From an uncultured Flavobacteriales bacterium (GTDB lineage Bacteria > Bacteroidota > Bacteroidia > Flavobacteriales_D > Crocinitomicaceae), in NCBI GenBank assembly GCA_913054135.1, contig CAJXJK010000008.1:124001-188000 (forward strand): DNA of 64,000 nt, given 5' to 3'. Positions 1 to 64,000 of the stretch are shown here, piece after piece. The notes beneath the pieces are model-generated. The model saw only the letters and a program-made list of their open reading frames with translations. It was not told the origin of the DNA and ran no database searches. Each line of letters opens with the position of its first letter. Position 1 is the first letter of the stretch. The position numbers were made by a program, and so were the translations under genes.

Positions 1-895
1 GACCGCAGTCTTTTACTTCATGATAGGCATCTCCTGCAGCATTTTTAATTTCCTCTTCTGATTGCATTCTTGCCCATTTATCTATTATTCCGTTTAATAT
101 AAAGGCACCCGGATATAACAAAGAAGTCGTAGTTACGAGAGGATAAGAATTCGTTTTCATAAAATGCGGAATGAAGTAAGATTTACTTGCACATGCAATC
201 ACCACAGCATCTTTTCTTTTAAAGAATCTTTCTTCAGGATTTCTCAATATTGGATCAATTTCGACATCCATCAAACCATTGTGACCATTAAAAACAACCA
301 TGTCAACATCTTTATTTAAGTCTACTGTAGTATTTGCATAGGTAATTGAATCTTCAGAAAGACCAGCTAATGAGCTGAGATAATCTTTCAGACATGGTTC
401 CATCATATCACCACGGTAGGCGTCACAAATTAATATCACCTTGCAATCTTCAAAGTGTCTTTCAAAAACCACTCTTTCAAGAACAGTATCATTCGCAACA
501 AAATCATTTTCTGAAATATGGTACCATGGTCTCTTTTGAAAATATTTCTTCATGCCATTTGAAGTGGCCCAATATAAGTTTGATCGTAATGAAAAGCCAT
601 TGCCTAATGATTCGGTTGTAGGAACGATACCTTGATGTTCGTTATCACAAAGAGGAACAAAGGCATGTACAACTAGAGGCTTCTTCTCTTCTTTTTTGTT
701 TAGCAATTTCGAAGTGATATCTTGTCTTACGGTTACAGAATCAGCAAAGGCAAGAGGTTTGATAGTGACAAACTTAAAAGCTGGAATATTGCTCTTTGCA
801 GGCAACTCAAGTTTAGAAACATTTTTGGTTGTTGAAATTGACTCACTTCCGCAAGCAAATAAGCCAATACATATTATACTGAATAAAACTCTCAT
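1..895 (-). CDS. Probable lipoprotein of unknown function, 3' end cut by window
   Basis: The frame is open from an ATG at 895 to the window edge (298 codons), so the C-terminus is missing. The N-terminus is a lipoprotein signal with lipobox LFAC and Cys15, so the product should be lipidated and leave the cytoplasm. Residues 83-109 carry the pattern CDN-x2-QGIVP, LGNG, NLYW, which looks like a conserved family I cannot name. Further on, two hydrophobic strands end in His205 (VVFNGHNG) and Cys235 (VVIACAS). This order and the 30-residue spacing resemble the His/Cys dyad of clan CD peptidases such as gingipain, but the usual HG is HNG here, so a peptidase role is only a guess. The gene stands alone, 40 bp from the next gene on the same strand. 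Confidence 0.8.
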   Translation of the reverse strand, partial: MRVLFSIICIGLFACGSESISTTKNVSKLELPAKSNIPAFKFVTIKPLAFADSVTVRQDITSKLLNKKEEKKPLVVHAFVPLCDNEHQGIVPTTESLGNGFSLRSNLYWATSNGMKKYFQKRPWYHISENDFVANDTVLERVVFERHFEDCKVILICDAYRGDMMEPCLKDYLSSLAGLSEDSITYANTTVDLNKDVDMVVFNGHNGLMDVEIDPILRNPEERFFKRKDAVVIACASKSYFIPHFMKTNSYPLVTTTSLLYPGAFILNGIIDKWARMQSEEEIKNAAGDAYHEVKDCG

Positions 896-935
896 GTTTT
901 ATTAATGTTGCATTTATTGAAAAGTAACGAAATAA

Positions 936-2447
936 TTAAACGTTCATTAATTCTAACAAGACTTCATAAAACTTTCTTGATTGCATTTTTGACTTAAGCC
1001 AAGCATAATAACTCATCTCTTGCAAATCCTCAAACTCTGCTCCAACCCAATCAAATGAGCCTTCAACCTTTTCAAAAAACGACTCCGTTTTTACGATTAA
1101 TGGTTCGTTCAAATATTGCTTAATCAAGCTCAAAAATACTGCCACCTTATTGTACTTTCTGGTTTTAAGCAAAGCTGTAAATCCCCTTTCAATTGAAATG
1201 ATTCTATCAAAAGCCAAATCAGGATTTCCCAATTCAAATTGAAATATGGCCTCAATAATATGCTTTTTTAATCGCCATTCTTTTCCCATGTTCTTTTCAA
1301 GCCACAAATCAGTTTTTCCAATATTTATCAAGGTTTGATTGGCTGCCTTGTACTCTTCCTTTTCAAAATAATATACCGCCAAATTGAGTGAGCCATTCAA
1401 ATAATCAGATTTTTCTAGATATGATATTTGAACAGTTTCAGACAGCAATTCAATTGAAAAATCAAGATTTCCTTTCATATTTTCACAGGCAGAATAGAGT
1501 AGAAGATACTTAGGGTAAAACCTTTTATAAGTTCCTTTTGTGGCTGTATCCAAGTCAGCTAAAATCTTCTCGAGGTACTCAATTGCTATATCAAACTTCT
1601 TATTTCTATAAAGTGTATGAGCCACCACATAAAGGATTTTTATGTGGTCAGCATTGTTTTTTGTGAAAAAATCTGAGCGTGAAAGTCTCTTATAGCTATT
1701 AAGTAAAAACCCTTCAAATGATGAATAGTCTTTTCGACCTAACATTATGGTTCTTGTCAAGAAAACAAAATTGAATAGTAGTTTCGGGCGTTTAAAAAGA
1801 GCATTTTCTAATTCAAACTGTTTTATTAATGCATCAGTGATAGATTGTAGGTCAATGTCGTCACCTTTGAGAATAATCTGATCTAATTCTTGCTTAACTA
1901 AACTACCTATAATTTTTAAGCTCTCATCCTCTTGAAACCTCGCGTTTGCAGCCAATCTCAAAGCTACAATTTCGTTTAAAGAATTTTCAGAATATGATGC
2001 ATCAAAATTCTTTATCTGTAAATCATAAATCCAAACAAGCTGTTGATTGAACTCTCTTTCACTTGCTAATTTCTCGGCTTTAATAAGGTGTTTCCATGCC
2101 AATTTGACCAATTGATGATCAAGAAGATGTTCAACTAAAATGAGGGATTTATTCACCTCTCCACTCTTAGATTGATCAATATCAGATCTCTTTAAATAGA
2201 GAAAATCATTAATCTCCTTTAATAATCTTTTTCTGATCGTGTGGTAGGCGTTTTTTGCATTCGCGCTTTCAGAATCATAAAGCGCTTGAAGAATGTCTTC
2301 TTTTGCGAGATTTTTTTGCTCTAAAAAGATATCGAATAGCAAGAGGTCTTTTCGCTTTCCTTTGAGCTTTTTTCTTTGAACAAAAAGACGAAAATCTTTG
2401 GTCTCTTCAATTGAAAAGGTATTCACTATTTGCTGAATTTGATCCAT
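936..2447 (-). CDS. Uncharacterised helical (TPR-like) protein
   Basis: A 503-residue protein with no signal peptide and no membrane segment, so probably cytoplasmic. It is almost wholly helical, with short repeated Leu/Ala/Tyr-rich helix pairs (for example around residues 110-170 and 290-400) that look like degenerate tetratricopeptide units. I recognise no catalytic motif. The frame can be extended 7 codons upstream to a TTG at 2468, but the ATG at 2447, preceded by an A-rich stretch, is the better start. It is transcribed away from the DUF2339 gene. It may be a Bacteroidota-specific scaffold protein; function unknown. Confidence 0.8.
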   Translation of the reverse strand: MDQIQQIVNTFSIEETKDFRLFVQRKKLKGKRKDLLLFDIFLEQKNLAKEDILQALYDSESANAKNAYHTIRKRLLKEINDFLYLKRSDIDQSKSGEVNKSLILVEHLLDHQLVKLAWKHLIKAEKLASEREFNQQLVWIYDLQIKNFDASYSENSLNEIVALRLAANARFQEDESLKIIGSLVKQELDQIILKGDDIDLQSITDALIKQFELENALFKRPKLLFNFVFLTRTIMLGRKDYSSFEGFLLNSYKRLSRSDFFTKNNADHIKILYVVAHTLYRNKKFDIAIEYLEKILADLDTATKGTYKRFYPKYLLLYSACENMKGNLDFSIELLSETVQISYLEKSDYLNGSLNLAVYYFEKEEYKAANQTLINIGKTDLWLEKNMGKEWRLKKHIIEAIFQFELGNPDLAFDRIISIERGFTALLKTRKYNKVAVFLSLIKQYLNEPLIVKTESFFEKVEGSFDWVGAEFEDLQEMSYYAWLKSKMQSRKFYEVLLELMNV

Positions 2448-2641
2448 TTTAAATATACGTTTTAACAATCAATAACCCAACTATAAAAGCTTTTATTACA
2501 CAATACACACCAATTCAAATATACGTTTTTTTCAATTATTACCTATTTATCGGTTTGAATTGAATCTAATTTTGGTCTCGTAACCGCAATCGAAAAAGCA
2601 AAAACCTTAACCGTCTTTTTCAATCGCAAAAACTCAACATT

Positions 2642-5122
2642 ATGGAACTATTTTTTATCATAGGATTTGGAGCAATAGTAGTTTACATACTTATGTCCTT
2701 TAGATCTGAAACGAAGAACCGATTCGTAGTAGTCAACAAACGAATCATTAAACTTCAGAAACAACTTGAACATGTTTCGAGCACTTCAGTGCTTGATAAA
2801 AAAGTTGAAAGCACAGTTAAACCGATTCAATCTCCTTCAAAAGAAGTGATTGAGCCAAAGGCTGTAGAAATACCAAAAGAGGTTATCAAGAAAGTTATAC
2901 CTGAGAAAAAAGAAGAGGTAAAACCTGTACCGAAAATTAGTCAAGCTGTTGAACAAAAAGAGAAAACTGTTGCCAAGCCAACGGTTAAAGCTGCTGCAAA
3001 AGTTGCCGCAGTAGTAACCGAACCAGCAAAATTGAACAAACCGGCAGTAAAACAGGCACCTAAAAAGAAAGCGCCTAAGGATTATGAAAAACTAATAGGC
3101 GAAAACTGGTTAAACAAAATTGGTATTGCAATTCTTGTTATCGGTATTGGTTTTTTCGTGAAATATGCGATTGATCAAAACTGGATTGGAGAAGTTGGTC
3201 GTGTTGGAATCGGATTAGGAACAGGTGCTTTATTAATCGGAATTGCACATTTCTTAAAGAACAAATACAGAGCATTTAGCTCAGTACTTATTGGGGGAGG
3301 AATCTCTGTATTCTACTACACAATTGCTATCGCATATCATGACTATGGCATTTTCGAGCAAGGAACTGCCTTCGGAATCATGTCATTAATTACTATATCA
3401 TCAACTGCCTTAGCTGTCTTATATGACCGAAAAGAATTGGCCATCATAGCTTTATTGGGAGGATTTACATCACCATTTATGGTTCAAGGAGAAACTGCTA
3501 ATTATGTTGCTTTCTTCTCTTATATCGCAATTTTAAATATGGGAATGCTGTTGTTGAGCTATTTCAAAAAATGGAATATTCTACACAAATTATCATTCGG
3601 TTTCAGTCTTTTATTTTTTGGTGGATGGATGATTATGGAAAATGTTCATGCAGTTGGAAAACTAGAAGCTGCAATGGTCTTCAGCAGCATATTCTTTTTA
3701 CAATTTATCGGAATGAGCTTGGTTTATAATCTGAAAAACAAAGTGAAATTTACCGCTTGGGAATTTATTCAAATGCTAAGTACCATTGGTTTGTTTTATG
3801 GAGCAATGATTTACTTGATGAGTACTTATGAATATGAAAATTACAGAGGATTATTCAGTATCAGCTTTGCTGCATTGTTAGCCGGACTTGGGTTCTTAGT
3901 TAAAAAGTCTAAGACGGCAGATCAAAACATGGCTAAGTTTTTAATAGCCAAAGTTGTGACCTTAGTAACCGTATTCGTACTGGTACAGTTTAAAGGCGAC
4001 TACTTGGCATTATTCTGGTCAGTTGAGGCAGTAGTTTTACTATTCATTGGTCAAAAGATGAAAATGCCATTATTAAATAACGCCTCTGTCATTGTAACAG
4101 CAATTTCATTTATAGGCTTAATAAAAACATGGGTATTCACTTACTTATGGTTTTCAACTCCAGATGAAATGACGATCATTTTTAATGAAGTATTTATGAC
4201 AGCATTCTTTGCTATTGGAACATATGTAGCGACTTCTTTCTTAATGAGAAGAGAGAGTGAGGAAAGTGAAATCTTCTATTTTAAAGTTGAGAATTACAAG
4301 AACTTTTTGAATGTCATTTCATTCGGAGGTTTATACTTGATGGGACTGTTTGAACTCACAGAGCAATTAGACTTGGCATATAACAATGGTGAAACATTAG
4401 TGGTAATTATCTATAACCTTGCTTTTGTTTGTCTTGGATTGTTGTTGTCATTAAGAAACGGAAAAGCAGTAAGAAAAATCACCTTCTTAGTAGGTTCTGC
4501 AGTAGTTGCCATGTTATATTTTGTTCAAGGACTTCCTTTAACTATGGATATTCTTGCTGATGTAAAATCAGGAGCTCAAGTTGAAGGATACTTCGCAGCC
4601 CATTACTTAATGACTGGATTGTTTTTAGGAATGTTGTTCTTGATTAATAAGATCACAAAATCATTCACTTCTGAAAAGGACGATAGCAATTTGGCATTCA
4701 TGTTCTTTTCATTGGTAGCATTAATTGCGTCTTGTGCTGAACTAGAGTTCACATCAGCCAGTTTATTCGCCTCTAACTCAGTAGACGTTTATACAGTTAT
4801 TGACAAAGTTAGAGTAGCAGGATATACTGTTGTTGCGGCAATCTTTTCATTCTTGATGATGATTGTTGGTATGCGAAGAAAAGAAAGAGCGATTAGAATA
4901 TTTGCCTTAGTGTTTTTCGGAATCACTTTAGTGAAGCTCTTCGCCTTAGATATCCAAAACATCTCAGAAGGAGGAAAAATAGTTGCCTTCATTTCATTAG
5001 GTGTGATGCTCTTAATAGTCTCATTCCTATATCAAAAGCTAAAGAATTTGATTGTTGACGGTGAATTTGAAAAGACTGAAACCGAAATAACAAACAACAC
5101 TCAAGAAGTTGAATTGAAATAG
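2642..5122 (+). CDS. DUF2339 polytopic membrane protein
   Basis: This 826-residue inner-membrane protein starts with one hydrophobic segment (residues 2-19), followed by a Lys/Pro/Val/Glu-rich linker to about residue 145. Then comes the family signature LIGENWLNKIGIAILVIG and roughly twenty closely packed membrane helices to the C-terminus. Signature, linker and helix number fit DUF2339 (PF10101), whose function is unknown. A good -7 box (TAATTTTG, 2567-2574) lies upstream, giving a leader of about 60 nt. The gene is monocistronic, ending at a strong intrinsic terminator. Confidence 0.88.
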   Translation: MELFFIIGFGAIVVYILMSFRSETKNRFVVVNKRIIKLQKQLEHVSSTSVLDKKVESTVKPIQSPSKEVIEPKAVEIPKEVIKKVIPEKKEEVKPVPKISQAVEQKEKTVAKPTVKAAAKVAAVVTEPAKLNKPAVKQAPKKKAPKDYEKLIGENWLNKIGIAILVIGIGFFVKYAIDQNWIGEVGRVGIGLGTGALLIGIAHFLKNKYRAFSSVLIGGGISVFYYTIAIAYHDYGIFEQGTAFGIMSLITISSTALAVLYDRKELAIIALLGGFTSPFMVQGETANYVAFFSYIAILNMGMLLLSYFKKWNILHKLSFGFSLLFFGGWMIMENVHAVGKLEAAMVFSSIFFLQFIGMSLVYNLKNKVKFTAWEFIQMLSTIGLFYGAMIYLMSTYEYENYRGLFSISFAALLAGLGFLVKKSKTADQNMAKFLIAKVVTLVTVFVLVQFKGDYLALFWSVEAVVLLFIGQKMKMPLLNNASVIVTAISFIGLIKTWVFTYLWFSTPDEMTIIFNEVFMTAFFAIGTYVATSFLMRRESEESEIFYFKVENYKNFLNVISFGGLYLMGLFELTEQLDLAYNNGETLVVIIYNLAFVCLGLLLSLRNGKAVRKITFLVGSAVVAMLYFVQGLPLTMDILADVKSGAQVEGYFAAHYLMTGLFLGMLFLINKITKSFTSEKDDSNLAFMFFSLVALIASCAELEFTSASLFASNSVDVYTVIDKVRVAGYTVVAAIFSFLMMIVGMRRKERAIRIFALVFFGITLVKLFALDIQNISEGGKIVAFISLGVMLLIVSFLYQKLKNLIVDGEFEKTETEITNNTQEVELK

Positions 5123-5150
5123 GCCACTCATCACTCAGGCCAATTTCACA

Positions 5151-5182
5151 GGAGCGGCCAGCATGGTCGCTCCCTTTTTTTT
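5151..5182 (+). terminator. Intrinsic terminator after the DUF2339 gene
   Basis: Hairpin GGAGCGGCC / GGTCGCTCC (5151-5159 and 5165-5173, one G-T pair) with loop AGCAT, followed by nine T residues at 5174-5182. It lies 28 bp after the DUF2339 stop codon. Confidence 0.85.
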
Positions 5183-5195
5183 TAAATCAAGAATT

Positions 5196-5465
5196 ATGCT
5201 TTCATACCAAATCAGACAGCTTCTACTTTTTTTCTTCGGAACCTTTTACCAAATCATGTCCTTAACGATTCCTATGGGAGGAGGAGGCATCTCAATCATT
5301 GCTGAAATCTTCGCTCCGATCACATTTGGCGTATCTTTAATAATGATGCTAGTTCAAAAAGTAATGCATGTATTTTCAAAAAACAAAGTTGGGAATCAAG
5401 TGTTGTTTTACCTTTTCAGTTCTATGATTTTAATCTTCACTTTCATCACTTTTCCTTTCCGCTAA
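5196..5465 (+). CDS. Small hydrophobic membrane protein
   Basis: An 89-residue protein with about three hydrophobic segments (residues 8-25, 30-50 and 65-87) and a Gly-rich turn (PMGGGGIS) between the first two. An in-frame ATG at 5163 lies in the terminator loop of the preceding gene, so translation from it is unlikely; the ATG at 5196 just after the T-tract is chosen. Its last 36 bp overlap the convergent gene. No family recognised. It could be a chance frame, but long hydrophobic blocks ended by a charged loop favour a real gene. Confidence 0.5.
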   Translation: MLSYQIRQLLLFFFGTFYQIMSLTIPMGGGGISIIAEIFAPITFGVSLIMMLVQKVMHVFSKNKVGNQVLFYLFSSMILIFTFITFPFR

Positions 5466-5894
5466 ATCAACCTTGAGTGAACTTTTTTCATCTTCTTTTT
5501 TTAGCCTATCCAGCCATACTCGCGCCTCTCTATCCTTAGCAAATACCTTTAATTTATAATTAGGCTTGTAAACATTGGTGTAAAATCTGGCCAAAATTCT
5601 ATTCGGAAGACTGTCTATTAATAGTGCAAAACCGCCCAATTGTTTGTTTTGAACTAGAATCGTTTTTTTTGACAAATATTTTTGAGCCTCAGAACTAAAG
5701 GTGGTGAATTGACCTTTGGTATCCATTATGACATACACTACCTTATCTCCTGCCAATTCTTGGAACATCCGGTCAACCTCTTGAACGTCAACCAATTCCA
5801 CTTCATAATCATTTCGATATACAATATGTAATAACTGAGGCTCTAGAACCTCAATTGTAGCACAATCTATTTCAATGGTTTTTTGGTTGGGCAT
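5430..5894 (-). CDS. Uncharacterised STAS/SpoIIAA-like protein
   Basis: A 154-residue soluble protein with alternating strands and helices. A central strand VVYVIMDTKG (about residues 51-60) is followed by a helix and then LGGFALLID, which suits a single alpha/beta domain of the SpoIIAA-like or DUF7793 kind described in Bacteroidota. The last 25 residues are highly charged and probably disordered. No catalytic residues are evident. The start is the ATG at 5894. It is first in the minus-strand direction after a 38-bp gap from the lipoprotein gene, and its 3' end overlaps the small membrane protein gene. Confidence 0.6.
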   Translation of the reverse strand: MPNQKTIEIDCATIEVLEPQLLHIVYRNDYEVELVDVQEVDRMFQELAGDKVVYVIMDTKGQFTTFSSEAQKYLSKKTILVQNKQLGGFALLIDSLPNRILARFYTNVYKPNYKLKVFAKDREARVWLDRLKKEDEKSSLKVDLAERKSDESED

Positions 5895-5932
5895 GAAAGG
5901 ATGAAGATAAAAAAATGAACTGACTTACAAAA

Positions 5933-6487
5933 TCATCCATCCCATTCTAACTTACCAAGATTTGAAAACTTAAGTGGAATGTTGTTATGGAAATCATCTA
6001 GATAATAGTTGACTTTAAAGATGCATTCAAAATAATCCCAAGCCAAAAGATTATTCTCTTTGGTGAAATCAATAAATCCCAAATGGTCATTTTGTCTTTT
6101 CGTAATGAACAGTGAAACATTGCATCTGTCTTTGCTCTCTAATTCCATCTCTAAGTCTTCATCCCAATAAGAATACATTTCAAAATCGAGCTCAAATCCA
6201 CCGTCAGCATATCTTGCACCTGAAAGTAGGCCTTCGTAAGACAAAATCTCATATGTTTCAGAAGCAATGGCAGCATAAAAGACACCAGGTTCTTCTTCTT
6301 GCACATCTATATCACCGACTAATTCAGCATCAATGATTTGCGAATTATTTACGATTTCAATTGTTTCTATCTCCGCTTCTTCTGAAGCTTGAGTTTCTTC
6401 TAAGTTTTGATTGTCAGATGATTCTTCTCCGCAAGCGATTAGAAAGAGAAAGGGTAAAACTACTAGCTTATTTAAATGACCAATCAT
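5933..6487 (-). CDS. Predicted lipoprotein, unknown function
   Basis: 184 residues. The signal peptide ends in lipobox LIAC (Cys19), so the mature protein should be lipidated and periplasmic or surface-located. It is followed by an acidic Glu/Ser/Asn-rich linker to about residue 65, then a beta-rich domain with one late Cys pair (CNV and CIF). The ATG lies inside the M42 peptidase gene, with a 20-bp overlap in another frame, so the two are almost certainly co-transcribed and may be translationally coupled. No family recognised. Confidence 0.75.
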   Translation of the reverse strand: MIGHLNKLVVLPFLFLIACGEESSDNQNLEETQASEEAEIETIEIVNNSQIIDAELVGDIDVQEEEPGVFYAAIASETYEILSYEGLLSGARYADGGFELDFEMYSYWDEDLEMELESKDRCNVSLFITKRQNDHLGFIDFTKENNLLAWDYFECIFKVNYYLDDFHNNIPLKFSNLGKLEWDG

Positions 6488-7514
6488 AACTATCTAAATC
6501 TGAAATTGATGCTGCCAATAAATCAATTGAACCTTGAATATCATCTTTATCTGCCATTTCAATTACTTGATGCAGGTTTCTTGTTGGTATAGAAACCGCT
6601 CCGGCAATTGAACCACCTTGAGTCATTCTTTGAATTCCAGAAGTATCAGTTCCGCCAGCGGTTAAAATTTCAGGCTGCCATTTAATTTTATGTTTCTTCG
6701 CCGTCTTCTTCATGTAGTCAACCATTCGGTAGTCACATATCGTTCCAGCATCCATTAATTTAATCGCAGTTCCTTCACCTAATTTGGTGATTTTTTCATG
6801 CTCGGCTGCTCCGGGCACATCAAAGGCGATAGTAGTGTCCAAGCCAAATCCGAAATCAGGATTTACTCTTAAAGAAGCAACATTTGCTCCTCTAATTCCA
6901 ACTTCTTCTTGAACTGTGAACACTCCATATAAATCATGCGGAATCTTTTTTCCTTTTAATTTTCTTAAAGTTTCAATCAGAATAAAAACGGCTAATCTAT
7001 TATCTAATGACTTTGAATTCACACAATTTCCCATTTCAATAAACTCACGTTCTCTAGTTACGGAATCACCCACAGAAACAAGCTTTTCAACTTCTTTTTT
7101 AGATAATCCTGTATCAATAAAATAGTCAGTTGTTTTAGGAACTTTGTTTCTTTCAGCAGCCGTCATTACATGAATTGGCTTTGAAGCCATCACACCAATA
7201 ACATCTTTTTTACCATGAATCAAAACTCTTTGAGCTGTCAATGTTTTAGGATCAAACCCACCTAAAGTTGTAAATCTTACAAATCCTTTATCGTCTATGT
7301 GAGTCACCATGAATCCAATTTCATCCATGTGTGCACCAACCATCACTCTTTTGTCAGACGCCCCTCTTTTGATAGCATAAACATTTCCCATGTTATCAAT
7401 TTCAACTTCATCACAAAGCCCTTTAAGCTCTTTGATGACTAGTTCTCTAACTTTTTGCTCAAAACCTGGAGCCCCTGGCGTTTTACATATTTTCGCAAGT
7501 AATTTGGTGTTCAT
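6468..7514 (-). CDS. M42 family metallo-aminopeptidase
   Basis: 348 residues, the normal size for the M42 (glutamyl aminopeptidase/FrvX) family of dinuclear-metal aminopeptidases, which form large cytoplasmic complexes that degrade peptides. All family landmarks are visible in order: the first metal ligand in VGAHMDEIG, the bridging Asp in SLDNRLAVF, the catalytic Glu pair in TVQEEVGIRGA, the Asp in LDTTIAFDVPG, the GGTDTS segment, and the last His ligand in RNLHQVIE. There is no signal peptide. It lies in a minus-strand run: the small membrane protein gene ends 12 bp upstream and the lipoprotein gene overlaps downstream. Confidence 0.93.
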   Translation of the reverse strand: MNTKLLAKICKTPGAPGFEQKVRELVIKELKGLCDEVEIDNMGNVYAIKRGASDKRVMVGAHMDEIGFMVTHIDDKGFVRFTTLGGFDPKTLTAQRVLIHGKKDVIGVMASKPIHVMTAAERNKVPKTTDYFIDTGLSKKEVEKLVSVGDSVTREREFIEMGNCVNSKSLDNRLAVFILIETLRKLKGKKIPHDLYGVFTVQEEVGIRGANVASLRVNPDFGFGLDTTIAFDVPGAAEHEKITKLGEGTAIKLMDAGTICDYRMVDYMKKTAKKHKIKWQPEILTAGGTDTSGIQRMTQGGSIAGAVSIPTRNLHQVIEMADKDDIQGSIDLLAASISDLDSYDWSFK

Positions 7515-7526
7515 AGAATTGGGTTT

Positions 7527-7862
7527 TTATTCTTCAGAATCTGTTTGAGCAGCTTTTGATTTAGCTCCTTTTTTATCTAATGTCCCTCTATAAGCGAACA
7601 TTAAAGGCATTCCGATTGTCAGTATTATTAATATCATCCAGCCTGATAGTTTTCTCTCAAAAGAAAATCCTTTACTATCAACTTCTTGATTGAATGCGTC
7701 ATCTAATCCCAAAAAAGCCTTCATAGAAACTGTTCTTTCAGCCTCGGCTTCAGGACCAACAATTTTTCCATCAAAAATATCTGCCGGATAAAAATAAAAG
7801 ATCAGGAACATTGCAATTCCTGATCCTAAAAAAATGAGTATAAACTTTGTTTTGCCTGTCAT
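7527..7862 (-). CDS. Small two-helix membrane protein
   Basis: 111 residues with two clear membrane helices (about residues 7-24 and 75-92), an intervening soluble segment of about 50 residues, and a Lys/Ala-rich charged C-terminal tail. No motif recognised. It sits 6 bp after the bacilliredoxin gene and 12 bp before the M42 peptidase gene, so is presumably in the same transcript. Function unknown. Confidence 0.7.
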   Translation of the reverse strand: MTGKTKFILIFLGSGIAMFLIFYFYPADIFDGKIVGPEAEAERTVSMKAFLGLDDAFNQEVDSKGFSFERKLSGWMILIILTIGMPLMFAYRGTLDKKGAKSKAAQTDSEE

Positions 7863-7868
7863 TTCTAA

Positions 7869-8279
7869 TTAGCAATGCTCATCAAATGCCATTTTTAAAT
7901 TTTCAGCAATCATTTCAGCCGAACGACCTTCAATATGATGTCTTTCAATGAAATGAACTAAAGTTCCGTCTTTAAATAAACCTATAGAAGGTGAAGACGG
8001 AGGGTAAGGAAGTGTATATTTTCTTGCTTGATTAACAGCCTCACCATCTACTCCTGCAAAAACAGTCGTTAAATGATTAGGTAATTTTGCGTTTTCAGTT
8101 GATTGAATAACTCCAGGACGCATTGTTCCAGCTGCACATCCGCAAACTGAATTAATTACTACTAAAGTTGTTCCTTCTTTACTTATTGCTTGGTCAACAG
8201 CCTCAACTGTTTCTAAACTGTCGAATCCTGCTGCTACCAATTGTTGTTTCATTGGCATTGTTAACTCTGGTGGATACAT
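7869..8279 (-). CDS. Bacilliredoxin (BrxA/BrxB, DUF1094 family)
   Basis: 136 residues with the family start MYPPEL and the active site VCGCAAG, whose Cys-Gly-Cys replaces the CxxC of ordinary thioredoxins. In Bacillus, BrxA/BrxB remove bacillithiol from S-bacillithiolated proteins. Many Bacteroidota carry this family, so a thiol-disulfide role with a low-molecular-weight thiol is inferred. Family length is 135-145 residues, so the gene is complete. It is cytoplasmic and clustered with a small membrane protein and the M42 peptidase. Confidence 0.92.
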   Translation of the reverse strand: MYPPELTMPMKQQLVAAGFDSLETVEAVDQAISKEGTTLVVINSVCGCAAGTMRPGVIQSTENAKLPNHLTTVFAGVDGEAVNQARKYTLPYPPSSPSIGLFKDGTLVHFIERHHIEGRSAEMIAENLKMAFDEHC

Positions 8280-8318
8280 ATCTTGATCTGTTTTATATTA
8301 TTATTTGTTACAACAAAT

Positions 8319-9335
8319 TTAAGCATTAAAATGTTTCAGATGTCTTTCGATATTTACTTCGTCATCAATTGCAGTTCCTTTTAACAAATGACCACAAAGT
8401 TGATTGGCATAATAAGGCGCAATCATAACACCCTTCGTTCCTAATCCATTAAAAATAAATTTGTTCTCTTCTTTCGGATGCCTCCCTAATAATGGTCGGC
8501 GATCACTCACTGTTGGACGCAGACCAGCTTGATGCTTTACAATTTCATATTCAAAAGTGGTAAATGCTTCTAATTTTTCAATCAATTCGTTCTTACCCTC
8601 TTGAGTCGGAATTGGTTGTTTCATCTTCCAATTATAAGTCGCGCCAACTTTAAATAAATTGTCTCCTAAGGGTAAAATGAAGAGATTTTTATTGACAATT
8701 TCATCTAATTGTAAATTTTCAGATCTGATTATTAGAACATCTCCATGAGTTGGTCTCATTGGTAAATAACCAAAATATTTGTTCTCTAAAACATCTGCAC
8801 CCTCGCAATAAATGGCCTTTTCAGCATCATTTGCATTATAATTTTCTAATTGTACAAATTCAATTTCTTGCGACTCTAAGAATCGCATGGACTCATTCAA
8901 AAACAAATTCACATCTAAATGACCTATTGATTCAACCTTACCTACGTGAAAAGGAGTTTTTATATGTTGATTCTTAAGCTCGGTGATTGGAGATATGTAT
9001 TTTTCAAATCGTTCATCACCATGAATAGACGACCATGAATTTTGTTCTTCAATAGAAGCAAAAACTCTGCTTATTGGCTTGTTCGATAAAAATTTTCGCC
9101 CTATTAGCTCTTCCTTGTCTTCATAAAACTCTTTCGCAAAAGGAAGTAAAACATCTGCTTGCCAACTTTTAGTTAGTCTTTTAAAAACAATAGGATTTAC
9201 GAGTCCTGCAGCAACTCTTGAAGAATGGTTTTCATTCTTATACACCACCTTGAAATTAACTTTTTGCTTCCAAAGCTCCCAGGCTAAAGTACATCCAGCC
9301 AATCCCCATCCATAAATTGTAAAAGTGTGATTCAT
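8319..9335 (-). CDS. FAD-dependent oxidoreductase (DAO family)
   Basis: 338 residues. It starts with a dinucleotide-binding beta-alpha-beta motif (YGWGLAGCTLAWEL, residues 8-21) and continues with RVAAGLVNPIVFKRL, typical of the D-amino-acid-oxidase/glycine-oxidase fold and of the MnmC C-terminal domain. The C-terminal FAD segment is also present (RPTVSDRRPLLGRHP ... FNGLGTKG). It should bind FAD in the cytoplasm and oxidise an amine; the substrate cannot be read from the sequence. It starts 12 bp after the comF-like gene ends, so the two probably share a transcript. Confidence 0.85.
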   Translation of the reverse strand: MNHTFTIYGWGLAGCTLAWELWKQKVNFKVVYKNENHSSRVAAGLVNPIVFKRLTKSWQADVLLPFAKEFYEDKEELIGRKFLSNKPISRVFASIEEQNSWSSIHGDERFEKYISPITELKNQHIKTPFHVGKVESIGHLDVNLFLNESMRFLESQEIEFVQLENYNANDAEKAIYCEGADVLENKYFGYLPMRPTHGDVLIIRSENLQLDEIVNKNLFILPLGDNLFKVGATYNWKMKQPIPTQEGKNELIEKLEAFTTFEYEIVKHQAGLRPTVSDRRPLLGRHPKEENKFIFNGLGTKGVMIAPYYANQLCGHLLKGTAIDDEVNIERHLKHFNA

Positions 9336-9347
9336 TTATAAGAGAAT

Positions 9348-10046
9348 TTAGACTCTGGCCGCTAAGGTAGCCACTGAAACTTTGCAACCCTCAATTTGCA
9401 GCAATTGTTTAAGACAAGCCTCAATGGTGGCTCCGGTTGTTAAAACATCATCCACTAAGAGCACGTGTCTATCTTTCAACTTAGAGGGGTTTGGAATTGT
9501 AAAGATATTTTTCACATTATCCCATCTTTCATATTTAGACACTGTGGTTTGAGAGTCACTGTGAACAATTCGCCTAATTAACTTCTCTTTCACTGGTATA
9601 TTCAGTCGTTCATTCAAACCTTTAGCCAGTAAAGAACTTTGATTAAAACCCCTCAACTTCAGCTTTTTCGGATGAAGTGGAACTGGTAAAATAAAATCGA
9701 TTTCGTTCTTCTTATCTACTTGTTCGGCCAATTTACCACCGAAAAACTGAGCCAACTTAGTTTTGTTTTGATACTTGATGAGATGCAGGATGTCCTGAAC
9801 CATATTCCCTTTTTGATAATCGAATAAAGTATATGTTCTTTCAACTTCAGCCCTTCCCCAAAATAGTTTATCCAATTTCTCTTTTGTTTGTTCAGAATTA
9901 TCAATGTAGGGTAAATCGTAAAGGCAAGATAAACACATGTGCTGTTCATTTACTTTTAAATCATTTTCACAAATCACGCAATCATTAGGATATGCAATAT
10001 CCAAAATTGAATTTGTGACGATTTTGATTTGATTTCCTATTCCCAT
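9348..10046 (-). CDS. ComF family protein (phosphoribosyltransferase-like)
   Basis: 232 residues, typical for ComF/GntX. Near the N-terminus are two CxxC pairs (CVIC and CLSC) forming the usual zinc site. The C-terminal part has the PRPP-binding motif VLLVDDVLTTGAT and the strand ILPVPLHPKKLKLRGFNQS, both family hallmarks. ComF proteins support natural DNA uptake in several bacteria, although many homologues are uncharacterised. A TTG at 10064 would extend the frame 6 codons; the ATG at 10046 is preferred because the following sequence matches the usual start of the family. Confidence 0.9.
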   Translation of the reverse strand: MGIGNQIKIVTNSILDIAYPNDCVICENDLKVNEQHMCLSCLYDLPYIDNSEQTKEKLDKLFWGRAEVERTYTLFDYQKGNMVQDILHLIKYQNKTKLAQFFGGKLAEQVDKKNEIDFILPVPLHPKKLKLRGFNQSSLLAKGLNERLNIPVKEKLIRRIVHSDSQTTVSKYERWDNVKNIFTIPNPSKLKDRHVLLVDDVLTTGATIEACLKQLLQIEGCKVSVATLAARV

Positions 10047-10528
10047 ATAACTAAAATAATCCAAAAAGTGTCTATTAAATTAACTATTCTTTTTGAACAT
10101 AGTGAAGTGAATAAATTAAAATTCAATTTTCCTTGATTCACGTTCGTCTTTGGTCGTAAATTGTAAGTCCGATTACAGCAGAAAATTAATATTAATTAAC
10201 TGTTGATAAGACATTAAAAAATAAATAGGAATTATAGGTCTTTGTACTGAGGAGCAATTATTTGAGATTAAGATAAAAGGTGGCAGCCCTTAATAGCAAA
10301 GCGATTCACAGACAGACTGAAATGAATTGTTGAAAACTATAGGGTGATTGTGAATTAAATTAGATTGCGAAATCTCTAAAAAATCGCAAGTTTTGTTCTC
10401 AAGAAATTTGACCTCGAAATCAACTTTATTTTTCAGTTCTGAGATGAACGATAAATCACTCAAGTTGACCAACATTTTGATAGATGTTCAATGGGGATGA
10501 ATTGAGCAAAAATTAAAACCTAAAACCA
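10047..10528. other. Divergent intergenic region, no gene supported
   Basis: A 482-bp AT-rich gap between the comF-like gene and nrdB, the longest gene-free stretch in the window. A 61-codon minus frame (10290-10475) has no recognisable content and is not called. A weak promoter candidate for nrdB is TTTG (10407-10410), 16 bp, TATTTTTC (10427-10434). A short palindrome TTAATATTAA lies near 10187-10196. I looked for NrdR boxes and for a cobalamin riboswitch and saw neither. Confidence 0.6.
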
Positions 10529-11506
10529 ATGGCAGAAGCAGTAGAACCAATCTTAGAAAAAAACAATGATCGATTTGTATTATTCCCAATCGAGCATGAT
10601 GACATTTGGCAATTTTATAAAAAGTCAGAAGCAAGTTTTTGGACAGCTGAAGAAATTGACCTGAGTCAAGATCTTATTGATTGGAACGAAAAGCTAACTG
10701 ATGATGAAAGATATTTCATCAAACATATCTTAGCTTTCTTTGCTGCATCTGACGGAATCGTAAATGAAAATTTAGCTGAGAATTTCTTAGCTGAAGTTCA
10801 GTACACAGAAGCTAAGTTCTTTTACGGCTTTCAAATTGCTATTGAGAACATCCACTCAGAAACTTATTCATTGTTGATTGATACTTACATCAAAGACGAC
10901 AAAGACAAACATCATTTATTCAACGCCGTTGATACGATTCCTTGTGTGAAACGAAAAGCTGATTGGGCTTTAAGATGGATAGATGAAGGATCGTATGCAG
11001 AGCGTTTAATTGCATTTGCTGCGGTAGAAGGAATTTTCTTTTCAGGTTCATTCTGTTCTATTTTCTGGTTAAAGAAAAGAGGATTGATGCCAGGATTGAG
11101 TTTCTCAAACGAGCTAATTTCAAGAGATGAAGGACTTCACTGTGACTTCGCTTGCTTATTATATAATAACCACTTAGTTAACAAATTGCCAAAAGAAACG
11201 GTTTCAAAAATCATTACTGATGCAGTAGAGATTGAGAAAGAATTCGTGACTGATGCGATTCCGGTAAAACTAATTGGAATGAATGCAGAATTAATGCAAC
11301 AGTACATTGAATTTGTTGCTGACAGACTTCTAGGTGAACTAGGATGTGAAAAAGTCTACAACACAACAAATCCATTTGACTTTATGGATATGATCAGCAT
11401 TCAAGGTAAAACTAACTTCTTTGAGAAAAGAGTTGCTGAATACCAAAAGGCAGGAGTATTAAACAGTGGAGAGAATCAGTCGTTCTCATTAGATGAGGAC
11501 TTTTAA
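10529..11506 (+). CDS. nrdB: Class Ia ribonucleotide reductase, beta subunit
   Basis: 325 residues. This is the radical-generating subunit that, with NrdA, reduces ribonucleoside diphosphates to deoxy forms in the cytoplasm. Diiron ligands can be read: Asp75 (AASDG), Glu106 and His109 (AIENIHSE), a Glu in AVEGIFF, and Glu and His in SRDEGLHCD. The radical Tyr113 is present four residues after His109, which points to an ordinary class Ia enzyme rather than a Tyr-less class Ic one. nrdA follows 87 bp downstream in the B-A order usual in Bacteroidota. The small-subunit C-terminal tail (SLDEDF) that docks into NrdA is intact. Confidence 0.97.
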
Positions 11507-11593
11507 CGGATTAGAGTAAAACAGAATTATTAAACCCGATTTGTGTTTGTGGGCCCTTCTCAAACGTAAATCAAAAACAGCCAAGGACGCACT

Positions 11594-13957
11594 ATGTACG
11601 TATTAAAAAGAGATGGTAGAAAAGAGCCTGTGAAATTTGACAAGATCACAGCACGAACAAAAAAATTATGTTACGGATTGGACGCAATGGTTCAGCCCGA
11701 AATGGTTGCAATGAAAGTAATTGAAGGCCTTTATGACGGAGTAACAACTTCTGAATTAGATAGCCTAGCTGCTGAGGTAGCTGCTTCAAAAACAATTGAA
11801 CACCCTGATTATGCTTTGTTAGCATCTAGAATTTCAGTGTCTAACTTACACAAGAACACTAAGAAATCATTTTCAGACACAGTTGAAGATTTACACAATT
11901 ACATTGATCCTATTACAGGAGACCCAGCTTCATTGATTGCTGAAGATGTTTACAAAATTGTAAAAGACAATGCTGAGTATTTTGATTCTCACATCATTTA
12001 TGACAGAGATTTCAAATATGATTACTTCGGTTTCAAAACACTAGAAAGAGCTTACTTACTTAAAATCAACGGACAAATTGTTGAGCGTCCTCAACAAATG
12101 TTAATGAGAGTTTCTGTAGGTATCCACAAAGATGATATTGCTGCTGCGGTTAAGACTTATAACGCAATGTCTGAAGGATGGTTTACTCATGCAACACCAA
12201 CATTATTCAATGCCGGAACACCAAAACCGCAAATGTCTTCTTGTTTCTTATTACAGATGCAAGATGATAGTATTGGCGGAATCTATGACACATTAAAGCA
12301 ATGTGCTAAGATTTCTCAATCGGCTGGTGGAATCGGATTGTCGATTCACGATATCAGAGCTAAAGGTTCTTACATCAAAGGAACAAACGGTACGTCAAAC
12401 GGAATTGTACCAATGTTACGTGTATTTAACGACACTGCACGTTACGTTGATCAAGGAGGAGGAAAACGTAAAGGTTCTTTTGCAATCTATATGGAACCTT
12501 GGCATGCTGATATTTTTGACTTCTTAGAATTAAAGAAGAACCACGGTAAAGAAGAGCAAAGAGCAAGAGATTTGTTTTATGCAATGTGGATGTCTGATTT
12601 ATTCATGGAAAGAGTTGAAGCTAACGGAGATTGGACTTTAATGTGTCCTAACGAATGCCCAGGTTTACCTGAAGCATACGGTGACGATTTCAAAAAGCTT
12701 TATACTAAATATGAAGAAGAAGGAAGAGGAAGAAAAACAATCAAAGCACAAGATTTATGGTTCAAAATATTAGAATCACAAATTGAAACTGGTACTCCAT
12801 ACATGGTTTACAAAGATGCTGCGAATGAAAAATCAAATCAAAAGAATTTAGGTACAATCAAGTCTTCGAACTTATGTACTGAGATTATTGAGTACACTGC
12901 TCCTGATGAAGTTGCTGTTTGTAACTTAGGATCAATTGCACTTCCTAAATTTGTTGATGCAGAAACTAATGAATTTGATCACAACAAGTTATTTGATGTA
13001 GCTTATCACTTAGCAACTAACTTGAACAATGTAATTGATCAAAACTATTACCCAATTGAAGAGGCGCGTAACTCAAACATGAGACACAGACCAATCGGAA
13101 TTGGAGTACAAGGATTAGCAGATGCCTATATCTTAATGAGATTCCCTTTTGATTCAGCTGAAGCAAAACAATTGAACAAAGAGATTCACGAAACAATTTA
13201 TTATGCAGCCGTAACTGCTTCTAAAGACGCAGCTAAAAAAGACGGAGCATATGAAACTTGGGAAGGATCTCCAATTTCTAAAGGTATCTTCCAATTTGAC
13301 ATGTGGAATGTTAAGCCAACTGACAGATGGGAATGGGATGTATTAAGAGAAGAGGTTATGGAGCACGGAGTAAGAAACTCATTGTTACTTGCACCAATGC
13401 CAACAGCTTCAACAGCTCAAATTTTAGGAAATAACGAATGCTTTGAACCATACACTTCAAACATTTATACAAGAAGAGTACTTTCAGGTGAGTTCATTAT
13501 CGTGAACAAACACTTATTGAAAGACTTAGTTAAATTGAACTTGTGGGATGTAAACATGAAGAACAAGTTGATGGCTTCAAACGGATCAATTCAAAACATT
13601 GATGAGATTCCACAAGACATCAAAGATCTTTATAAAACTGCTTGGGAGATTTCTCAAAAAGTAATTATTGATCAAGCTGCTGATCGTGGAGCATACATTT
13701 GCCAATCACAATCATTGAACTTGTTCATGGAGAACGCAAACTTTGCGAAATTAACTTCAATGCACTTCTACGGATGGAAAGCTGGTTTAAAAACTGGAAT
13801 GTACTATCTAAGAACTAAGGCTGCAACAGATGCTATTAAGTTTACACTTGATAAAACTGCTACAGCAGCACCAGTTGCAAAAACAGAAGAAGAAAGAATG
13901 GCTGAAATAGCATGTTCTTTAGATGATCCGGACAGCTGTGAGATGTGTTCTGGATGA
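11594..13957 (+). CDS. nrdA: Class Ia ribonucleotide reductase, alpha subunit
   Basis: 787 residues. The N-terminal 90 residues form an ATP-cone for allosteric activity control ([16 protein letters not shown]). Active-site features: a redox Cys in [11 protein letters not shown], the Asn/Cys/Glu set in SSNLCTEII, and the second redox Cys in EVAVCNLGS. The C-terminal CEMC pair, reloaded by thioredoxin or glutaredoxin, is present. Together with NrdB it is probably the main aerobic source of dNTPs. It follows nrdB on the same strand, and the pair ends in a strong terminator. Confidence 0.97.
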
Positions 13958-13977
13958 TCCGGAAAAGATAAGAAATA

Positions 13978-14060
13978 ATTACAGCCTAATTTATTAGGAC
14001 TACCTTAACTGTAATCATTATAACAAAACCTGCTTTCATTAGAGAGCAGGTTTTTTTTTG
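13978..14060 (+). terminator. Intrinsic terminator after nrdA, preceded by a nested hairpin
   Basis: The terminator proper is stem AACCTGCT (14027-14034) paired with AGCAGGTT (14045-14052), followed by a T-run to about 14059. Just upstream is a second structure: ATTACAG (13978-13984) pairs with CTGTAAT (14009-14015) and encloses an inner hairpin CCTAA/TTAGG. The T-run ends 5 bp before the end of the convergent gene. Confidence 0.85.
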
Positions 14061-14064
14061 TATT

Positions 14065-14961
14065 CTATATTTTATACATCAATACGAGATTATGAGAGTG
14101 AAATAAACGTGGATTCACACCATCATGTAAAGTGATTTGAAATTCTGCACCTACCCTTCCATTATAAGCCATGGCCATGTGCGAAAACACCTTTCCACTG
14201 CCAAACCTAAACTCTAGATACAATGGAAGATAGGGCTTAACTATAACTCTTCTATAAACAGAAGAAGTTTGAATTCCAGTTGAACTAATTTGCGGACTAA
14301 AGAAGGAACTTGTACCAAAAGTATTTACTTGATCAACAGAATATAGATATTGATTATCCGAATCTTTGATGTGATTTTCATACCTACTGTTATACCTAGA
14401 AACCGCAGTATTGCCCATACTATAACCGGCCATCAATCCCAATCCGCAAGAGAAGGTAAAGTTGTTTCTTCCAATATCATATAATGCTTCATACCTGCCA
14501 AACAAGTGTCGGCTTTGTAGTGAATAAGTTAATGAATGGTTCGAAATACTGTCTTTGAATAGAGTATCTACATCAATCCCATTTGCAGCAATTTGAAGAA
14601 TCGTATCTACTCTAAACTCTTCTTCTTTTGAATACAAATATCTTCTATCTGATCTCCCATCAATTGTGAAGCCAACAACAAAACGAAACTTGCTATTATC
14701 CCTTTTTAAGCCCACATTAATTCCCGAAGTGAAATAGTCATAACTACCATAATGTCTGTCATAATTCATGGCCGAATCTTGATGAATAAGAATTGATTTA
14801 TCCTTGACGATATTTGAAAAGTGATTGTTGGTTTGATTTCCGTGATAAAGTAATTCACCACCAAGATCCATTGCTAAATGTGTCAGTTTTAACTTAGAAG
14901 AATCTTGCGCAAGACTACAGTGAGCAAAAACAAGTGTTAATATGAGAAGGGAAATTTTCAA
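14065..14961 (-). CDS. Exported protein, probably outer-membrane associated, unknown
   Basis: 298 residues with a Sec signal peptide (MKISLLILTLVFAHCSLAQ). The mature part is rich in alternating aromatic and polar strands ending in hydrophobic residues (for example YLPLYLEFRFGSG and the C-terminal HNLVLMYKI), which suggests a beta-barrel-like or outer-membrane protein. The start must be the TTG at 14961: a TAA lies two codons upstream in frame and no ATG fits the signal peptide. It is convergent with nrdA. I cannot assign a family. Confidence 0.7.
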   Translation of the reverse strand: MKISLLILTLVFAHCSLAQDSSKLKLTHLAMDLGGELLYHGNQTNNHFSNIVKDKSILIHQDSAMNYDRHYGSYDYFTSGINVGLKRDNSKFRFVVGFTIDGRSDRRYLYSKEEEFRVDTILQIAANGIDVDTLFKDSISNHSLTYSLQSRHLFGRYEALYDIGRNNFTFSCGLGLMAGYSMGNTAVSRYNSRYENHIKDSDNQYLYSVDQVNTFGTSSFFSPQISSTGIQTSSVYRRVIVKPYLPLYLEFRFGSGKVFSHMAMAYNGRVGAEFQITLHDGVNPRLFHSHNLVLMYKI

Positions 14962-15058
14962 GATTTATACTTTGAGGACAAACGATTAGAAGATGGTTTT
15001 ATTGTAAAGCAATCACTTCGAAACCAGCTATTCGCAAGTTTTTTGGTATCTTCAACTT

Positions 15059-15487
15059 ATGGCAAAAAACGATAACAAAACGCAAATGACAGAAGTGAAA
15101 GCTTCTAATTATTTACCGACCATAGCTGATGAAGGCCAAAGAGCTGACTGCATTACACTTGATAAAATGATTCAAGAAGTCACAGGCCGAAAACCAAAAA
15201 TGTGGGGAAAAGAAATGGTAGGATATGGCTGTTATCATTACGTTGGAAAGTCGGGCCGTGAAGGCGATTGGTTTAAAACTGGTTTCGCCCCAAGAAAAAA
15301 TCAACTGAGTATTTATTGCATTGGTGGATTCGATAATCATCAAGATATTTTAGATCGACTCGGTAAACATAAACTAGGCAAAGGATGTCTTTACGTGAAG
15401 AACTTAGATGTTATAGACAAAGAAGTGCTTAAAGAACTTTTAGCCGCTAACATTTCTTTAATGGATCAACAGTATCCTGAGAAATGA
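15059..15487 (+). CDS. DUF1801 (YdhG-like) domain protein
   Basis: 142 residues. The middle matches DUF1801: a first helix, then MWGKEMVGYGCYHYVGKSG and DWFKTGFAPRKNQLSIYC. Proteins of this fold are small cytoplasmic alpha/beta proteins related to YdhG/frataxin-like domains; function unknown. It is the first gene of a three-gene operon: its stop overlaps the next start by 4 bp (ATGA). Confidence 0.85.
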   Translation: MAKNDNKTQMTEVKASNYLPTIADEGQRADCITLDKMIQEVTGRKPKMWGKEMVGYGCYHYVGKSGREGDWFKTGFAPRKNQLSIYCIGGFDNHQDILDRLGKHKLGKGCLYVKNLDVIDKEVLKELLAANISLMDQQYPEK

Positions 15488-15915
15488 ATAAATACTTTTA
15501 CTTTGCAGTATTGCTGTACATAGGCTCTTTTTTCATGCCTGTTTACGATATTATTCCAGGTGAACTATCGGCACTAGGTTATGAATGTGCTTATGCCCTT
15601 GCCTTTAAATTCCAAGAAGCTGTTGCTATCGGAGATAGCACAATTGGACATATACTTCAGTACATCATATTGAATTTATCAAATCCGCTTATCATCATTT
15701 TTATAGTAGCTTCTATTACGAAAACACTTAGCAAAAGAATAAGATGGCTTATAGGGAATATCGCAATGATTTCAGCAGTAATTTTCATGCCTTACTTTTT
15801 CATGACGCTCTTCACTGAATTTTCTTTTGGATATTTTAGTTGGCTAGCTGCCATTATTTTACTCAACTTTTTGGGTAATGGAAACTCATTTAATCGACCT
15901 CAAAAAAATACATGA
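15484..15915 (+). CDS. Polytopic membrane protein, unknown
   Basis: 143 residues with four predicted membrane helices (about residues 3-20, 58-76, 85-108 and 114-132) and short loops. No charged catalytic cluster or known signature. ATGA-type 4-bp overlaps at both ends tie it translationally to the DUF1801 gene and to the alpha/beta hydrolase gene. Confidence 0.75.
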   Translation: MNKYFYFAVLLYIGSFFMPVYDIIPGELSALGYECAYALAFKFQEAVAIGDSTIGHILQYIILNLSNPLIIIFIVASITKTLSKRIRWLIGNIAMISAVIFMPYFFMTLFTEFSFGYFSWLAAIILLNFLGNGNSFNRPQKNT

Positions 15916-16589
15916 AAAGTTTAATTTTACTTCATGGCGCTTTAGGCGCAAGTTCTCAGTTTGATGAATTGATTACACTTCTTGAATCTCAATTTAATGT
16001 TTACCGCTTTGATCATTCAGGTCACGGAAAATCAGCAGTTTCAAAAGATTTTAAGATGAGTAGTTTTGCTCAAGAATTGAAAGAATTCATTCTTGAAAAT
16101 GAATTAGAGAAGCCCCAAATATTTGGATACAGCATGGGCGGATATGTCTCTTACTATCTCGCATCAACTGAAGGTGAACTCTTGGGTGACATTATGAGTT
16201 TGGGCTCAAAATTAAAATGGGATCCATTGATTGCTAAACTTGAAACTGGGAAAATTAATCCTAAAAAAATCAAAGAGAAAGTTCCTCAATTTGCACAATA
16301 TCTCGACACTCTTCACTTAGATTGGGAAGCAACAATGAATGCCACGGCAAAATTGATGGTTAATCTTGGTGACGGTGAAGCTCTAACTTTTGAAGAGTTT
16401 GGGAAAATTAAAAACAAGTGCTACATAGGTCTCGGAGATGAAGACGAAATGGTTAGTTGTCAAGAAACTGTTGACGTAGACGCAGCCTTACTGAATAGTC
16501 ATTATTACAAGCTACCGAATAGTAGGCACCCAATTCACTTATTGGATATGAAACAATTAAGTGAATTCATCATCAAGTTTTTAGCCTAA
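15912..16589 (+). CDS. Alpha/beta-fold hydrolase
   Basis: 225 residues with an alpha/beta hydrolase layout: oxyanion strand LILLHGALGASSQFD (residues 4-18), HSGHGKS, nucleophile elbow GYSMGG with the catalytic Ser, an acid in GLGDEDEMV, and the catalytic His in SRHPIH near the C-terminus. It is cytoplasmic with no signal peptide. Such enzymes cleave esters or similar bonds; the substrate is not predictable. Last gene of the operon, ending 2 bp from the convergent repressor gene. Confidence 0.88.
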   Translation: MKSLILLHGALGASSQFDELITLLESQFNVYRFDHSGHGKSAVSKDFKMSSFAQELKEFILENELEKPQIFGYSMGGYVSYYLASTEGELLGDIMSLGSKLKWDPLIAKLETGKINPKKIKEKVPQFAQYLDTLHLDWEATMNATAKLMVNLGDGEALTFEEFGKIKNKCYIGLGDEDEMVSCQETVDVDAALLNSHYYKLPNSRHPIHLLDMKQLSEFIIKFLA

Positions 16590-16591
16590 GG

Positions 16592-16993
16592 TTAGCTTTT
16601 GCAATTGTCACAAATTCCTTTTGCTTGAACCTCAAAAGAGTCAATTTGAAATGATGGATGATTAATTACTGGCATTTGCTGGGGTTCTAGGCAATACGTT
16701 TCATTGCAATCTGTGCACAAAAAGTGAATATGATCGTGATGATGAGCTTCACTCTCACATGAATGCGAACAAAGAGCATACTTCTTCGATTCTCCATTAA
16801 TCAGAATTTCATGAAGGATTCCGACATCAATAAATTTCTTAATGGTACGATAAAGAGTGATGCGATCATGCTCTCCTAATTCCTTCTCAACCATGCCCAT
16901 ATCAATGGCATTCTCATGGCTTTGAAAGACATTTAGTACATCAGTTCTAAACGAAGTGACTCTTAATTTTTTAGATTTGAGTAAATTTTTCAT
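16592..16993 (-). CDS. Fur-family metalloregulator, probably Zur-like
   Basis: 133 residues. The N-terminal winged helix (TDVLNVFQSHENAIDMG, then the recognition helix DRITLYRTIKKF) is followed by the metal-binding half: His-rich segment 84-90, Cys93/Cys96 (CTDC) and Cys128/Cys131 (CDNC), the structural zinc pairs of Fur/Zur. The frame extends to 17047, but that would place the start inside the operators; the ATG at 16993 matches the family N-terminus. It is divergent from a TonB-dependent receptor, with two 21-bp inverted repeats between them, so it is inferred to repress both itself and the receptor. Zinc rather than iron is suggested by the short length and the His-rich receptor, not proven. 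Confidence 0.88.
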   Translation of the reverse strand: MKNLLKSKKLRVTSFRTDVLNVFQSHENAIDMGMVEKELGEHDRITLYRTIKKFIDVGILHEILINGESKKYALCSHSCESEAHHHDHIHFLCTDCNETYCLEPQQMPVINHPSFQIDSFEVQAKGICDNCKS

Positions 16994-16997
16994 ACCT

Positions 16998-17018
16998 AAA
17001 TGCAACATTATTGCATTT
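16998..17018. promoter_or_regulatory. Fur/Zur-type operator 1
   Basis: A 10-1-10 inverted repeat: AAATGCAACA, T, TATTGCATTT, with 9 of 10 positions complementary. The arms contain the 7-1-7 spacing typical of Fur-family sites. It begins 4 bp upstream of the repressor ATG and so overlaps its translation start region. Confidence 0.7.
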
Positions 17019-17028
17019 ATTAAATTAC

Positions 17029-17049
17029 ATTTGCAACATTGATGCAAAT
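17029..17049. promoter_or_regulatory. Fur/Zur-type operator 2
   Basis: A second 10-1-10 inverted repeat: ATTTGCAACA, T, TGATGCAAAT, 9 of 10 complementary. Its centre is 31 bp (about three helical turns) from that of operator 1. It overlaps a -7 box TACATTTG (17026-17033) and ends 2 bp before the receptor ATG, so repressor binding would block initiation of the receptor gene. Confidence 0.7.
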
Positions 17050-17051
17050 AT

Positions 17052-19268
17052 ATGCGATTATTTTTAATTTTCCTTTTCGTTATTCTTGGGTTTTCCGCTA
17101 TCGGACAATCTTATGAAGGAGTTGTCATTGGCAATGACCCGCTTAAGACTCCTATTCCGTTTGCAAAAATTGAATTGATTGACTTAGGTAAGATACTTAT
17201 TACCGATAGCTTAGGGAGATTTGTCCTGGATGAAGTTTCAGCAGGGCACTTGCATGCTCATGTAAGCGCTAACGGCTTTGACGAAGCGCATGTTGATATC
17301 CACTTAAACCCTAAAGTTAATATTGAAATTATCCTGTTCTCAGCACACCATGAATTAGATAAGGTATTGGTATCTAATGATGGACGTTTACAAAGAGAAA
17401 GTATTAGCAATGTAGAAACACATTCTTTTAACTCACTCAATCAAATAGCCACTCCCACTCTGGCAGATGCCCTAGAAAATATAAACGGCGTAACCCAATC
17501 AAGCACTGGGGCCGGAATCAGTAAACCAGTGATAAGAGGATTCTCTGGTTCGCGAGTATTGACTTATGTAAATTCATTAAGAATCCAGAATCAACAATGG
17601 GGTGCAGATCATGGTTTAGCAGTTACCAGTTTAGGAATTGGAAGTGTTGAAGTGATAAAGGGACCCGCAAGTTTAATGTATGGCGCAGATGCAATTGGTG
17701 GAGTGCTTTACTTTGTAGATGAAGCTTACGCTATGAAAAACACTTTTGAAGGCTCTGTTAGAACTAGTTTTAATACTGCTAATATGATGACAACAAATCA
17801 GGGCGGTATAAAATGGTCAAAAGAAAAGTTAAAGATTAACGCATTCATCTCACATGACAATGCTGCAGATTACACTTTGGCATCAGGATCACAATTATTA
17901 AATAGTAGATATAAACAACAAGCAGCTAAAATCTCAATTGGATACAACTTTAAGAAGAGTGTGACCAATTTCAGATACAATTATTATTCTGGGCGTATTG
18001 GTCTACCTGGGCATACGCATGATTCAATTGTAGATTTAAATTCATTCATCACAGAAACTCAAAACAGAAAAGACAATGTGCCTGCCCAAGTAATCAGCAA
18101 CCATTTCTTCAATTTAGAACACAAAATATTTCTTGAGAAACATGAATTTCTAATCGCTCTTGGAAACACAAACAATAAACTGAAAGAGCATGAAGAAAAG
18201 TTCTTTTTCCCTGATATAAATATCAACTTAAACAATACTTTGGGTCATGTAAAATGGAAATATAAGTTGCATGAGAAATTCAATTTAACTCTTGGCACAC
18301 AGAACATGTTGCAATTCAACACTAATGACCCAATTGCTCCTGAAGTACTCGTTCAGGATGCAAGAACGATAGATATTGGTACTTACCTTTTACTTGACTT
18401 TCAAAAAGGAAAATGGCGATTAAAAACTGGAGGGAGATTTGATAGAAGAATGATTGAAGTTGCAGATCAGTCTACTTTCTCCTTTAACGGGATCAATTAT
18501 GCAGCAGGATTTTCAAGATTAGAAAAAAACGCAGACGTAAGAATGAATATTTCTAGTGGGTTTAGGGCTCCAACTTCATCTGAACTGCTCAGTGATGGCG
18601 TTCACCATGGATCAAACAGATATGAGTTAGGCAATGTTAATTTAACAACTGAAAAATCTGTGCAAATTGATGCTTCTTATGCATTGCACCTCTCTGATTT
18701 AGAATTAATCGTGAATCCTTTCGTCAATTTTTTAAGCGACTTTATTTACATAAATCCAACTGATTCAATTATTGATAATCGTCAAGTATTTGAATACAGT
18801 CAAATTGAGAATGCAATTATGTATGGTTCTGACTTTGGCATCCACTATCATCCACACATAGCACATTGGTTGCACTTAGAGAGCAGTTTTAGCACCATAT
18901 TTGCTGAAGATCAAAACAAGACTCCTCTTGCTTTAATTCCTCAAACATCTATAAATTCTCAAATTAGAATGAACTTCAAGATGAAAAAGAAGTTTAAGAT
19001 CAAAAACGTGAGCCTACAGCACATCTATTACTTCAAACAAAACAGAATAACCTCATTTGAACTTGGAACAAATGCTTTCAATTTGCTCAATGCTTCACTA
19101 AATGGAGCAATAGGAGATCAAGAAAATTTGAAGTTCTCAATTGGAGCTCGAAACTTATTAAATGCAGAATACATCAACCATTTATCAAATCTAAAACATC
19201 TTGGAATCCCTGATATTGGGATTAATGGGTTTATAACAATTGAATACAGTTTTAACGGAAAAAAATAG
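17052..19268 (+). CDS. TonB-dependent outer-membrane receptor, probably for zinc
   Basis: 738 residues. A signal peptide (to about residue 18) is followed by a carboxypeptidase-like regulatory domain (about 20-110), a plug domain (ISKPVIRGFSGSRVL, VEVIKGPASLMYGADAIGG) and a 22-strand-type barrel ending in an aromatic strand. His-rich loops (LPGHTHDS, GVHHGSNRYELG, HYHPHIAHWLH) recall ZnuD-type zinc receptors. The gene sits across two operators from a Fur/Zur-like regulator and is followed 4 bp later by a small Cys-rich lipoprotein gene, making a metal-regulated uptake unit likely. The leader is extremely short because the operator lies 2 bp from the ATG. Alternative substrates (iron chelates) cannot be excluded. 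Confidence 0.88.
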   Translation: MRLFLIFLFVILGFSAIGQSYEGVVIGNDPLKTPIPFAKIELIDLGKILITDSLGRFVLDEVSAGHLHAHVSANGFDEAHVDIHLNPKVNIEIILFSAHHELDKVLVSNDGRLQRESISNVETHSFNSLNQIATPTLADALENINGVTQSSTGAGISKPVIRGFSGSRVLTYVNSLRIQNQQWGADHGLAVTSLGIGSVEVIKGPASLMYGADAIGGVLYFVDEAYAMKNTFEGSVRTSFNTANMMTTNQGGIKWSKEKLKINAFISHDNAADYTLASGSQLLNSRYKQQAAKISIGYNFKKSVTNFRYNYYSGRIGLPGHTHDSIVDLNSFITETQNRKDNVPAQVISNHFFNLEHKIFLEKHEFLIALGNTNNKLKEHEEKFFFPDININLNNTLGHVKWKYKLHEKFNLTLGTQNMLQFNTNDPIAPEVLVQDARTIDIGTYLLLDFQKGKWRLKTGGRFDRRMIEVADQSTFSFNGINYAAGFSRLEKNADVRMNISSGFRAPTSSELLSDGVHHGSNRYELGNVNLTTEKSVQIDASYALHLSDLELIVNPFVNFLSDFIYINPTDSIIDNRQVFEYSQIENAIMYGSDFGIHYHPHIAHWLHLESSFSTIFAEDQNKTPLALIPQTSINSQIRMNFKMKKKFKIKNVSLQHIYYFKQNRITSFELGTNAFNLLNASLNGAIGDQENLKFSIGARNLLNAEYINHLSNLKHLGIPDIGINGFITIEYSFNGKK

Positions 19269-19272
19269 AAAA

Positions 19273-19476
19273 ATGAAAAAAGTAGGGTTTATAGCTGCAG
19301 CTGCAGTATTAACAATTTCGTTCGCTTCATGTAAAAAATGTCATGACTGTCATTATGATGATAACGGAACTGAAGTAGAAATCGGTGAGTTATGTGGTGA
19401 TGAATTAGAAAGTGCCGAGGCGAACGGATGGGCACTTCAGGATACGGTGGTAACTGTGCACTGCGAAGAGCACTAA
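19273..19476 (+). CDS. Small cysteine-rich lipoprotein
   Basis: 67 residues. The signal peptide ends at a lipobox FASC, then KKCHDCHYDD supplies a Cys-x2-Cys pair and His, with a further Cys in GELCGDE and HCEEH at the C-terminus. The frame can be opened upstream to an ATG at 19240, but that lies inside the receptor gene; the ATG at 19273, 4 bp after the receptor stop, gives a canonical lipoprotein signal. The mature part of about 48 residues with Cys/His pairs suggests a disulfide-stabilised or metal-binding surface or periplasmic protein. Co-transcription with the receptor suggests a metal-binding accessory role (inference). Confidence 0.75.
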   Translation: MKKVGFIAAAAVLTISFASCKKCHDCHYDDNGTEVEIGELCGDELESAEANGWALQDTVVTVHCEEH

Positions 19477-19501
19477 ACCATTTGGTACGTAAGTTTGAAA
19501 G

Positions 19502-19534
19502 AGAGAAGGGGAGAAATCCCTTTCTCTTTTTTTT
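19502..19534 (+). terminator. Intrinsic terminator of the receptor-lipoprotein operon
   Basis: Stem AGAGAAGGG (19502-19510) pairs with CCCTTTCTCT (19518-19527, one bulged T), followed by T residues to 19534. The T-run overlaps the stop codon of the convergent purQ. Confidence 0.75.
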
Positions 19535-20219
19535 AGATATTATTTAGGATAGAATCAAACAATAACTTCCCATCTGTATTTCCAAGATTGGCATCAGCCG
19601 CTCTTTCAGGGTGAGGCATCATTCCGAAAATATTCTTTCCTTTATTGGTAATTCCAGCAATGTTGTCTAACGATCCATTCGGATTTGTTCTGTCATTTAC
19701 ATTTCCTTCTTCATCACAATATTGAAACAAGACTTGGTCATTTTGATAAATCTCTTTCATCATATCTTCAGGAGCATAAAATCTTCCTTCACCATGGGCT
19801 ATCGGAATCTTAACTGCTTTACCTGCTTCTAATCCTTTTGAAATTGCTGCCGTTCTTGACTTTGGTCTTAAGAAAACGTTTTTACAAATGAACTTTTGAG
19901 TGTCATTGTGTAAAAGAGCACCATCTAACAAAGGTGACTCACATAGTATTTGGAATCCATTACAAATTCCCATTACGTATCCTCCTTTTTGACCGTGGGC
20001 AATTACTTCTTTCATGATAGGAGAGTACTTTGCGATAGCTCCTGAACGAAGGTAATCACCATAAGAGAATCCTCCTGGTAACACCACAAAATCAACACCC
20101 TTTAAGTCAGTGTCTTTATGCCATAACCTTTCAACTTGTTGACCTAAACTGGTCTCAAGTGTATAAATCATATCTTGATCACAATTTGATCCTGGGAAAG
20201 TAACTACTCCGAATTTCAT
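19533..20219 (-). CDS. purQ: Phosphoribosylformylglycinamidine synthase, glutaminase subunit
   Basis: 228 residues. This is the glutamine amidotransferase subunit that supplies ammonia to PurL in the fourth step of purine synthesis. It is a class I (triad) glutaminase: Cys86 in GICNGFQ, and His and Glu in MPHPERA near the C-terminus; VLPGGFSYGDYLRSGA is the PurQ-specific loop. A separate PurQ means the organism has the small PurL/PurQ system or a partner elsewhere; neither purL nor purS is in the window. A good -7 box (TAACTTTG, minus strand, 20242-20249) lies 22 bp before the ATG. Confidence 0.95.
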   Translation of the reverse strand: MKFGVVTFPGSNCDQDMIYTLETSLGQQVERLWHKDTDLKGVDFVVLPGGFSYGDYLRSGAIAKYSPIMKEVIAHGQKGGYVMGICNGFQILCESPLLDGALLHNDTQKFICKNVFLRPKSRTAAISKGLEAGKAVKIPIAHGEGRFYAPEDMMKEIYQNDQVLFQYCDEEGNVNDRTNPNGSLDNIAGITNKGKNIFGMMPHPERAADANLGNTDGKLLFDSILNNI

Positions 20220-20267
20220 CTTTTTGGTGTTGAATTTGGGACAAAGTTAATCAACTATTCACGATAA

Positions 20268-21230
20268 TTATCCTACTAGAATAACATTTGCCACACTAAT
20301 TATTAACCAGATAATAACAATCCCGTTAACAACTTTCAAATTCTTGTTGTGTAATAACTGAGTCCCTATAATAATTGCAAGGGGAACTGTCAATCCCAAT
20401 AGCTGAACATCATAAAAATACCAGCCTAAAATCATGGCCACTAAGCCCAACCAAAAAAAGTGATACAGTAATTGACTTTGTAATTTAAACCTATTAATCT
20501 CTGTTCTTGCAACTCCGATATACTTAGCGAATGAACCTAAAATAATCAAGCCCAGAATTGAGTAATTGACCCAAGTTAAAAGATGCCAATCTGAAATTCC
20601 TTTAAGCTGGGCAGACCCCGAAGTAAAAACCATCAATTCATCTCTCAACATATAAGTTGCTGCCAAGTAATACATAGTTGGAATAATCAGGCCACCTATT
20701 ACCATGAACCATTCTCTCCAAACAAAAGGTCTAAAAATGGTGAGTGCAAGCCAAGGCAAAACAATCAATCCTATTTGCAAGGGTGAACATATAAATGCCA
20801 GCCCAAAGAGCAATGATCCTTGAAAAATAATTGCTTTTGCAGGCTCTTGCCTTCTCAATTTCAAAAATTGACCAAGCCCCCAAGCGAAAAACAAATGAGC
20901 CGCGAGTGAAGGTGAAAAACTTAGAGCATTGAAGCTAACTAAACAACAGATGTAAATAAATCCTGGTAAGAAAGATGCCTTTGAAAAGAAAGAATTCTGA
21001 TTATAAACATTATTCAATTGATGAGCAGTGGTCGCACTAATTACAACCGTCAGCAGGTAGTTCAACCAATTGATATTTTGCACATTATCAGTGAGTTGAA
21101 TTTGCCATTCAAAAGGAAAATTGTTTGTGGTTGGAAGGACAAAAAATATGGTGCTTGCCAAAAGAGCAATTAAAAGCGGCAAACTGAATACAGCAATCGG
21201 AGTTTTAGATTCATACAAATTTACCAGCAT
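20268..21230 (-). CDS. DUF6427-like polytopic membrane protein
   Basis: 320 residues with about ten membrane helices and almost no soluble part. It resembles the DUF6427 family of flavobacterial inner-membrane proteins: a first helix after MLVNLYESKTPIAV, a central LGLGQF-like helix followed by a short charged RRQEPAKA loop, and a WREWF loop. Function unknown. It is divergent from a small protein resembling DUF6341; I recall the two families as neighbours in flavobacteria. Confidence 0.65.
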   Translation of the reverse strand: MLVNLYESKTPIAVFSLPLLIALLASTIFFVLPTTNNFPFEWQIQLTDNVQNINWLNYLLTVVISATTAHQLNNVYNQNSFFSKASFLPGFIYICCLVSFNALSFSPSLAAHLFFAWGLGQFLKLRRQEPAKAIIFQGSLLFGLAFICSPLQIGLIVLPWLALTIFRPFVWREWFMVIGGLIIPTMYYLAATYMLRDELMVFTSGSAQLKGISDWHLLTWVNYSILGLIILGSFAKYIGVARTEINRFKLQSQLLYHFFWLGLVAMILGWYFYDVQLLGLTVPLAIIIGTQLLHNKNLKVVNGIVIIWLIISVANVILVG

Positions 21231-21285
21231 GCCGTAAAATTAGTTGATTATTTATTACATTTGCTTAGCATTTAAAATTAAAATT

Positions 21286-21483
21286 ATGAGTTCTACAGAT
21301 GTTTTTAACGGAATTGGTGACGCAATGTATTGGTTATTTGAAGCTACATTAGAACCAATGTCTGACGGTGACTGGGTTTGGAGAATTGTTTTAATTTTTG
21401 GATTCGTAGCTTTTGCTTACTGGATGAAAAGACAAGCAGATTACAACAAACAAGCTGCAGCTGATCCGAATCAACTTAAATAA
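21286..21483 (+). CDS. DUF6341-like small membrane protein
   Basis: 65 residues with an amphipathic N-terminal half (FNGIGDAMYWLFEATLEPM) and one membrane helix followed by YWMKRQADYNKQ. The order of these parts matches DUF6341 proteins of flavobacteria. The frame extends to an ATG at 21244, but the ATG at 21286, 22 bp after a -7 box TACATTTG (21256-21263), is the better start. It is monocistronic with its own terminator. Function unknown. Confidence 0.65.
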   Translation: MSSTDVFNGIGDAMYWLFEATLEPMSDGDWVWRIVLIFGFVAFAYWMKRQADYNKQAAADPNQLK

Positions 21484-21502
21484 ATTGACCTAATTATATT
21501 TG

Positions 21503-21535
21503 AAACCTTGACTTTTTCGGTCGAGGTTTTTTTTT
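21503..21535 (+). terminator. Intrinsic terminator after the DUF6341-like gene
   Basis: Stem AACCTTGAC (21504-21512) pairs with GTCGAGGTT (21520-21528, one G-T pair), followed by a T-run to 21535. Confidence 0.85.
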
Positions 21536-21572
21536 GCTGTAACTTTTCTACGGCTTGATTTGTTTTAGAAGT

Positions 21573-21977
21573 ATGAGAGTACTTATAGCCATTATTCTAA
21601 TTTTTACTAATGTTAGTTTATTTTCACAAGAAGCAGATTTATCTGACTTAGAAGATGTCCGTGATCATTTGACAAGAACAAGGTGGGAGGCAGATTCAGA
21701 AAGTGATTCAGGAGCTGAATTCCTTCTCATTTTTTCAGATAACACTGACAAGCATCAAGGGACAATAATAGGGAGTAATGTACCGAACAATGCCTTGTCT
21801 TTTGAATTGATTTTGGATAATGAAAAAGCTCACATTCTTTGGTATAACTCAAGTGAAAGATGTATTTCGACAGAAGTGATTAGCGCAAGCTTTAACAAAT
21901 TAGTACTCGAAGTAAGAAATATGGTGATTACTTTTAATCGAAAAATCTGGTTTATAACAGGCTGCCCTTCTTTTTAA
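21573..21977 (+). CDS. Small exported protein, unknown
   Basis: 134 residues with a signal peptide (MRVLIAIILIFTNVSLFSQ). The mature part starts with an acidic segment, then TRWEADSESDSG and alternating strands (IIGSN, LSFELILDN, AHILWYN), suggesting a small beta-sandwich or lipocalin-like domain. Two cysteines (ERC and TGC) could pair. A TTG at 21555 would add six residues before the signal peptide; the ATG at 21573 is preferred. It overlaps the convergent gene by 4 bp at the stop codons. No family assigned. Confidence 0.65.
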   Translation: MRVLIAIILIFTNVSLFSQEADLSDLEDVRDHLTRTRWEADSESDSGAEFLLIFSDNTDKHQGTIIGSNVPNNALSFELILDNEKAHILWYNSSERCISTEVISASFNKLVLEVRNMVITFNRKIWFITGCPSF

Positions 21978-22201
21978 CCTTTCGCAGTTCTCATTTCTCT
22001 AATGAATGAGAAAATCTTTTTTCTAAACAAGACGAATAAAAGAATATAAGGAACAACCATTATGTACAAGATTCCTGTATTTAAAGAAGATTGCGAATCA
22101 ACTTCAGTATCTTCTGCAACAGCCTTACACATGGCACATTGTGCAAATAAATCTTGAATAAAGAACAAGAACAGAATTAATAAGGTGATTCTTTGTCTCA
22201 T
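21974..22201 (-). CDS. Small exported CxxC protein with one membrane helix
   Basis: 75 residues. A signal-like hydrophobic segment ends at LFAQ and is followed at once by CAMCKAVAED, with a membrane helix (ILYIMVVPYILLFVLF) and a basic tail behind it. Small proteins of this layout are common in flavobacteria, where the CAMC pair suggests a redox or metal site facing the periplasm. The ATG at 22201 is chosen over a TTG at 22216; a -7 box TACCTTTG (minus strand, 22214-22221) overlaps that TTG, which supports the later start. Function unknown. Confidence 0.7.
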   Translation of the reverse strand: MRQRITLLILFLFFIQDLFAQCAMCKAVAEDTEVDSQSSLNTGILYIMVVPYILLFVLFRKKIFSFIREMRTAKG

Positions 22202-22282
22202 AATAATACCTAACAAAGGTAGGAAACAATTGGCTAACTCTTGAATTTTCAGTTTCTTTGTGGCACTTAAAAATCTAGCTTT

Positions 22283-23278
22283 ATGACAGATGTAACCACC
22301 TTAGGCGAATTCATTATCGAAAAACAAATGGACTTCCCTGGCTCATCAGGTGAGTTTTCAAGATTACTTAGCGCCATAAGATTGGCCTCAAAGATTGTAT
22401 CTCAACAAGTTAATAAGGCAGGGCTTTTAAGTAACATCCTTGGTGCCGCAGGATCTGACAACATCCAAGGTGAAGCACAACAAAAATTAGATGTTTTTGC
22501 CAATGACCAGTTCATTAAAGCGCTTACAGCTAGAAAAGTTATTTGCGGAATCGCTTCTGAAGAAAATGACGAGTACATTTCAATTAATGAAGAAGGATCT
22601 TACATAGTAGCAATGGATCCCTTAGATGGTTCTTCTAATATTGACGTGAATGTGTCAATAGGAACCATATTCTCAATTTATAAAAGAATTTCACCAGTTG
22701 GAACTCCGGTAACTGAAGCAGACTTTTTACAAAAAGGGACTGAACAAGTAGCGGCCGGTTATGTGATTTATGGATCTTCTACCATGTTGGTTTATACAAC
22801 AGGTAATGGCGTAAACGGATTTACTTATGATCCGGGCTTAGGTGTATTCATTTTATCTCACCCAGACATGACAGTTCCTTCAGTAGGTAAAATCTACTCA
22901 ATGAATGAAGGTAACTTCTATAAATCATCAGAGGGAATACAGAATTTCATCAAGTATGCTCAGGAGGTTGATCCTGGATCAAATAGACCATATACTGCAA
23001 GATACATTGGATCTTTGGTAGCCGATTTTCACAGAAACTTAATTAAGGGAGGAGTATACTTATATCCGGTGACTTCAACTTCACCAAACGGTAAGTTGAG
23101 ACTACTCTATGAGTGTAATCCAATGGCTATGATTATTGAACAAGCAGGAGGTAAAGCCTCTGATGGACAAACAAGAATTATGGAAATTGACCCTAAGTCT
23201 TTACACCAAAGAGTTGCATTCTTTGCAGGCACTAGTCATATGGTGAATAAAATTGAAGAGTTAATTGCTGCAGAATAG
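22283..23278 (+). CDS. fbp: Fructose-1,6-bisphosphatase, class 1
   Basis: 331 residues, the normal length for class 1. It removes the 1-phosphate from fructose 1,6-bisphosphate in gluconeogenesis in the cytoplasm. Metal and substrate residues are seen in [20 protein letters not shown] and [18 protein letters not shown]. The promoter candidate is TTG (22230-22232), 20 bp, TTTCTTTG (22253-22260). The gene is monocistronic and ends at a very stable terminator. Confidence 0.96.
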
Positions 23279-23300
23279 CAGAAAGAATTATATCAAAGAA

Positions 23301-23336
23301 AAATCCCCTTGGCAAAACCAAGGGGATTTTTTGTTT
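23301..23336 (+). terminator. Intrinsic terminator of fbp
   Basis: Perfect 12-bp stem AAATCCCCTTGG (23301-23312) and CCAAGGGGATTT (23318-23329), loop CAAAA, followed by a T-rich tail. Confidence 0.92.
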
Positions 23337-23370
23337 TAAGTTATGATAGAATTTGACGTTAAATCCATGT

Positions 23371-23760
23371 TTAGTGAATCACTTCTCTTTTAAAAAGTAA
23401 AGCGATTGATCCTGAAAAAAACAAGACTGCGGCCAATAAGGCTACAAAAAATGCTACGTTCTCAAAAATTGGATTGACAAAATCAGCTTTCGCATTCATT
23501 ATCATATCCAAAAAAGCGATCATAGTCATTACCAGATACACGCAGTATCCGTAAAGAACAGAACCTTTCAATTCGTTCTTATAACGTAATCTGTTCAAAA
23601 TATATACCGACAGGCCTATAATAGCGCCATAAGTAATCAGAATAGAAATCATTGAAGGTTCCATTAAGTTACTCACAATGATTAGCAGTATTCCTCCTAT
23701 AGCTCCGAACAAGAGCGCTAGCGGCAGGATTTTATTTAGTTCTTTTTTGAGGTATTGCAT
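23371..23760 (-). CDS. Four-helix membrane protein (DUF4199-like)
   Basis: 129 residues with four membrane helices (about residues 12-30, 38-54, 68-88 and 100-122) and a charged turn RLRYKNELKGS between helices 2 and 3. This layout resembles DUF4199 proteins of Bacteroidota, but I see no decisive signature. It stands alone on the minus strand, divergent from mfd across a 239-bp gap that contains no other recognisable gene. Confidence 0.6.
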   Translation of the reverse strand: MQYLKKELNKILPLALLFGAIGGILLIIVSNLMEPSMISILITYGAIIGLSVYILNRLRYKNELKGSVLYGYCVYLVMTMIAFLDMIMNAKADFVNPIFENVAFFVALLAAVLFFSGSIALLFKREVIH

Positions 23761-23999
23761 CTTTGGGTAGTTTTTAGTTTGTAAGTGTGTCGTGTTTTCG
23801 TCTGTCAGTATGTCTTTGTAATAATGTTTTGCTGTCTATATTAATATACGTAGTTGAAATCCAATTGGTGGTCTCACTTTGCGTTTCATTTATTTAACTG
23901 TATATGTCATAGATTTAAATAGGTAACCTTTCAATATGTAAACGAAATCGAAAAGGGTTAAGTATTCGGATTAACAATTTTTTAGGAAAATCACCTTCA

Positions 24000-26900
24000 A
24001 TGGACGAGAAAATTAAACTTCTACTTACCTTTGCATCAATGACCGTTGAGGAATTCAGATTAGCCTATCAAGAGACTGAAAAAGTCAGGGATATCTGCGC
24101 CCAACTGGCTTATGATCAAGCCAAAATTTCTTTGAAAGGTTTAGTTGGCTCAGGTCATTCAATACTGACTGACGCAGTCATTCAAAAAAACAAAGGCTTT
24201 CATTTATTAATTCTTTCAAACAAAGAAGAAGCGGCATTTTTCTTCAATGATTTGACCAATATCAATAAGAAGGCCACTAACATCTTCTTTTATCCTCACT
24301 CATACAAAGCACCTTATCAATTTGAAGAAATTGACAATGCCAATGTGGTATCAAGAGCTGAGGTAATGGAAAGAGTAAATAAAGGTAACGACTCAATAAT
24401 CGTCACCTATCCAAAAGCCATTTTTGAAAAAGTAATTACCAAAAAGCAATTTGCAAAAAGCTTGATGGAAATTAAAAGAGGTGTTGAATACAGCATTGAT
24501 TTTATAAATGAATTACTCATTGAGCATGAGTTCGAGAAGGTGGACTTCGTGTACGAACCCGGTCAATTTGCAGTTCGTGGCGGAATCGTAGATATATTCT
24601 CTTTTTCTAATGATGAACCTTATAGAGTAGAGTTTTTTGGTGATGAAGTTGAATCTATCAGAACCTTTAATCCTGTAAATCAATTGTCTATCAAGACAAT
24701 GAGCAGGCTTACCGTTGTTCCGAACGTTCAACTCTATAAATCTGAAGAACGTAGAGAAACACTTTTAGAATTTGTACCCAACAAGACAGTAGTTTGGATG
24801 AAAGATTTTAAATCTATCAGAGGAACGCTTGAAGTGGAGTATCAAAAAGCATTAGAGATTTTCGAAAATCTGCCTGAAAGTCCGGTCCAACATACACCTC
24901 CGATTGAGCTCTACTTTGAGAAAAATCAATTTACTTCTCAAATTGAACCTTACCGAATAATTGAATTTGGGACGGCGGACCACTTTAAAGGAGAACGATT
25001 TAATTTCGATCAAAAGGTACAGCCGGCATTCAATAAAAACTTTGAAATGCTGATCAGTGATTTCAGAGAGAAAGAGCAAGCCAGGTATACCAATATGATT
25101 GTCTCATCACAGGCAAAGCAAATTGAAAGAATCTATTCAATCTTTGATGATATGCAATCAAGTGTCACTTTTGTGACCCTAAATTTTGCTTTAAACGAAG
25201 GCTTCATAGACAATGACATGAAGTTCGTTTGTTATACAGATCATCAAATTTTTGAGCGCTATCACAGATTTAGGCTTAAAGAGGGTTATCGAAAAAACCA
25301 ACAAGCGCTTACTCTTAAAGAAATCTATAATCTTCAAAAAGGAGATTATGTCACTCATATTGATCACGGAATTGGAAAATTTTCAGGATTAGAACTCATT
25401 GATGTAAATGGTAAACCTCAAGAAGCAATTCGATTGGTTTATAAGGACAATGACGTGCTTTATGTTTCTATCCATTCTTTACACAGAATATCAAAATACA
25501 CGGGTAAAGATGGCACCCAACCTAAGATGCACAAAATTGGTTCGCCAGCCTGGAATAAAACCAAGCAAAAAACCAAATCGAAGGTTAAAGAAATTGCATA
25601 CGATTTAATCAAATTATACGCGAAAAGAAAGCAAGAAAAAGGCTTCTCTTTTTCACCCGATAATTATCTTCAAAATGAGTTAGAGGCTTCATTTATGTAT
25701 GAAGATACGCCCGACCAATTGAAAGCAACAATTGCCGTTAAAGAAGACATGGAAGCACAAGCTCCAATGGACAGATTGGTATGCGGAGATGTTGGTTTTG
25801 GGAAGACAGAAATTGCAATTAGAGCAGCTTTTAAAGCCGTTTGCGATTCTAAGCAAGTTGCTATCTTGGTTCCTACCACAATTCTATCATTACAGCATTA
25901 TAAAACATTTAAAAAACGTTTTGAAGGCTTTCCTTGCACTGTTGACTATGTCAATAGATTCAAGAGTCAGAAGCAAATTACCGAGTCATTAAAGAACCTT
26001 GCTGCCGGAAAAACAGATATTATCATTGGAACCCACAAATTAGTGTCGGATAAGGTCAAATTTCATGATTTAGGATTGATGATAATTGATGAAGAGCAAA
26101 AATTTGGTGTTGGTGTTAAAGACAAGTTGAAATTGTTTAAAGCTTCGGTCGATACTTTGACCTTAACTGCCACTCCGATTCCGAGAACTTTACAGTTTTC
26201 TTTGATGGGCGCGAGAGATCTTTCCATCATCAATACACCTCCTCCAAATCGTCAGCCGGTAGACACTGAAATAATCGGTTTAAATGAAGAGATAATTCGT
26301 GATGCAATTACGTATGAAACTCAAAGAGGTGGTCAAGTCTTTTTCATTCATAATAGGGTACAAAATATTCATGAAGTTGCAGGCATGATTCAACGACTTT
26401 GCCCAGGTGTTAGAATTGCAGTTGGGCATGGTCAAATGGACGGAAAAAAATTAGAAGATATCATGATGGGCTTCATGGAAGGCCAATATGATGTTTTGAT
26501 TGCCACTACCATAATCGAATCAGGAATTGATGTTTCAAATGCGAACACCATCATCATTAATCAAGCTCAAAACTTTGGATTAAGTGATTTACATCAAATG
26601 AGAGGTAGAGTCGGAAGATCAAATCGTAAAGCATTTTGTTATTTGGTAGCTCCACCTCTCCATTTATTAACATCTGACTCTAGAAAAAGACTAGAAGCAG
26701 TTGCTCAATTCTCTGATTTGGGATCTGGATTTAATATTTCAATGCGAGATTTAGATATTAGAGGTGCAGGAAACTTATTAGGAGGAGAACAATCTGGATT
26801 CATTTCAGATATCGGATTTGAGATGTATCAAAAAATACTGAATGAAGCACTTCAAGAACTCAGAGAAGATGAATTTGCAGATCTTTTCACCGAAGACTCT

Positions 26901-27419
26901 TCAGTTGATGGAATGGAATTCGTGCAAGACTGCATATTAGAAACAGACCTAGAATTGCTTATTCCGGACACTTACGTCAATCAGGTGGCTGAAAGGCTGA
27001 TGTTATACCAAGACTTAGATAACACGAAAACACTTGAGCAACTTAGAGTTTACCGAGAAGGCTTAGAAGATCGGTTTGGAGAAATCCCTGAGGTGGTTGA
27101 CGAATTAATTAAATCAATTGAACTCAGATGGATGGCCAAGAAAATTGGTTTTGAAAAATTAGTTATCAAGTCTAACAAAATGTTGGGCTACTTTGTTGCC
27201 AAGCAGACTTCTCCATTTTACCAAAGCTCTACCTTTACGCAGGTGCTGACTTTCATTCAAACCAATCCTCTTGGTGTTAAGATGAATGAACGAAATGATA
27301 AATTGAGGTTAATCTTTGATAATGTGGACGGTATTTCTTCTGCAATTCGCAATCTTAACAGAATAGGTGTTAATATAAATACAGGTGAAAGGAAACAAGA
27401 GTCAAATAATATTGACTAA
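24000..27419 (+). CDS. mfd: Transcription-repair coupling factor
   Basis: 1139 residues, the usual size. Mfd displaces stalled RNA polymerase and recruits UvrA to damage. Order of parts: a UvrB-like N-terminal region (YPKAIFEKVI, EPGQFAVRGGIVDIFSF), the RNA-polymerase interaction domain (GDYVTHIDHGIGKFSGLE, about residue 450), a RecG-type translocase with Walker A GDVGFGKTE (about 600), the DEEQ box (about 697), TLTATPIPRTL and GRVGRSNRKAF, and the C-terminal TRCF domain. It is the first gene of a pair with terC, 21 bp downstream. Confidence 0.96.
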   Translation: MDEKIKLLLTFASMTVEEFRLAYQETEKVRDICAQLAYDQAKISLKGLVGSGHSILTDAVIQKNKGFHLLILSNKEEAAFFFNDLTNINKKATNIFFYPHSYKAPYQFEEIDNANVVSRAEVMERVNKGNDSIIVTYPKAIFEKVITKKQFAKSLMEIKRGVEYSIDFINELLIEHEFEKVDFVYEPGQFAVRGGIVDIFSFSNDEPYRVEFFGDEVESIRTFNPVNQLSIKTMSRLTVVPNVQLYKSEERRETLLEFVPNKTVVWMKDFKSIRGTLEVEYQKALEIFENLPESPVQHTPPIELYFEKNQFTSQIEPYRIIEFGTADHFKGERFNFDQKVQPAFNKNFEMLISDFREKEQARYTNMIVSSQAKQIERIYSIFDDMQSSVTFVTLNFALNEGFIDNDMKFVCYTDHQIFERYHRFRLKEGYRKNQQALTLKEIYNLQKGDYVTHIDHGIGKFSGLELIDVNGKPQEAIRLVYKDNDVLYVSIHSLHRISKYTGKDGTQPKMHKIGSPAWNKTKQKTKSKVKEIAYDLIKLYAKRKQEKGFSFSPDNYLQNELEASFMYEDTPDQLKATIAVKEDMEAQAPMDRLVCGDVGFGKTEIAIRAAFKAVCDSKQVAILVPTTILSLQHYKTFKKRFEGFPCTVDYVNRFKSQKQITESLKNLAAGKTDIIIGTHKLVSDKVKFHDLGLMIIDEEQKFGVGVKDKLKLFKASVDTLTLTATPIPRTLQFSLMGARDLSIINTPPPNRQPVDTEIIGLNEEIIRDAITYETQRGGQVFFIHNRVQNIHEVAGMIQRLCPGVRIAVGHGQMDGKKLEDIMMGFMEGQYDVLIATTIIESGIDVSNANTIIINQAQNFGLSDLHQMRGRVGRSNRKAFCYLVAPPLHLLTSDSRKRLEAVAQFSDLGSGFNISMRDLDIRGAGNLLGGEQSGFISDIGFEMYQKILNEALQELREDEFADLFTEDSSVDGMEFVQDCILETDLELLIPDTYVNQVAERLMLYQDLDNTKTLEQLRVYREGLEDRFGEIPEVVDELIKSIELRWMAKKIGFEKLVIKSNKMLGYFVAKQTSPFYQSSTFTQVLTFIQTNPLGVKMNERNDKLRLIFDNVDGISSAIRNLNRIGVNINTGERKQESNNID

Positions 27420-27440
27420 TCTTGAATAATTATTAGATAG

Positions 27441-28400
27441 ATGCTACAATATTTGCCTTGGATAGTTTTAATCGGATACATGACAGTTTTGTTATGTATA
27501 GATTTCTTTGTATTCAATAAAAAAGGTGAAATTCCATCAACGGCCAAAGCTGTTAAAGAAACACTTTTCTTTGTCGTAAATGGTTTAGCTTTTAGTGGAT
27601 TAGTTTTTTGGTTCTATCAAGAAGGGATGCTCACAAATGCTGAAGGTTTGACTCCTTTTAAGGCAATGAGCAATTATCTTTCTGGATACACCATTGAGCT
27701 CAGTTTGAGCGTAGATAATCTCTTTGTAATTGCCCTCATCTTTGCATCATACAAAATCCCAAGAGAACATGAACATAAGCTGTTATTTTTAGGAATTGTT
27801 GGTGCCTTTTTCTTTAGAGGATTATTGATTACGGTTGGATTACTATTGATCAATCAAATTGAACAAATCACGATTGCCTTTGGTCTTTTCTTATTATGGA
27901 CGGCCTTCAAAATATTGAAAGAAGAGGATGAAGATGAATTGAAACGACCGAATTGGTTATTGCGTTTCTTCAATATTAGTAAAGATTTTGATGGCGGAAA
28001 ATTCAGAACCACGGTTAACGGAAAAAGAATGTTTACTGCTTTATTTGGAGCCTTAATCACAATTGAAATTACTGATGTTTTGTTTGCACTTGATAGTATT
28101 CCGGCAATATTCTCAGTAACCACTGATCCTTTCATTGTAATGAGTTCGAACATCTTCGCAATAATGGGATTAAGGTCAATGTATTTCTTTTTAGCGAATA
28201 TGCTAGACAAGTTCTCTTACTTAAAGTATAGTGTCTTTGTAATCTTGGTCTTCGTGTCTATCAAATTGATTTTAATGCATTTTGTACATTTCCCTGAATG
28301 GTTATCTCTGCCAATCATTGCTACTTCATTAATTGCAGGTGTTCTCTATTCCATTTATAGAATGAAGAAAGATCCTGAACCGATAAATGAAGAGGAGTAA
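27441..28400 (+). CDS. TerC family integral membrane protein
   Basis: 319 residues with about nine membrane helices. Family signatures are ELSLSVDNLFVIALIF and TDVLFALDSIPAIF, whose conserved Asp residues lie in helices and are thought to bind metal. Relatives such as Alx and TerC act in manganese export or tellurite resistance and can help load metal onto exocytoplasmic enzymes. Substrate not determined here. It probably shares a transcript with mfd. Confidence 0.92.
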   Translation: MLQYLPWIVLIGYMTVLLCIDFFVFNKKGEIPSTAKAVKETLFFVVNGLAFSGLVFWFYQEGMLTNAEGLTPFKAMSNYLSGYTIELSLSVDNLFVIALIFASYKIPREHEHKLLFLGIVGAFFFRGLLITVGLLLINQIEQITIAFGLFLLWTAFKILKEEDEDELKRPNWLLRFFNISKDFDGGKFRTTVNGKRMFTALFGALITIEITDVLFALDSIPAIFSVTTDPFIVMSSNIFAIMGLRSMYFFLANMLDKFSYLKYSVFVILVFVSIKLILMHFVHFPEWLSLPIIATSLIAGVLYSIYRMKKDPEPINEEE

Positions 28401-28425
28401 TATTTCTTAGCTGCCTGAAAGCAAA

Positions 28426-29469
28426 TTAAACTACCTTCTCAAGAGTAAATGAAAAAGTAGAACCCACACCTTCGGTAGATCTTACTTTGATTGATTGCCC
28501 ATGGGCTTCAACAATATGCTTAACGATTGCTAATCCTAAACCTGAACCTCCAATGTTTCTTGCTCTAGATTTATCTACCCTATAAAAGCGTTCAAACAAT
28601 CTCGGAAGGTGTTTTTCATTAATACCTAAGCCATTATCTGCAACCTCAACCAACAAAGTTCCTCTATCGAGGGTATGAAAACGCACTGTTGTGATTCCTT
28701 CGTCTGAACTGTACGAAATTGAGTTTGAAATGAGGTTCGTCATCACCTGTGATAATTTACCCATATCACCTCTCACCATAATAGCATCATAATTCTCTGA
28801 GAATTCAAACTTCACACCCTTCTCTTCTCCTTTTTTCTCTAATTCTCCAAAAATCTTTTTTGTGAATTCAACAACATCAAACTCTGACAACTTCAAAGAA
28901 TACCTGTCAAATTCATACTTTGAAATTTCATCAAGGTCTTCAAGTATTGCCGATATTCTGTCTACCCCATTCAAGGCTCTTTCAAGAAACTCTCTATTCA
29001 CGCTTTCATCTTCTAAGCCACCTTCAAGCAATGTCAGAACATAGCCCTGAATACTGAAAACCGGTGTTTTTAATTCATGAGCGAGATTCCCTAAAAACTC
29101 TCGCCTAAATTCTTCTTGTTCTTTTAGTTCTTGAATTTGTTCTTTTTGGCCTGATGCCCATTCTTGTGAATCAGATTCTAGTTGACTAAATACATCTTCA
29201 TTAATTGAAGTAACAAAGTCTTGGTCTTCAAATTTTTTGTTGGTAATTAGCCTGTAAAGTGTTCTAATACGCTCACCCAAATATCGTTGAAATATGAAAG
29301 AAAATAGAGCAAAGGAAATTGCCGTAGTTGCCAAAGGAATTACAAGAAAATAATAAGATGCGAATGAGGTTTCGGCGGTTGCATCTAGCAAAATTAGAAC
29401 AAGCAGAATTATGACACCTAGTAGAAAACTACCAAGAACTATGGCTTGTATTGGTCTAGTGATTTTCAT
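28426..29469 (-). CDS. Sensor histidine kinase (PhoR-like)
   Basis: 347 residues. Two membrane helices (about 10-28 and 38-60) with only a short periplasmic loop, a coiled-coil linker, HisKA with phospho-acceptor His131 (NLAHELKTP), and HATPase boxes (NLISNSISYS, DNGLGI, LFERFYRVDKSR, GGSGLGLAIVKHI). The tiny sensor loop suggests detection in the membrane or through partner proteins. No response-regulator gene is adjacent in the window. It starts inside gldD (4-bp overlap), so expression is linked to gliding genes. Confidence 0.93.
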   Translation of the reverse strand: MKITRPIQAIVLGSFLLGVIILLVLILLDATAETSFASYYFLVIPLATTAISFALFSFIFQRYLGERIRTLYRLITNKKFEDQDFVTSINEDVFSQLESDSQEWASGQKEQIQELKEQEEFRREFLGNLAHELKTPVFSIQGYVLTLLEGGLEDESVNREFLERALNGVDRISAILEDLDEISKYEFDRYSLKLSEFDVVEFTKKIFGELEKKGEEKGVKFEFSENYDAIMVRGDMGKLSQVMTNLISNSISYSSDEGITTVRFHTLDRGTLLVEVADNGLGINEKHLPRLFERFYRVDKSRARNIGGSGLGLAIVKHIVEAHGQSIKVRSTEGVGSTFSFTLEKVV

Positions 29470-30062
29470 TCAGTACTAACAGAATCTGTTTTTGGAGCTG
29501 ACCAATGAGTCGTTTGAATTAATCTATCAATGTCTTCAATAATATAATCAAGAGATGGTTTAATACTGTCATAGTTTGGTGCTACATTAAAGTATAATGC
29601 TCCTCTTAAGAAGTGATCTACACTATCAGTTAAATAAAACTGATAAGGTGAAGCCGCGTTTCCAACAATATTATATTTCATGCCGTATGAATTCGTTTCA
29701 TCATTTCTCACAACTGCCTCTTGAATCTCATCTGCCTTGATACTGTGATCGTAAACCAACTTTCTTGAATACTCAATATTCATATTCAAATTAGTATCCA
29801 TTGGGATATAAGTTAAAAACAAAGAAGCATTGAATCGGTTGATGGCGATATCTTTATTGCAGTCTCCTCCTTTTTCAATTACTTCAAAATAATCAGGAAT
29901 CTCAAAGCCGTATTGACAATTACTATTGTACTCTGAAAACTGACGTTCAGGAAAATCTAGTCTTAAATATCCCATTGGTTTTGGGTAAAAATCTACCTCA
30001 TCACTTTCACAAGAGATCACAATAAAAGCCAATAACACTAACCACATCCCCTTATTTCTCAT
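29466..30062 (-). CDS. gldD: Gliding motility lipoprotein GldD
   Basis: 198 residues. Lipobox VISC (Cys18) follows a signal peptide; the mature part begins DFYPKPMGYLRLDFPER, the diagnostic start of GldD. GldD is needed for gliding in Flavobacterium johnsoniae and is linked to the type IX secretion machinery. A TTG at 30071 could add three residues; the ATG at 30062 is preferred. It overlaps gldE by 11 bp upstream and the histidine kinase gene by 4 bp downstream. Confidence 0.93.
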   Translation of the reverse strand: MRNKGMWLVLLAFIVISCESDEVDFYPKPMGYLRLDFPERQFSEYNSNCQYGFEIPDYFEVIEKGGDCNKDIAINRFNASLFLTYIPMDTNLNMNIEYSRKLVYDHSIKADEIQEAVVRNDETNSYGMKYNIVGNAASPYQFYLTDSVDHFLRGALYFNVAPNYDSIKPSLDYIIEDIDRLIQTTHWSAPKTDSVSTE

Positions 30063-31392
30063 CTTCTTCAATCTTATTTATTGTCATTTTAATTCGTTTC
30101 ACTTTACGTGTATCTGCCGCCTCTATTTGAAATGAATAATTCAAGAATTTGACTCTCTCTCCTTTTTTCAAAATTTTTCCGGCCTGTTCAATCACAAATC
30201 CAGCTAAAGTATCTGACTCAGATTTTGCTTCTTCAAATTCTGACCCGTCAATTTCAAGAATCTTGTAAATATCAACAAGAGCTATTTTTCCTTCAAAAAT
30301 ATAATTGAAGTCATCTAGTTTAGAATATTCTAAATCGTCATCATCAAACTCGTCTGAGATGTCTCCTACAATTTCTTCTAAAACATCCTCCAAAGTAACA
30401 ATCCCTGAGGTTCCGCCATATTCATCTACCACAATAGCCATGTGCATTTTCAACTCTTGAAAATCATTCATTAAATCATCAATCTTCTTGTTTTCAGGAA
30501 CAAAGAAGGCTTCACGAGTCAATTTTTGCCACTCAAACCCTTCAATTTCATCTAAATATGGGAGCAAATCTTTAATGAATAAAATACCTTCAATTTTGTC
30601 GAATGAATCTCTATAAACAGGAATTCTAGAATATTTATTCTTTGCCACTTTTTCGTAAACTTCGGTATAAGAAAAGGAGACATCTAAGGCTTCAACATCA
30701 ACCCTTGGTTTCATTATTTGCTTAACGTCCTTCTCGCCAAATCTTACAATATCTTGCCAAATTTTCTTGTCTTGCTCATCAGCATTTTCACCAATGGTTA
30801 GTTCCACAGCTTGTGTCAATTCATCCGTTGATACATTGTGTGATTTTATCTTTCCTAAATTGCTTATTACTGATGTTCCTTTCACTAATCCAATCTTTAG
30901 CCAACTAAAAGGTGGCATCCTTCCTATCACAGATAACGGCTTTGCCATTAAAAGTGACATTTGCATTCCGTGTTTAGTTGCATATATTTTCGGAATCACC
31001 TCTCCGAACAGTAATAGCAAGAAAGTAATGGCCACAACATTGATTAAAAATTCAGCTGTTGCCGATAAATCATCAGGAAATATTTGAGTTGATAAATAAG
31101 TAGAAACAATAATGATGGCAACATTTATAAAGTTGTTCGCGATCAAAATAGTTGCAAGCAAGGCTTTTGGCTTATCTAATAAATTGACTACAACTGAGGC
31201 AGATTTATTTTGAGATGTCTCCAGATCTTCTACTTCAGCCGGACTCAAAGAGAAAAATGCCACTTCAGAACCTGAAACAAGTGCCGACATTATAAGCATA
31301 ACAATCAAAACAACACCACTAACTATCAAAGGCAGAAGTGAAGATTCAGCCGGTCCTATTTGTAGAAATGTTGCTAAAAGGGGAATATCCAA
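30052..31392 (-). CDS. gldE: Gliding motility-associated CNNM/CBS protein GldE
   Basis: 446 residues. An N-terminal CNNM-type membrane domain (SALVSGSEVAFFSL; about four helices to residue 190) is followed by two CBS domains (VKQIMKPRVDVEALD and FFVPENKKIDDLM, with VDEYGGTSGIVTLEDVLEEI) and a CorC-type C-terminal domain. This is the HlyC/CorC architecture, and the position between ssb and gldD identifies it as GldE. The only usable start is a TTG at 31392; a stop lies six codons upstream and no ATG precedes the first helix. Its biochemical role is unsettled. Confidence 0.92.
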   Translation of the reverse strand: MDIPLLATFLQIGPAESSLLPLIVSGVVLIVMLIMSALVSGSEVAFFSLSPAEVEDLETSQNKSASVVVNLLDKPKALLATILIANNFINVAIIIVSTYLSTQIFPDDLSATAEFLINVVAITFLLLLFGEVIPKIYATKHGMQMSLLMAKPLSVIGRMPPFSWLKIGLVKGTSVISNLGKIKSHNVSTDELTQAVELTIGENADEQDKKIWQDIVRFGEKDVKQIMKPRVDVEALDVSFSYTEVYEKVAKNKYSRIPVYRDSFDKIEGILFIKDLLPYLDEIEGFEWQKLTREAFFVPENKKIDDLMNDFQELKMHMAIVVDEYGGTSGIVTLEDVLEEIVGDISDEFDDDDLEYSKLDDFNYIFEGKIALVDIYKILEIDGSEFEEAKSESDTLAGFVIEQAGKILKKGERVKFLNYSFQIEAADTRKVKRIKMTINKIEEDEK

Positions 31393-31410
31393 ATTTCGAA
31401 TGATTCGTTA

Positions 31411-31857
31411 TTAGAAAGGCAAGTCATCATCTGGCTTTGCAGATAAATCTTGATCCATTGGTTGAACCGGTTTATTTTCAGCCGAGTTCGGATAATTTGT
31501 TTGTGGTTGTCCTGAATTCTCTGCTCTTGAAAGCATAGTCATATTATCAGCAACTACTTCAGTTGTATATCTAGTCTGATTATTTTCATCATTCCAAGAA
31601 CGCGTTTTTAGTTTACCTTCTATGTAAACCTTCATTCCCTTCTTTAGATATTTCTCAGCCACAGTTGCCAAGCCTCTCCATAAGACAATGTTGTGCCAGT
31701 CAGTAATTTCTCTTTTCTCTCCCGTATTCTTATCATTATAAGATTCAGAAGTTGCAATTGAAAAGTTCGCAACCGGAACTCCGCTTTCAAGGTATCTCAC
31801 CTCAGGGTCTTTACCCAAGTTTCCTATTAGAATTACTTTGTTGACGCTACCTGCCAT
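31411..31857 (-). CDS. ssb: Single-stranded DNA-binding protein
   Basis: 148 residues. One OB fold ([22 protein letters not shown] at the start, with the middle [22 protein letters not shown]) and an acidic disordered tail ending DDDLPF, the docking peptide for repair partners. It coats single-stranded DNA in replication, recombination and repair. It may have its own promoter: a -7 box TATATTTG (minus strand, 31875-31882) lies at the mutY-ssb junction. Confidence 0.95.
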
Positions 31858-31889
31858 AATTTTGATTTGTTACTCAAATATAGCTAATC

Positions 31890-32915
31890 CTACCAGATGT
31901 TAGCTGAACTTTCAAGATATCTTATTAACAGCTGTGGCATAGGGTAATCTCCTAGCTCAGATATCTTCACTTTTTGATAGGCAGACATCTCTATTTGAGA
32001 GTCTACTTTCCAGAATGTGGCGTAAATTCTTTGGTGTGACAATACATGTTTCAATTCAGTAATGACCTCTATATTTTCAAGCTTCCAATTTGAAATATTT
32101 TCTTTTGAAAGCTCTCCTTTTTCAGTTTGCTCGATTAAAGGAAAATCATATAATCCTTCCCAAACATCTTTTTTACCTCTTTTGTTAATGAAGGTTGATT
32201 GTCCATCATCAAAAAGTAAATAATGAAAATATCTGTTTCTAACCTTAGTCTTCTTCTCTTTCTTGGGAAGCTCTAGAAAACTACCATTTGCAAATCCCTG
32301 ACAAGAATCTATCAATGGACAACTTTGACAGTTGGGGTTCTTGGGAGTACACACCATTGCACCCATCTCCATTATCGCTTGATTATGTTCTGCCGGATTT
32401 TTTGGATCAATCAATTTCTCAGCAGCAAGTTTGAATTCTTTCTTTCCTAAAGTTGAATCGATTGGCGTGTGTATGTCAAGATATCTACTCAAAAGACGAT
32501 ATACATTTCCGTCAACAACTGCTTTTGATTCATTAAAAGCAAAAGATGAAATCGCCGAGGCCGTATAATCACCAATACCTTTTAGTGTGATTATTTCATC
32601 ATAAGTTTTGGGAAACTCTCCTTTAAAATCATTCATCACTTGCTGAGCAGCTGTTTGTAGGTTCCTTGCTCTACTATAATAGCCTAAGCCTTGCCAATCA
32701 TTTAAAACCTGATCTTGCTTAGCAGATGCCAAATCACTGATTAATGGATAATTCTTGGTGAATTTAAGATAGTAAGGAAGGCCCTGCTCTACCCTAGTTT
32801 GCTGTAAAATAATCTCTGACAACCAAATAAAGTATGGATTATTCGTTTCTCGCCAAGGCAGCTCTCGAGCATTTTGTCGATACCAAGCCGTTATTAATGT
32901 CGAAAATCTATCCAT
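31890..32915 (-). CDS. mutY: A/G-specific adenine glycosylase
   Basis: 341 residues. It removes adenine mispaired with 8-oxoguanine. Visible parts: ARELPWRETNNPY at the start, helix-hairpin-helix LKGIGDYTASAIS followed by the catalytic Asp in VVDGNVYR, the [4Fe-4S] loop C-x6-C-x2-C-x5-C (CTPKNPNCQSCPLIDSC), and a C-terminal NUDIX-like 8-oxoG recognition domain. It is the first gene of the minus-strand mutY-ssb-gldE-gldD cluster, divergent from HU. Confidence 0.95.
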   Translation of the reverse strand: MDRFSTLITAWYRQNARELPWRETNNPYFIWLSEIILQQTRVEQGLPYYLKFTKNYPLISDLASAKQDQVLNDWQGLGYYSRARNLQTAAQQVMNDFKGEFPKTYDEIITLKGIGDYTASAISSFAFNESKAVVDGNVYRLLSRYLDIHTPIDSTLGKKEFKLAAEKLIDPKNPAEHNQAIMEMGAMVCTPKNPNCQSCPLIDSCQGFANGSFLELPKKEKKTKVRNRYFHYLLFDDGQSTFINKRGKKDVWEGLYDFPLIEQTEKGELSKENISNWKLENIEVITELKHVLSHQRIYATFWKVDSQIEMSAYQKVKISELGDYPMPQLLIRYLESSANIW

Positions 32916-32973
32916 TTGACTAAAAAGAACAAAGTTCCATCTATTTTTTTCATTTCGGTCAATATAAAGTACT

Positions 32974-32981
32974 TATTTTTG
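32974..32981 (+). promoter_or_regulatory. Candidate -7 promoter box of the HU gene
   Basis: TATTTTTG matches the Bacteroidota -7 consensus TAnnTTTG. It lies 33 bp before the HU start codon. The expected -33 region (TTTCGG near 32953) is only a partial match. Confidence 0.4.
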
Positions 32982-33014
32982 TCGCCGAATTAAACGATTA
33001 AAAATTAACGACTT

Positions 33015-33305
33015 ATGACTAAAGCAGATATAGTAAACCAAATCTCTGACCAAACAGGAATCGAAAAAGTAGCAGTTCAGGCAACTGTTGAAGCATTTAT
33101 GGATTCAGTAAAAGGATCTTTAACAAAAGGAGATAACGTATACTTGAGAGGATTTGGATCTTTCATCATTAAAGAAAGAGCAGAGAAAACAGGAAGAAAT
33201 ATTTCAAAAAATACTTCTATCATCATCCCTGCACACAACATCCCTGCATTTAAACCAGCTAAAACATTTGTAGAAGACGTAAAAGTTAAAGTTGCTGTAA
33301 AGTAA
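33015..33305 (+). CDS. HU family DNA-binding protein
   Basis: 96 residues, the usual length of HU/IHF subunits. The start MTKADIVNQISDQTGI and the arm region RGFGSFIIKERAEKTGRN are typical; the usual Pro at the arm tip is replaced in this lineage by the NISKNTSI segment, and PAFKPAK closes the fold. It bends and compacts DNA. Divergent from mutY; flavobacteria often keep HU, rng and mutY together. Confidence 0.95.
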   Translation: MTKADIVNQISDQTGIEKVAVQATVEAFMDSVKGSLTKGDNVYLRGFGSFIIKERAEKTGRNISKNTSIIIPAHNIPAFKPAKTFVEDVKVKVAVK

Positions 33306-33331
33306 TTTTTTACGATAACAAATAGTTTTTA

Positions 33332-33339
33332 TATCTTTG
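33332..33339 (+). promoter_or_regulatory. Candidate -7 promoter box upstream of the COX24-like gene
   Basis: TATCTTTG is a perfect match to TAnnTTTG and lies 26 bp after the HU stop. Initiation would be near 33346, upstream of the hairpin at 33367-33394. The -33 region is only T-rich. Confidence 0.4.
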
Positions 33340-33366
33340 CAATCCCGATTTAGGAGAAGCATTATC

Positions 33367-33394
33367 AAACTTCCTGTTAATCAGGAAGTTTTTT
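33367..33394 (+). terminator. HU terminator or leader attenuator
   Basis: Perfect stem AAACTTCCTG (33367-33376) and CAGGAAGTTT (33382-33391), loop TTAAT, with a T-run to 33394. It lies 61 bp after the HU stop and 43 bp before the next start codon, downstream of a candidate promoter, so it may also attenuate transcription of the COX24-like gene and rng. Confidence 0.8.
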
Positions 33395-33436
33395 ATATAA
33401 AGAAACTTTAATTGATAATTAAAAAAAACATTCGAT

Positions 33437-33529
33437 ATGCCAAGTGGTAAGAAGAGAAAAAGACATAAGATGTCTACACATAAGAGAAAGAAAAGACTAA
33501 GAAAAAACAGACATAAGAAAAAGAAATAG
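33437..33529 (+). CDS. AURKAIP1/COX24-domain (mS38/bS22-like) small basic protein
   Basis: 30 residues, 22 of them Lys, Arg or His, beginning MPSGKKRKRHKMSTHKRKKR. The spacing KRxRHKM-x2-HK-x-KK matches the COX24/AURKAIP1 domain (DUF1713), found in mitochondrial ribosomal protein mS38 and mycobacterial bS22. A ribosomal role is therefore inferred. Between HU and rng this mini-gene is kept in many Bacteroidota, in my recollection. Composition is extreme, but codons are varied (AAG/AAA/AGA/CAT), and it follows a promoter-like box. It is too short to be found by length-based gene callers. Confidence 0.75.
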   Translation: MPSGKKRKRHKMSTHKRKKRLRKNRHKKKK

Positions 33530-33562
33530 TCTAGCACTATTTTTCTTATAAAAGTCTTTTAG

Positions 33563-33600
33563 AAACTTGGTGGTTTGTACTGCCAAGTTTTACTTATTTA
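33563..33600 (+). terminator. Weak hairpin between the COX24-like gene and rng
   Basis: Stem AAACTTGG (33563-33570) and CCAAGTTT (33583-33590), 12-nt loop, followed by an interrupted T-rich tract. It may be partial termination or an mRNA end stabiliser in front of rng. Confidence 0.35.
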
Positions 33601-33616
33601 ATAAAACTTCATTTTA

Positions 33617-35167
33617 GTGAGTTTCGAGTTAGTAGTAAATTCCAAGCCCAGCGGGATTGTGATTGCTTTACTACGTGAGGGGAAGTTGTTAGAACTTCAC
33701 GAAGAAAAAGGTAATACCGATTACGCCGTTGGCGATATATATTTAGGGAAAGTACGTAAAGTGGTACCCAGTCTTAACGCAGCCTTCGTAAATGTTGGTT
33801 ACGAAAAGGATGCCTTTTTGCACTATCATGACCTAGGACCTCAATTTCAATCTCTCAATAAGTTCACCACTGAAACTCTCAGAGGAAAACAAAGTGTATC
33901 TGATTTACTTTATTTCAAATCAGAAAAGGACATTGATAAGCATGGTAAAATTGGGGACGTTTTGTCGGCCAATAGAGATGTATTAGTTCAGGTTGTTAAA
34001 GAACCTATTTCATCAAAAGGACCCAGACTTAATTCTGAGATTACTTTAGCCGGACGATACATTGTATTAGTTCCGTTTTCAAACAAGGTCTCTATCTCTC
34101 AAAAGATAAAAGACAACAAAGAGCGAGATCGTTTAAGAGATATTCTTAAAAGCATTTTGCCTAAAAACTTTGGAGTCATCATTCGTACAGTTGCCAAGAA
34201 TCGTAAGATTGTTGAAATTGATAACGATTTGAAAGATTTAGTTTCTCGTTGGAAAAAGATGCATACTAATCTTAAAGATTCTAGACCTCCAAAAAGAGTT
34301 TTAGGAGAATTGAATAGAGCATCTTCATTATTAAGAGACACATTAAATGCAGATTTCACAAAGATACATGTGAATGACGCTACGCTATTAGAAGAGATGA
34401 AAGATTACGTAGGTAGCATTGCTCCTAAACGTGTCAACATTCTTCAAAAATACGCAGGTAAACACGATATATTCGAGCATTTCGGAATCAACAAACAGAT
34501 CAAAACTCTTTTTGGTAAAAAGGTTCCTTTAGCTTCAGGTGGATATTTAATTATTGAGCATACAGAAGCCATGCACGTGGTTGATGTCAATTCTGGAAAC
34601 AGATCAGTAAAAGGAGATTCTCAAGAAAAGAATGCTATAGCGGTAAACATGGAGGCAGCAGAAGAGCTTTCTCGTGTAATGCGCTTAAGAGACATGGGTG
34701 GAATCATCTGTGTAGACTTCATTGATATGCATCAAAGAGACAACAATAAAATGCTGTTCAACAAGATGAAAGAATTGATGAAGACTGATAAGGCTAAACA
34801 CTCTATCATTCCTCCATCTAAATTTGGTGTAATGGAAATTACTCGTCAAAGAGTAAGACCAGTTACCCATATTGAAACAACTGAAGTTTGTCCTTCATGT
34901 GAAGGTTCAGGTAAGATTCAAGCTTCTTTAATGTTTGCAGATGAGATAGAAAATGAATTGAGCTATCTAATAGTAGACAAGAAAGAAAAGAAAGTTGTAT
35001 TGCATGTTCATCCATACTTAGAAGGATATTTCAAAAAAGGAATGAATTCAAGAAGGTTTAAATGGTTCATGAAATACAAAAAATGGATTACTGTCGTTGC
35101 CGATAGCAACCTTAACGTCATGGACCATAAATTCTTTGACGGAAAAGGTGAACCAATCAAAGTGTAA
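33617..35167 (+). CDS. rng: Rne/Rng family ribonuclease
   Basis: 516 residues, the RNase G length, without the long scaffold tail of RNase E. An S1 RNA-binding domain lies near residues 35-125 (VGDIYLGKVRKVVPSLNAAFVNVG), the catalytic DNase I-like domain has HVVDVNSG and IICVDFIDM with the metal-binding Asp residues, and the zinc-link motif CPSCEGSGKI is present. It cleaves AU-rich single-stranded RNA in rRNA maturation and mRNA decay. The start is a GTG at 33617, the only suitable one. recX follows after 3 bp. Confidence 0.93.
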   Translation: MSFELVVNSKPSGIVIALLREGKLLELHEEKGNTDYAVGDIYLGKVRKVVPSLNAAFVNVGYEKDAFLHYHDLGPQFQSLNKFTTETLRGKQSVSDLLYFKSEKDIDKHGKIGDVLSANRDVLVQVVKEPISSKGPRLNSEITLAGRYIVLVPFSNKVSISQKIKDNKERDRLRDILKSILPKNFGVIIRTVAKNRKIVEIDNDLKDLVSRWKKMHTNLKDSRPPKRVLGELNRASSLLRDTLNADFTKIHVNDATLLEEMKDYVGSIAPKRVNILQKYAGKHDIFEHFGINKQIKTLFGKKVPLASGGYLIIEHTEAMHVVDVNSGNRSVKGDSQEKNAIAVNMEAAEELSRVMRLRDMGGIICVDFIDMHQRDNNKMLFNKMKELMKTDKAKHSIIPPSKFGVMEITRQRVRPVTHIETTEVCPSCEGSGKIQASLMFADEIENELSYLIVDKKEKKVVLHVHPYLEGYFKKGMNSRRFKWFMKYKKWITVVADSNLNVMDHKFFDGKGEPIKV

Positions 35168-35170
35168 TTA

Positions 35171-35638
35171 TTGCAGACGTCTCCTAAATATCAATTATTA
35201 GAGGCAAAAGCGAAGATTGAATGGTATTGCGCATACCAAGAAAGATGTGATTTTGAAGTTCGAAAAAAACTTCATGATTGGCATATGCCTTATGATCACA
35301 TTGACATTCTCATTTCAGATTTAATTGTAAATAATTTTCTCAATGAAGAGCGCTTTGCTTGTGCCTTTGTTTCAGGAAAGTTCCGCATCAAAAAATGGGG
35401 GCGCATCAAAATCAAACAGCATCTCAAACAAAAAAGAATTTCTGACTACTCTATCAATAAAGGAATGGAGGAAATTGACGAGGATGAATACCTAGAGGCC
35501 CTGAACAGCTTAATAGAATCTAAAAGCCGCCTTACCAAGTTTAAAAACAAATGGGATAGACGAGCAAAGCTCACTCGTTATTTGGCTTCAAAAGGGTATG
35601 AGAGTTATTTGATAGGTGAAGCTTTAGGAGAGGTTTAG
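35171..35638 (+). CDS. recX: Regulatory protein RecX
   Basis: 155 residues made of three-helix RecX repeats, with the typical RCDFEVRKKL-type first repeat, FLNEERFACAFVSGKFRIKKWG in the second and KWDRRAKLTRYLASKGY in the last. RecX inhibits RecA filament growth. The start is probably the TTG at 35171, 3 bp after rng; the next ATG would remove the first repeat. recA is not in the window. Coupling with an RNase gene is a lineage feature rather than a functional link. Confidence 0.88.
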   Translation: MQTSPKYQLLEAKAKIEWYCAYQERCDFEVRKKLHDWHMPYDHIDILISDLIVNNFLNEERFACAFVSGKFRIKKWGRIKIKQHLKQKRISDYSINKGMEEIDEDEYLEALNSLIESKSRLTKFKNKWDRRAKLTRYLASKGYESYLIGEALGEV

Positions 35639-35669
35639 AAATTCGTACTGAGTGCTTGACGCATCTCGC

Positions 35670-36983
35670 CTACTCCAACCCTTTCAAACCGTACTTCTTC
35701 TTGTACTTTTCGTACAATTCAATTTGGTGGTTGTGCATTGAAATGAATCGGCCTTTGACCATTGCCATATAGCCTTCATTTGACATCATATCAAGAGCAT
35801 TACCATCTGACACAAACAAGGTCGCGTCTTTGCCTTTTTCTAATGACCCAATTTTGTCATCAACACCTAAAATTTTAGCTGCATTTAAAGATATAGAAGC
35901 AACAGCTTGTTCTTCGGTCAAACCATAAGCCCAGGCAGTACCTGCCTGAAATGGTAAGTTTCTGGTGTTCATTACCTCCATATCACCTGCATTTGAAATG
36001 CAATAAAGTACTCCGGCAGTTTGCAACTTAGCGGCCAATTCATAATAAACAGCTACGTGATCATCTTCAAACTTTGGTAGCGAATGTGGACGACCAATAA
36101 TAACTGAAAAGTGATTTTCTTTCAATCGGTCAGTTACCAAGTAAGCGTCATATCCACCCACTAAAACAGGTAACTTAATATTAAACTCTCTTGCGAAATC
36201 AATAATATCATTAATCTCAGGAGCGAAATCAGCATGAATAAATAAACGTTTCTTTCCTTGAATTACTCCTCTCATTGCCTCCAATTTGATATCAAATTCG
36301 TCTGGTTTACTAACCTTGGCATAGGCTTCTGCCTTTCTGAAGAAATCCCATAAGGTATTTCTCTTTTCTACGTATTTATCGTTCTTTTTTGTTGGTCCTG
36401 GCTCAGCCCACCAGCCGGTTGTAGTATACTTTCGTGGCCAGTTAATGTGCACGCCGTCATCTTTTTTGTAGGCGGCATCTTCCCAATTCCAGCCATCTAA
36501 TGCCATCACTGACGAAGTTCCTGATACAAGACCACCACGCGGAGTTGCTTGCGAAACCAGAACTCCATTAGTTCTTACAGTATACATTACTTCAGAGTCA
36601 GTATTGAAACCTATTAAAGCTCTAATATTTGGATTAATGCTACCTGTCTCTTGAAAATCTCTTGTCGCTCGCACTGCATCAATTTCGGTCAAACCTAAGG
36701 TGATGTTCGGTGCAATGAACCCAGGATAAATATGTTTGCCTGTAATATCAATAATAGTATCCCACTCTGATTCTACAATTGCATTTGTGAGAGCATTCTC
36801 AACAAAAATGATTTTGCCTTTTTCAATTCCAATAGATGAATTGTCAATGTATTCTCCGTTACCAATATGCGCATGCCCGTGTTGAATGAGAACTTTATTA
36901 TGAACCATTTCAATTGGCGCAGGCGTTTGAGAAAAGCTAAGCAATCCTGCAAACAATAACGATATGGTAAAAATTAATTTCAT
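35670..36983 (-). CDS. Exported amidohydrolase-like protein lacking metal ligands
   Basis: 437 residues with a signal peptide (MKLIFTISLLFAGLLSFSQ). The fold is that of imidazolonepropionase-like amidohydrolases: an N-terminal beta-sandwich strand, YPGFIAPNITLGLTE where an active enzyme has GxxDxHxH, and a C-terminal GSLEKGKDATLFV. The HxH pair is replaced by an Asn/Thr/Gly stretch, and the usual late Asp is CISNAGD, so catalysis is unlikely. It begins 1 bp after the stop of the larger amidohydrolase, suggesting a paired partner role in the periplasm. Confidence 0.8.
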   Translation of the reverse strand: MKLIFTISLLFAGLLSFSQTPAPIEMVHNKVLIQHGHAHIGNGEYIDNSSIGIEKGKIIFVENALTNAIVESEWDTIIDITGKHIYPGFIAPNITLGLTEIDAVRATRDFQETGSINPNIRALIGFNTDSEVMYTVRTNGVLVSQATPRGGLVSGTSSVMALDGWNWEDAAYKKDDGVHINWPRKYTTTGWWAEPGPTKKNDKYVEKRNTLWDFFRKAEAYAKVSKPDEFDIKLEAMRGVIQGKKRLFIHADFAPEINDIIDFAREFNIKLPVLVGGYDAYLVTDRLKENHFSVIIGRPHSLPKFEDDHVAVYYELAAKLQTAGVLYCISNAGDMEVMNTRNLPFQAGTAWAYGLTEEQAVASISLNAAKILGVDDKIGSLEKGKDATLFVSDGNALDMMSNEGYMAMVKGRFISMHNHQIELYEKYKKKYGLKGLE

Positions 36984-36984
36984 T

Positions 36985-39900
36985 TTAGTGTCCTTCACTA
37001 TCACAATGGTAATGTGGATTTTCTCTCATGACTGGAGCTTTGGTTTCAGCCCCACCCTTTTTAGCATCCAACATTAATTTGATAATTCTCTTTCTTTCTA
37101 GTGCATCTCTTTCTTGAAGCTCATAGTTTCGTTCCCAATCATACAATAACATTCCATCAACAAATGTTTTCTCAACTTTAGCATGAATTGAAAGGGGATT
37201 ATCTGACCATAAAACAACATCTGCATCTTTACCCACCTTTAAGCTTCCTATTCTGTCATCCAAATGCAATAATATGGCAGGATTTAAGGTCACCATTTTC
37301 CAAGCCTCTTCTTGAGAAACTCCTCCATATTTAACTACTTTTCCGGCTTCTTGATTTAGACGTCTTCCCATTTCGGCATCATCTGAATTAATAGCTGTCA
37401 CTATTCCCATTTCATGAAGTATTGCGGCATTGTAAGGAATTGCTTCTTTCACCTCATATTTATATGCCCACCAATCTGCAAAGGTTGACCCGCCTGCTCC
37501 GTGAGCTTTCATTTTGTCAGCTACCTTATATCCTTCAAGAATGTGTGTAAATGTATTTACAGTGAAGCCCATTGAATCACCCACTTGCATCAACATATTA
37601 ATTTCAGATTGAATATAGGAATGACAAGAGATGAATCTTTTTTGATCCAAAATTTCTGAAATTGCATCTAACTCTAGATCTTTTCTAGGAGCATTAACAG
37701 TCTTTCTTTTTGAGTCAGACATTTTATAATAATCTGACCATGCTTTCTTGTATTCTTTAGCTTGTATAAAAGCATTATAGAAAACCTGCTCTACTCCCAA
37801 CCTTGTTTGAGGATATCTAATAGTATTAAAACTACCCCAGTTAGATTGTTTCACATTTTCTCCCAAAGCGAACTTGATGAATCCGTCAGTGATTGAATCT
37901 TCAAGCAACATCTCTTCTGGTGAGAAACCCCATTTTAATTTAATAAGTGCCGATTGACCTCCAATTGGATTTGCTGATCCGTGCAAAAGATGTGAAGCTG
38001 TTACACCTCCTGCTAACTGACGATAAATATTAATGTCGTCAGATCTTACAACATCTGAAATTGAGACCTCAGCTGAAACGGCTTGACCTCCTTCATTCAC
38101 GCCCTTACTAATAGCAATATGTGAATGTTCATCCACAATACCACAAGTAACATGCTTTCCGGTTCCGTCAATTACTGTTGCTCCTCCGGGTGCTCCTCCT
38201 GAATTAACGGCAATGATTTTTCCGTCTCTAATTGTCACAGAGGCGTTCTCCAAAACTCCTTCTTCTTCATTTGTCCAAACAGTGGCGTTTTTAATGAAGA
38301 ACGTTTCGGCTTTTGGCAGCTCTTCAAATCCATAAGCCATGTTAGGGAATTTTAATGTTGAAGCAGAAGTAGTATCAATTTTTACTTCCTTTTTTGTCTC
38401 CTTTTTCTTCTTGTATTTTTCTGATCTGATTCCACCCCAGTTAATCCATTTTCCATCAGGTAAAATTGCAGAACCATCCATTATTCCTAGGCCAGGGTGA
38501 TACGATCCATTTAATTGAATGATGCCATCATAGTTTTCATCATGCGTTTCAAACATCATACTTAGTTGGAGACCTGAAAACTCTAGTTCACATTTTACTT
38601 TCGTCGTATCCATTTTAGATATTCCTGCCGAATTTGTTTTGATCTCGTACACATGAATACTTGCTGTTGGTTTTTCAACCGTCCCTTCTACATGTAATTC
38701 ATAAACTATGTTGTTTAAGTTCAAATCATATTCGCCTCTCAAGTCGGCACGACCTACATCTTTAAATCTCTTTCTGTCACCATTACTCCAGTTTTCATAA
38801 ATGACACCATCTTCAAAAAGATCGCCTTTCACCACAATGAAGTTTGCAATTTTGCCGTTCTCAAGAGTTCCTAATTCATTGTGAACATTTAAAAATTTGG
38901 CAGGCGTTTCAGTTAATGCTCTTAGAGCCTCTTCTTTCGGTAAGCCACATTTAATCGCCTTCTTCAGATTCTTCATGAAGTCTGATTTCTTTTTTAATCC
39001 ATTTGTTGTCAATGCAAACTCAACTCCGTTTGAATGTAATAAGTATGGATTGTAAGGTTTCATTTCCCAATTCTTCAAGTCGGCCAAAGACACAAATCTT
39101 GAAGCATAAGGGTCTGTCATGTCAAATGGTTTCGGGAAGTTTAGCGGAACAATAAGCTTTGCTTGTGAAGCTTTAATTTCTTCAATTCGTTCAAAATCAT
39201 CTCCACCACTCAATGCTATTAATTGAAGATTAAACTCCTTTGCAATCTTCGCAGCTCTTAAGACTTCTAATTTAGAAGTAAGGCCAAAAATCTGTGGTAA
39301 TCTCAAATTTTCTAATCCTGCCTTCAATGAAATGTTTTCTTTATGCACTTCATTCAAACCTGCAAACCACTGCGCATCATAAATAAACTGTCTAATTAAA
39401 GCGATTGAACCCATTTGTGAAGACGGGTAAGACTGTCGTGAGCTTCCTTTTGAAAAAGATAGGTGATTAGCAACTTCTGCTTTGATGATATTATCAACTG
39501 TTGGGTGACTACTCAATGAAACTAAAGCCGCACTTCCTCTCATTATGCCGTCTTTGTGATGAGTTGAAACAGCACCAAATCCTAATTTTAAATACTCGTC
39601 TTTGTCTTTAAATGATTTCGAAGAAAATAAGTCGTAAGCATTGACTTCAGGATGAATTGCTTCATTCCAATAATAAGGACCTTCTTTTAAAGTATTAATC
39701 TGTGGTCTCGGATTCCATGGCTTTTGCTTTTGCTTCGTGATGCCGGCATCTGTGTATGGATCAATGAACGAAGGATAAATTGTAAAACCCTTCATGTCAA
39801 TTTTCACGGCATCTCTAGGCGGAACCTCGACGATTCCAACATTTTGAATAATACCATTTCGCACCACCAACATTCCGATAGGCAATGTCTTATCGGCACT

Positions 39901-40056
39901 CACCACAATCTTGCATCCTGTTAACACATAGGTTGTGTTTTTAGGGTCATGCATTCCGTTTTCAGGCTCAAACTCTTGTGAAATTGCAGCATTCGCAAAT
40001 AACAAGATGGCCAAAAAGCCAAAAATTGTTAGGATGCGATTAGAAATGCTGGTCAT
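36985..40056 (-). CDS. Exported tandem amidohydrolase (one active half)
   Basis: 1023 residues. A signal peptide (to about residue 26) is followed by two amidohydrolase units joined by a beta-rich linker with a Lys-rich stretch (about 430-570). The first unit has YPSFIDPYTDAG instead of HxH and appears inactive. The second keeps HSH (near residue 640), CHSYIQSE, THILEGY and INSDDAEM, a full metal set, so it should hydrolyse an amide or related bond of an unknown substrate in the periplasm. The gene overlaps nothing upstream and is coupled to the second amidohydrolase-like gene downstream. Confidence 0.85.
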   Translation of the reverse strand: MTSISNRILTIFGFLAILLFANAAISQEFEPENGMHDPKNTTYVLTGCKIVVSADKTLPIGMLVVRNGIIQNVGIVEVPPRDAVKIDMKGFTIYPSFIDPYTDAGITKQKQKPWNPRPQINTLKEGPYYWNEAIHPEVNAYDLFSSKSFKDKDEYLKLGFGAVSTHHKDGIMRGSAALVSLSSHPTVDNIIKAEVANHLSFSKGSSRQSYPSSQMGSIALIRQFIYDAQWFAGLNEVHKENISLKAGLENLRLPQIFGLTSKLEVLRAAKIAKEFNLQLIALSGGDDFERIEEIKASQAKLIVPLNFPKPFDMTDPYASRFVSLADLKNWEMKPYNPYLLHSNGVEFALTTNGLKKKSDFMKNLKKAIKCGLPKEEALRALTETPAKFLNVHNELGTLENGKIANFIVVKGDLFEDGVIYENWSNGDRKRFKDVGRADLRGEYDLNLNNIVYELHVEGTVEKPTASIHVYEIKTNSAGISKMDTTKVKCELEFSGLQLSMMFETHDENYDGIIQLNGSYHPGLGIMDGSAILPDGKWINWGGIRSEKYKKKKETKKEVKIDTTSASTLKFPNMAYGFEELPKAETFFIKNATVWTNEEEGVLENASVTIRDGKIIAVNSGGAPGGATVIDGTGKHVTCGIVDEHSHIAISKGVNEGGQAVSAEVSISDVVRSDDINIYRQLAGGVTASHLLHGSANPIGGQSALIKLKWGFSPEEMLLEDSITDGFIKFALGENVKQSNWGSFNTIRYPQTRLGVEQVFYNAFIQAKEYKKAWSDYYKMSDSKRKTVNAPRKDLELDAISEILDQKRFISCHSYIQSEINMLMQVGDSMGFTVNTFTHILEGYKVADKMKAHGAGGSTFADWWAYKYEVKEAIPYNAAILHEMGIVTAINSDDAEMGRRLNQEAGKVVKYGGVSQEEAWKMVTLNPAILLHLDDRIGSLKVGKDADVVLWSDNPLSIHAKVEKTFVDGMLLYDWERNYELQERDALERKRIIKLMLDAKKGGAETKAPVMRENPHYHCDSEGH

Positions 40057-40088
40057 TTAAGATTAGATTTGTCCAAAAATAAGCAATT

Positions 40089-40541
40089 ATGGCAACTTTA
40101 TATAAGATTCTTACGGCGTCTCATTCAGGATGGAGATGGATTGTCTTAATCCTACTAGTACTGGCGATTTTCTCGGCTTATAGAGGCTGGAAAAAGAAGG
40201 CAGAATTTACACCTATGGATAAAAAAATGGCCATGTTCGCAATGATCGCATTCCACTTGCAATGGACGTTTGGGCTCGTTTTGTACTTCATTAGTCCGAA
40301 AGTTCAGTTTGTTGAAGGATTTATGAAGAACAGCATGTTGAGATTTTACGGAATGGAGCATATAGTAGCCATGACAATCGCATTTGTTTTGATTACAATT
40401 GGTTATTCAAAATCAAAGAAGGTTGAAGACGGACCTGGAAAATTCAAGAAGATTTTTGTTTTCTACTTAATCGCTTTCATCATCATACTAGCATCAATTC
40501 CATGGCCATTTAGAGAAGCTCTTGGCGGCGGATGGATTTAA
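40089..40541 (+). CDS. Cytochrome b-like four-helix membrane protein
   Basis: 150 residues with four membrane helices. Conserved-looking His residues lie in helices: His12 (TASHSGWRW), His56 (AFHLQWTFG) and His90 (GMEHIVAM), followed by GGGW at the end. Homologues of this kind in Bacteroidota are often labelled cytochrome B; haem binding is inferred from the paired helix histidines. A -7 box TAGATTTG (40064-40071) lies 17 bp before the ATG. Function unknown. Confidence 0.65.
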   Translation: MATLYKILTASHSGWRWIVLILLVLAIFSAYRGWKKKAEFTPMDKKMAMFAMIAFHLQWTFGLVLYFISPKVQFVEGFMKNSMLRFYGMEHIVAMTIAFVLITIGYSKSKKVEDGPGKFKKIFVFYLIAFIIILASIPWPFREALGGGWI

Positions 40542-40550
40542 AATTAATTT

Positions 40551-41750
40551 GTGGGAGACGGATTTACTTATACTGAAATGATTCCTGAAGACGTAGTTCT
40601 TGTAGGAGTAATCACAAGTTCTCAATCAGAAGATGAGGCAAATGAATACTTGGATGAACTAGAGTTTCTAGCTGAAACTTCGGGAGCAATAACCAAAAAA
40701 AAATTCACTCAAAAAATCGACAAACCCAATCCTAAGACTTATGTAGGGTCAGGAAAAATTGAGGAAATAAGACTTTACGTTTTAAAGAATAATATTGACT
40801 GTGTGATTTTTGATGATGAATTATCACCTTCACAATTAAGAAATATTGAGCGCATTTTTGAGCGCAAAATTTTGGATAGAAATAATTTGATTCTAGACAT
40901 TTTTGCTAAAAGGGCTCGATCTGCAGATGCAAGAACACAAGTTGAGCTGGCTCAATATCAATACTTACTTCCTAGATTAACAAGACTTTGGACTCACCTT
41001 GATAGAACAAAAGGTGGAATTGGAATGAGAGGTCCGGGAGAAACTCAAATTGAGACGGATAGAAGAATCATTACTCAGAAAATATCCCTTTTAAAAGAGA
41101 AGCTTAAAAAGATAGATAAACAAAAAGCGGTACAAAGAGGAAATCGCGGTCAACTAGTGAGAGTAGCTCTTGTTGGTTATACGAATGTTGGTAAGTCAAC
41201 TATCATGAACATGCTGGCAAAGTCAGAAGTGTTTGCCGAGAATAAATTATTCGCCACCTTAGATACTACCGTGAGAAAAGTTGTGATTGAAAATCTTCCT
41301 TTTTTGTTATCCGATACAGTTGGGTTCATCAGAAAATTACCTCATCAACTAATTGAATCATTCAAATCTACACTTGATGAAGTTAGAGAAGCAGATATTC
41401 TAATTCATGTTTTAGACATTGCTCATCCTAGCTTTGAAGATCATTACAAAGTTGTTAATGAAACAATTGCTGACATTGTAAAAGACGGGAAAGAAAAACC
41501 AACCTTAGTAGTTTTCAATAAAGTTGACGCCTATAATCCAAAACCTGAAGACATAGGCTTTCATCCCGAAGGCAAACACTTTGCTCTAGAAGAATTGAAG
41601 AAAACTTGGATGTCAAAATTAGGAGACAACAATTGCATTTTCATCTCGGCACAAGAGAAAATCAACATCACTGAACTGAAGTCAAGAATGTATGAAGAAG
41701 TAAAAGAGATTTTTCAGGTGAGATATCCTTATCATAACTTCTTATATTGA
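40551..41750 (+). CDS. hflX: Ribosome-associated GTPase HflX
   Basis: 399 residues. The N-terminal glycine-rich domain includes TYVGSGKIEEIR and the RTQVELAQYQYLLPRLT segment; the GTPase has G1 VGYTNVGKST, G3 SDTVGFIRKLP and G4 NKVD. HflX splits stalled 70S ribosomes under stress. The frame starts at a GTG (40551); an ATG at 40578, just before EDVVLVGV, is an equally possible start. It lies 9 bp after the cytochrome b-like gene. Confidence 0.94.
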   Translation: MGDGFTYTEMIPEDVVLVGVITSSQSEDEANEYLDELEFLAETSGAITKKKFTQKIDKPNPKTYVGSGKIEEIRLYVLKNNIDCVIFDDELSPSQLRNIERIFERKILDRNNLILDIFAKRARSADARTQVELAQYQYLLPRLTRLWTHLDRTKGGIGMRGPGETQIETDRRIITQKISLLKEKLKKIDKQKAVQRGNRGQLVRVALVGYTNVGKSTIMNMLAKSEVFAENKLFATLDTTVRKVVIENLPFLLSDTVGFIRKLPHQLIESFKSTLDEVREADILIHVLDIAHPSFEDHYKVVNETIADIVKDGKEKPTLVVFNKVDAYNPKPEDIGFHPEGKHFALEELKKTWMSKLGDNNCIFISAQEKINITELKSRMYEEVKEIFQVRYPYHNFLY

Positions 41751-41848
41751 TTCATTTTTAATCCTTCTATTGAGCAAATTACCCTCTTGAAATAAGAACT
41801 TGGTCTCAATCTCAATTCTTGCTGAATAATTATAACTATTTTGGATAC

Positions 41849-43966
41849 GTGAAGATTCTTTTAACACAAATTATCATACTACTATCATTTTTCGGTCTTG
41901 GACAAGAATTAAGTCCGGCTGACTCCATAAAACAAAAAATTGATCGCTCAGATAACGCTTCTGTTCAAATTGAACTCTTGGTTGAGTTAGGATATTATTA
42001 TTCGGAAAATGAGATTGACTCACTTTTTGGCTATGCTCATAAATTGATCAATTTGGCGAGGTCAGGAGACCAACCATGTAATGAAGCCATTGGATATCAC
42101 TATAAAGGAAATTATTTCAGTGCAAAAGGCGAATATGATGATGCATTGTCTTTCTACAAAAAATCAATGACTCTTAGGGAGAGGCATTGCGACATAGAAA
42201 AAGTGGCCTCAAGTGCCGCCCAAATAGGCAATGTGAATGCAAGAATTGGCAACTATGACGAAGCATATTTGAGCTATTATCAGGCCATTGGAATTTACGA
42301 AGACTTGGGAGATGAAGAAAGTTTAGCTGCACAATATTCAAACCTGGGCTTGGTGGATGTTGACCGTGGCAAGTATCGAGATGCCGAAGAAAGTTTTACT
42401 AAAAGTTTGAATTATTTAAAGGGGAGTAAAGACTCTGTTCAATTAGGGCATACCTATAATAATTTCGGTAATCTCTACCAAACTGAAGAGAAGTATGATA
42501 CTGCAGTCGTTTATTTTCAAAAAGCCCTTCAAATTTATCGGTCTATTAATTACACTAGCGGTTTAGCTCACGGACTAAATAATATAGGTATCATTTATTA
42601 TTATCAAGGTCAAGAAGACAGCTGTATGAATTATTTCAAGCGGTCTTTGACTATTCGAAAAGAAATTGGAGAAATAGCTTCAATAGCTCAGAGCTATAAT
42701 AACATTGGGATTCTATATGGTTATCAAGCTAAATATAAGATGGCTGTTATTTATTCAGACTCTTCTCTGGCCTTGGCAAAAGAATCGGGATTAAAAGAGG
42801 AAATTCGAGATGCATATTCTAATTTATATGATGTCTATTGGGCGCAAAAAGACTATGAAAATGCCGCCATTAGTATCAAATTCTTCAGTGATTATCAAGA
42901 TTCGCTCAAATCAGAGCAGAGTGAACGTCTAATCAATGATGCGAAAATCAAATATGAAACCATCAAAACAGACAAAGAACTTCAAGAGAACCAGGCCTTG
43001 ATTGACCAAAATAATGCAGAACTAAAAAGAAAAGAAATCATCATTTGGGCGGCCTGTATTGGAGGGCTATTACTGATTTCATTGTTATTGGTGGTGTACA
43101 ACAGAAATAAGTTGACAAAAAGACAGAATAAAGTAATTGAAGATCAAAAATCAGAAGTTGAGCAAAAACAAACTGAAATCATAGACAGTATTAAATACGC
43201 TAAACGGATTCAAGACGCCATGCTAAAGTCTGAGGATGAGCAGTCAAAACATTTACCTGAAAACTTCGTGCTTTACATGCCAAAAGACATAGTTAGTGGA
43301 GACTTTTATTGGGTACATGAAGATGAGGAAACTCTTTATTTAGCCGTTGGAGATTGCACTGGACATGGGGTTCCAGGTGGCTTCTTAACTATGTTAGGCT
43401 CTTCAATGTTAAATGAAATAGTAAGCGGAGAAAAGAAACCAGAACCTGCTTTCATTTTAGATAAGTTAAGATCAAAAATAGTAGCTGAACTTTCTCAAAC
43501 AGGGAATATTGGCGAAAACCGAGATGGTATGGATTTGTCACTGGTAAAAATGAATCTAAAAACATTTGAGGTTTCTTGGGCAGGAGCAAACAATCCAATT
43601 TGGATTATTCCAGGTAACAATAGAGAATTGGCTTTTGTTGATCCGAAATACAAGTACAGGGAGTTGAACGAAATTAAGCCCAACAAACAACCTATCGCCC
43701 ACCACCACATTATGACTCCTTTCACAAATCATAAGTTCAAATTAGAAAAAGGTGATTTGTTTTATCTATTTTCTGACGGTTATGCTGACCAATTTGGCGG
43801 AGAAAAAGGAAAAAAATTCAAGTATAAGTCACTCATGAATTTGATGATTGAAACTAAAGCACAACCTCTCAGCGAAGTCAAAGAAAGGATGAATCAAGTA
43901 TTTCAAGACTGGAAAGGCGAACTCGAGCAGATTGATGACGTTTGTATTATGGGAGTTCGGGTCTAA
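41849..43966 (+). CDS. TPR - membrane - PP2C/SpoIIE phosphatase
   Basis: 705 residues from a GTG at 41849, which gives a clean signal peptide (to about residue 21); a TTG at 41819 would add ten residues. The periplasmic part holds at least six tetratricopeptide repeats (for example SAAQIGNVNARIGNYDEAYL, YNNFGNLYQTEEKYDTAVVY). A membrane helix (about 395-415) and a coiled coil lead to a cytoplasmic SpoIIE-type PP2C domain: IVSGDFYW, AVGDCTGHGVPGG, DGMDLSLV, SDGYADQFGG carry the metal-binding Asp residues. It should dephosphorylate a Ser/Thr-phosphorylated partner, probably an anti-sigma antagonist, in response to an envelope signal. No such partner is adjacent. Confidence 0.88.
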   Translation: MKILLTQIIILLSFFGLGQELSPADSIKQKIDRSDNASVQIELLVELGYYYSENEIDSLFGYAHKLINLARSGDQPCNEAIGYHYKGNYFSAKGEYDDALSFYKKSMTLRERHCDIEKVASSAAQIGNVNARIGNYDEAYLSYYQAIGIYEDLGDEESLAAQYSNLGLVDVDRGKYRDAEESFTKSLNYLKGSKDSVQLGHTYNNFGNLYQTEEKYDTAVVYFQKALQIYRSINYTSGLAHGLNNIGIIYYYQGQEDSCMNYFKRSLTIRKEIGEIASIAQSYNNIGILYGYQAKYKMAVIYSDSSLALAKESGLKEEIRDAYSNLYDVYWAQKDYENAAISIKFFSDYQDSLKSEQSERLINDAKIKYETIKTDKELQENQALIDQNNAELKRKEIIIWAACIGGLLLISLLLVVYNRNKLTKRQNKVIEDQKSEVEQKQTEIIDSIKYAKRIQDAMLKSEDEQSKHLPENFVLYMPKDIVSGDFYWVHEDEETLYLAVGDCTGHGVPGGFLTMLGSSMLNEIVSGEKKPEPAFILDKLRSKIVAELSQTGNIGENRDGMDLSLVKMNLKTFEVSWAGANNPIWIIPGNNRELAFVDPKYKYRELNEIKPNKQPIAHHHIMTPFTNHKFKLEKGDLFYLFSDGYADQFGGEKGKKFKYKSLMNLMIETKAQPLSEVKERMNQVFQDWKGELEQIDDVCIMGVRV

Positions 43967-44181
43967 CGAAACTCCTTAAAGCACCCCATTCTATTCGAGC
44001 ACCAATTTCTTTGTATCACACCTGATTCTCAGCTCATAAAAACCGCTTTCACATTTTTGAGTTCACTAAATTATACCTAACTTGAGACCCATAAATCAAA
44101 GCTACTATTTTGAATTGCCTATTTTCCTTTGTGAATAAATGAATGAGAATCGGCATATAAATCTAATTAAGAAACGAAACT

Positions 44182-44604
44182 ATGAGTGTAACCGCTATTA
44201 TGACTGATTTCAAATACATTACCATTAATTCAAATGACGACAGAATTCAGACTTTTTTCGATCAGTATTTGAATGACATTGAATTCTTTTTTCCTGATTT
44301 TGATATTGAAGAGATTTCATTCGCCGAAATTGAACTTATGATAATTGATGATCAACTATGTGGTATTCTGATTTATCAAGACAAAGGAGAGGAAATGCAC
44401 ATTGAACTCGACTACGTCATCAAAGAATTTAGAAACCTGGGTATTGGTCAATCTTACATTCCTTATTTATTTTATCAGTTTAAAAAAGCAGGGTATAAAG
44501 AGGTGTATGCTAAAACTGGAAATGAACGTCACAAATTGTACTTAAACACATTAGGCTTCAATTCTTCAAAAAGTCATCCTGACCTTTTAGAGCAAAAACT
44601 CTAA
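44182..44604 (+). CDS. GNAT-like acetyltransferase, copy 1
   Basis: 140 residues. The acetyl-CoA-binding motif is FRNLGIGQSYIP (motif A), preceded by the strand MHIELDYVIKE, with a final LYLNTLGF. This is the small GNAT fold. Start ATG at 44182; a second ATG at 44200 aligns better with the paralogue start. A paralogue lies 92 bp downstream. The substrate is unknown. Confidence 0.75.
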   Translation: MSVTAIMTDFKYITINSNDDRIQTFFDQYLNDIEFFFPDFDIEEISFAEIELMIIDDQLCGILIYQDKGEEMHIELDYVIKEFRNLGIGQSYIPYLFYQFKKAGYKEVYAKTGNERHKLYLNTLGFNSSKSHPDLLEQKL

Positions 44605-44696
44605 TTAAGCTCTCTTCATCTTTTATCTGGTCGATAGAATGCAGCTGCTCATAGAATTTAAAGCATGACAATAGGTCGCTCTTGTTAGATTGTGCT

Positions 44697-45101
44697 ATGC
44701 TTAAATTTGAATATAAAACAGTAAACTTCAAGAGCCCAGAATTTGAAGATTTCTATGGAACTTATCAAGATGACATAGAGTCGCTTTTTCCAAATTTTGA
44801 CTTGGAAGAAACATCACTATCTGATATAGAACTGTTAGAGGTTGACAATAAAATTTGTGGAGTCTACATCACTCAAGGAAAAGGTGAAACATTACATATT
44901 GAATTAGATTATGTAATTCAACAATATAGAGATTTAGGCATTGGACAAGAATACCTTCCTATTCAGTTTGAGAAGTATAAAAGAAAGGGATATAAAAATG
45001 TTCTCGCAAGCACTGGAAATATAATTCAACAGGATTACTTAGCTTCTTTGGGTTTCCTCAAACCTGAACGAATGGGTGAGCTGCATGAAAGAGTTTTATA
45101 A
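44697..45101 (+). CDS. GNAT-like acetyltransferase, copy 2
   Basis: 134 residues, with the same parts as the preceding gene: FPNFDLEETSLSDIELL, LHIELDYVIQQYRDLGIGQEYLP and DYLASLGF, clearly a tandem duplicate (very roughly half identical residues by eye). The ATG at 44697 is preferred over a TTG at 44682. It may have a different substrate from copy 1 after divergence. Confidence 0.75.
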   Translation: MLKFEYKTVNFKSPEFEDFYGTYQDDIESLFPNFDLEETSLSDIELLEVDNKICGVYITQGKGETLHIELDYVIQQYRDLGIGQEYLPIQFEKYKRKGYKNVLASTGNIIQQDYLASLGFLKPERMGELHERVL

Positions 45102-45186
45102 CAACTCTTTATTCAAAGGATATTCGTAATAATCCAAAACCAAATTGATAAACAATAAGAGATTAATAATTGAATAAATTCGCAAA

Positions 45187-45642
45187 ATGATGAAAGACAT
45201 CTTCACAATTGACGTTACTAATGAAGTGTTAGAACGTATTGAAAAGCTCAATTATGAGTCACAGCCTGAATGGGGGAAAATGAATGTTGCGCAAATGCTA
45301 GCGCATTGCAATGTGACTTACGATATGGTATTTACTGATCATTACGTAAAGGCAAAAGCTTTTAAAAAGTTTCTTCTATCTTCCTTGGTGAAGAATGCGG
45401 TTGTGAACGACAAACCTTATAAAAAGAACATCCGAACAGCACCTCAGTTTCTTATAGTTGACGAGCGTGAATTCGAAACTGAAAAAACTAAATTGGTTGC
45501 ACACATTAAAAAGGTACAAGACCTTGGACCTGATCATTTTGAAGGAAAAGAATCAAATTCGTTTGGGAACTTAACCGCAAGACAATGGAATAATATGTTT
45601 TACAAACACATTGATCATCACCTAAGTCAATTTGGAGTCTAA
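45187..45642 (+). CDS. DUF1569 (DinB-like) protein
   Basis: 151 residues. Signature: NYESQPEWGKMNVAQMLAHC in the first half and YKHIDHHLSQFG at the end, with His in HC and HIDHH placed like the DinB metal triad. DUF1569 proteins are cytoplasmic and of unknown function; related DinB proteins include thiol-dependent transferases. Stand-alone gene, 85 bp after the GNAT pair. Confidence 0.82.
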   Translation: MMKDIFTIDVTNEVLERIEKLNYESQPEWGKMNVAQMLAHCNVTYDMVFTDHYVKAKAFKKFLLSSLVKNAVVNDKPYKKNIRTAPQFLIVDEREFETEKTKLVAHIKKVQDLGPDHFEGKESNSFGNLTARQWNNMFYKHIDHHLSQFGV

Positions 45643-45689
45643 GCGAAAAAGCGCTCAAACTTTTTTATCGCATCAACTGTTCATTAATT

Positions 45690-46376
45690 ATGAAGCAATT
45701 TGTAATTATTGGAGGTTCAAGCGGTATTGGCAAGTCAATTGCCAAAAAATTGAAAAATCAAGGTGAAGTAAGTGCGACTTACTTTCAAAATCAAGAAGAT
45801 CTTGAAGATGGTGTTAATTGGCAATTCTTTGATGCACTTAACCCAAATTATGATTGGCTCCCCGATCAGATTGATGGATTAGTTTATTGTCCTGGAGCTA
45901 TAAACCTCAAGCCATTTAAACGTATTGACAGAAAGACTCTTATTGAAGACTTTAATTTACAAGTGGGTGGAGCTTACGAAACTATTCAGAAAGCTTTGCC
46001 TGCTCTTAAAAAAAGTGATAATGCCAGTGTTTTGTTATTCTCTACAGTAGCTGTGCAAAATGGTTTTAATTTTCATTCATTAGTGTCAACATCAAAAGGA
46101 GCTATTGAAGGATTAACTGCCGCTCTGGCTGCCGAATTGGCTCCCAACATCAGAGTGAATGCTATTGCCCCTTCTCTCACTCAAACCAATCTCAGTTCGA
46201 AAATGTTGAATACTGAAATAAAAATGGAACAAAACAATAATCGCCATCCACTAAAAAGAATTGGGCAACCAGAAGATATTGCTAACATGGCCGAACTTTT
46301 ATTAACCGAAAAAGGAAGTTGGATATCTGGTCAAATAATGAAAGTAGATGGAGGAATGTCCTCCATTAAATCTTAA
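45690..46376 (+). CDS. Short-chain dehydrogenase/reductase
   Basis: 228 residues. Nucleotide-binding start VIIGGSSGIGKSIAKKL, NAG-equivalent YCPGAIN, and a catalytic region LLFSTVAVQ ... VSTSKGAIEG. The usual YxxxK Tyr appears as STSKG, so Tyr is replaced by Ser/Thr, which may alter catalysis. The C-terminus KVDGGMSSI is standard. It is the first gene of the photolyase island, 4 bp before the TIGR03643 gene; similar SDR genes are known beside photolyases. Confidence 0.85.
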   Translation: MKQFVIIGGSSGIGKSIAKKLKNQGEVSATYFQNQEDLEDGVNWQFFDALNPNYDWLPDQIDGLVYCPGAINLKPFKRIDRKTLIEDFNLQVGGAYETIQKALPALKKSDNASVLLFSTVAVQNGFNFHSLVSTSKGAIEGLTAALAAELAPNIRVNAIAPSLTQTNLSSKMLNTEIKMEQNNNRHPLKRIGQPEDIANMAELLLTEKGSWISGQIMKVDGGMSSIKS

Positions 46377-46380
46377 CAAT

Positions 46381-46662
46381 ATGAAAAATAGTTTTTCAGA
46401 ACGTGATTTAGATAGGATAATTGAAATGGCTTGGGAGGACCGAACCCCTTTCGAAGCCATTAAAATACAATTCCAAATAACTGAATCAGAAGTTATAAAA
46501 ATAATGAGAAGTGAATTGAAGCGCAGCAGTTTTAACCTGTGGCGTAAACGAGTTAATTCAAGAACAAGTCTCAAACATCTGAAAAAAAGAAACGAAAATA
46601 TTAAGCGATTCAAATCTGGTTTACAGAGACAAATAAGTGGTAACAAAATATCCAAAAGATGA
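46381..46662 (+). CDS. TIGR03643 family small protein
   Basis: 93 residues. The core DLDRIIEMAWEDRTPFEAIK and SEVIKIMRSELKRSSFNLWR matches TIGR03643, a helix-turn-helix-like small protein found beside photolyases in many bacteria. The C-terminal part is highly basic. The ATG at 46381, not the one at 46348 inside the SDR gene, is used. It overlaps the next gene by 4 bp (ATGA). Function unknown; DNA binding is plausible from the basic helices. Confidence 0.85.
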   Translation: MKNSFSERDLDRIIEMAWEDRTPFEAIKIQFQITESEVIKIMRSELKRSSFNLWRKRVNSRTSLKHLKKRNENIKRFKSGLQRQISGNKISKR

Positions 46663-47768
46663 AACTACTTGCCGATTATGGCCAAATATTAAATGCCGTC
46701 GGAGACATAAATCCCATTGCCTATGCTAAAAATCGGAATTATTTAGATGGTAATGTCAGCTATCTTTCTCCATACATATCACGAGGAATAATTTCTACTA
46801 AACAAATTGCTAGACGCCTCTTTAAGATAGGCTTCAACTTTGAAGAATCTGAGAAATATATGCAAGAGCTTGCTTGGAGAGATTACTGGCAGCTCGTATG
46901 GAAAAACAAACTTTCATTAATCAATAAAGACCTCAAGAGAAGTCAAAATCAAGTTGAGAATTTTGAAATCCCCGCGGCCGTTGACCAAGCTAAGACGAGA
47001 ATAAAAGCCATAGATGATGGCATACTTGAATTATTTAATACCGGCTACATGCACAACCATATGCGAATGTATGTTGCTGCGATATGCTGTAATGTGGGCA
47101 AAAGTCATTGGCTTGAGCCAGCAAAGTGGTTGTATTATCATTTGCTAGATGCAGATTGGGGAAGCAATGCGCTCAGTTGGCAATGGGTAGCAGGTTCTAA
47201 CTCTAATAAGAAGTATTTCGCGAATCAAGAAAACATCAACAAATTCACATACAGCAATCAAAAAGAAACATTCTTAGACAAGCCGTACGAAGATATTAAA
47301 GATGCTAATTGCCCTGAAGCCCTGAAAGTGACTCATATACCTCATCTAAAAACTGAACTCCCAGAGAACCTACCCTTGCGTATAAAAAGGAACCAAAACA
47401 CCCTGATTTACAATTTTTATAACCTGGATCAAAACTGGAGAAAAAATGAAAATGCAAACCGAATTCTTCTTTTAGAACCCAGTCATTTTGAAGATTACCC
47501 AATTTGCCAAAGGTCATTAGATTTTATGATTCAATATGCAAAAAAGAATATTTCAGACATTCAAATTTATAGCGGAGACTTTAAAGATTTCAAAAAGCAA
47601 TATGATATTGATTGTGTCATCAGTAAAGAGCATCCGTTCAACAAACATTTGAACGGAATAATTGACGAGAGAGATTGGATGTTCACTGATCAAACACTTT
47701 TTCCATCATTTTTTAAATTCTGGAACCACAATAAAAAGGAATTAAAAAAATGGATGATAAACCAGTAA
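46659..47768 (+). CDS. FAD-binding photolyase-related protein (domain order reversed)
   Basis: 369 residues. The first 200 residues match the FAD-binding helical domain of photolyases: NVSYLSPYISRGIIST, ELAWRDYWQLVW, TGYMHNHMRMYVAAI and DWGSNALSWQWVAGS. It lacks the N-terminal alpha/beta domain, but residues about 265-345 look like one (NRILLLEPSHFEDYP, DIQIYSGDFKDF, DCVISKEHPF), so the antenna-type domain seems to sit at the C-terminus. It overlaps the photolyase gene by 19 bp. Role in light-driven repair or sensing is inferred from context. Confidence 0.8.
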   Translation: MKLLADYGQILNAVGDINPIAYAKNRNYLDGNVSYLSPYISRGIISTKQIARRLFKIGFNFEESEKYMQELAWRDYWQLVWKNKLSLINKDLKRSQNQVENFEIPAAVDQAKTRIKAIDDGILELFNTGYMHNHMRMYVAAICCNVGKSHWLEPAKWLYYHLLDADWGSNALSWQWVAGSNSNKKYFANQENINKFTYSNQKETFLDKPYEDIKDANCPEALKVTHIPHLKTELPENLPLRIKRNQNTLIYNFYNLDQNWRKNENANRILLLEPSHFEDYPICQRSLDFMIQYAKKNISDIQIYSGDFKDFKKQYDIDCVISKEHPFNKHLNGIIDERDWMFTDQTLFPSFFKFWNHNKKELKKWMINQ

Positions 47769-49225
47769 ACATTGTTTGGCTAAAAAAAGACTTGAGACTG
47801 CAAGACCATGAAGCATTCATGGCTGCAGAGCAGTGCTCGATTGACTATCTCATTGTCTATTTTTTTGAACCTGATCTAGTCGAAGCACCTGACATTGCTC
47901 AAAGGCACTTACGATTTATTTATCATTCTCTTAAAGAAATGAATGCCTTTTTAAACACAAAAAACAGGCACGTTGAAATCATGAATATCAATGCTGTAGA
48001 GGGGTTTTCACTGCTGTCAGAACACTACGATATCAAAACAATCTTTTCTCATCAAGAATCTGGAACACAAAGAAGTTGGAATCGTGATAAACAAGTAAAA
48101 AAATGGTGTGACTTTAACAATGTACTATGGGAAGAAAAGCAGAGAGATGGAATCGTTAGAGGTATTACAAACCGAGATAATTGGGATAAGCAATGGTATG
48201 GCACTATCAACCAGCCAACTTTCAACAATCAATACACAACAAGTAGTTTGAAAAGGGCAAATCTTAATCTAGATAGCACTCCAGCTGATTTTTTTAAAAA
48301 CTTAGAGAATTACCCAAAACGCTTTCAACCAGCCGGCGAAAAAAGTGCTTGGAAGTACCTCCAATCCTTTACTAATCAGAGAGGATTTAATTATTCAAAA
48401 CATATTTCTAAACCAACCGAAAGCCGAATATCCTGTGGTCGCATTTCCCCTTACTTAGCTTGGGGAAATATATCTATAAAACAAGCTTTTCACCACATAA
48501 AATTGCACCCTAATTATGACAGCAACAAAAGAGCTTTTAATGGCATCTTAACTCGACTGAAGTGGCATTGTCATTTCATTCAAAAATTTGAAGTTGAATG
48601 TCGTTATGAAACTGAATGTATTAATAAAGGATATGAGCTTCTAGAAAGACCTCATAATCCAGATTTCATTGCAGCCTGGAAAACAGGGAAAACTGGCTAT
48701 CCAATGGTTGATGCCTGCATGAGAGCAGTTATAGAAACTGGTTGGATAAATTTTCGAATGAGGGCCATGCTCGTCTCATTTCTTTGCCATCATCTTGATC
48801 AAGATTGGAGAGAAGGAGTCTATTTTCTTGCCAGACAATTTTTAGACTACGAGCCCGGTATACATTATCCTCAATTTCAAATGCAAGCAGGCACGACAGG
48901 GATTAACACGGTTAGAATTTACAATCCTACAAAACAATCATACGATCATGACCCAAAAGGTGTATTTATAAAAACATGGATTCCTGAACTTCAAAATGTT
49001 CCAGACACGCTCATTCATGAGCCACATAAAATGACCCTAATGGAACAAAGCCTTCACGAAGCTGTTCTAAATCAAGACTATCCGAGTCCAATTGTCAACT
49101 TACAAGAAAACGGTAAAAAAGCTAGATCTAAAATTTGGGGACACAGAAAAAACGAAGTGGTAAAGCAAGAAAACAAAAGAATTCTTGCCATGCATGTAAG
49201 AAAAAACAAAAAAAAGAAGGAGTAA
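47750..49225 (+). CDS. Deoxyribodipyrimidine photolyase / cryptochrome
   Basis: 491 residues, full length. The N-terminal alpha/beta antenna domain starts VNIVWLKKDLRLQDHEAF; the helical FAD domain has ISPYLAWGNISIKQAF, TGYPMVDACMRAVIETGWI, NFRMRAMLVSFL and FLDYEPGIHYPQFQMQ. It binds FAD and either repairs UV dimers with blue light or acts as a cryptochrome; the region LARQFLDYEPGIHYPQ, in place of the bacterial GxxRxF DWxPGxxNxxWQW form, suggests a distinct subclass. It overlaps the FAD-binding gene upstream and is 3 bp from the flavin reductase gene. Confidence 0.9.
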   Translation: MDDKPVNIVWLKKDLRLQDHEAFMAAEQCSIDYLIVYFFEPDLVEAPDIAQRHLRFIYHSLKEMNAFLNTKNRHVEIMNINAVEGFSLLSEHYDIKTIFSHQESGTQRSWNRDKQVKKWCDFNNVLWEEKQRDGIVRGITNRDNWDKQWYGTINQPTFNNQYTTSSLKRANLNLDSTPADFFKNLENYPKRFQPAGEKSAWKYLQSFTNQRGFNYSKHISKPTESRISCGRISPYLAWGNISIKQAFHHIKLHPNYDSNKRAFNGILTRLKWHCHFIQKFEVECRYETECINKGYELLERPHNPDFIAAWKTGKTGYPMVDACMRAVIETGWINFRMRAMLVSFLCHHLDQDWREGVYFLARQFLDYEPGIHYPQFQMQAGTTGINTVRIYNPTKQSYDHDPKGVFIKTWIPELQNVPDTLIHEPHKMTLMEQSLHEAVLNQDYPSPIVNLQENGKKARSKIWGHRKNEVVKQENKRILAMHVRKNKKKKE

Positions 49226-49228
49226 AAA

Positions 49229-49885
49229 ATGCACTTAACTTTTAATGATATTCAATCAAGTGATAGAAAATTTAGAATTAATCTAATCAATTCTATTACA
49301 GGTATCAAACCGGCTAACCTTATCGGAACTGTCTCAGAGGATGGTATCAACAACCTTGCAATAATCAGTTCAGTTGTTCACCTCGGTAGCCATCCGCCTT
49401 TAATTGGATTTATTATGAGGCCAAAACATCAGGTAAAAAGAGACACCTTTGAAAATATAGTAACCACAGAAAACTTTACAATCAATCAAGTTTCAACCAA
49501 AATGATCAAAAGGGCACATTATACTTCGGCTAAATTTGATGAAACAATCTCTGAGTTCGAAGAATGCAACTTCAGCTCAGAATTTTTGGACGGTTTTAGC
49601 GCACCATACGTCAAAGAAAGCAAGCTCAAAATTGGGCTGCAGCACCTAGAAAGTATTCCGATAAAAGCGAACAAAACGTTAATGATTGTAGGGCAAGTTG
49701 AACACTTATACATTGATGACAATTTTATTGACCCTAAAGGGTACATAAACCTTGAATCAATGAACTCAGCCGGAATTGGAGGTTTAAACAGTTACTACGA
49801 GCTCAACAAAGTAGCCGAATACCCTTATGCTCGAATTGGCGAAATTCCAGACTTTAAGCATGAAAAAACAGCATCTTCCATCTAA
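49229..49885 (+). CDS. Flavin reductase-like protein
   Basis: 218 residues. Flavin-binding split-barrel: [21 protein letters not shown] at the start, [10 protein letters not shown], and a conserved [10 protein letters not shown] region; these match the flavin reductase-like domain family (FMN/FAD-binding). It may supply reduced flavin or simply be conserved beside photolyases. Located 3 bp after the photolyase gene; the tiny DUF2256 gene begins within its last 26 bp. Confidence 0.88.
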
Positions 49886-49994
49886 GGTTTGTCTTAGTTG
49901 TAATCGTCCATTTAATTGGAGAAAAAAATGGAAAAAGGATTGGGAATCTGTAAAATATTGTAGCAAGAAATGTCGATCAGTCAAAAAAAAATAG
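49860..49994 (+). CDS. DUF2256 small zinc-ribbon-like protein
   Basis: 44 residues: [20 protein letters not shown] with two Cys, then [12 protein letters not shown] with two more, the four-Cys layout of DUF2256. Such proteins are regularly found in photolyase/cryptochrome gene clusters. The gene overlaps the flavin reductase gene by 26 bp and the broken photolyase gene by 25 bp, both in other frames, so translational coupling is likely. The four Cys suggest zinc binding. Function unknown. Confidence 0.9.
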
Positions 49995-51487
49995 CGCTAA
50001 TATTTCCGCATCACCTCTTTAAGACAAATCCGTTTGACAAGGAAATAGATACCTACTTCCTTTTTGAAGAAGACCTTTTCTTTAATCAATACCATTTTCA
50101 CAAACAAAAAATAGCTTTTCATAGAGCCACCTTGAAATCATACGAAGCTTATTTGTCTTCTCACGGAAAAACTATTCATTACATAGAAGCTCAATCTAAA
50201 CAGAGCAATATAGAACACCTCATTTTACATTTAGCAAACAACAATGTAAGCGAAGTTCACCACTATGAATTAACGGACAATTGGTTGAATAAAAATCTTC
50301 TAAAAGGAGTTAGCAAAACGAATATAAAGACAGTTCGATACGCTTCACAACTATTCATTAATAATAAAGAAGATCTTCAAAAATTCTTTCGATTAGACAA
50401 AAAGAATTTTCATCAAACCACATTTTATAAACAAGAAAGAAAAAAACTAAACCTACTTTTAGACAAAGATGGAAAACCCGAAGGGGGCTAATGGACGTAC
50501 GATTCCGAAAACAGAAAAAAGTATCCCAAATCTAAAACTCCTCCGCCCGACCAATTTCCAAATAACAGTCAAATTTGGGCAGAAGCCATTGAATATACGA
50601 ATAGACATTTCAATAAAAATCCTGGGGAATTGCAGCAAGCGCCCCTATACCCGATCAATTTTGAACAAAGCGAAAAATGGTTTTCTCATTTCTTAGATCA
50701 AAAGTTTTATGCATTTGGCGATTATGAAGATGCAATTGTCCAAGATGAAAGTATTCTCCATCATAGTCTTTTATCTCCCCTTTTGAACTGTGGACTACTT
50801 CTCCCAGAGAACATAGTTAGAGAGGCAGTGAGTTTTGCTAAAGAAAATGATATACCTCTAAATTCACTTGAAGGTTTTGTTCGGCAAATTATTGGCTGGA
50901 GGGAATTCATAAGAGGTATTTATGAATTGAAAGGGGTTGATATGAGAACCAAGAATTTTTGGGGGTTTAAACGAAAAATACCGGCATCTTTTTACAATGG
51001 AACGACCGGCATTACACCATTAGACGACAGTATAAAAAAAGCTTTAGAATCAGGCTATTGTCATCATATAGAGCGCCTTATGGTTATCGGAAACTTTATG
51101 CTTTTGTGTGAATTTGATCCTGATGAGGTGTATAAATGGTTTATGGAGCTTTTCATAGATGCCTACGACTGGGTTATGGTTCCTAATGTATATGGTATGA
51201 GTCAGTTTTCAGATGGTGGATTCTTTGCAACAAAACCTTATATAAGCAGTTCAAACTACATTCTTAAAATGAGTAATTATAAAACGGGTGATTGGCAAGA
51301 AATATGGGATGGACTGTTTTGGCGATTCATGCACAAACAAAGATCTTTTTTTGAAAGCAACCCAAGACTTGCTATGCTAGTGAAAAATCTCGATAGAATG
51401 TCTGCAGAAAAACTCGAAAACCATCTTTCGATCGCTCAAGACTTTATTTCGGGGCTTGATTCATCTGATTCTTCTTCATCTACTTGA
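49970..51487 (+). pseudogene. CryPro/PhrB-type photolyase interrupted by an in-frame TAA
   Basis: The N-terminal 173 residues ([31 protein letters not shown]) and the part after the stop (EGFVRQIIGWREFIRGIY, YDWVMVPNVYGMSQFSDGG, ATKPYISSSNY) read in the same frame as one photolyase of about 505 residues. The reading frame is broken only by TAA at 50489-50491, where relatives carry a residue after GG in the motif GxPxGGxW. No indel is needed to join the halves. Either a nonsense mutation, a sequencing error or read-through explains it. The downstream half has an internal TTG start candidate (50630) but would lack the antenna domain. The usual CxxC iron-sulfur ligands of the CryPro family appear absent. 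Confidence 0.85.
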
Positions 51488-52725
51488 TTACTTCTAAATG
51501 CTGAAGGAACCAAATCAGGAATTAGTCTAAGAACTAGAGGCATTACTAGTGAACCACCTGGCAACATAAACAAGGTTAAAGCAGGAATAGATTTACCCAA
51601 ATCTTTAAACTGAGCTTTTACTCTCTTCTTTTCTTCGGCTGTTAAATCTGTTGTGGTTGACTTGGTAATTAAGGCCACCAAATCTTTTGATTGCTTTAAC
51701 TCAGCTCCTAGTTTATCTTTATTTCGCCCTAAAATTTTCTTCCAACGTTCGGTGGCGCCATTCATAAATTGTTCGGCCTCATTTTTTCCGTTTAAGAAAG
51801 GAACTACATCCGCGTTTTTGGAAATAAAGGCTTGTATAGCAATGAACGATTTATCCTGCTCTTCTTCTTCAGCTGTTAGCCTCTTTCCTAATTCTAAAAT
51901 GAAATCTTCTTCTTCAACAGTCACTATTCTATCACTAGCAATGGTGAGTGTAGCAATCTCCATGACATACCTTTTCAAAAGCCACGACATTTCATAATCA
52001 AAATCAATTTCACTTAATGGCTGGTTTTGATCCCAAAAATTCTTCGCTAATTCTCTATAAGGACCTTCGAGTTTAGATGAGGCCATAAATACATCAAATA
52101 TTGCTTCCTCTTCTTCGGCAATTTCTCCATCTGCATGTGCCGCAACCGAAACTACTTTCATCATGTCTAACATGACTTTGGTTCTTTTACGACTTATTAA
52201 ATCCCTATTATCTGAATTGATGTATTCATGATAAAGAATCAAATCTTGAAAAATCAAACTGTTGTGTAAGTAGCTCGTCCACAGTTTTGTGGTAAAACTC
52301 ATTTTAATATCAACCCTCTGACCAATAATTGATTCTAACTTTTGATAAACATCTAAATCCTTAAAATTTAACCAGTTCTTTTTGGCGTGCTCAATTTCTG
52401 TGGTCTCATAAAATGCGACAAAATGTTCTAACGAATCTTCAAGAGCTTCAACATCAAACTTTCCTTTATCAACATGATCTACCAGTATCAAACCCTCTAA
52501 CAATAAAACCTTAAACTTTTCTTGTCCAGTCCATCCCGACACAATATCATCTCCTAAAAAAAGATTAGAAGTTGGGAATCCATACATCATTCCGGTAGGT
52601 TGTAAATAACCGTAAATCAACTCTTCTGCTGACATACTACCTGGATACTTGTTCAGGCTTTCAGAATAATCGGCTAGGATAGAAAAGAACTTCTTTATCC
52701 ACCCATCACTGCTAGGATTCATCAT
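51436..52725 (-). CDS. LETM1-related protein with TerB-like domain
   Basis: 429 residues. The C-terminal part (TAEEKKRVKAQFKDLGKSIP then ALTLFMLPGGSLVMPLVLRL and LVPSAFR) matches LETM1-type membrane-anchored domains. The middle (MMKVVSVAAHADGEIAEEEE, residues about 190-260) looks like a TerB-type tellurite-resistance domain with acidic metal-binding residues. This combination is the family called LETM1-related biofilm-associated protein in flavobacteria. The gene is convergent with the photolyase pseudogene and overlaps it by 52 bp. Confidence 0.8.
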   Translation of the reverse strand: MMNPSSDGWIKKFFSILADYSESLNKYPGSMSAEELIYGYLQPTGMMYGFPTSNLFLGDDIVSGWTGQEKFKVLLLEGLILVDHVDKGKFDVEALEDSLEHFVAFYETTEIEHAKKNWLNFKDLDVYQKLESIIGQRVDIKMSFTTKLWTSYLHNSLIFQDLILYHEYINSDNRDLISRKRTKVMLDMMKVVSVAAHADGEIAEEEEAIFDVFMASSKLEGPYRELAKNFWDQNQPLSEIDFDYEMSWLLKRYVMEIATLTIASDRIVTVEEEDFILELGKRLTAEEEEQDKSFIAIQAFISKNADVVPFLNGKNEAEQFMNGATERWKKILGRNKDKLGAELKQSKDLVALITKSTTTDLTAEEKKRVKAQFKDLGKSIPALTLFMLPGGSLVMPLVLRLIPDLVPSAFRSNQVDEEESDESSPEIKS

Positions 52726-52775
52726 TTAATTTCAATTTTTATCTAAATATAGGATTTTCTAAATTGCGAAAACCC

Positions 52776-52804
52776 TTGAAATATCGAATATTGGTATAAT
52801 TTTG
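52776..52804 (+). promoter_or_regulatory. Consensus Bacteroidota promoter
   Basis: TTG (52776-52778), 18-bp spacer, TAATTTTG (52797-52804). Both elements and the spacing match the flavobacterial consensus TTG-N17-23-TAnnTTTG. The start codon of the exported protein gene lies only 16 bp downstream, implying a very short leader. Confidence 0.55.
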
Positions 52805-52820
52805 GAAGACGTTAAACTGA

Positions 52821-53684
52821 ATGAAATATTTTTTAATCTTCATATTGAACTTTACAGCCGTCACTTCTTTTTCGCAAAGATTGAGAGTGACGAAAATTTG
52901 TGACTTAGAAAAGAAGCTGTACGAAACATCAGGACTTGCACTAATTGACAATAAATATCTCATTACTCACAATGATGGCGGCAATAAATCTGAGATCTAT
53001 GTTCTTAATTTAAGGGGAGAACACCTCAAAACAATAGATATAGACGAAGCTAAAAACTTTGATTGGGAAGACTTGGCTCTTGACGACAAAGGGAAACTTT
53101 ATATTGGAGATTTTGGAAACAATCTCAATCGAAGAGAGAAATGTCATATCTACATCATCAAAAAGAACTTTGTAAACGACGAGAATCAAAAAGTAAATGC
53201 AGATAAAATCACCTTCACATTTGAAGACCAAGAAGCATTCCCACCAAAAAAGGAAAATCTAAACTTTGATGCTGAAGCCTTTGTTTGGATGAACGATAGC
53301 TTATATATTTTTACAAAATGCCGAGCAAAACCATTCACAGGTATTTCTAATATTTATGTGGTACCGGCTAAAAAAGGAAAATATAAAGCAAAGAAATTAG
53401 GGAGCCTTCAATTCTGCAGTTACAATTGGCAGTGGTGCTCAGTAACTGCGGCAGACTATAACCCGAAGTTGAATGAACTAACTGTTCTTACCTATTCTAA
53501 AATGCATGTCTTTTCAGGCTTTGAAGGCCACAAATTTTGGACAGGAAAAAGAAAGAGCTATAGCTTACCAGTCATTAAACAAAGAGAAGCCATCTGTTAT
53601 AAAGGAAAAAATACTTGGTACATGAGTGACGAGTACCGAAGAGGAATCGGCGGCGGAAATTTATACCTCCTGAAACTCAAATAA
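52821..53684 (+). CDS. Exported beta-propeller-like protein, unknown
   Basis: 287 residues with a signal peptide (to about residue 18). Repeated short strands, with segments SGLALIDNKYLITHNDGG, NFDWEDLALDDKGKLYIGDFG and FDAEAFVWMNDSLYIFTK, suggest a propeller of SdiA-regulated/NHL type. It has no T9SS sorting domain, so is expected in the periplasm or released. No catalytic motif is seen. A small 7-bp hairpin covers its stop codon. Confidence 0.7.
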   Translation: MKYFLIFILNFTAVTSFSQRLRVTKICDLEKKLYETSGLALIDNKYLITHNDGGNKSEIYVLNLRGEHLKTIDIDEAKNFDWEDLALDDKGKLYIGDFGNNLNRREKCHIYIIKKNFVNDENQKVNADKITFTFEDQEAFPPKKENLNFDAEAFVWMNDSLYIFTKCRAKPFTGISNIYVVPAKKGKYKAKKLGSLQFCSYNWQWCSVTAADYNPKLNELTVLTYSKMHVFSGFEGHKFWTGKRKSYSLPVIKQREAICYKGKNTWYMSDEYRRGIGGGNLYLLKLK

Positions 53685-53730
53685 GCCGTCTTATTTAATA
53701 CCTTAGTCTTTCAAATCCAATACGCTCATT

Positions 53731-55335
53731 ATGATGGACCTGAAAAAAATTTTCACATTAACCTTTGTTGTTTTTATTGCGAGCAGTTCGTTCACGCAAA
53801 AAGTAGACAAGAAAATTTTGAATTGGTACAATGGCAAAAAATTTGGGATGCACACAGATTTGGCCTACAAAAAGCTGTTGAACGACAAGAAAGCTGAAGA
53901 GGTTGTAGTTGCAGTTATTGATTCAGGAGTTGATATTGAACATGAAGATTTACAAGGAAGAATTTGGACCAACCCAAATGAGATTGCCGGTAACGGGATT
54001 GATGATGACAATAACGGATACATAGATGATATTCATGGTTGGAATTTTTTAGGAGCGGCTGACGGAGAAAACATCAATGATGTTCAATTAGAGGTCACTA
54101 GATTATATGCACGATATCAAAAACAATTTGAAGGCAGATCTGCCAATCAAATTAATGATGATGAACAAGAAGATTACGCCCTTTATAAGAAAGTTAAAAA
54201 AGAGGTAGATGAGGTAAGAAAAGAATCTCAAAAAGAATTGGATGGAATTGCTGAATCTTGGGATCTGCTTGAAAAGTCAGATTCTCAGCTCAAAGAAAAA
54301 GTAGGTGGAGACTATACCTATAAAGATCTAAAGAAATTAAAAAATGACCCTGAACTTGCGCTTCAAGCTCAAATGATGATTCAATTAGATGGTTTTGGAT
54401 TGAGTTTTCAAGAATTTGCCGATTACAAAAAGTATTTAGAAGATGATTTGAATTTCACCTACAATATAGATGTCAATCCAAGAGAGATTGTGGGAGATGA
54501 TCCTTCTGATTTCAATGACAAGGTTTATGGTAACAATGATGTTGAAGGACCTGATGCCGGTCACGGAACTCACTGTGCCGGAATCATAAGTGCTGTGAGA
54601 GGTAACAAAATCGGAAATGACGGAGTTGCCGATAATGCAAGAATAATGTCTTTAAGAGCAGTGCCAAATGGAGATGAGCGTGATAAAGACATTGCCTTAG
54701 CTGTTAGATATGCAGTTGACAATGGGGCTAAAATTATCAGCATGAGTTTTGGTAAAAGCTATTCACCTTATCAAGAAGAAGTAATTGCCGCATATAAATA
54801 TGCTGAAGAAAATGATGTGCTATTAGTGCACGCAGCAGGAAACGAAGGAGTTGATGTTGACGTGACTGATAATTATCCATCTCCAAAATATGAATCAATG
54901 TCTCACCGTTTTTCAAACTGGATTGAAGTTGGGGCATCCACAAGATACAAGAAGGTGGAGTACAAAAGAGGTTACATGTGGAATGATGGTTTGGCCGCAG
55001 ATTTCTCAAATTATGGAGATGAAATGGTAGATGTTTACGCACCTGGTTTAGAGATTTACTCAACGGTTCCGCAAAGTGATTATGACGAATATGCGGGCAC
55101 CTCAATGGCCTGTCCTATGGTGTCAGGATTAGCTGCATTATTAAAAGGCTATTACCCTTCATTGAACATGACTCAGATAAGAGAAATTATAGTTTCATCA
55201 GTGCAAGACGTGAGTGAAATGACAACTCCCCTTCCTGGAGATTCTGAGACTATTGTTTCATTTGTTGATTTATGCAACACAGCAGGAATAGTGAACACAT
55301 ACAATGCTGTTTTAATGGCAGAAAAGCTTAAATAA
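53731..55335 (+). CDS. Exported subtilisin-like serine protease (S8) with long insertion
   Basis: 534 residues with a signal peptide (to about residue 23). The catalytic triad is complete: Asp64 (AVIDSGVDIEHEDL), His278 (GHGTHCAG) and Ser458 (AGTSMACP). Between Asp and His lies an insertion of roughly 140 residues (about 110-250), highly charged and helical, where normal subtilases have about 30-40. There is no prodomain-length N-terminal segment and no T9SS tail. It should act in the periplasm or outside. The next gene begins 6 bp downstream. Confidence 0.92.
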   Translation: MMDLKKIFTLTFVVFIASSSFTQKVDKKILNWYNGKKFGMHTDLAYKKLLNDKKAEEVVVAVIDSGVDIEHEDLQGRIWTNPNEIAGNGIDDDNNGYIDDIHGWNFLGAADGENINDVQLEVTRLYARYQKQFEGRSANQINDDEQEDYALYKKVKKEVDEVRKESQKELDGIAESWDLLEKSDSQLKEKVGGDYTYKDLKKLKNDPELALQAQMMIQLDGFGLSFQEFADYKKYLEDDLNFTYNIDVNPREIVGDDPSDFNDKVYGNNDVEGPDAGHGTHCAGIISAVRGNKIGNDGVADNARIMSLRAVPNGDERDKDIALAVRYAVDNGAKIISMSFGKSYSPYQEEVIAAYKYAEENDVLLVHAAGNEGVDVDVTDNYPSPKYESMSHRFSNWIEVGASTRYKKVEYKRGYMWNDGLAADFSNYGDEMVDVYAPGLEIYSTVPQSDYDEYAGTSMACPMVSGLAALLKGYYPSLNMTQIREIIVSSVQDVSEMTTPLPGDSETIVSFVDLCNTAGIVNTYNAVLMAEKLK

Positions 55336-55341
55336 ATACTA

Positions 55342-55998
55342 TTGAAAGCTGTCATCTTTGATATGGATGGAGTCTTGATTGACTCTGAACCTCTTTGGAA
55401 AATTGCTGAAATTGAAGCCTTTGGGAAAGTTGGAATCGATTTGACCCATACTGACTGTGAAGAGACTGTTGGGTTAAGAATGGATGAAGTCGTGAAACTC
55501 TGGTATGATAGAGTCGGTTGGGAAGGTAAAACATTGAAAGAAGTAGAAGATGATGTAATTAACATTGTCATTCGTGAAATCAAAGATCAAGGAGAGGTTA
55601 AAGAAGGAGTGCATGAAGCATTGTCTCTTTTACAGTCTCATGGATATAAAATTGGCCTAGCCACATCTTCGGCTATGAGAATTGCCAATACCGTTTTAGA
55701 GAAACTAAAAATTGAACATTATTTCAAAGCAGTTTGCTCAGCTGAAAACGAAATTAAAGGCAAACCTCATCCTCAGGTTTTCATCACATGCGCCAAAGCC
55801 TTAATTACAGATGAAGCAGATTGTTTGGTGATTGAAGACTCATTTAATGGAGTATTAGCGGCTAAATCTGCACGCATGAAAGTGATCGCAATACCTGAAA
55901 AAACCCACAATTATGACAAAAGACTCATAATTGCTGATAAAATTTTAGATTCTCTAAATGGTTTTAAATTAGATGAAGCACTACTTTTGTTTCGATAA
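55342..55998 (+). CDS. HAD-superfamily sugar phosphatase (HxpB/beta-PGM-like)
   Basis: 218 residues. HAD motif I FDMDGVLIDSEPLW, motif II TSSAM, motif III Lys in IKGKPHP and motif IV VIEDSFNG are all present, with a helical cap after motif I. The start LIDSEPLW and C-terminal organisation resemble hexitol/2-deoxyglucose-6-phosphatases. It is cytoplasmic; the actual substrate is not readable. The start is the TTG at 55342; motif I follows after four residues, so no ATG alternative exists. Confidence 0.9.
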   Translation: MKAVIFDMDGVLIDSEPLWKIAEIEAFGKVGIDLTHTDCEETVGLRMDEVVKLWYDRVGWEGKTLKEVEDDVINIVIREIKDQGEVKEGVHEALSLLQSHGYKIGLATSSAMRIANTVLEKLKIEHYFKAVCSAENEIKGKPHPQVFITCAKALITDEADCLVIEDSFNGVLAAKSARMKVIAIPEKTHNYDKRLIIADKILDSLNGFKLDEALLLFR

Positions 55999-56064
55999 AC
56001 ACCTCTTTTTCTAGGATTAAACATTAAAAATGATGTATCTTTAGGGCCGCTAAAATTGATACAC

Positions 56065-58332
56065 ATGACAAAGTACTTTCTTTTATTGGTTTGGATGCTC
56101 ATTTTAATCGCAGCAGAAGGACAAGAACTTAATTCAATTCATAAGGAACAATTAGATTTATATAATGCTCAAAACCAAACAACCGAATGGTATGAGCAAA
56201 ATGTAAACACCAAGAAATTTTATCATGCACAAGAAAGAACTTCTTGTAATCTTGAAAAAGTGGTTTATGGATGGCACCCTTACTGGGTAGGTTCTGCCTA
56301 CAATAATTATGATTGGGATTTATTAAGCCACTTATCTTTCTTCTCTTATGAGGTTGATGAAACAAATGGTGAGGCACTTTCAACTCATGGTTGGTCAACT
56401 TCAAATGCAGTAGACTCAGCTTTAGCGAACGGAACTAAGGTGACCTTATGTGTGACCTTATTCGGCGGTTCTGATTTAGCCACATTTTTACCAAATGCAA
56501 CAGCCAAGCAAACCCTTATTGATAACCTTATTCAATTGGTAAGTGATAGAGGAGCACATGGAGTAAACATTGATTTTGAAGGATTACCTTCTTCACAAAA
56601 AACAAACTTCGCTAATTTCATGGTTGATTTATCTGACCAAATGCACACAGCAATTCCAGGTTCTGAAGTGAGTACCGTTTTATATGCCGTTGATTGGAAT
56701 GATGTGTTTGATTTTGATATCATGGCGAATGCTGTAGATCATTTCATTGTAATGGGATACGCATACTACTATCAAGGATCTGGAAACACTGGTCCATGTG
56801 ATCCCCTTTATCATTATGGGTCAACTTACAACTACACATTATCAAAAACTACTACTTATTACCTTGACAGAGGATGTCCAAAAGACAAATTCGTTTTAGG
56901 ATTACCTTACTATGGTTACGAATGGGAAACTACGAGTATGACTGTTCCTTCATCTACTGTTGCTAATGGTGTGGCAAGAACTTTTGCGTACGTCAAGAAC
57001 AATATATCAGGAAACTATTCAGCAGGAAACTACACATGGGATGAAGATTCTTACACTGATATTTTCGCCTTTAATAATGGAGCAAACAAACAATGCTTTG
57101 TTGCACTCGAAGATGCCTTTGAGAAAAGATTAGATTTTGTGAATCAATCAGGAATTGCAGGTATCGGAATTTGGGCTTTAGGTTATGACAATGGATACTC
57201 AGAACTATGGGACGCATTGAATGATAAATTCACTGACTGTAAAGTTGACCCCTGCTCCGGAACAATTCATGATTTCGGAGGTCCAACTAAAAACTACTAT
57301 AATGATGAAGACTACACCTGGACTTTATCGCCAGATGGAGCAACTTCAATTGATGTTGATTTCACCATGTTTGATGTAGAATTGAATTATGACACCTTAT
57401 TCATTTATGATGGGACCTCAACTGCCGACCCTTTAATTGGATCTTATACAGGAACAAACTCACCTGGAACTTTCACGACTTCAACTGGTTCAATTACTTT
57501 TTATTGGAAATCGGATGGTGCCACAGTTGCACCTGGCTGGCTGGCAGATTATTCTTGTAGCACAACCACTACTAACCCGCAACCTGATTTTACTCAACCA
57601 ACTAACACTACTTTTTGCCAAGGAGAACTCATTCAATTCACAAACACATCAACAGCAGCCACCAATTATTATTGGGAATTTGAAAACGGAACTCCTGCGA
57701 CTTCTACCGATACTGACCCTGAAATCACTTATATGAGTTCAGGAACATATGACGTAACACTTTATGCAATTGATGGCACTGACACGAATACGACAAGCCA
57801 ACAAATTTCTGTGCAAGTTGCCGCAGCACCTCTATCTAGTTTCACTTCAAACTCTCCTGTGTACATGCCTAATTCAGCCATTTATTTTTCTAATGGTTCA
57901 GCAAACTCAAGTGTCTATCAATGGAGTTTCGGTGACGGTAATATTTCTTCAGACGCTAACCCATGGAACAATTATTCATCTGCCGGTACATACACGGTAC
58001 AGTTAATATCAGCTAATTATATTTGCCCAAATGACACGAGCAGCATGGTGGTTGAAGTGATAAATACGGTTGGGTTATTTGAGAATGAATCACAACAATT
58101 CTTAGTTTATCCGAATCCATTTAATAATGAAATCATCATTGATGGATTATTACTTCAAGGTTCAGCAGAAGTTAAAATTTATAGTGCTGAAGGGAAGTTA
58201 GTTTATCAAAAATCTAATGTCACAATTGATTCAAACGAACTAACCAACTTAAATTTTCTATCTTCAGGGAATTACATCATTGAAATCCAACAATCTGATT
58301 TCATTGAGAAATATAGATTAGTTAGAAATTAA
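56065..58332 (+). CDS. Secreted GH18 chitinase-like enzyme with T9SS tail
   Basis: 755 residues. Signal peptide (to about 21); GH18 catalytic domain (about 60-400) with catalytic Glu172 in GVNIDFEGL; a CUB domain (about 405-505: TIHDFGGPTKNYYNDEDY); two PKD domains (about 510-675; YYWEFENG, YQWSFGDG); and a C-terminal type A sorting domain (VYPNPFNNEIIIDG ... GNYIIEI). It is thus exported by Sec and sent out through the T9SS, where it should act on chitin or related glycans. The ATG at 56065 is preferred over an upstream TTG. The -7 candidate is TATCTTTA at 56036-56043. The lipoprotein gene overlaps its stop by 1 bp. Confidence 0.9.
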   Translation: MTKYFLLLVWMLILIAAEGQELNSIHKEQLDLYNAQNQTTEWYEQNVNTKKFYHAQERTSCNLEKVVYGWHPYWVGSAYNNYDWDLLSHLSFFSYEVDETNGEALSTHGWSTSNAVDSALANGTKVTLCVTLFGGSDLATFLPNATAKQTLIDNLIQLVSDRGAHGVNIDFEGLPSSQKTNFANFMVDLSDQMHTAIPGSEVSTVLYAVDWNDVFDFDIMANAVDHFIVMGYAYYYQGSGNTGPCDPLYHYGSTYNYTLSKTTTYYLDRGCPKDKFVLGLPYYGYEWETTSMTVPSSTVANGVARTFAYVKNNISGNYSAGNYTWDEDSYTDIFAFNNGANKQCFVALEDAFEKRLDFVNQSGIAGIGIWALGYDNGYSELWDALNDKFTDCKVDPCSGTIHDFGGPTKNYYNDEDYTWTLSPDGATSIDVDFTMFDVELNYDTLFIYDGTSTADPLIGSYTGTNSPGTFTTSTGSITFYWKSDGATVAPGWLADYSCSTTTTNPQPDFTQPTNTTFCQGELIQFTNTSTAATNYYWEFENGTPATSTDTDPEITYMSSGTYDVTLYAIDGTDTNTTSQQISVQVAAAPLSSFTSNSPVYMPNSAIYFSNGSANSSVYQWSFGDGNISSDANPWNNYSSAGTYTVQLISANYICPNDTSSMVVEVINTVGLFENESQQFLVYPNPFNNEIIIDGLLLQGSAEVKIYSAEGKLVYQKSNVTIDSNELTNLNFLSSGNYIIEIQQSDFIEKYRLVRN

Positions 58333-58802
58333 TGAAAATTGCACTTCCATTTCTTATCATTATTTGTCTCATTTCTTGCGAAGAACCAATGACATTTGAT
58401 AAAGACAAAGTAGAAAAAATTGTTTACCGTTTTCAAGATTCTTCTGTGCCCCCACAGTATCATAGATCATATGAAATCACCATCAGTCCAACAAAAATTA
58501 ATACAGTTGTTGACTCTTATGGAGACGTTTTGGCTCAAGAAGAATTAGAGTGCAGTGCAGAAAGTTTTGCAGCTCTTATTGAGACCTGTAACAACTCTAA
58601 ATTGGCAATTTGCGAAAATGACGATCCTCCGTGCACAGGACAAACATCTGAAACTTTAGATATTTATCAAGGAGAATTGCACTACGAATCATACTTGAAT
58701 CAATGTCAAGGAAACGATTACAAATCTTCTTGTGGAGATGTAAAATCAGTAATAAAGAAAATAAAAGGGATGGTGCCGAATTTGTCCAGCCTTTGTGATT
58801 AG
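58332..58802 (+). CDS. Small lipoprotein with several cysteines
   Basis: 156 residues. Signal peptide with lipobox LISC (about Cys17), so lipidated. The mature part has about seven further cysteines (LECSAES, ETCNNS, AICENDDPPC, NQCQG, SSCGD, SLCD), suggesting disulfides in a small beta-rich domain. It begins with the last base of the chitinase-like gene's stop codon, so the two are co-transcribed; it may help that enzyme or be an unrelated passenger. No family recognised. It ends against the convergent pseudouridine synthase gene (4-bp overlap). Confidence 0.72.
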   Translation: MKIALPFLIIICLISCEEPMTFDKDKVEKIVYRFQDSSVPPQYHRSYEITISPTKINTVVDSYGDVLAQEELECSAESFAALIETCNNSKLAICENDDPPCTGQTSETLDIYQGELHYESYLNQCQGNDYKSSCGDVKSVIKKIKGMVPNLSSLCD

Positions 58803-59644
58803 ACCATCTTCAAAAAAGACACTTCTTTTTCAGATAAATGCCTCCAAGTTCCTCTTGGCACATCCTTCTTAGTCAGTCCAGCGAACTTAACCCTGTCAAG
58901 TTTCACAACCTCATAACCAAGAGACTCAAACATTCTTCTGATCACTCTGTTTTTGCCAGAATGAATCTCTAATCCTACTTCACGGTTTTTTGAATCAGGA
59001 ATAAATTCAACCTTGTCAGCTTTTACATACTCACCATCATCTAACTGAACACCAGCCATCAATGCTTCAATATGCTCTTGTCTGATCGGTCTTTCGGCCT
59101 CAACATGATAAAGCTTTGCAACTTCATATCTCGGATGAGTTAACCTCTTCGCAAGGTCTCCATCATTTGTGAACAACAAAATTCCTGTAGTATTTCTATC
59201 CAATCTTCCAACAGGATAAATTCTTTCTTTACAAGCATTTGCAACCAACTGAAAAGCTGTCTTTCTCCCTTGAGGGTCAGACATTGTTGTGATAAAATTT
59301 CTTGGTTTATTCAAAAGCACATATTGCTTTTTCTCTGACTGAATGATTGATCCGTCATATTTTACCTCATCACCTGGCTTAACTTTAAAGCCCATTTCAG
59401 TGATAATTTTACCGTTCACTTCTACAATTCCGGTTGTAATCAATACATCCGCTTCTCTTCTAGAACAGATTCCTGCATTGGCAATAAACTTGTTCAACCT
59501 CACATCTTCACTAAAACTTGGTAAAGGATCTCCCTTACGTTTTCTGAATTTATCTTGAGGTTTATTATAGTGTTTCTTCCCTTTGTTGGCAAGACGCTTT
59601 CCGCTTCCGCTACCCTTATTATCTTTATCTCCTCTACCGGCCAT
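58799..59644 (-). CDS. rRNA pseudouridine synthase (RsuA/RluB family)
   Basis: 281 residues. A long basic N-terminal tail (rich in Gly, Lys and Arg to about residue 45), an S4 RNA-binding domain (VRLNKFIANAGICSRREAD), then the synthase domain with catalytic Asp in YPVGRLDRNTTGILLFTNDG and the motif IHSGKNRVIRRMFE. It makes pseudouridine in 23S or 16S rRNA; which one is not decidable here. Cytoplasmic. The next gene on the strand, kdsB, ends 31 bp upstream. Confidence 0.93.
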   Translation of the reverse strand: MAGRGDKDNKGSGSGKRLANKGKKHYNKPQDKFRKRKGDPLPSFSEDVRLNKFIANAGICSRREADVLITTGIVEVNGKIITEMGFKVKPGDEVKYDGSIIQSEKKQYVLLNKPRNFITTMSDPQGRKTAFQLVANACKERIYPVGRLDRNTTGILLFTNDGDLAKRLTHPRYEVAKLYHVEAERPIRQEHIEALMAGVQLDDGEYVKADKVEFIPDSKNREVGLEIHSGKNRVIRRMFESLGYEVVKLDRVKFAGLTKKDVPRGTWRHLSEKEVSFLKMV

Positions 59645-59675
59645 AATTATCTAATTTGCTGCGAAGGTATTGATT

Positions 59676-60398
59676 CTATTGGTTTAGTAAGCTTAAAACT
59701 TCTTCTAAATCTTCTGGGGTGTCAATGTTTGGCGTTTCAATAGTGGTTTCAGCAACTCTCAGCTTATAACCATTATACATCCACCTGAGCTGTTCAAGAG
59801 ACTCTGATTTCTCAAGCTCACAAGATTCTAACTTGAGTAATTCTTTCAAAGTTGAAAGCCTCCAAGCATAGATACCGATATGCTTATAGTGTGCAGTATT
59901 TGAGTTGTTTTTATTGAAAGGTATTGCGTACCTACTAAAATATAAGGCGTCAGAATTGGCATCTAAAACAACCTTTACTCTGTTCGGGTTCTCAATGCTT
60001 TCAATGTCATCAATCTTTTTTGCTAAGGTGCCTATTTTAACCTCAGAATCATCAAAAAGGGCAATCACCTTTTCAAGCTGTTGAGGTTTAATTAATGGTT
60101 CATCACCTTGAATGTTTATCACTACATCAACGTCTGAATAATGCTTAATTACTTCTCCGCATCTTTCAGTTCCATTCGAATGATTCTCTGATGTCATCAA
60201 ACTCTTTCCACCAAAACTTTTGACATGATCAAAAATTCTTTGGTCATCTGTTGCTACAACAACTTCAGAAATCATAACTGATTTTGAAGCCTGTTCATAA
60301 ACCCTTTGAATCATTGATTTTCCAGCAATATCAATTAGCGGTTTACCTGGGAAACGTGTTGAACCAAATCTGGCAGGGATAATTCCAAGAACTTTCAT
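59676..60398 (-). CDS. kdsB: 3-deoxy-manno-octulosonate cytidylyltransferase
   Basis: 240 residues. It activates Kdo as CMP-Kdo for lipopolysaccharide synthesis. Signature IIPARFGSTRFPGKPL at the start, VVATDDQRI, and NIQGDEPLI. No other Kdo gene is in the window. The C-terminal RVAETTIETPNIDTPEDLE is standard for the family. The gene is single-copy between the pseudouridine synthase gene and the sprF-like gene. Confidence 0.95.
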   Translation of the reverse strand: MKVLGIIPARFGSTRFPGKPLIDIAGKSMIQRVYEQASKSVMISEVVVATDDQRIFDHVKSFGGKSLMTSENHSNGTERCGEVIKHYSDVDVVINIQGDEPLIKPQQLEKVIALFDDSEVKIGTLAKKIDDIESIENPNRVKVVLDANSDALYFSRYAIPFNKNNSNTAHYKHIGIYAWRLSTLKELLKLESCELEKSESLEQLRWMYNGYKLRVAETTIETPNIDTPEDLEEVLSLLNQ

Positions 60399-60425
60399 CT
60401 TACAAAGCTATAAATCGTGAGAGAT

Positions 60426-61376
60426 TTATTTCCATCTACTTCTTCTTGGCTTTTTACGCCAACCTTTTTTGTTGACATATTTTCTTTTTTGGAATGCACT
60501 CTTGTACATTGACATTCCATATCCGAGTGTTAATTCATGGGTCATTCCTCCAAATCGATTTACTTTTCCAAGTCCTAAATCATATGAGTAAATAACTTTG
60601 AAATCTTCCCAAAGAATAAGTCCTGCACTTAACACAACCGTGTTGTCAATTCTATATCCACCAGATAACCAAAAACGATTTCTCAATAAAAAATTCATGT
60701 CAACAGAAGCTGCCAAGGGAGCCCCTTTCGTAAACTTTATCATGGCAGATGGGTAAAACTGTAATCCATATTCATCTACGATTCTGTATCCTCCAGTTAC
60801 ATAAAAATGCTGATAACTTAAATCTCCAAACATGGTTGATGTGGCATCAACATTATTATTATTAAAGATATAAGGTGCACCTACTCCTGCATGCCAATGC
60901 TTTGATCTGAAAAACAACCCACCACCAAAGTTTACTCCAGCTTTTTTAATTGTACCAGATAGACTTGGGTCGCCTCCATCAAAGTAAGAAAGCTCATTGT
61001 AATTGGCTGTGTTTTGATTATAGGTTGCTTTCAATCCTAAAGACATTCTAGTCTCTCTTCCTAATTTAATTGAATAACTGTAAGAACCACCAATTTCAAT
61101 ATGTTTGAAAACTGTGATCTTATCGTACAAGAATTGAATGTTAAAATTGTGTGCTCTAAATCCATAATAAGCATCTCCAATGAAAGTTGAAGGCGTTCCT
61201 TCAATTCCCATCCATTGATTTCTGTATAATACAGATCCACCTATAGTGTTAGACTCCTCAACGAATGCCGGATTGAACAGCTGATGATTATGCATGTATT
61301 GGCTATAGTTCACCCTATTCTGGCTAATCCCAGAAATACTAATTAAAACAGCAATTATGACTAAAACTCTCTTCAT
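60426..61376 (-). CDS. PorP/SprF-family type IX secretion protein
   Basis: 316 residues. Signal peptide (MKRVLVIIAVLISISGISQ), then NRVNYSQYMHNHQLFNPAF, a PorP/SprF family start, and an outer-membrane beta-barrel pattern with LGYGMSMY near the C-terminus and a very basic tail. Proteins of this family pair with a partner adhesin: SprF is needed for SprB delivery in Flavobacterium johnsoniae. Here the gene starts 4 bp after the stop of a SprB-like adhesin gene, so the pair is evidently a T9SS adhesin-translocation unit. Confidence 0.9.
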   Translation of the reverse strand: MKRVLVIIAVLISISGISQNRVNYSQYMHNHQLFNPAFVEESNTIGGSVLYRNQWMGIEGTPSTFIGDAYYGFRAHNFNIQFLYDKITVFKHIEIGGSYSYSIKLGRETRMSLGLKATYNQNTANYNELSYFDGGDPSLSGTIKKAGVNFGGGLFFRSKHWHAGVGAPYIFNNNNVDATSTMFGDLSYQHFYVTGGYRIVDEYGLQFYPSAMIKFTKGAPLAASVDMNFLLRNRFWLSGGYRIDNTVVLSAGLILWEDFKVIYSYDLGLGKVNRFGGMTHELTLGYGMSMYKSAFQKRKYVNKKGWRKKPRRSRWK

Positions 61377-61380
61377 CCTA

Positions 61381-64000
61381 TCATCTATTAATTACTATAA
61401 ATCCTGTGGTCTTCCCTTGATCTTTACCTAAGTCCAAGACATAATAATACGACCCTTCTGGCACGGTACTACCGTACATTACAATTCCTTTATTTGGGGT
61501 TCCATCCCACTCATTATTATAACCTGCTTTTTGATAAACAACATCTCCCCAACGGTTCATTACGGTCAATGTATTTTCAGGATATCTTTCAATGTTCAAT
61601 AGGACGAAGTAATCATTCAATCCATCCCCATTCGGGCTAAATGCATTTGATGGCACTACAGCTAATGGTTGATCTAAGAAATAAGCCTCAATATATTCAC
61701 ATCCCATACTATCAGTCACAGTTATGGTATAATAACCTGAAGCTAAATCAGTGATAAATGGATCCATTTGTCCAGTATCCCAGATATAATCAAACGGAGC
61801 TGTTCCACCATTTACAGTGACATCAATAAATCCGTCAGTTCCATTTTCTACGGATATCTGATAGCCATTAGAATATTGGGAAATGTCAGTGGTAAGCGAT
61901 ATAGAATCTGGCTCTATAATTGTGTAAACTTCTGTCACTGAACATCCAGCGCCATCCACAACTTGAAGGGTATAATCTCCAGCTGCAAGTCCGTTTGCCT
62001 GATTTCCTCCACCTGAAGGACTCCAGATGTATGAATAAGGGAATGTTCCACCATTTACTGTGACGAATACTGATCCATCAATTTCTCCATAACAACTTAT
62101 CGGCGTAACTTCTTCTACTATCCATAGAGAGTCTGGCTCAATCACATCAGCATCAATGGTGTCAACACAACCTTGAGAATCTGTAATTATACATTGATAG
62201 GTTCCTTCCACTAAGCCAGCAATATCTTCAGTTACCTCTGAAGTTGACCAATCATAAACGAATGGTGGATTACCTGCACTAATGGTTAGGTCTATCATTC
62301 CATCAACTTCACCAAAACAGCTAATATTTGTTACAGCAGCAGCTGCATCAGGTTTCACATATACGTTTATCGTGAAGGTACACGTATCTGAGTTTCCGAA
62401 ATCATCAAGAGCTACAAAAGTCATTAATGTAGGCCCATCCGGGAATGTTGAGCCGCTTGGTAAACCAGTGATTCTTGTTATTGATGCAACATTACAATTG
62501 TCAGTGGCGGTTGGTTGTGGATAAACAATGACATTATCACAAGAGAAGGTATCAGCTGGGCATAATATCTCTGGTGCAATTGTGTCTGCTAATGTAACAT
62601 TGAACGAGCAGAAAGAAACGTTTCCACTTGCATCCTCTCCAAACAGAAGAACAGTTTGGGTAGAATTAAACACTGTACCTGGCGCAGGTGACTGGGTAAC
62701 GAGAACAGCTTCACAATTTGCTGTGGTATTTGCCAATGCCGTATAGTCTTCTAATACTGAATAACAGGTATCATTCAAATAAGAAATTTGGTCAACAGGA
62801 CAACCTATAACAGGTGCTATAGTATCCTGAGGTATAATATTAAAGGTACACTCAGAAGTGTTTCCTGATGCATCTGTTGCAATTAACGTCATCACCTGGT
62901 TAGCCGTAATTGAAGTTCCAATAGGAGGATTTTGTGTAATTGTCGGAGGAGCGCAATTGTCAAAGGCAGAACCTAATCCTGAATTATCAACTATAATGTA
63001 CTCGCAATTCACATCAAAGAAAACATCTAAATCAGACGGAGGACAAGTTATTGTAGGTGATATGGTATCACTCAAGAATACGTTAAAGCTACATGTCGAA
63101 GAATTTCCTACGCCATCAACAGCTTCCATTGTTACAATGGTATTAACCCCAACATCAGTTCCGGCAGCCGGTATTTGATTAATAATAACTGTTCCGCAAT
63201 TATCAAATGCAGAGAAACCACCTGTGTAGTCAGGAATCGTGAATTTACAACTTGCAGTCACAAATTCTGTAACATCTGAAGGACATGCAGTAATAACAGG
63301 TGGTGAATCATCTACCGGAATTACATCAAAAGTACAGAATGACACATTGCCTGAAGCATCAGTTGAAGTAACTGTCACTGTTTGAGTTGTCGTAATTGCT
63401 GATCCCGGTAATGGACTTTGAGCCAACATTGGTGCTCCACAATTATCAGACGTTATTGTAGACAAGGTATAATCAGGTAAGATAAATTGACAATTTGCAT
63501 CAAATGAAACGTTCTGATCTCCAGGGCATGTAATTGGTGGAGGTGTATCATCTATTGGGTCAACAGTGAATGAACAAGTTGCCGAATTTCCGGCTGCATC
63601 CATCACTGTGAATGTTGTTAATTGTGGAGACGTAATAACAAAGCCTGGAGCTGGGAATTGAACATAACTAACAATACCACAATTATCAGTTGGCACTGCC
63701 AATCCTGTAAAGTCAATCATAGTATATTGACAAACCCCATCAAGTGAAACAATTTGATCAGTTGGACACGCGATTACAGGATCAATATTATCTTCAGGTA
63801 TTACATTAAATGTACAAGTGTTTACGTTACCAGAAAGGTCCGTTACAATAATAGAAACAGTAGTTGTAATCGTAATTACAGTACCTGCGGCTGGTGATTG
63901 AACAATACTTGCAACCCCACAGTTATCAGCTGCACTTGCCATTCCTGTGTAGTCTAATAATATATGTTCACAATTAGTATCAAAGAATACATTCTGGTTA
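61381..64000 (-). CDS. Large HYR/SprB-repeat adhesin with T9SS type B tail, 5' end outside window
   Basis: At least 872 residues; the frame is open to the window edge, so the N-terminus is missing. From left to right in the protein: at least seven HYR-like modules of about 80 residues (each with DNCG..., SGN...CTF, then PVI-CP), three SprB repeats (GxPPFxYxWS, GGTAPFDYIWD), and a gliding motility-associated C-terminal domain (AFSPNGDGLNDYF, MNRWGDVVYQK) that is a type B T9SS signal. Expected at the cell surface as a mobile or static adhesin. Its sprF-like partner follows 4 bp downstream. Confidence 0.92.
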   Translation of the reverse strand, partial: NQNVFFDTNCEHILLDYTGMASAADNCGVASIVQSPAAGTVITITTTVSIIVTDLSGNVNTCTFNVIPEDNIDPVIACPTDQIVSLDGVCQYTMIDFTGLAVPTDNCGIVSYVQFPAPGFVITSPQLTTFTVMDAAGNSATCSFTVDPIDDTPPPITCPGDQNVSFDANCQFILPDYTLSTITSDNCGAPMLAQSPLPGSAITTTQTVTVTSTDASGNVSFCTFDVIPVDDSPPVITACPSDVTEFVTASCKFTIPDYTGGFSAFDNCGTVIINQIPAAGTDVGVNTIVTMEAVDGVGNSSTCSFNVFLSDTISPTITCPPSDLDVFFDVNCEYIIVDNSGLGSAFDNCAPPTITQNPPIGTSITANQVMTLIATDASGNTSECTFNIIPQDTIAPVIGCPVDQISYLNDTCYSVLEDYTALANTTANCEAVLVTQSPAPGTVFNSTQTVLLFGEDASGNVSFCSFNVTLADTIAPEILCPADTFSCDNVIVYPQPTATDNCNVASITRITGLPSGSTFPDGPTLMTFVALDDFGNSDTCTFTINVYVKPDAAAAVTNISCFGEVDGMIDLTISAGNPPFVYDWSTSEVTEDIAGLVEGTYQCIITDSQGCVDTIDADVIEPDSLWIVEEVTPISCYGEIDGSVFVTVNGGTFPYSYIWSPSGGGNQANGLAAGDYTLQVVDGAGCSVTEVYTIIEPDSISLTTDISQYSNGYQISVENGTDGFIDVTVNGGTAPFDYIWDTGQMDPFITDLASGYYTITVTDSMGCEYIEAYFLDQPLAVVPSNAFSPNGDGLNDYFVLLNIERYPENTLTVMNRWGDVVYQKAGYNNEWDGTPNKGIVMYGSTVPEGSYYYVLDLGKDQGKTTGFIVINR
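62355..64000 (-). repeat. Tandem HYR modules in the adhesin gene
   Basis: About seven degenerate units of roughly 240 bp each; in protein terms each starts CPxDQxV, holds a DNCG turn about 30 residues later, and ends TFNVxPxDxxxPVI. The units differ enough at the DNA level that exact repeats are not obvious. Three SprB repeats (61690-62350) follow. Confidence 0.8.

Follow-up and report, generated by a model that had tools for sequence, protein, structure and literature searches.

The region between a Fur-family repressor gene and a divergently oriented gene for a TonB-dependent receptor very probably holds a Zur operator pair, which would make this locus a real and ordinary Zur switch. Judged by their letters, positions and conservation, the two inverted repeats found there are highly likely to be operators of a Zur-type zinc repressor that would control its own gene and a divergent operon for the receptor and a small lipoprotein. 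A preliminary description had placed Fur/Zur-family operators between the repressor and the receptor; the evidence below supports this and, through residues, regulon and motif, narrows the candidate family to Zur (zinc). Positions are those of the window, i.e., the whole stretch of 64,000 nucleotides that was analysed. The features are as follows.

16592-16993, minus strand: gene of the putative Zur-type Fur-family repressor, 133 aa from the ATG at 16993 (Pfam FUR 41.2 bits, cut-off 23.1)
16998-17018, no strand: operator 1 (zur side), inverted repeat, core 17000-17016
17029-17049, no strand: operator 2 (receptor side), core 17031-17047, the repeat extending to 17026-17052
17026-17033, plus strand: candidate -7 box TACATTTG of the receptor promoter (TAnnTTTG); a plus-strand box lies at the receptor-side site in 19/23 two-site loci
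17045-17052, minus strand: candidate -7 box TATATTTG of the zur promoter (again TAnnTTTG; 13/23 two-site loci)
17052-19268, plus strand: TonB-dependent receptor, ZnuD-like, 738 aa (Pfam plug 70.6 and barrel 82.9 bits, over the cut-offs)
19273-19476, plus strand: small Cys/His lipoprotein, 67 aa, starting 4 bp after the receptor stop (conserved family A2)

The probable operator pair and its conservation

Operator 1 reads AAATGCAACA-T-TATTGCATTT and operator 2 reads ATTTGCAACA-T-TGATGCAAAT, both matching at 9/10 in a 10-1-10 register, with centres at 17008 and 17039, 31 bp apart, as the preliminary description had it. Its placement of the sites also holds: operator 1 begins 4 bp upstream of the start codon of the repressor (ATG, 16993-16991), and operator 2, which lies over a -7 box, stops 2 bp short of the ATG (17052) of the receptor. 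Operator 1 can alternatively be read as a perfect 9-5-9 repeat, and the symmetry of operator 2 widens to 13-1-13 at 85% (17026-17052). Lone 21-mers of such symmetry are common and unremarkable, numbering 6 in the window versus 4.55 (sd 2.04) in 20 second-order Markov shuffles; a pair of them no more than 60 bp apart was seen once in the window and in 0/20 Markov-shuffled windows.

Searches of the genome from which the window comes located strong boxes only at the zur/receptor locus. The exact 21-mer form occurs once (control 0), and the core WTGCAACANTGTTGCAW with up to one mismatch is found at two places, operators 1 and 2 (control 0). Looser patterns yielded 35 sites versus 14 in the control for TTGCAACANTGTTGCAA with up to three mismatches, and 36 versus 1 for a degenerate form with up to two, which includes one extra site at one mismatch on contig C3; since the reversed-pattern control preserves base composition and not dinucleotides, we did not extend the regulon of this genome to such weak sites, one of which (C8:66215) lies inside a gene. 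In the genome search proposed earlier as a check, the box is strong at this locus only (two sites versus none in the control at up to one mismatch).

In relatives, both the box and the gene arrangement recur. The repressor search gave matches in 67/99 genomes (own included), and the orthologue loci that we read are the best 30 matches of that search. In 28 of these best 30, the divergent ORF has an N-terminus like that of the window's receptor, as judged from the N-terminal sequence and not by a model scan; the exceptions carry another ORF (L020) or a COG0523-type GTPase (L033). Beside every one of the best 30 orthologues, the core WTGCAACANTGTTGCAW reaches 14/17 or more, twice or more in 23 and with one site only at 14/17 in the other 7, whereas shuffles of the same 30-locus regions reached 14 in 8/3000 cases. 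With up to one mismatch, WTGCAACANTGTTGCAW gave 44 sites, spread over 39 genomes, versus 9 for the control, and across 399 genomes of the order, the two-site pattern gave 47 matches in 42 genomes versus 4 for the reversed pattern. A same-genus genome has three boxes, not two, between zur and the receptor gene (L031, L127; G002:C94), 31 and 30 bp apart. At another locus (L111, G042:C89), near a MerC-like gene, two boxes stand at the start of a repressor homologue of only ~32% identity, which suggests that the box may reach a wider Zur group.

Identity of the regulator and genes behind the box

The repressor reading starts at the ATG at 16993, where the aligned orthologues begin; a longer reading from a TTG up to 17047 is not favoured. 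Two CxxC pairs form the structural zinc site of Zur-type proteins, and both pairs of the repressor (C93, C96 and C128, C131) are invariant in a profile of 29 sequences, as are H61, C75 and H84. The residues H61, C75, H84, C93 and C96 align with H77, C88, H96, C103 and C106 of E. coli Zur (PDB 4mtd), whose regulatory ligands are H77, C88, H96 and E111; the fourth of these, Glu111, falls in an alignment insertion. PerR carries K73 and V87 at the positions of H61 and C75. Overall sequence hardly appears to separate the repressor from Fur and PerR: the 29-sequence profile scores E. coli Zur at 40.8 bits versus 40.2 for PerR and 38.9 for Fur (a lead of 0.6 and 1.9 bits). Because it discriminates so poorly, the argument for Zur is built on residues and regulon. 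A scan of the genome contigs with the single protein returned two distant actinobacterial homologues only, which we set aside. There are two FUR-family genes in the genome, and the other one (C4:281475) reaches 95.7 bits for the FUR family and E 1.7e-13 against Fur structures; since it matches Fur better, we rejected the window repressor as the genome's Fur (iron).

The genes behind the box in relatives were read at 24 of the 44 sites, in 19 stretches; 16 further sites are at zur loci, and the remaining four belong to G001, G007, G011 and G019. Sixteen of the 24 inspected sites precede genes that could belong to a zinc regulon; the other eight, which lie inside genes or before genes without an evident zinc link, may be chance occurrences. 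Many of these neighbours were named by sequence judgement and not by a model scan, and we mark the two accordingly. Behind the box are COG0523 GTPases at L075 (scanned; 553 bits against the ZigA model, cut-off 600), L081 and L085 (by sequence), MerC proteins at L074 and L080 (scanned), and TonB-type receptors at L073 (scanned), L077, L078 and L085 (by sequence). The list continues with GTP cyclohydrolase FolE (L076), dCTP deaminase (L078), a DUF4625 protein (L083), thioredoxin-reductase-like proteins at L074 (scanned, below cut-off) and L090 (by sequence), and a DsrE-like protein at L077 (by sequence). Further GTPases (L109, L113, L114 and L120) and MerC-like proteins (L111, L116 and L123) come from the two-site pattern, all by sequence only. 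In one relative (L073:1744-4896), a Zur box separates a gene for a DtxR/MntR-type regulator from the divergently oriented gene of another TonB receptor.

In the window's own genome, three COG0523-domain matches are weak (23-35 bits, versus 194 bits for the relative L075). Its ZnuA-type gene (L192, G000:C4:157150-157962) adjoins ABC transporter ORFs and an MntR-like gene, and no Zur box above 12/17 was found within the 3.8 kb read; given this neighbour and the lack of a box, the system probably serves manganese. A literature search, mostly without subscription papers, returned no described Zur regulon for this bacterial order, and a conserved predicted box and locus make such a regulon searchable.

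Two other readings of the regulator and the repeats have to be weighed against this evidence. A regulator that senses iron, manganese or peroxide, in the manner of Fur or PerR, with a receptor that imports heme or an iron chelate, would fit the single-sequence matches, i.e., only Fur chains in the PDB, and PerR and Fur as the best NCBIfam models (all far below cut-off); heme-receptor models also come second for the receptor in NCBIfam (110.5 bits), as heme receptors do after ZnuD in the PDB. We nevertheless consider it unlikely in view of the Zur-type cysteine C75, invariant in 29 sequences, the separate gene of the same genome that is closer to Fur, the ZigA-like GTPases behind an identical box, and the prediction of that same box for a Desulfovibrio ZUR, as an excerpt of that work gives it. 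The repeats might instead act as RNA hairpins, either attenuators or stability elements, rather than as protein operators, and the stretch, taken as single-stranded DNA, does fold into two hairpins (-12.1 kcal/mol, z -4.1). Such folding is expected of any inverted repeat, whereas the letters TGCAACA recur, beyond what pairing would explain, between genomes and before different genes, and the repeat letters equal the Zur box predicted in the excerpted work; we regard hairpins as very improbable. The regulator is thus best read as a Zur, a reading drawn from residues, regulon and motif together.

Promoter overlap and operator spacing

According to the excerpted part of the source, the flavobacterial sigma-A -7 box is TAnnTTTG (PMC9723704). 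Boxes of this form lie on both strands at the receptor-side site in 11/23 two-site loci, and a receptor-side -7 box is present in 40/47 order-wide two-site matches, for which the search pattern itself required only TTTG. Since operator 2 coincides in part with -7 boxes on both strands, we infer that RNA polymerase would be excluded at both promoters, and the repression in both directions suggested in the preliminary description is, at this level, well supported. In the proposed switch, zinc would be the co-repressor, and zinc-bound Zur dimers would occupy both operators. Zur on operator 2 would then mask the -7 boxes of the two divergent promoters, and Zur on operator 1 would block the receptor promoter's upstream portion together with the position where the zur transcript begins; RNA polymerase would thereby be shut out in both directions. 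When zinc falls, Zur would leave the DNA; the ZnuD-like receptor and the lipoprotein would be made and bring zinc, their presumed cargo, across the outer membrane, and more Zur would be made, resetting the switch.

The distance between the operators is restricted, yet 31 bp is one of several permitted values. Among the 47 two-site matches, 24 have spacings of 27-32 bp, one of 35 bp and 19 of 37-40 bp, while 21, 22 and 45 bp occur once each; 44 of the 47 thus fall at 27-40 bp, with only one of these at 33-36 bp. For the statistic, 7/47 matches were dropped for want of a -7 box, and the other 40 were reduced to 29 genus-by-spacing points from 16 genera. Spacings of 33-36 bp account for 1/29 of these points versus 8.3 expected, and the Rayleigh R at 10.5 bp is 0.60 (p 0.001 versus a uniform distribution over 27-40 bp), with kinship only crudely controlled. 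The spacing had previously been taken as three helical turns and hence as a sign of cooperativity. Spacings in relatives are mostly 27-32 or 37-40 bp and skip 33-36 bp, without being fixed at whole turns. Cooperativity between the operators is possible, and either contacts on one helix face or promoter geometry could be the cause of the spacing.

That the operators act independently, with the spacing set by promoter geometry (operators on the -33 and -7 regions) and not by cooperative contacts, seems to us almost as plausible as not. The range of spacings from 27 to 40 bp and the -7 box embedded in the receptor-side site (40/47) speak for such independence, and at spacings of 37-40 bp, a TTG within operator 1, in its right half, would sit 18-21 nt upstream of the -7 box. 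The gap at 33-36 bp, in contrast, fits binding to one helix face, and only 8 of the 14 listed loci with a spacing of 27-32 bp and a -7 box have the T that gives a TTG in the left half.

The receptor, its lipoprotein and known systems

ZnuD (NF038289) is the best NCBIfam model for the receptor, and ZnuD is also its best PDB match (4rdr, E 7.5e-16). Because the model score of 147.6 bits is far below the cut-off of 950, we call the receptor ZnuD-like and not ZnuD. The lipoprotein gene behind it, likely part of the same operon, represents the least familiar element of the locus, an unnamed family of small Cys/His lipoproteins. Ten sequences share the invariant residues C20, C23, C26, H27, C41, H63, C64 and H67 in a CxxCH...C...HCxxH pattern, and in three further relatives the first spacing is longer. 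In two relatives, short His/Cys-rich and probably exported proteins are encoded directly upstream of the receptor (L181:1882-2241 and L188:846-1163); a Pfam scan gave no match for them.

The lipoprotein gene follows the receptor gene in 12/16 loci read. A profile search found the family in at least 44/99 genomes, at least 34 of them at E below 1e-17, and in 27 of these 34, the match is within 4 kb of a repressor homologue. Conversely, among the candidates scored, at most 62 per genome, no lipoprotein match at E below 1e-17 appeared in 7 of the 29 genomes that gave the best repressor matches. Of the seven unlinked lipoproteins, six directly follow a receptor-like ORF of 742-747 aa, and the seventh, close to a contig end, is accompanied by a receptor-like C-terminus. 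One genome (G058) carries two boxes before the receptor-lipoprotein pair, with no repressor homologue nearby, while no box at 14/17 was seen upstream of the other 5/6 pairs that are not beside a detected repressor homologue. With boxes at only 1/6 unlinked pairs, the receptor-lipoprotein pair appears to exist elsewhere without the Zur switch.

A Pfam scan of the window lipoprotein matched no model, and its AlphaFold2 model (mean pLDDT 75) gave no fold match (best E 1.1). Among candidates that we set aside, Zn_ribbon_TFIIB hit one of ten members at E 0.055, which is too weak, a solved chain matched the profile at E 0.73, taken as chance, and the PG1828-family model (NF050142) reached 22.7 bits (cut-off 50) over residues 1-22 only. 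From the Cys/His pattern and the link to Zur, we infer that the lipoprotein may bind zinc, with a c-type heme at the CxxCH as the alternative. If zinc is the ligand, Zur would control a two-part importer, widespread in the order, in which the ZnuD-like receptor has its own zinc-binding lipoprotein of ~48 residues passing zinc to or from it, and a single operator would provide the -7 region for each of the two divergent promoters; we advance this importer tentatively, at somewhat below an even chance. Our literature search found no description of such a two-part importer, and the lipoprotein family, for which Pfam has no model, offers a testable candidate for a role in handling zinc at the outer membrane.

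Compared with known systems, the regulator shares the five aligned residues with E. coli Zur, the Glu111 position being unaligned, and the E. coli Zur DNA box differs from the box described here. The receptor has its best solved match in Neisseria ZnuD and yet stays far below the NCBIfam cut-off for that protein. In Caulobacter crescentus, Zur represses the TonB receptors ZnuK, ZnuL and ZnuM, which are needed under zinc starvation (PMC4176598); it likewise acts on TonB receptors, but through another operator sequence, e.g., GATGTTATATCATAACAAT, and the excerpted part of that source mentions no lipoprotein partner for these receptors, unlike the arrangement here. The letters of the box equal those of the ZUR box ATGCAACnnnGTTGCAT that a prediction places ahead of znuABC-zur in two genomes of Desulfovibrio (PMC545781). 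As far as the excerpt of that source goes, the predicted ZUR_D regulon and the present locus have in common this box, a Fur-family regulator and zinc uptake genes; the Desulfovibrio box stands before the znuABC-zur operon, whereas here two boxes lie between the divergent zur and TonB receptor genes.
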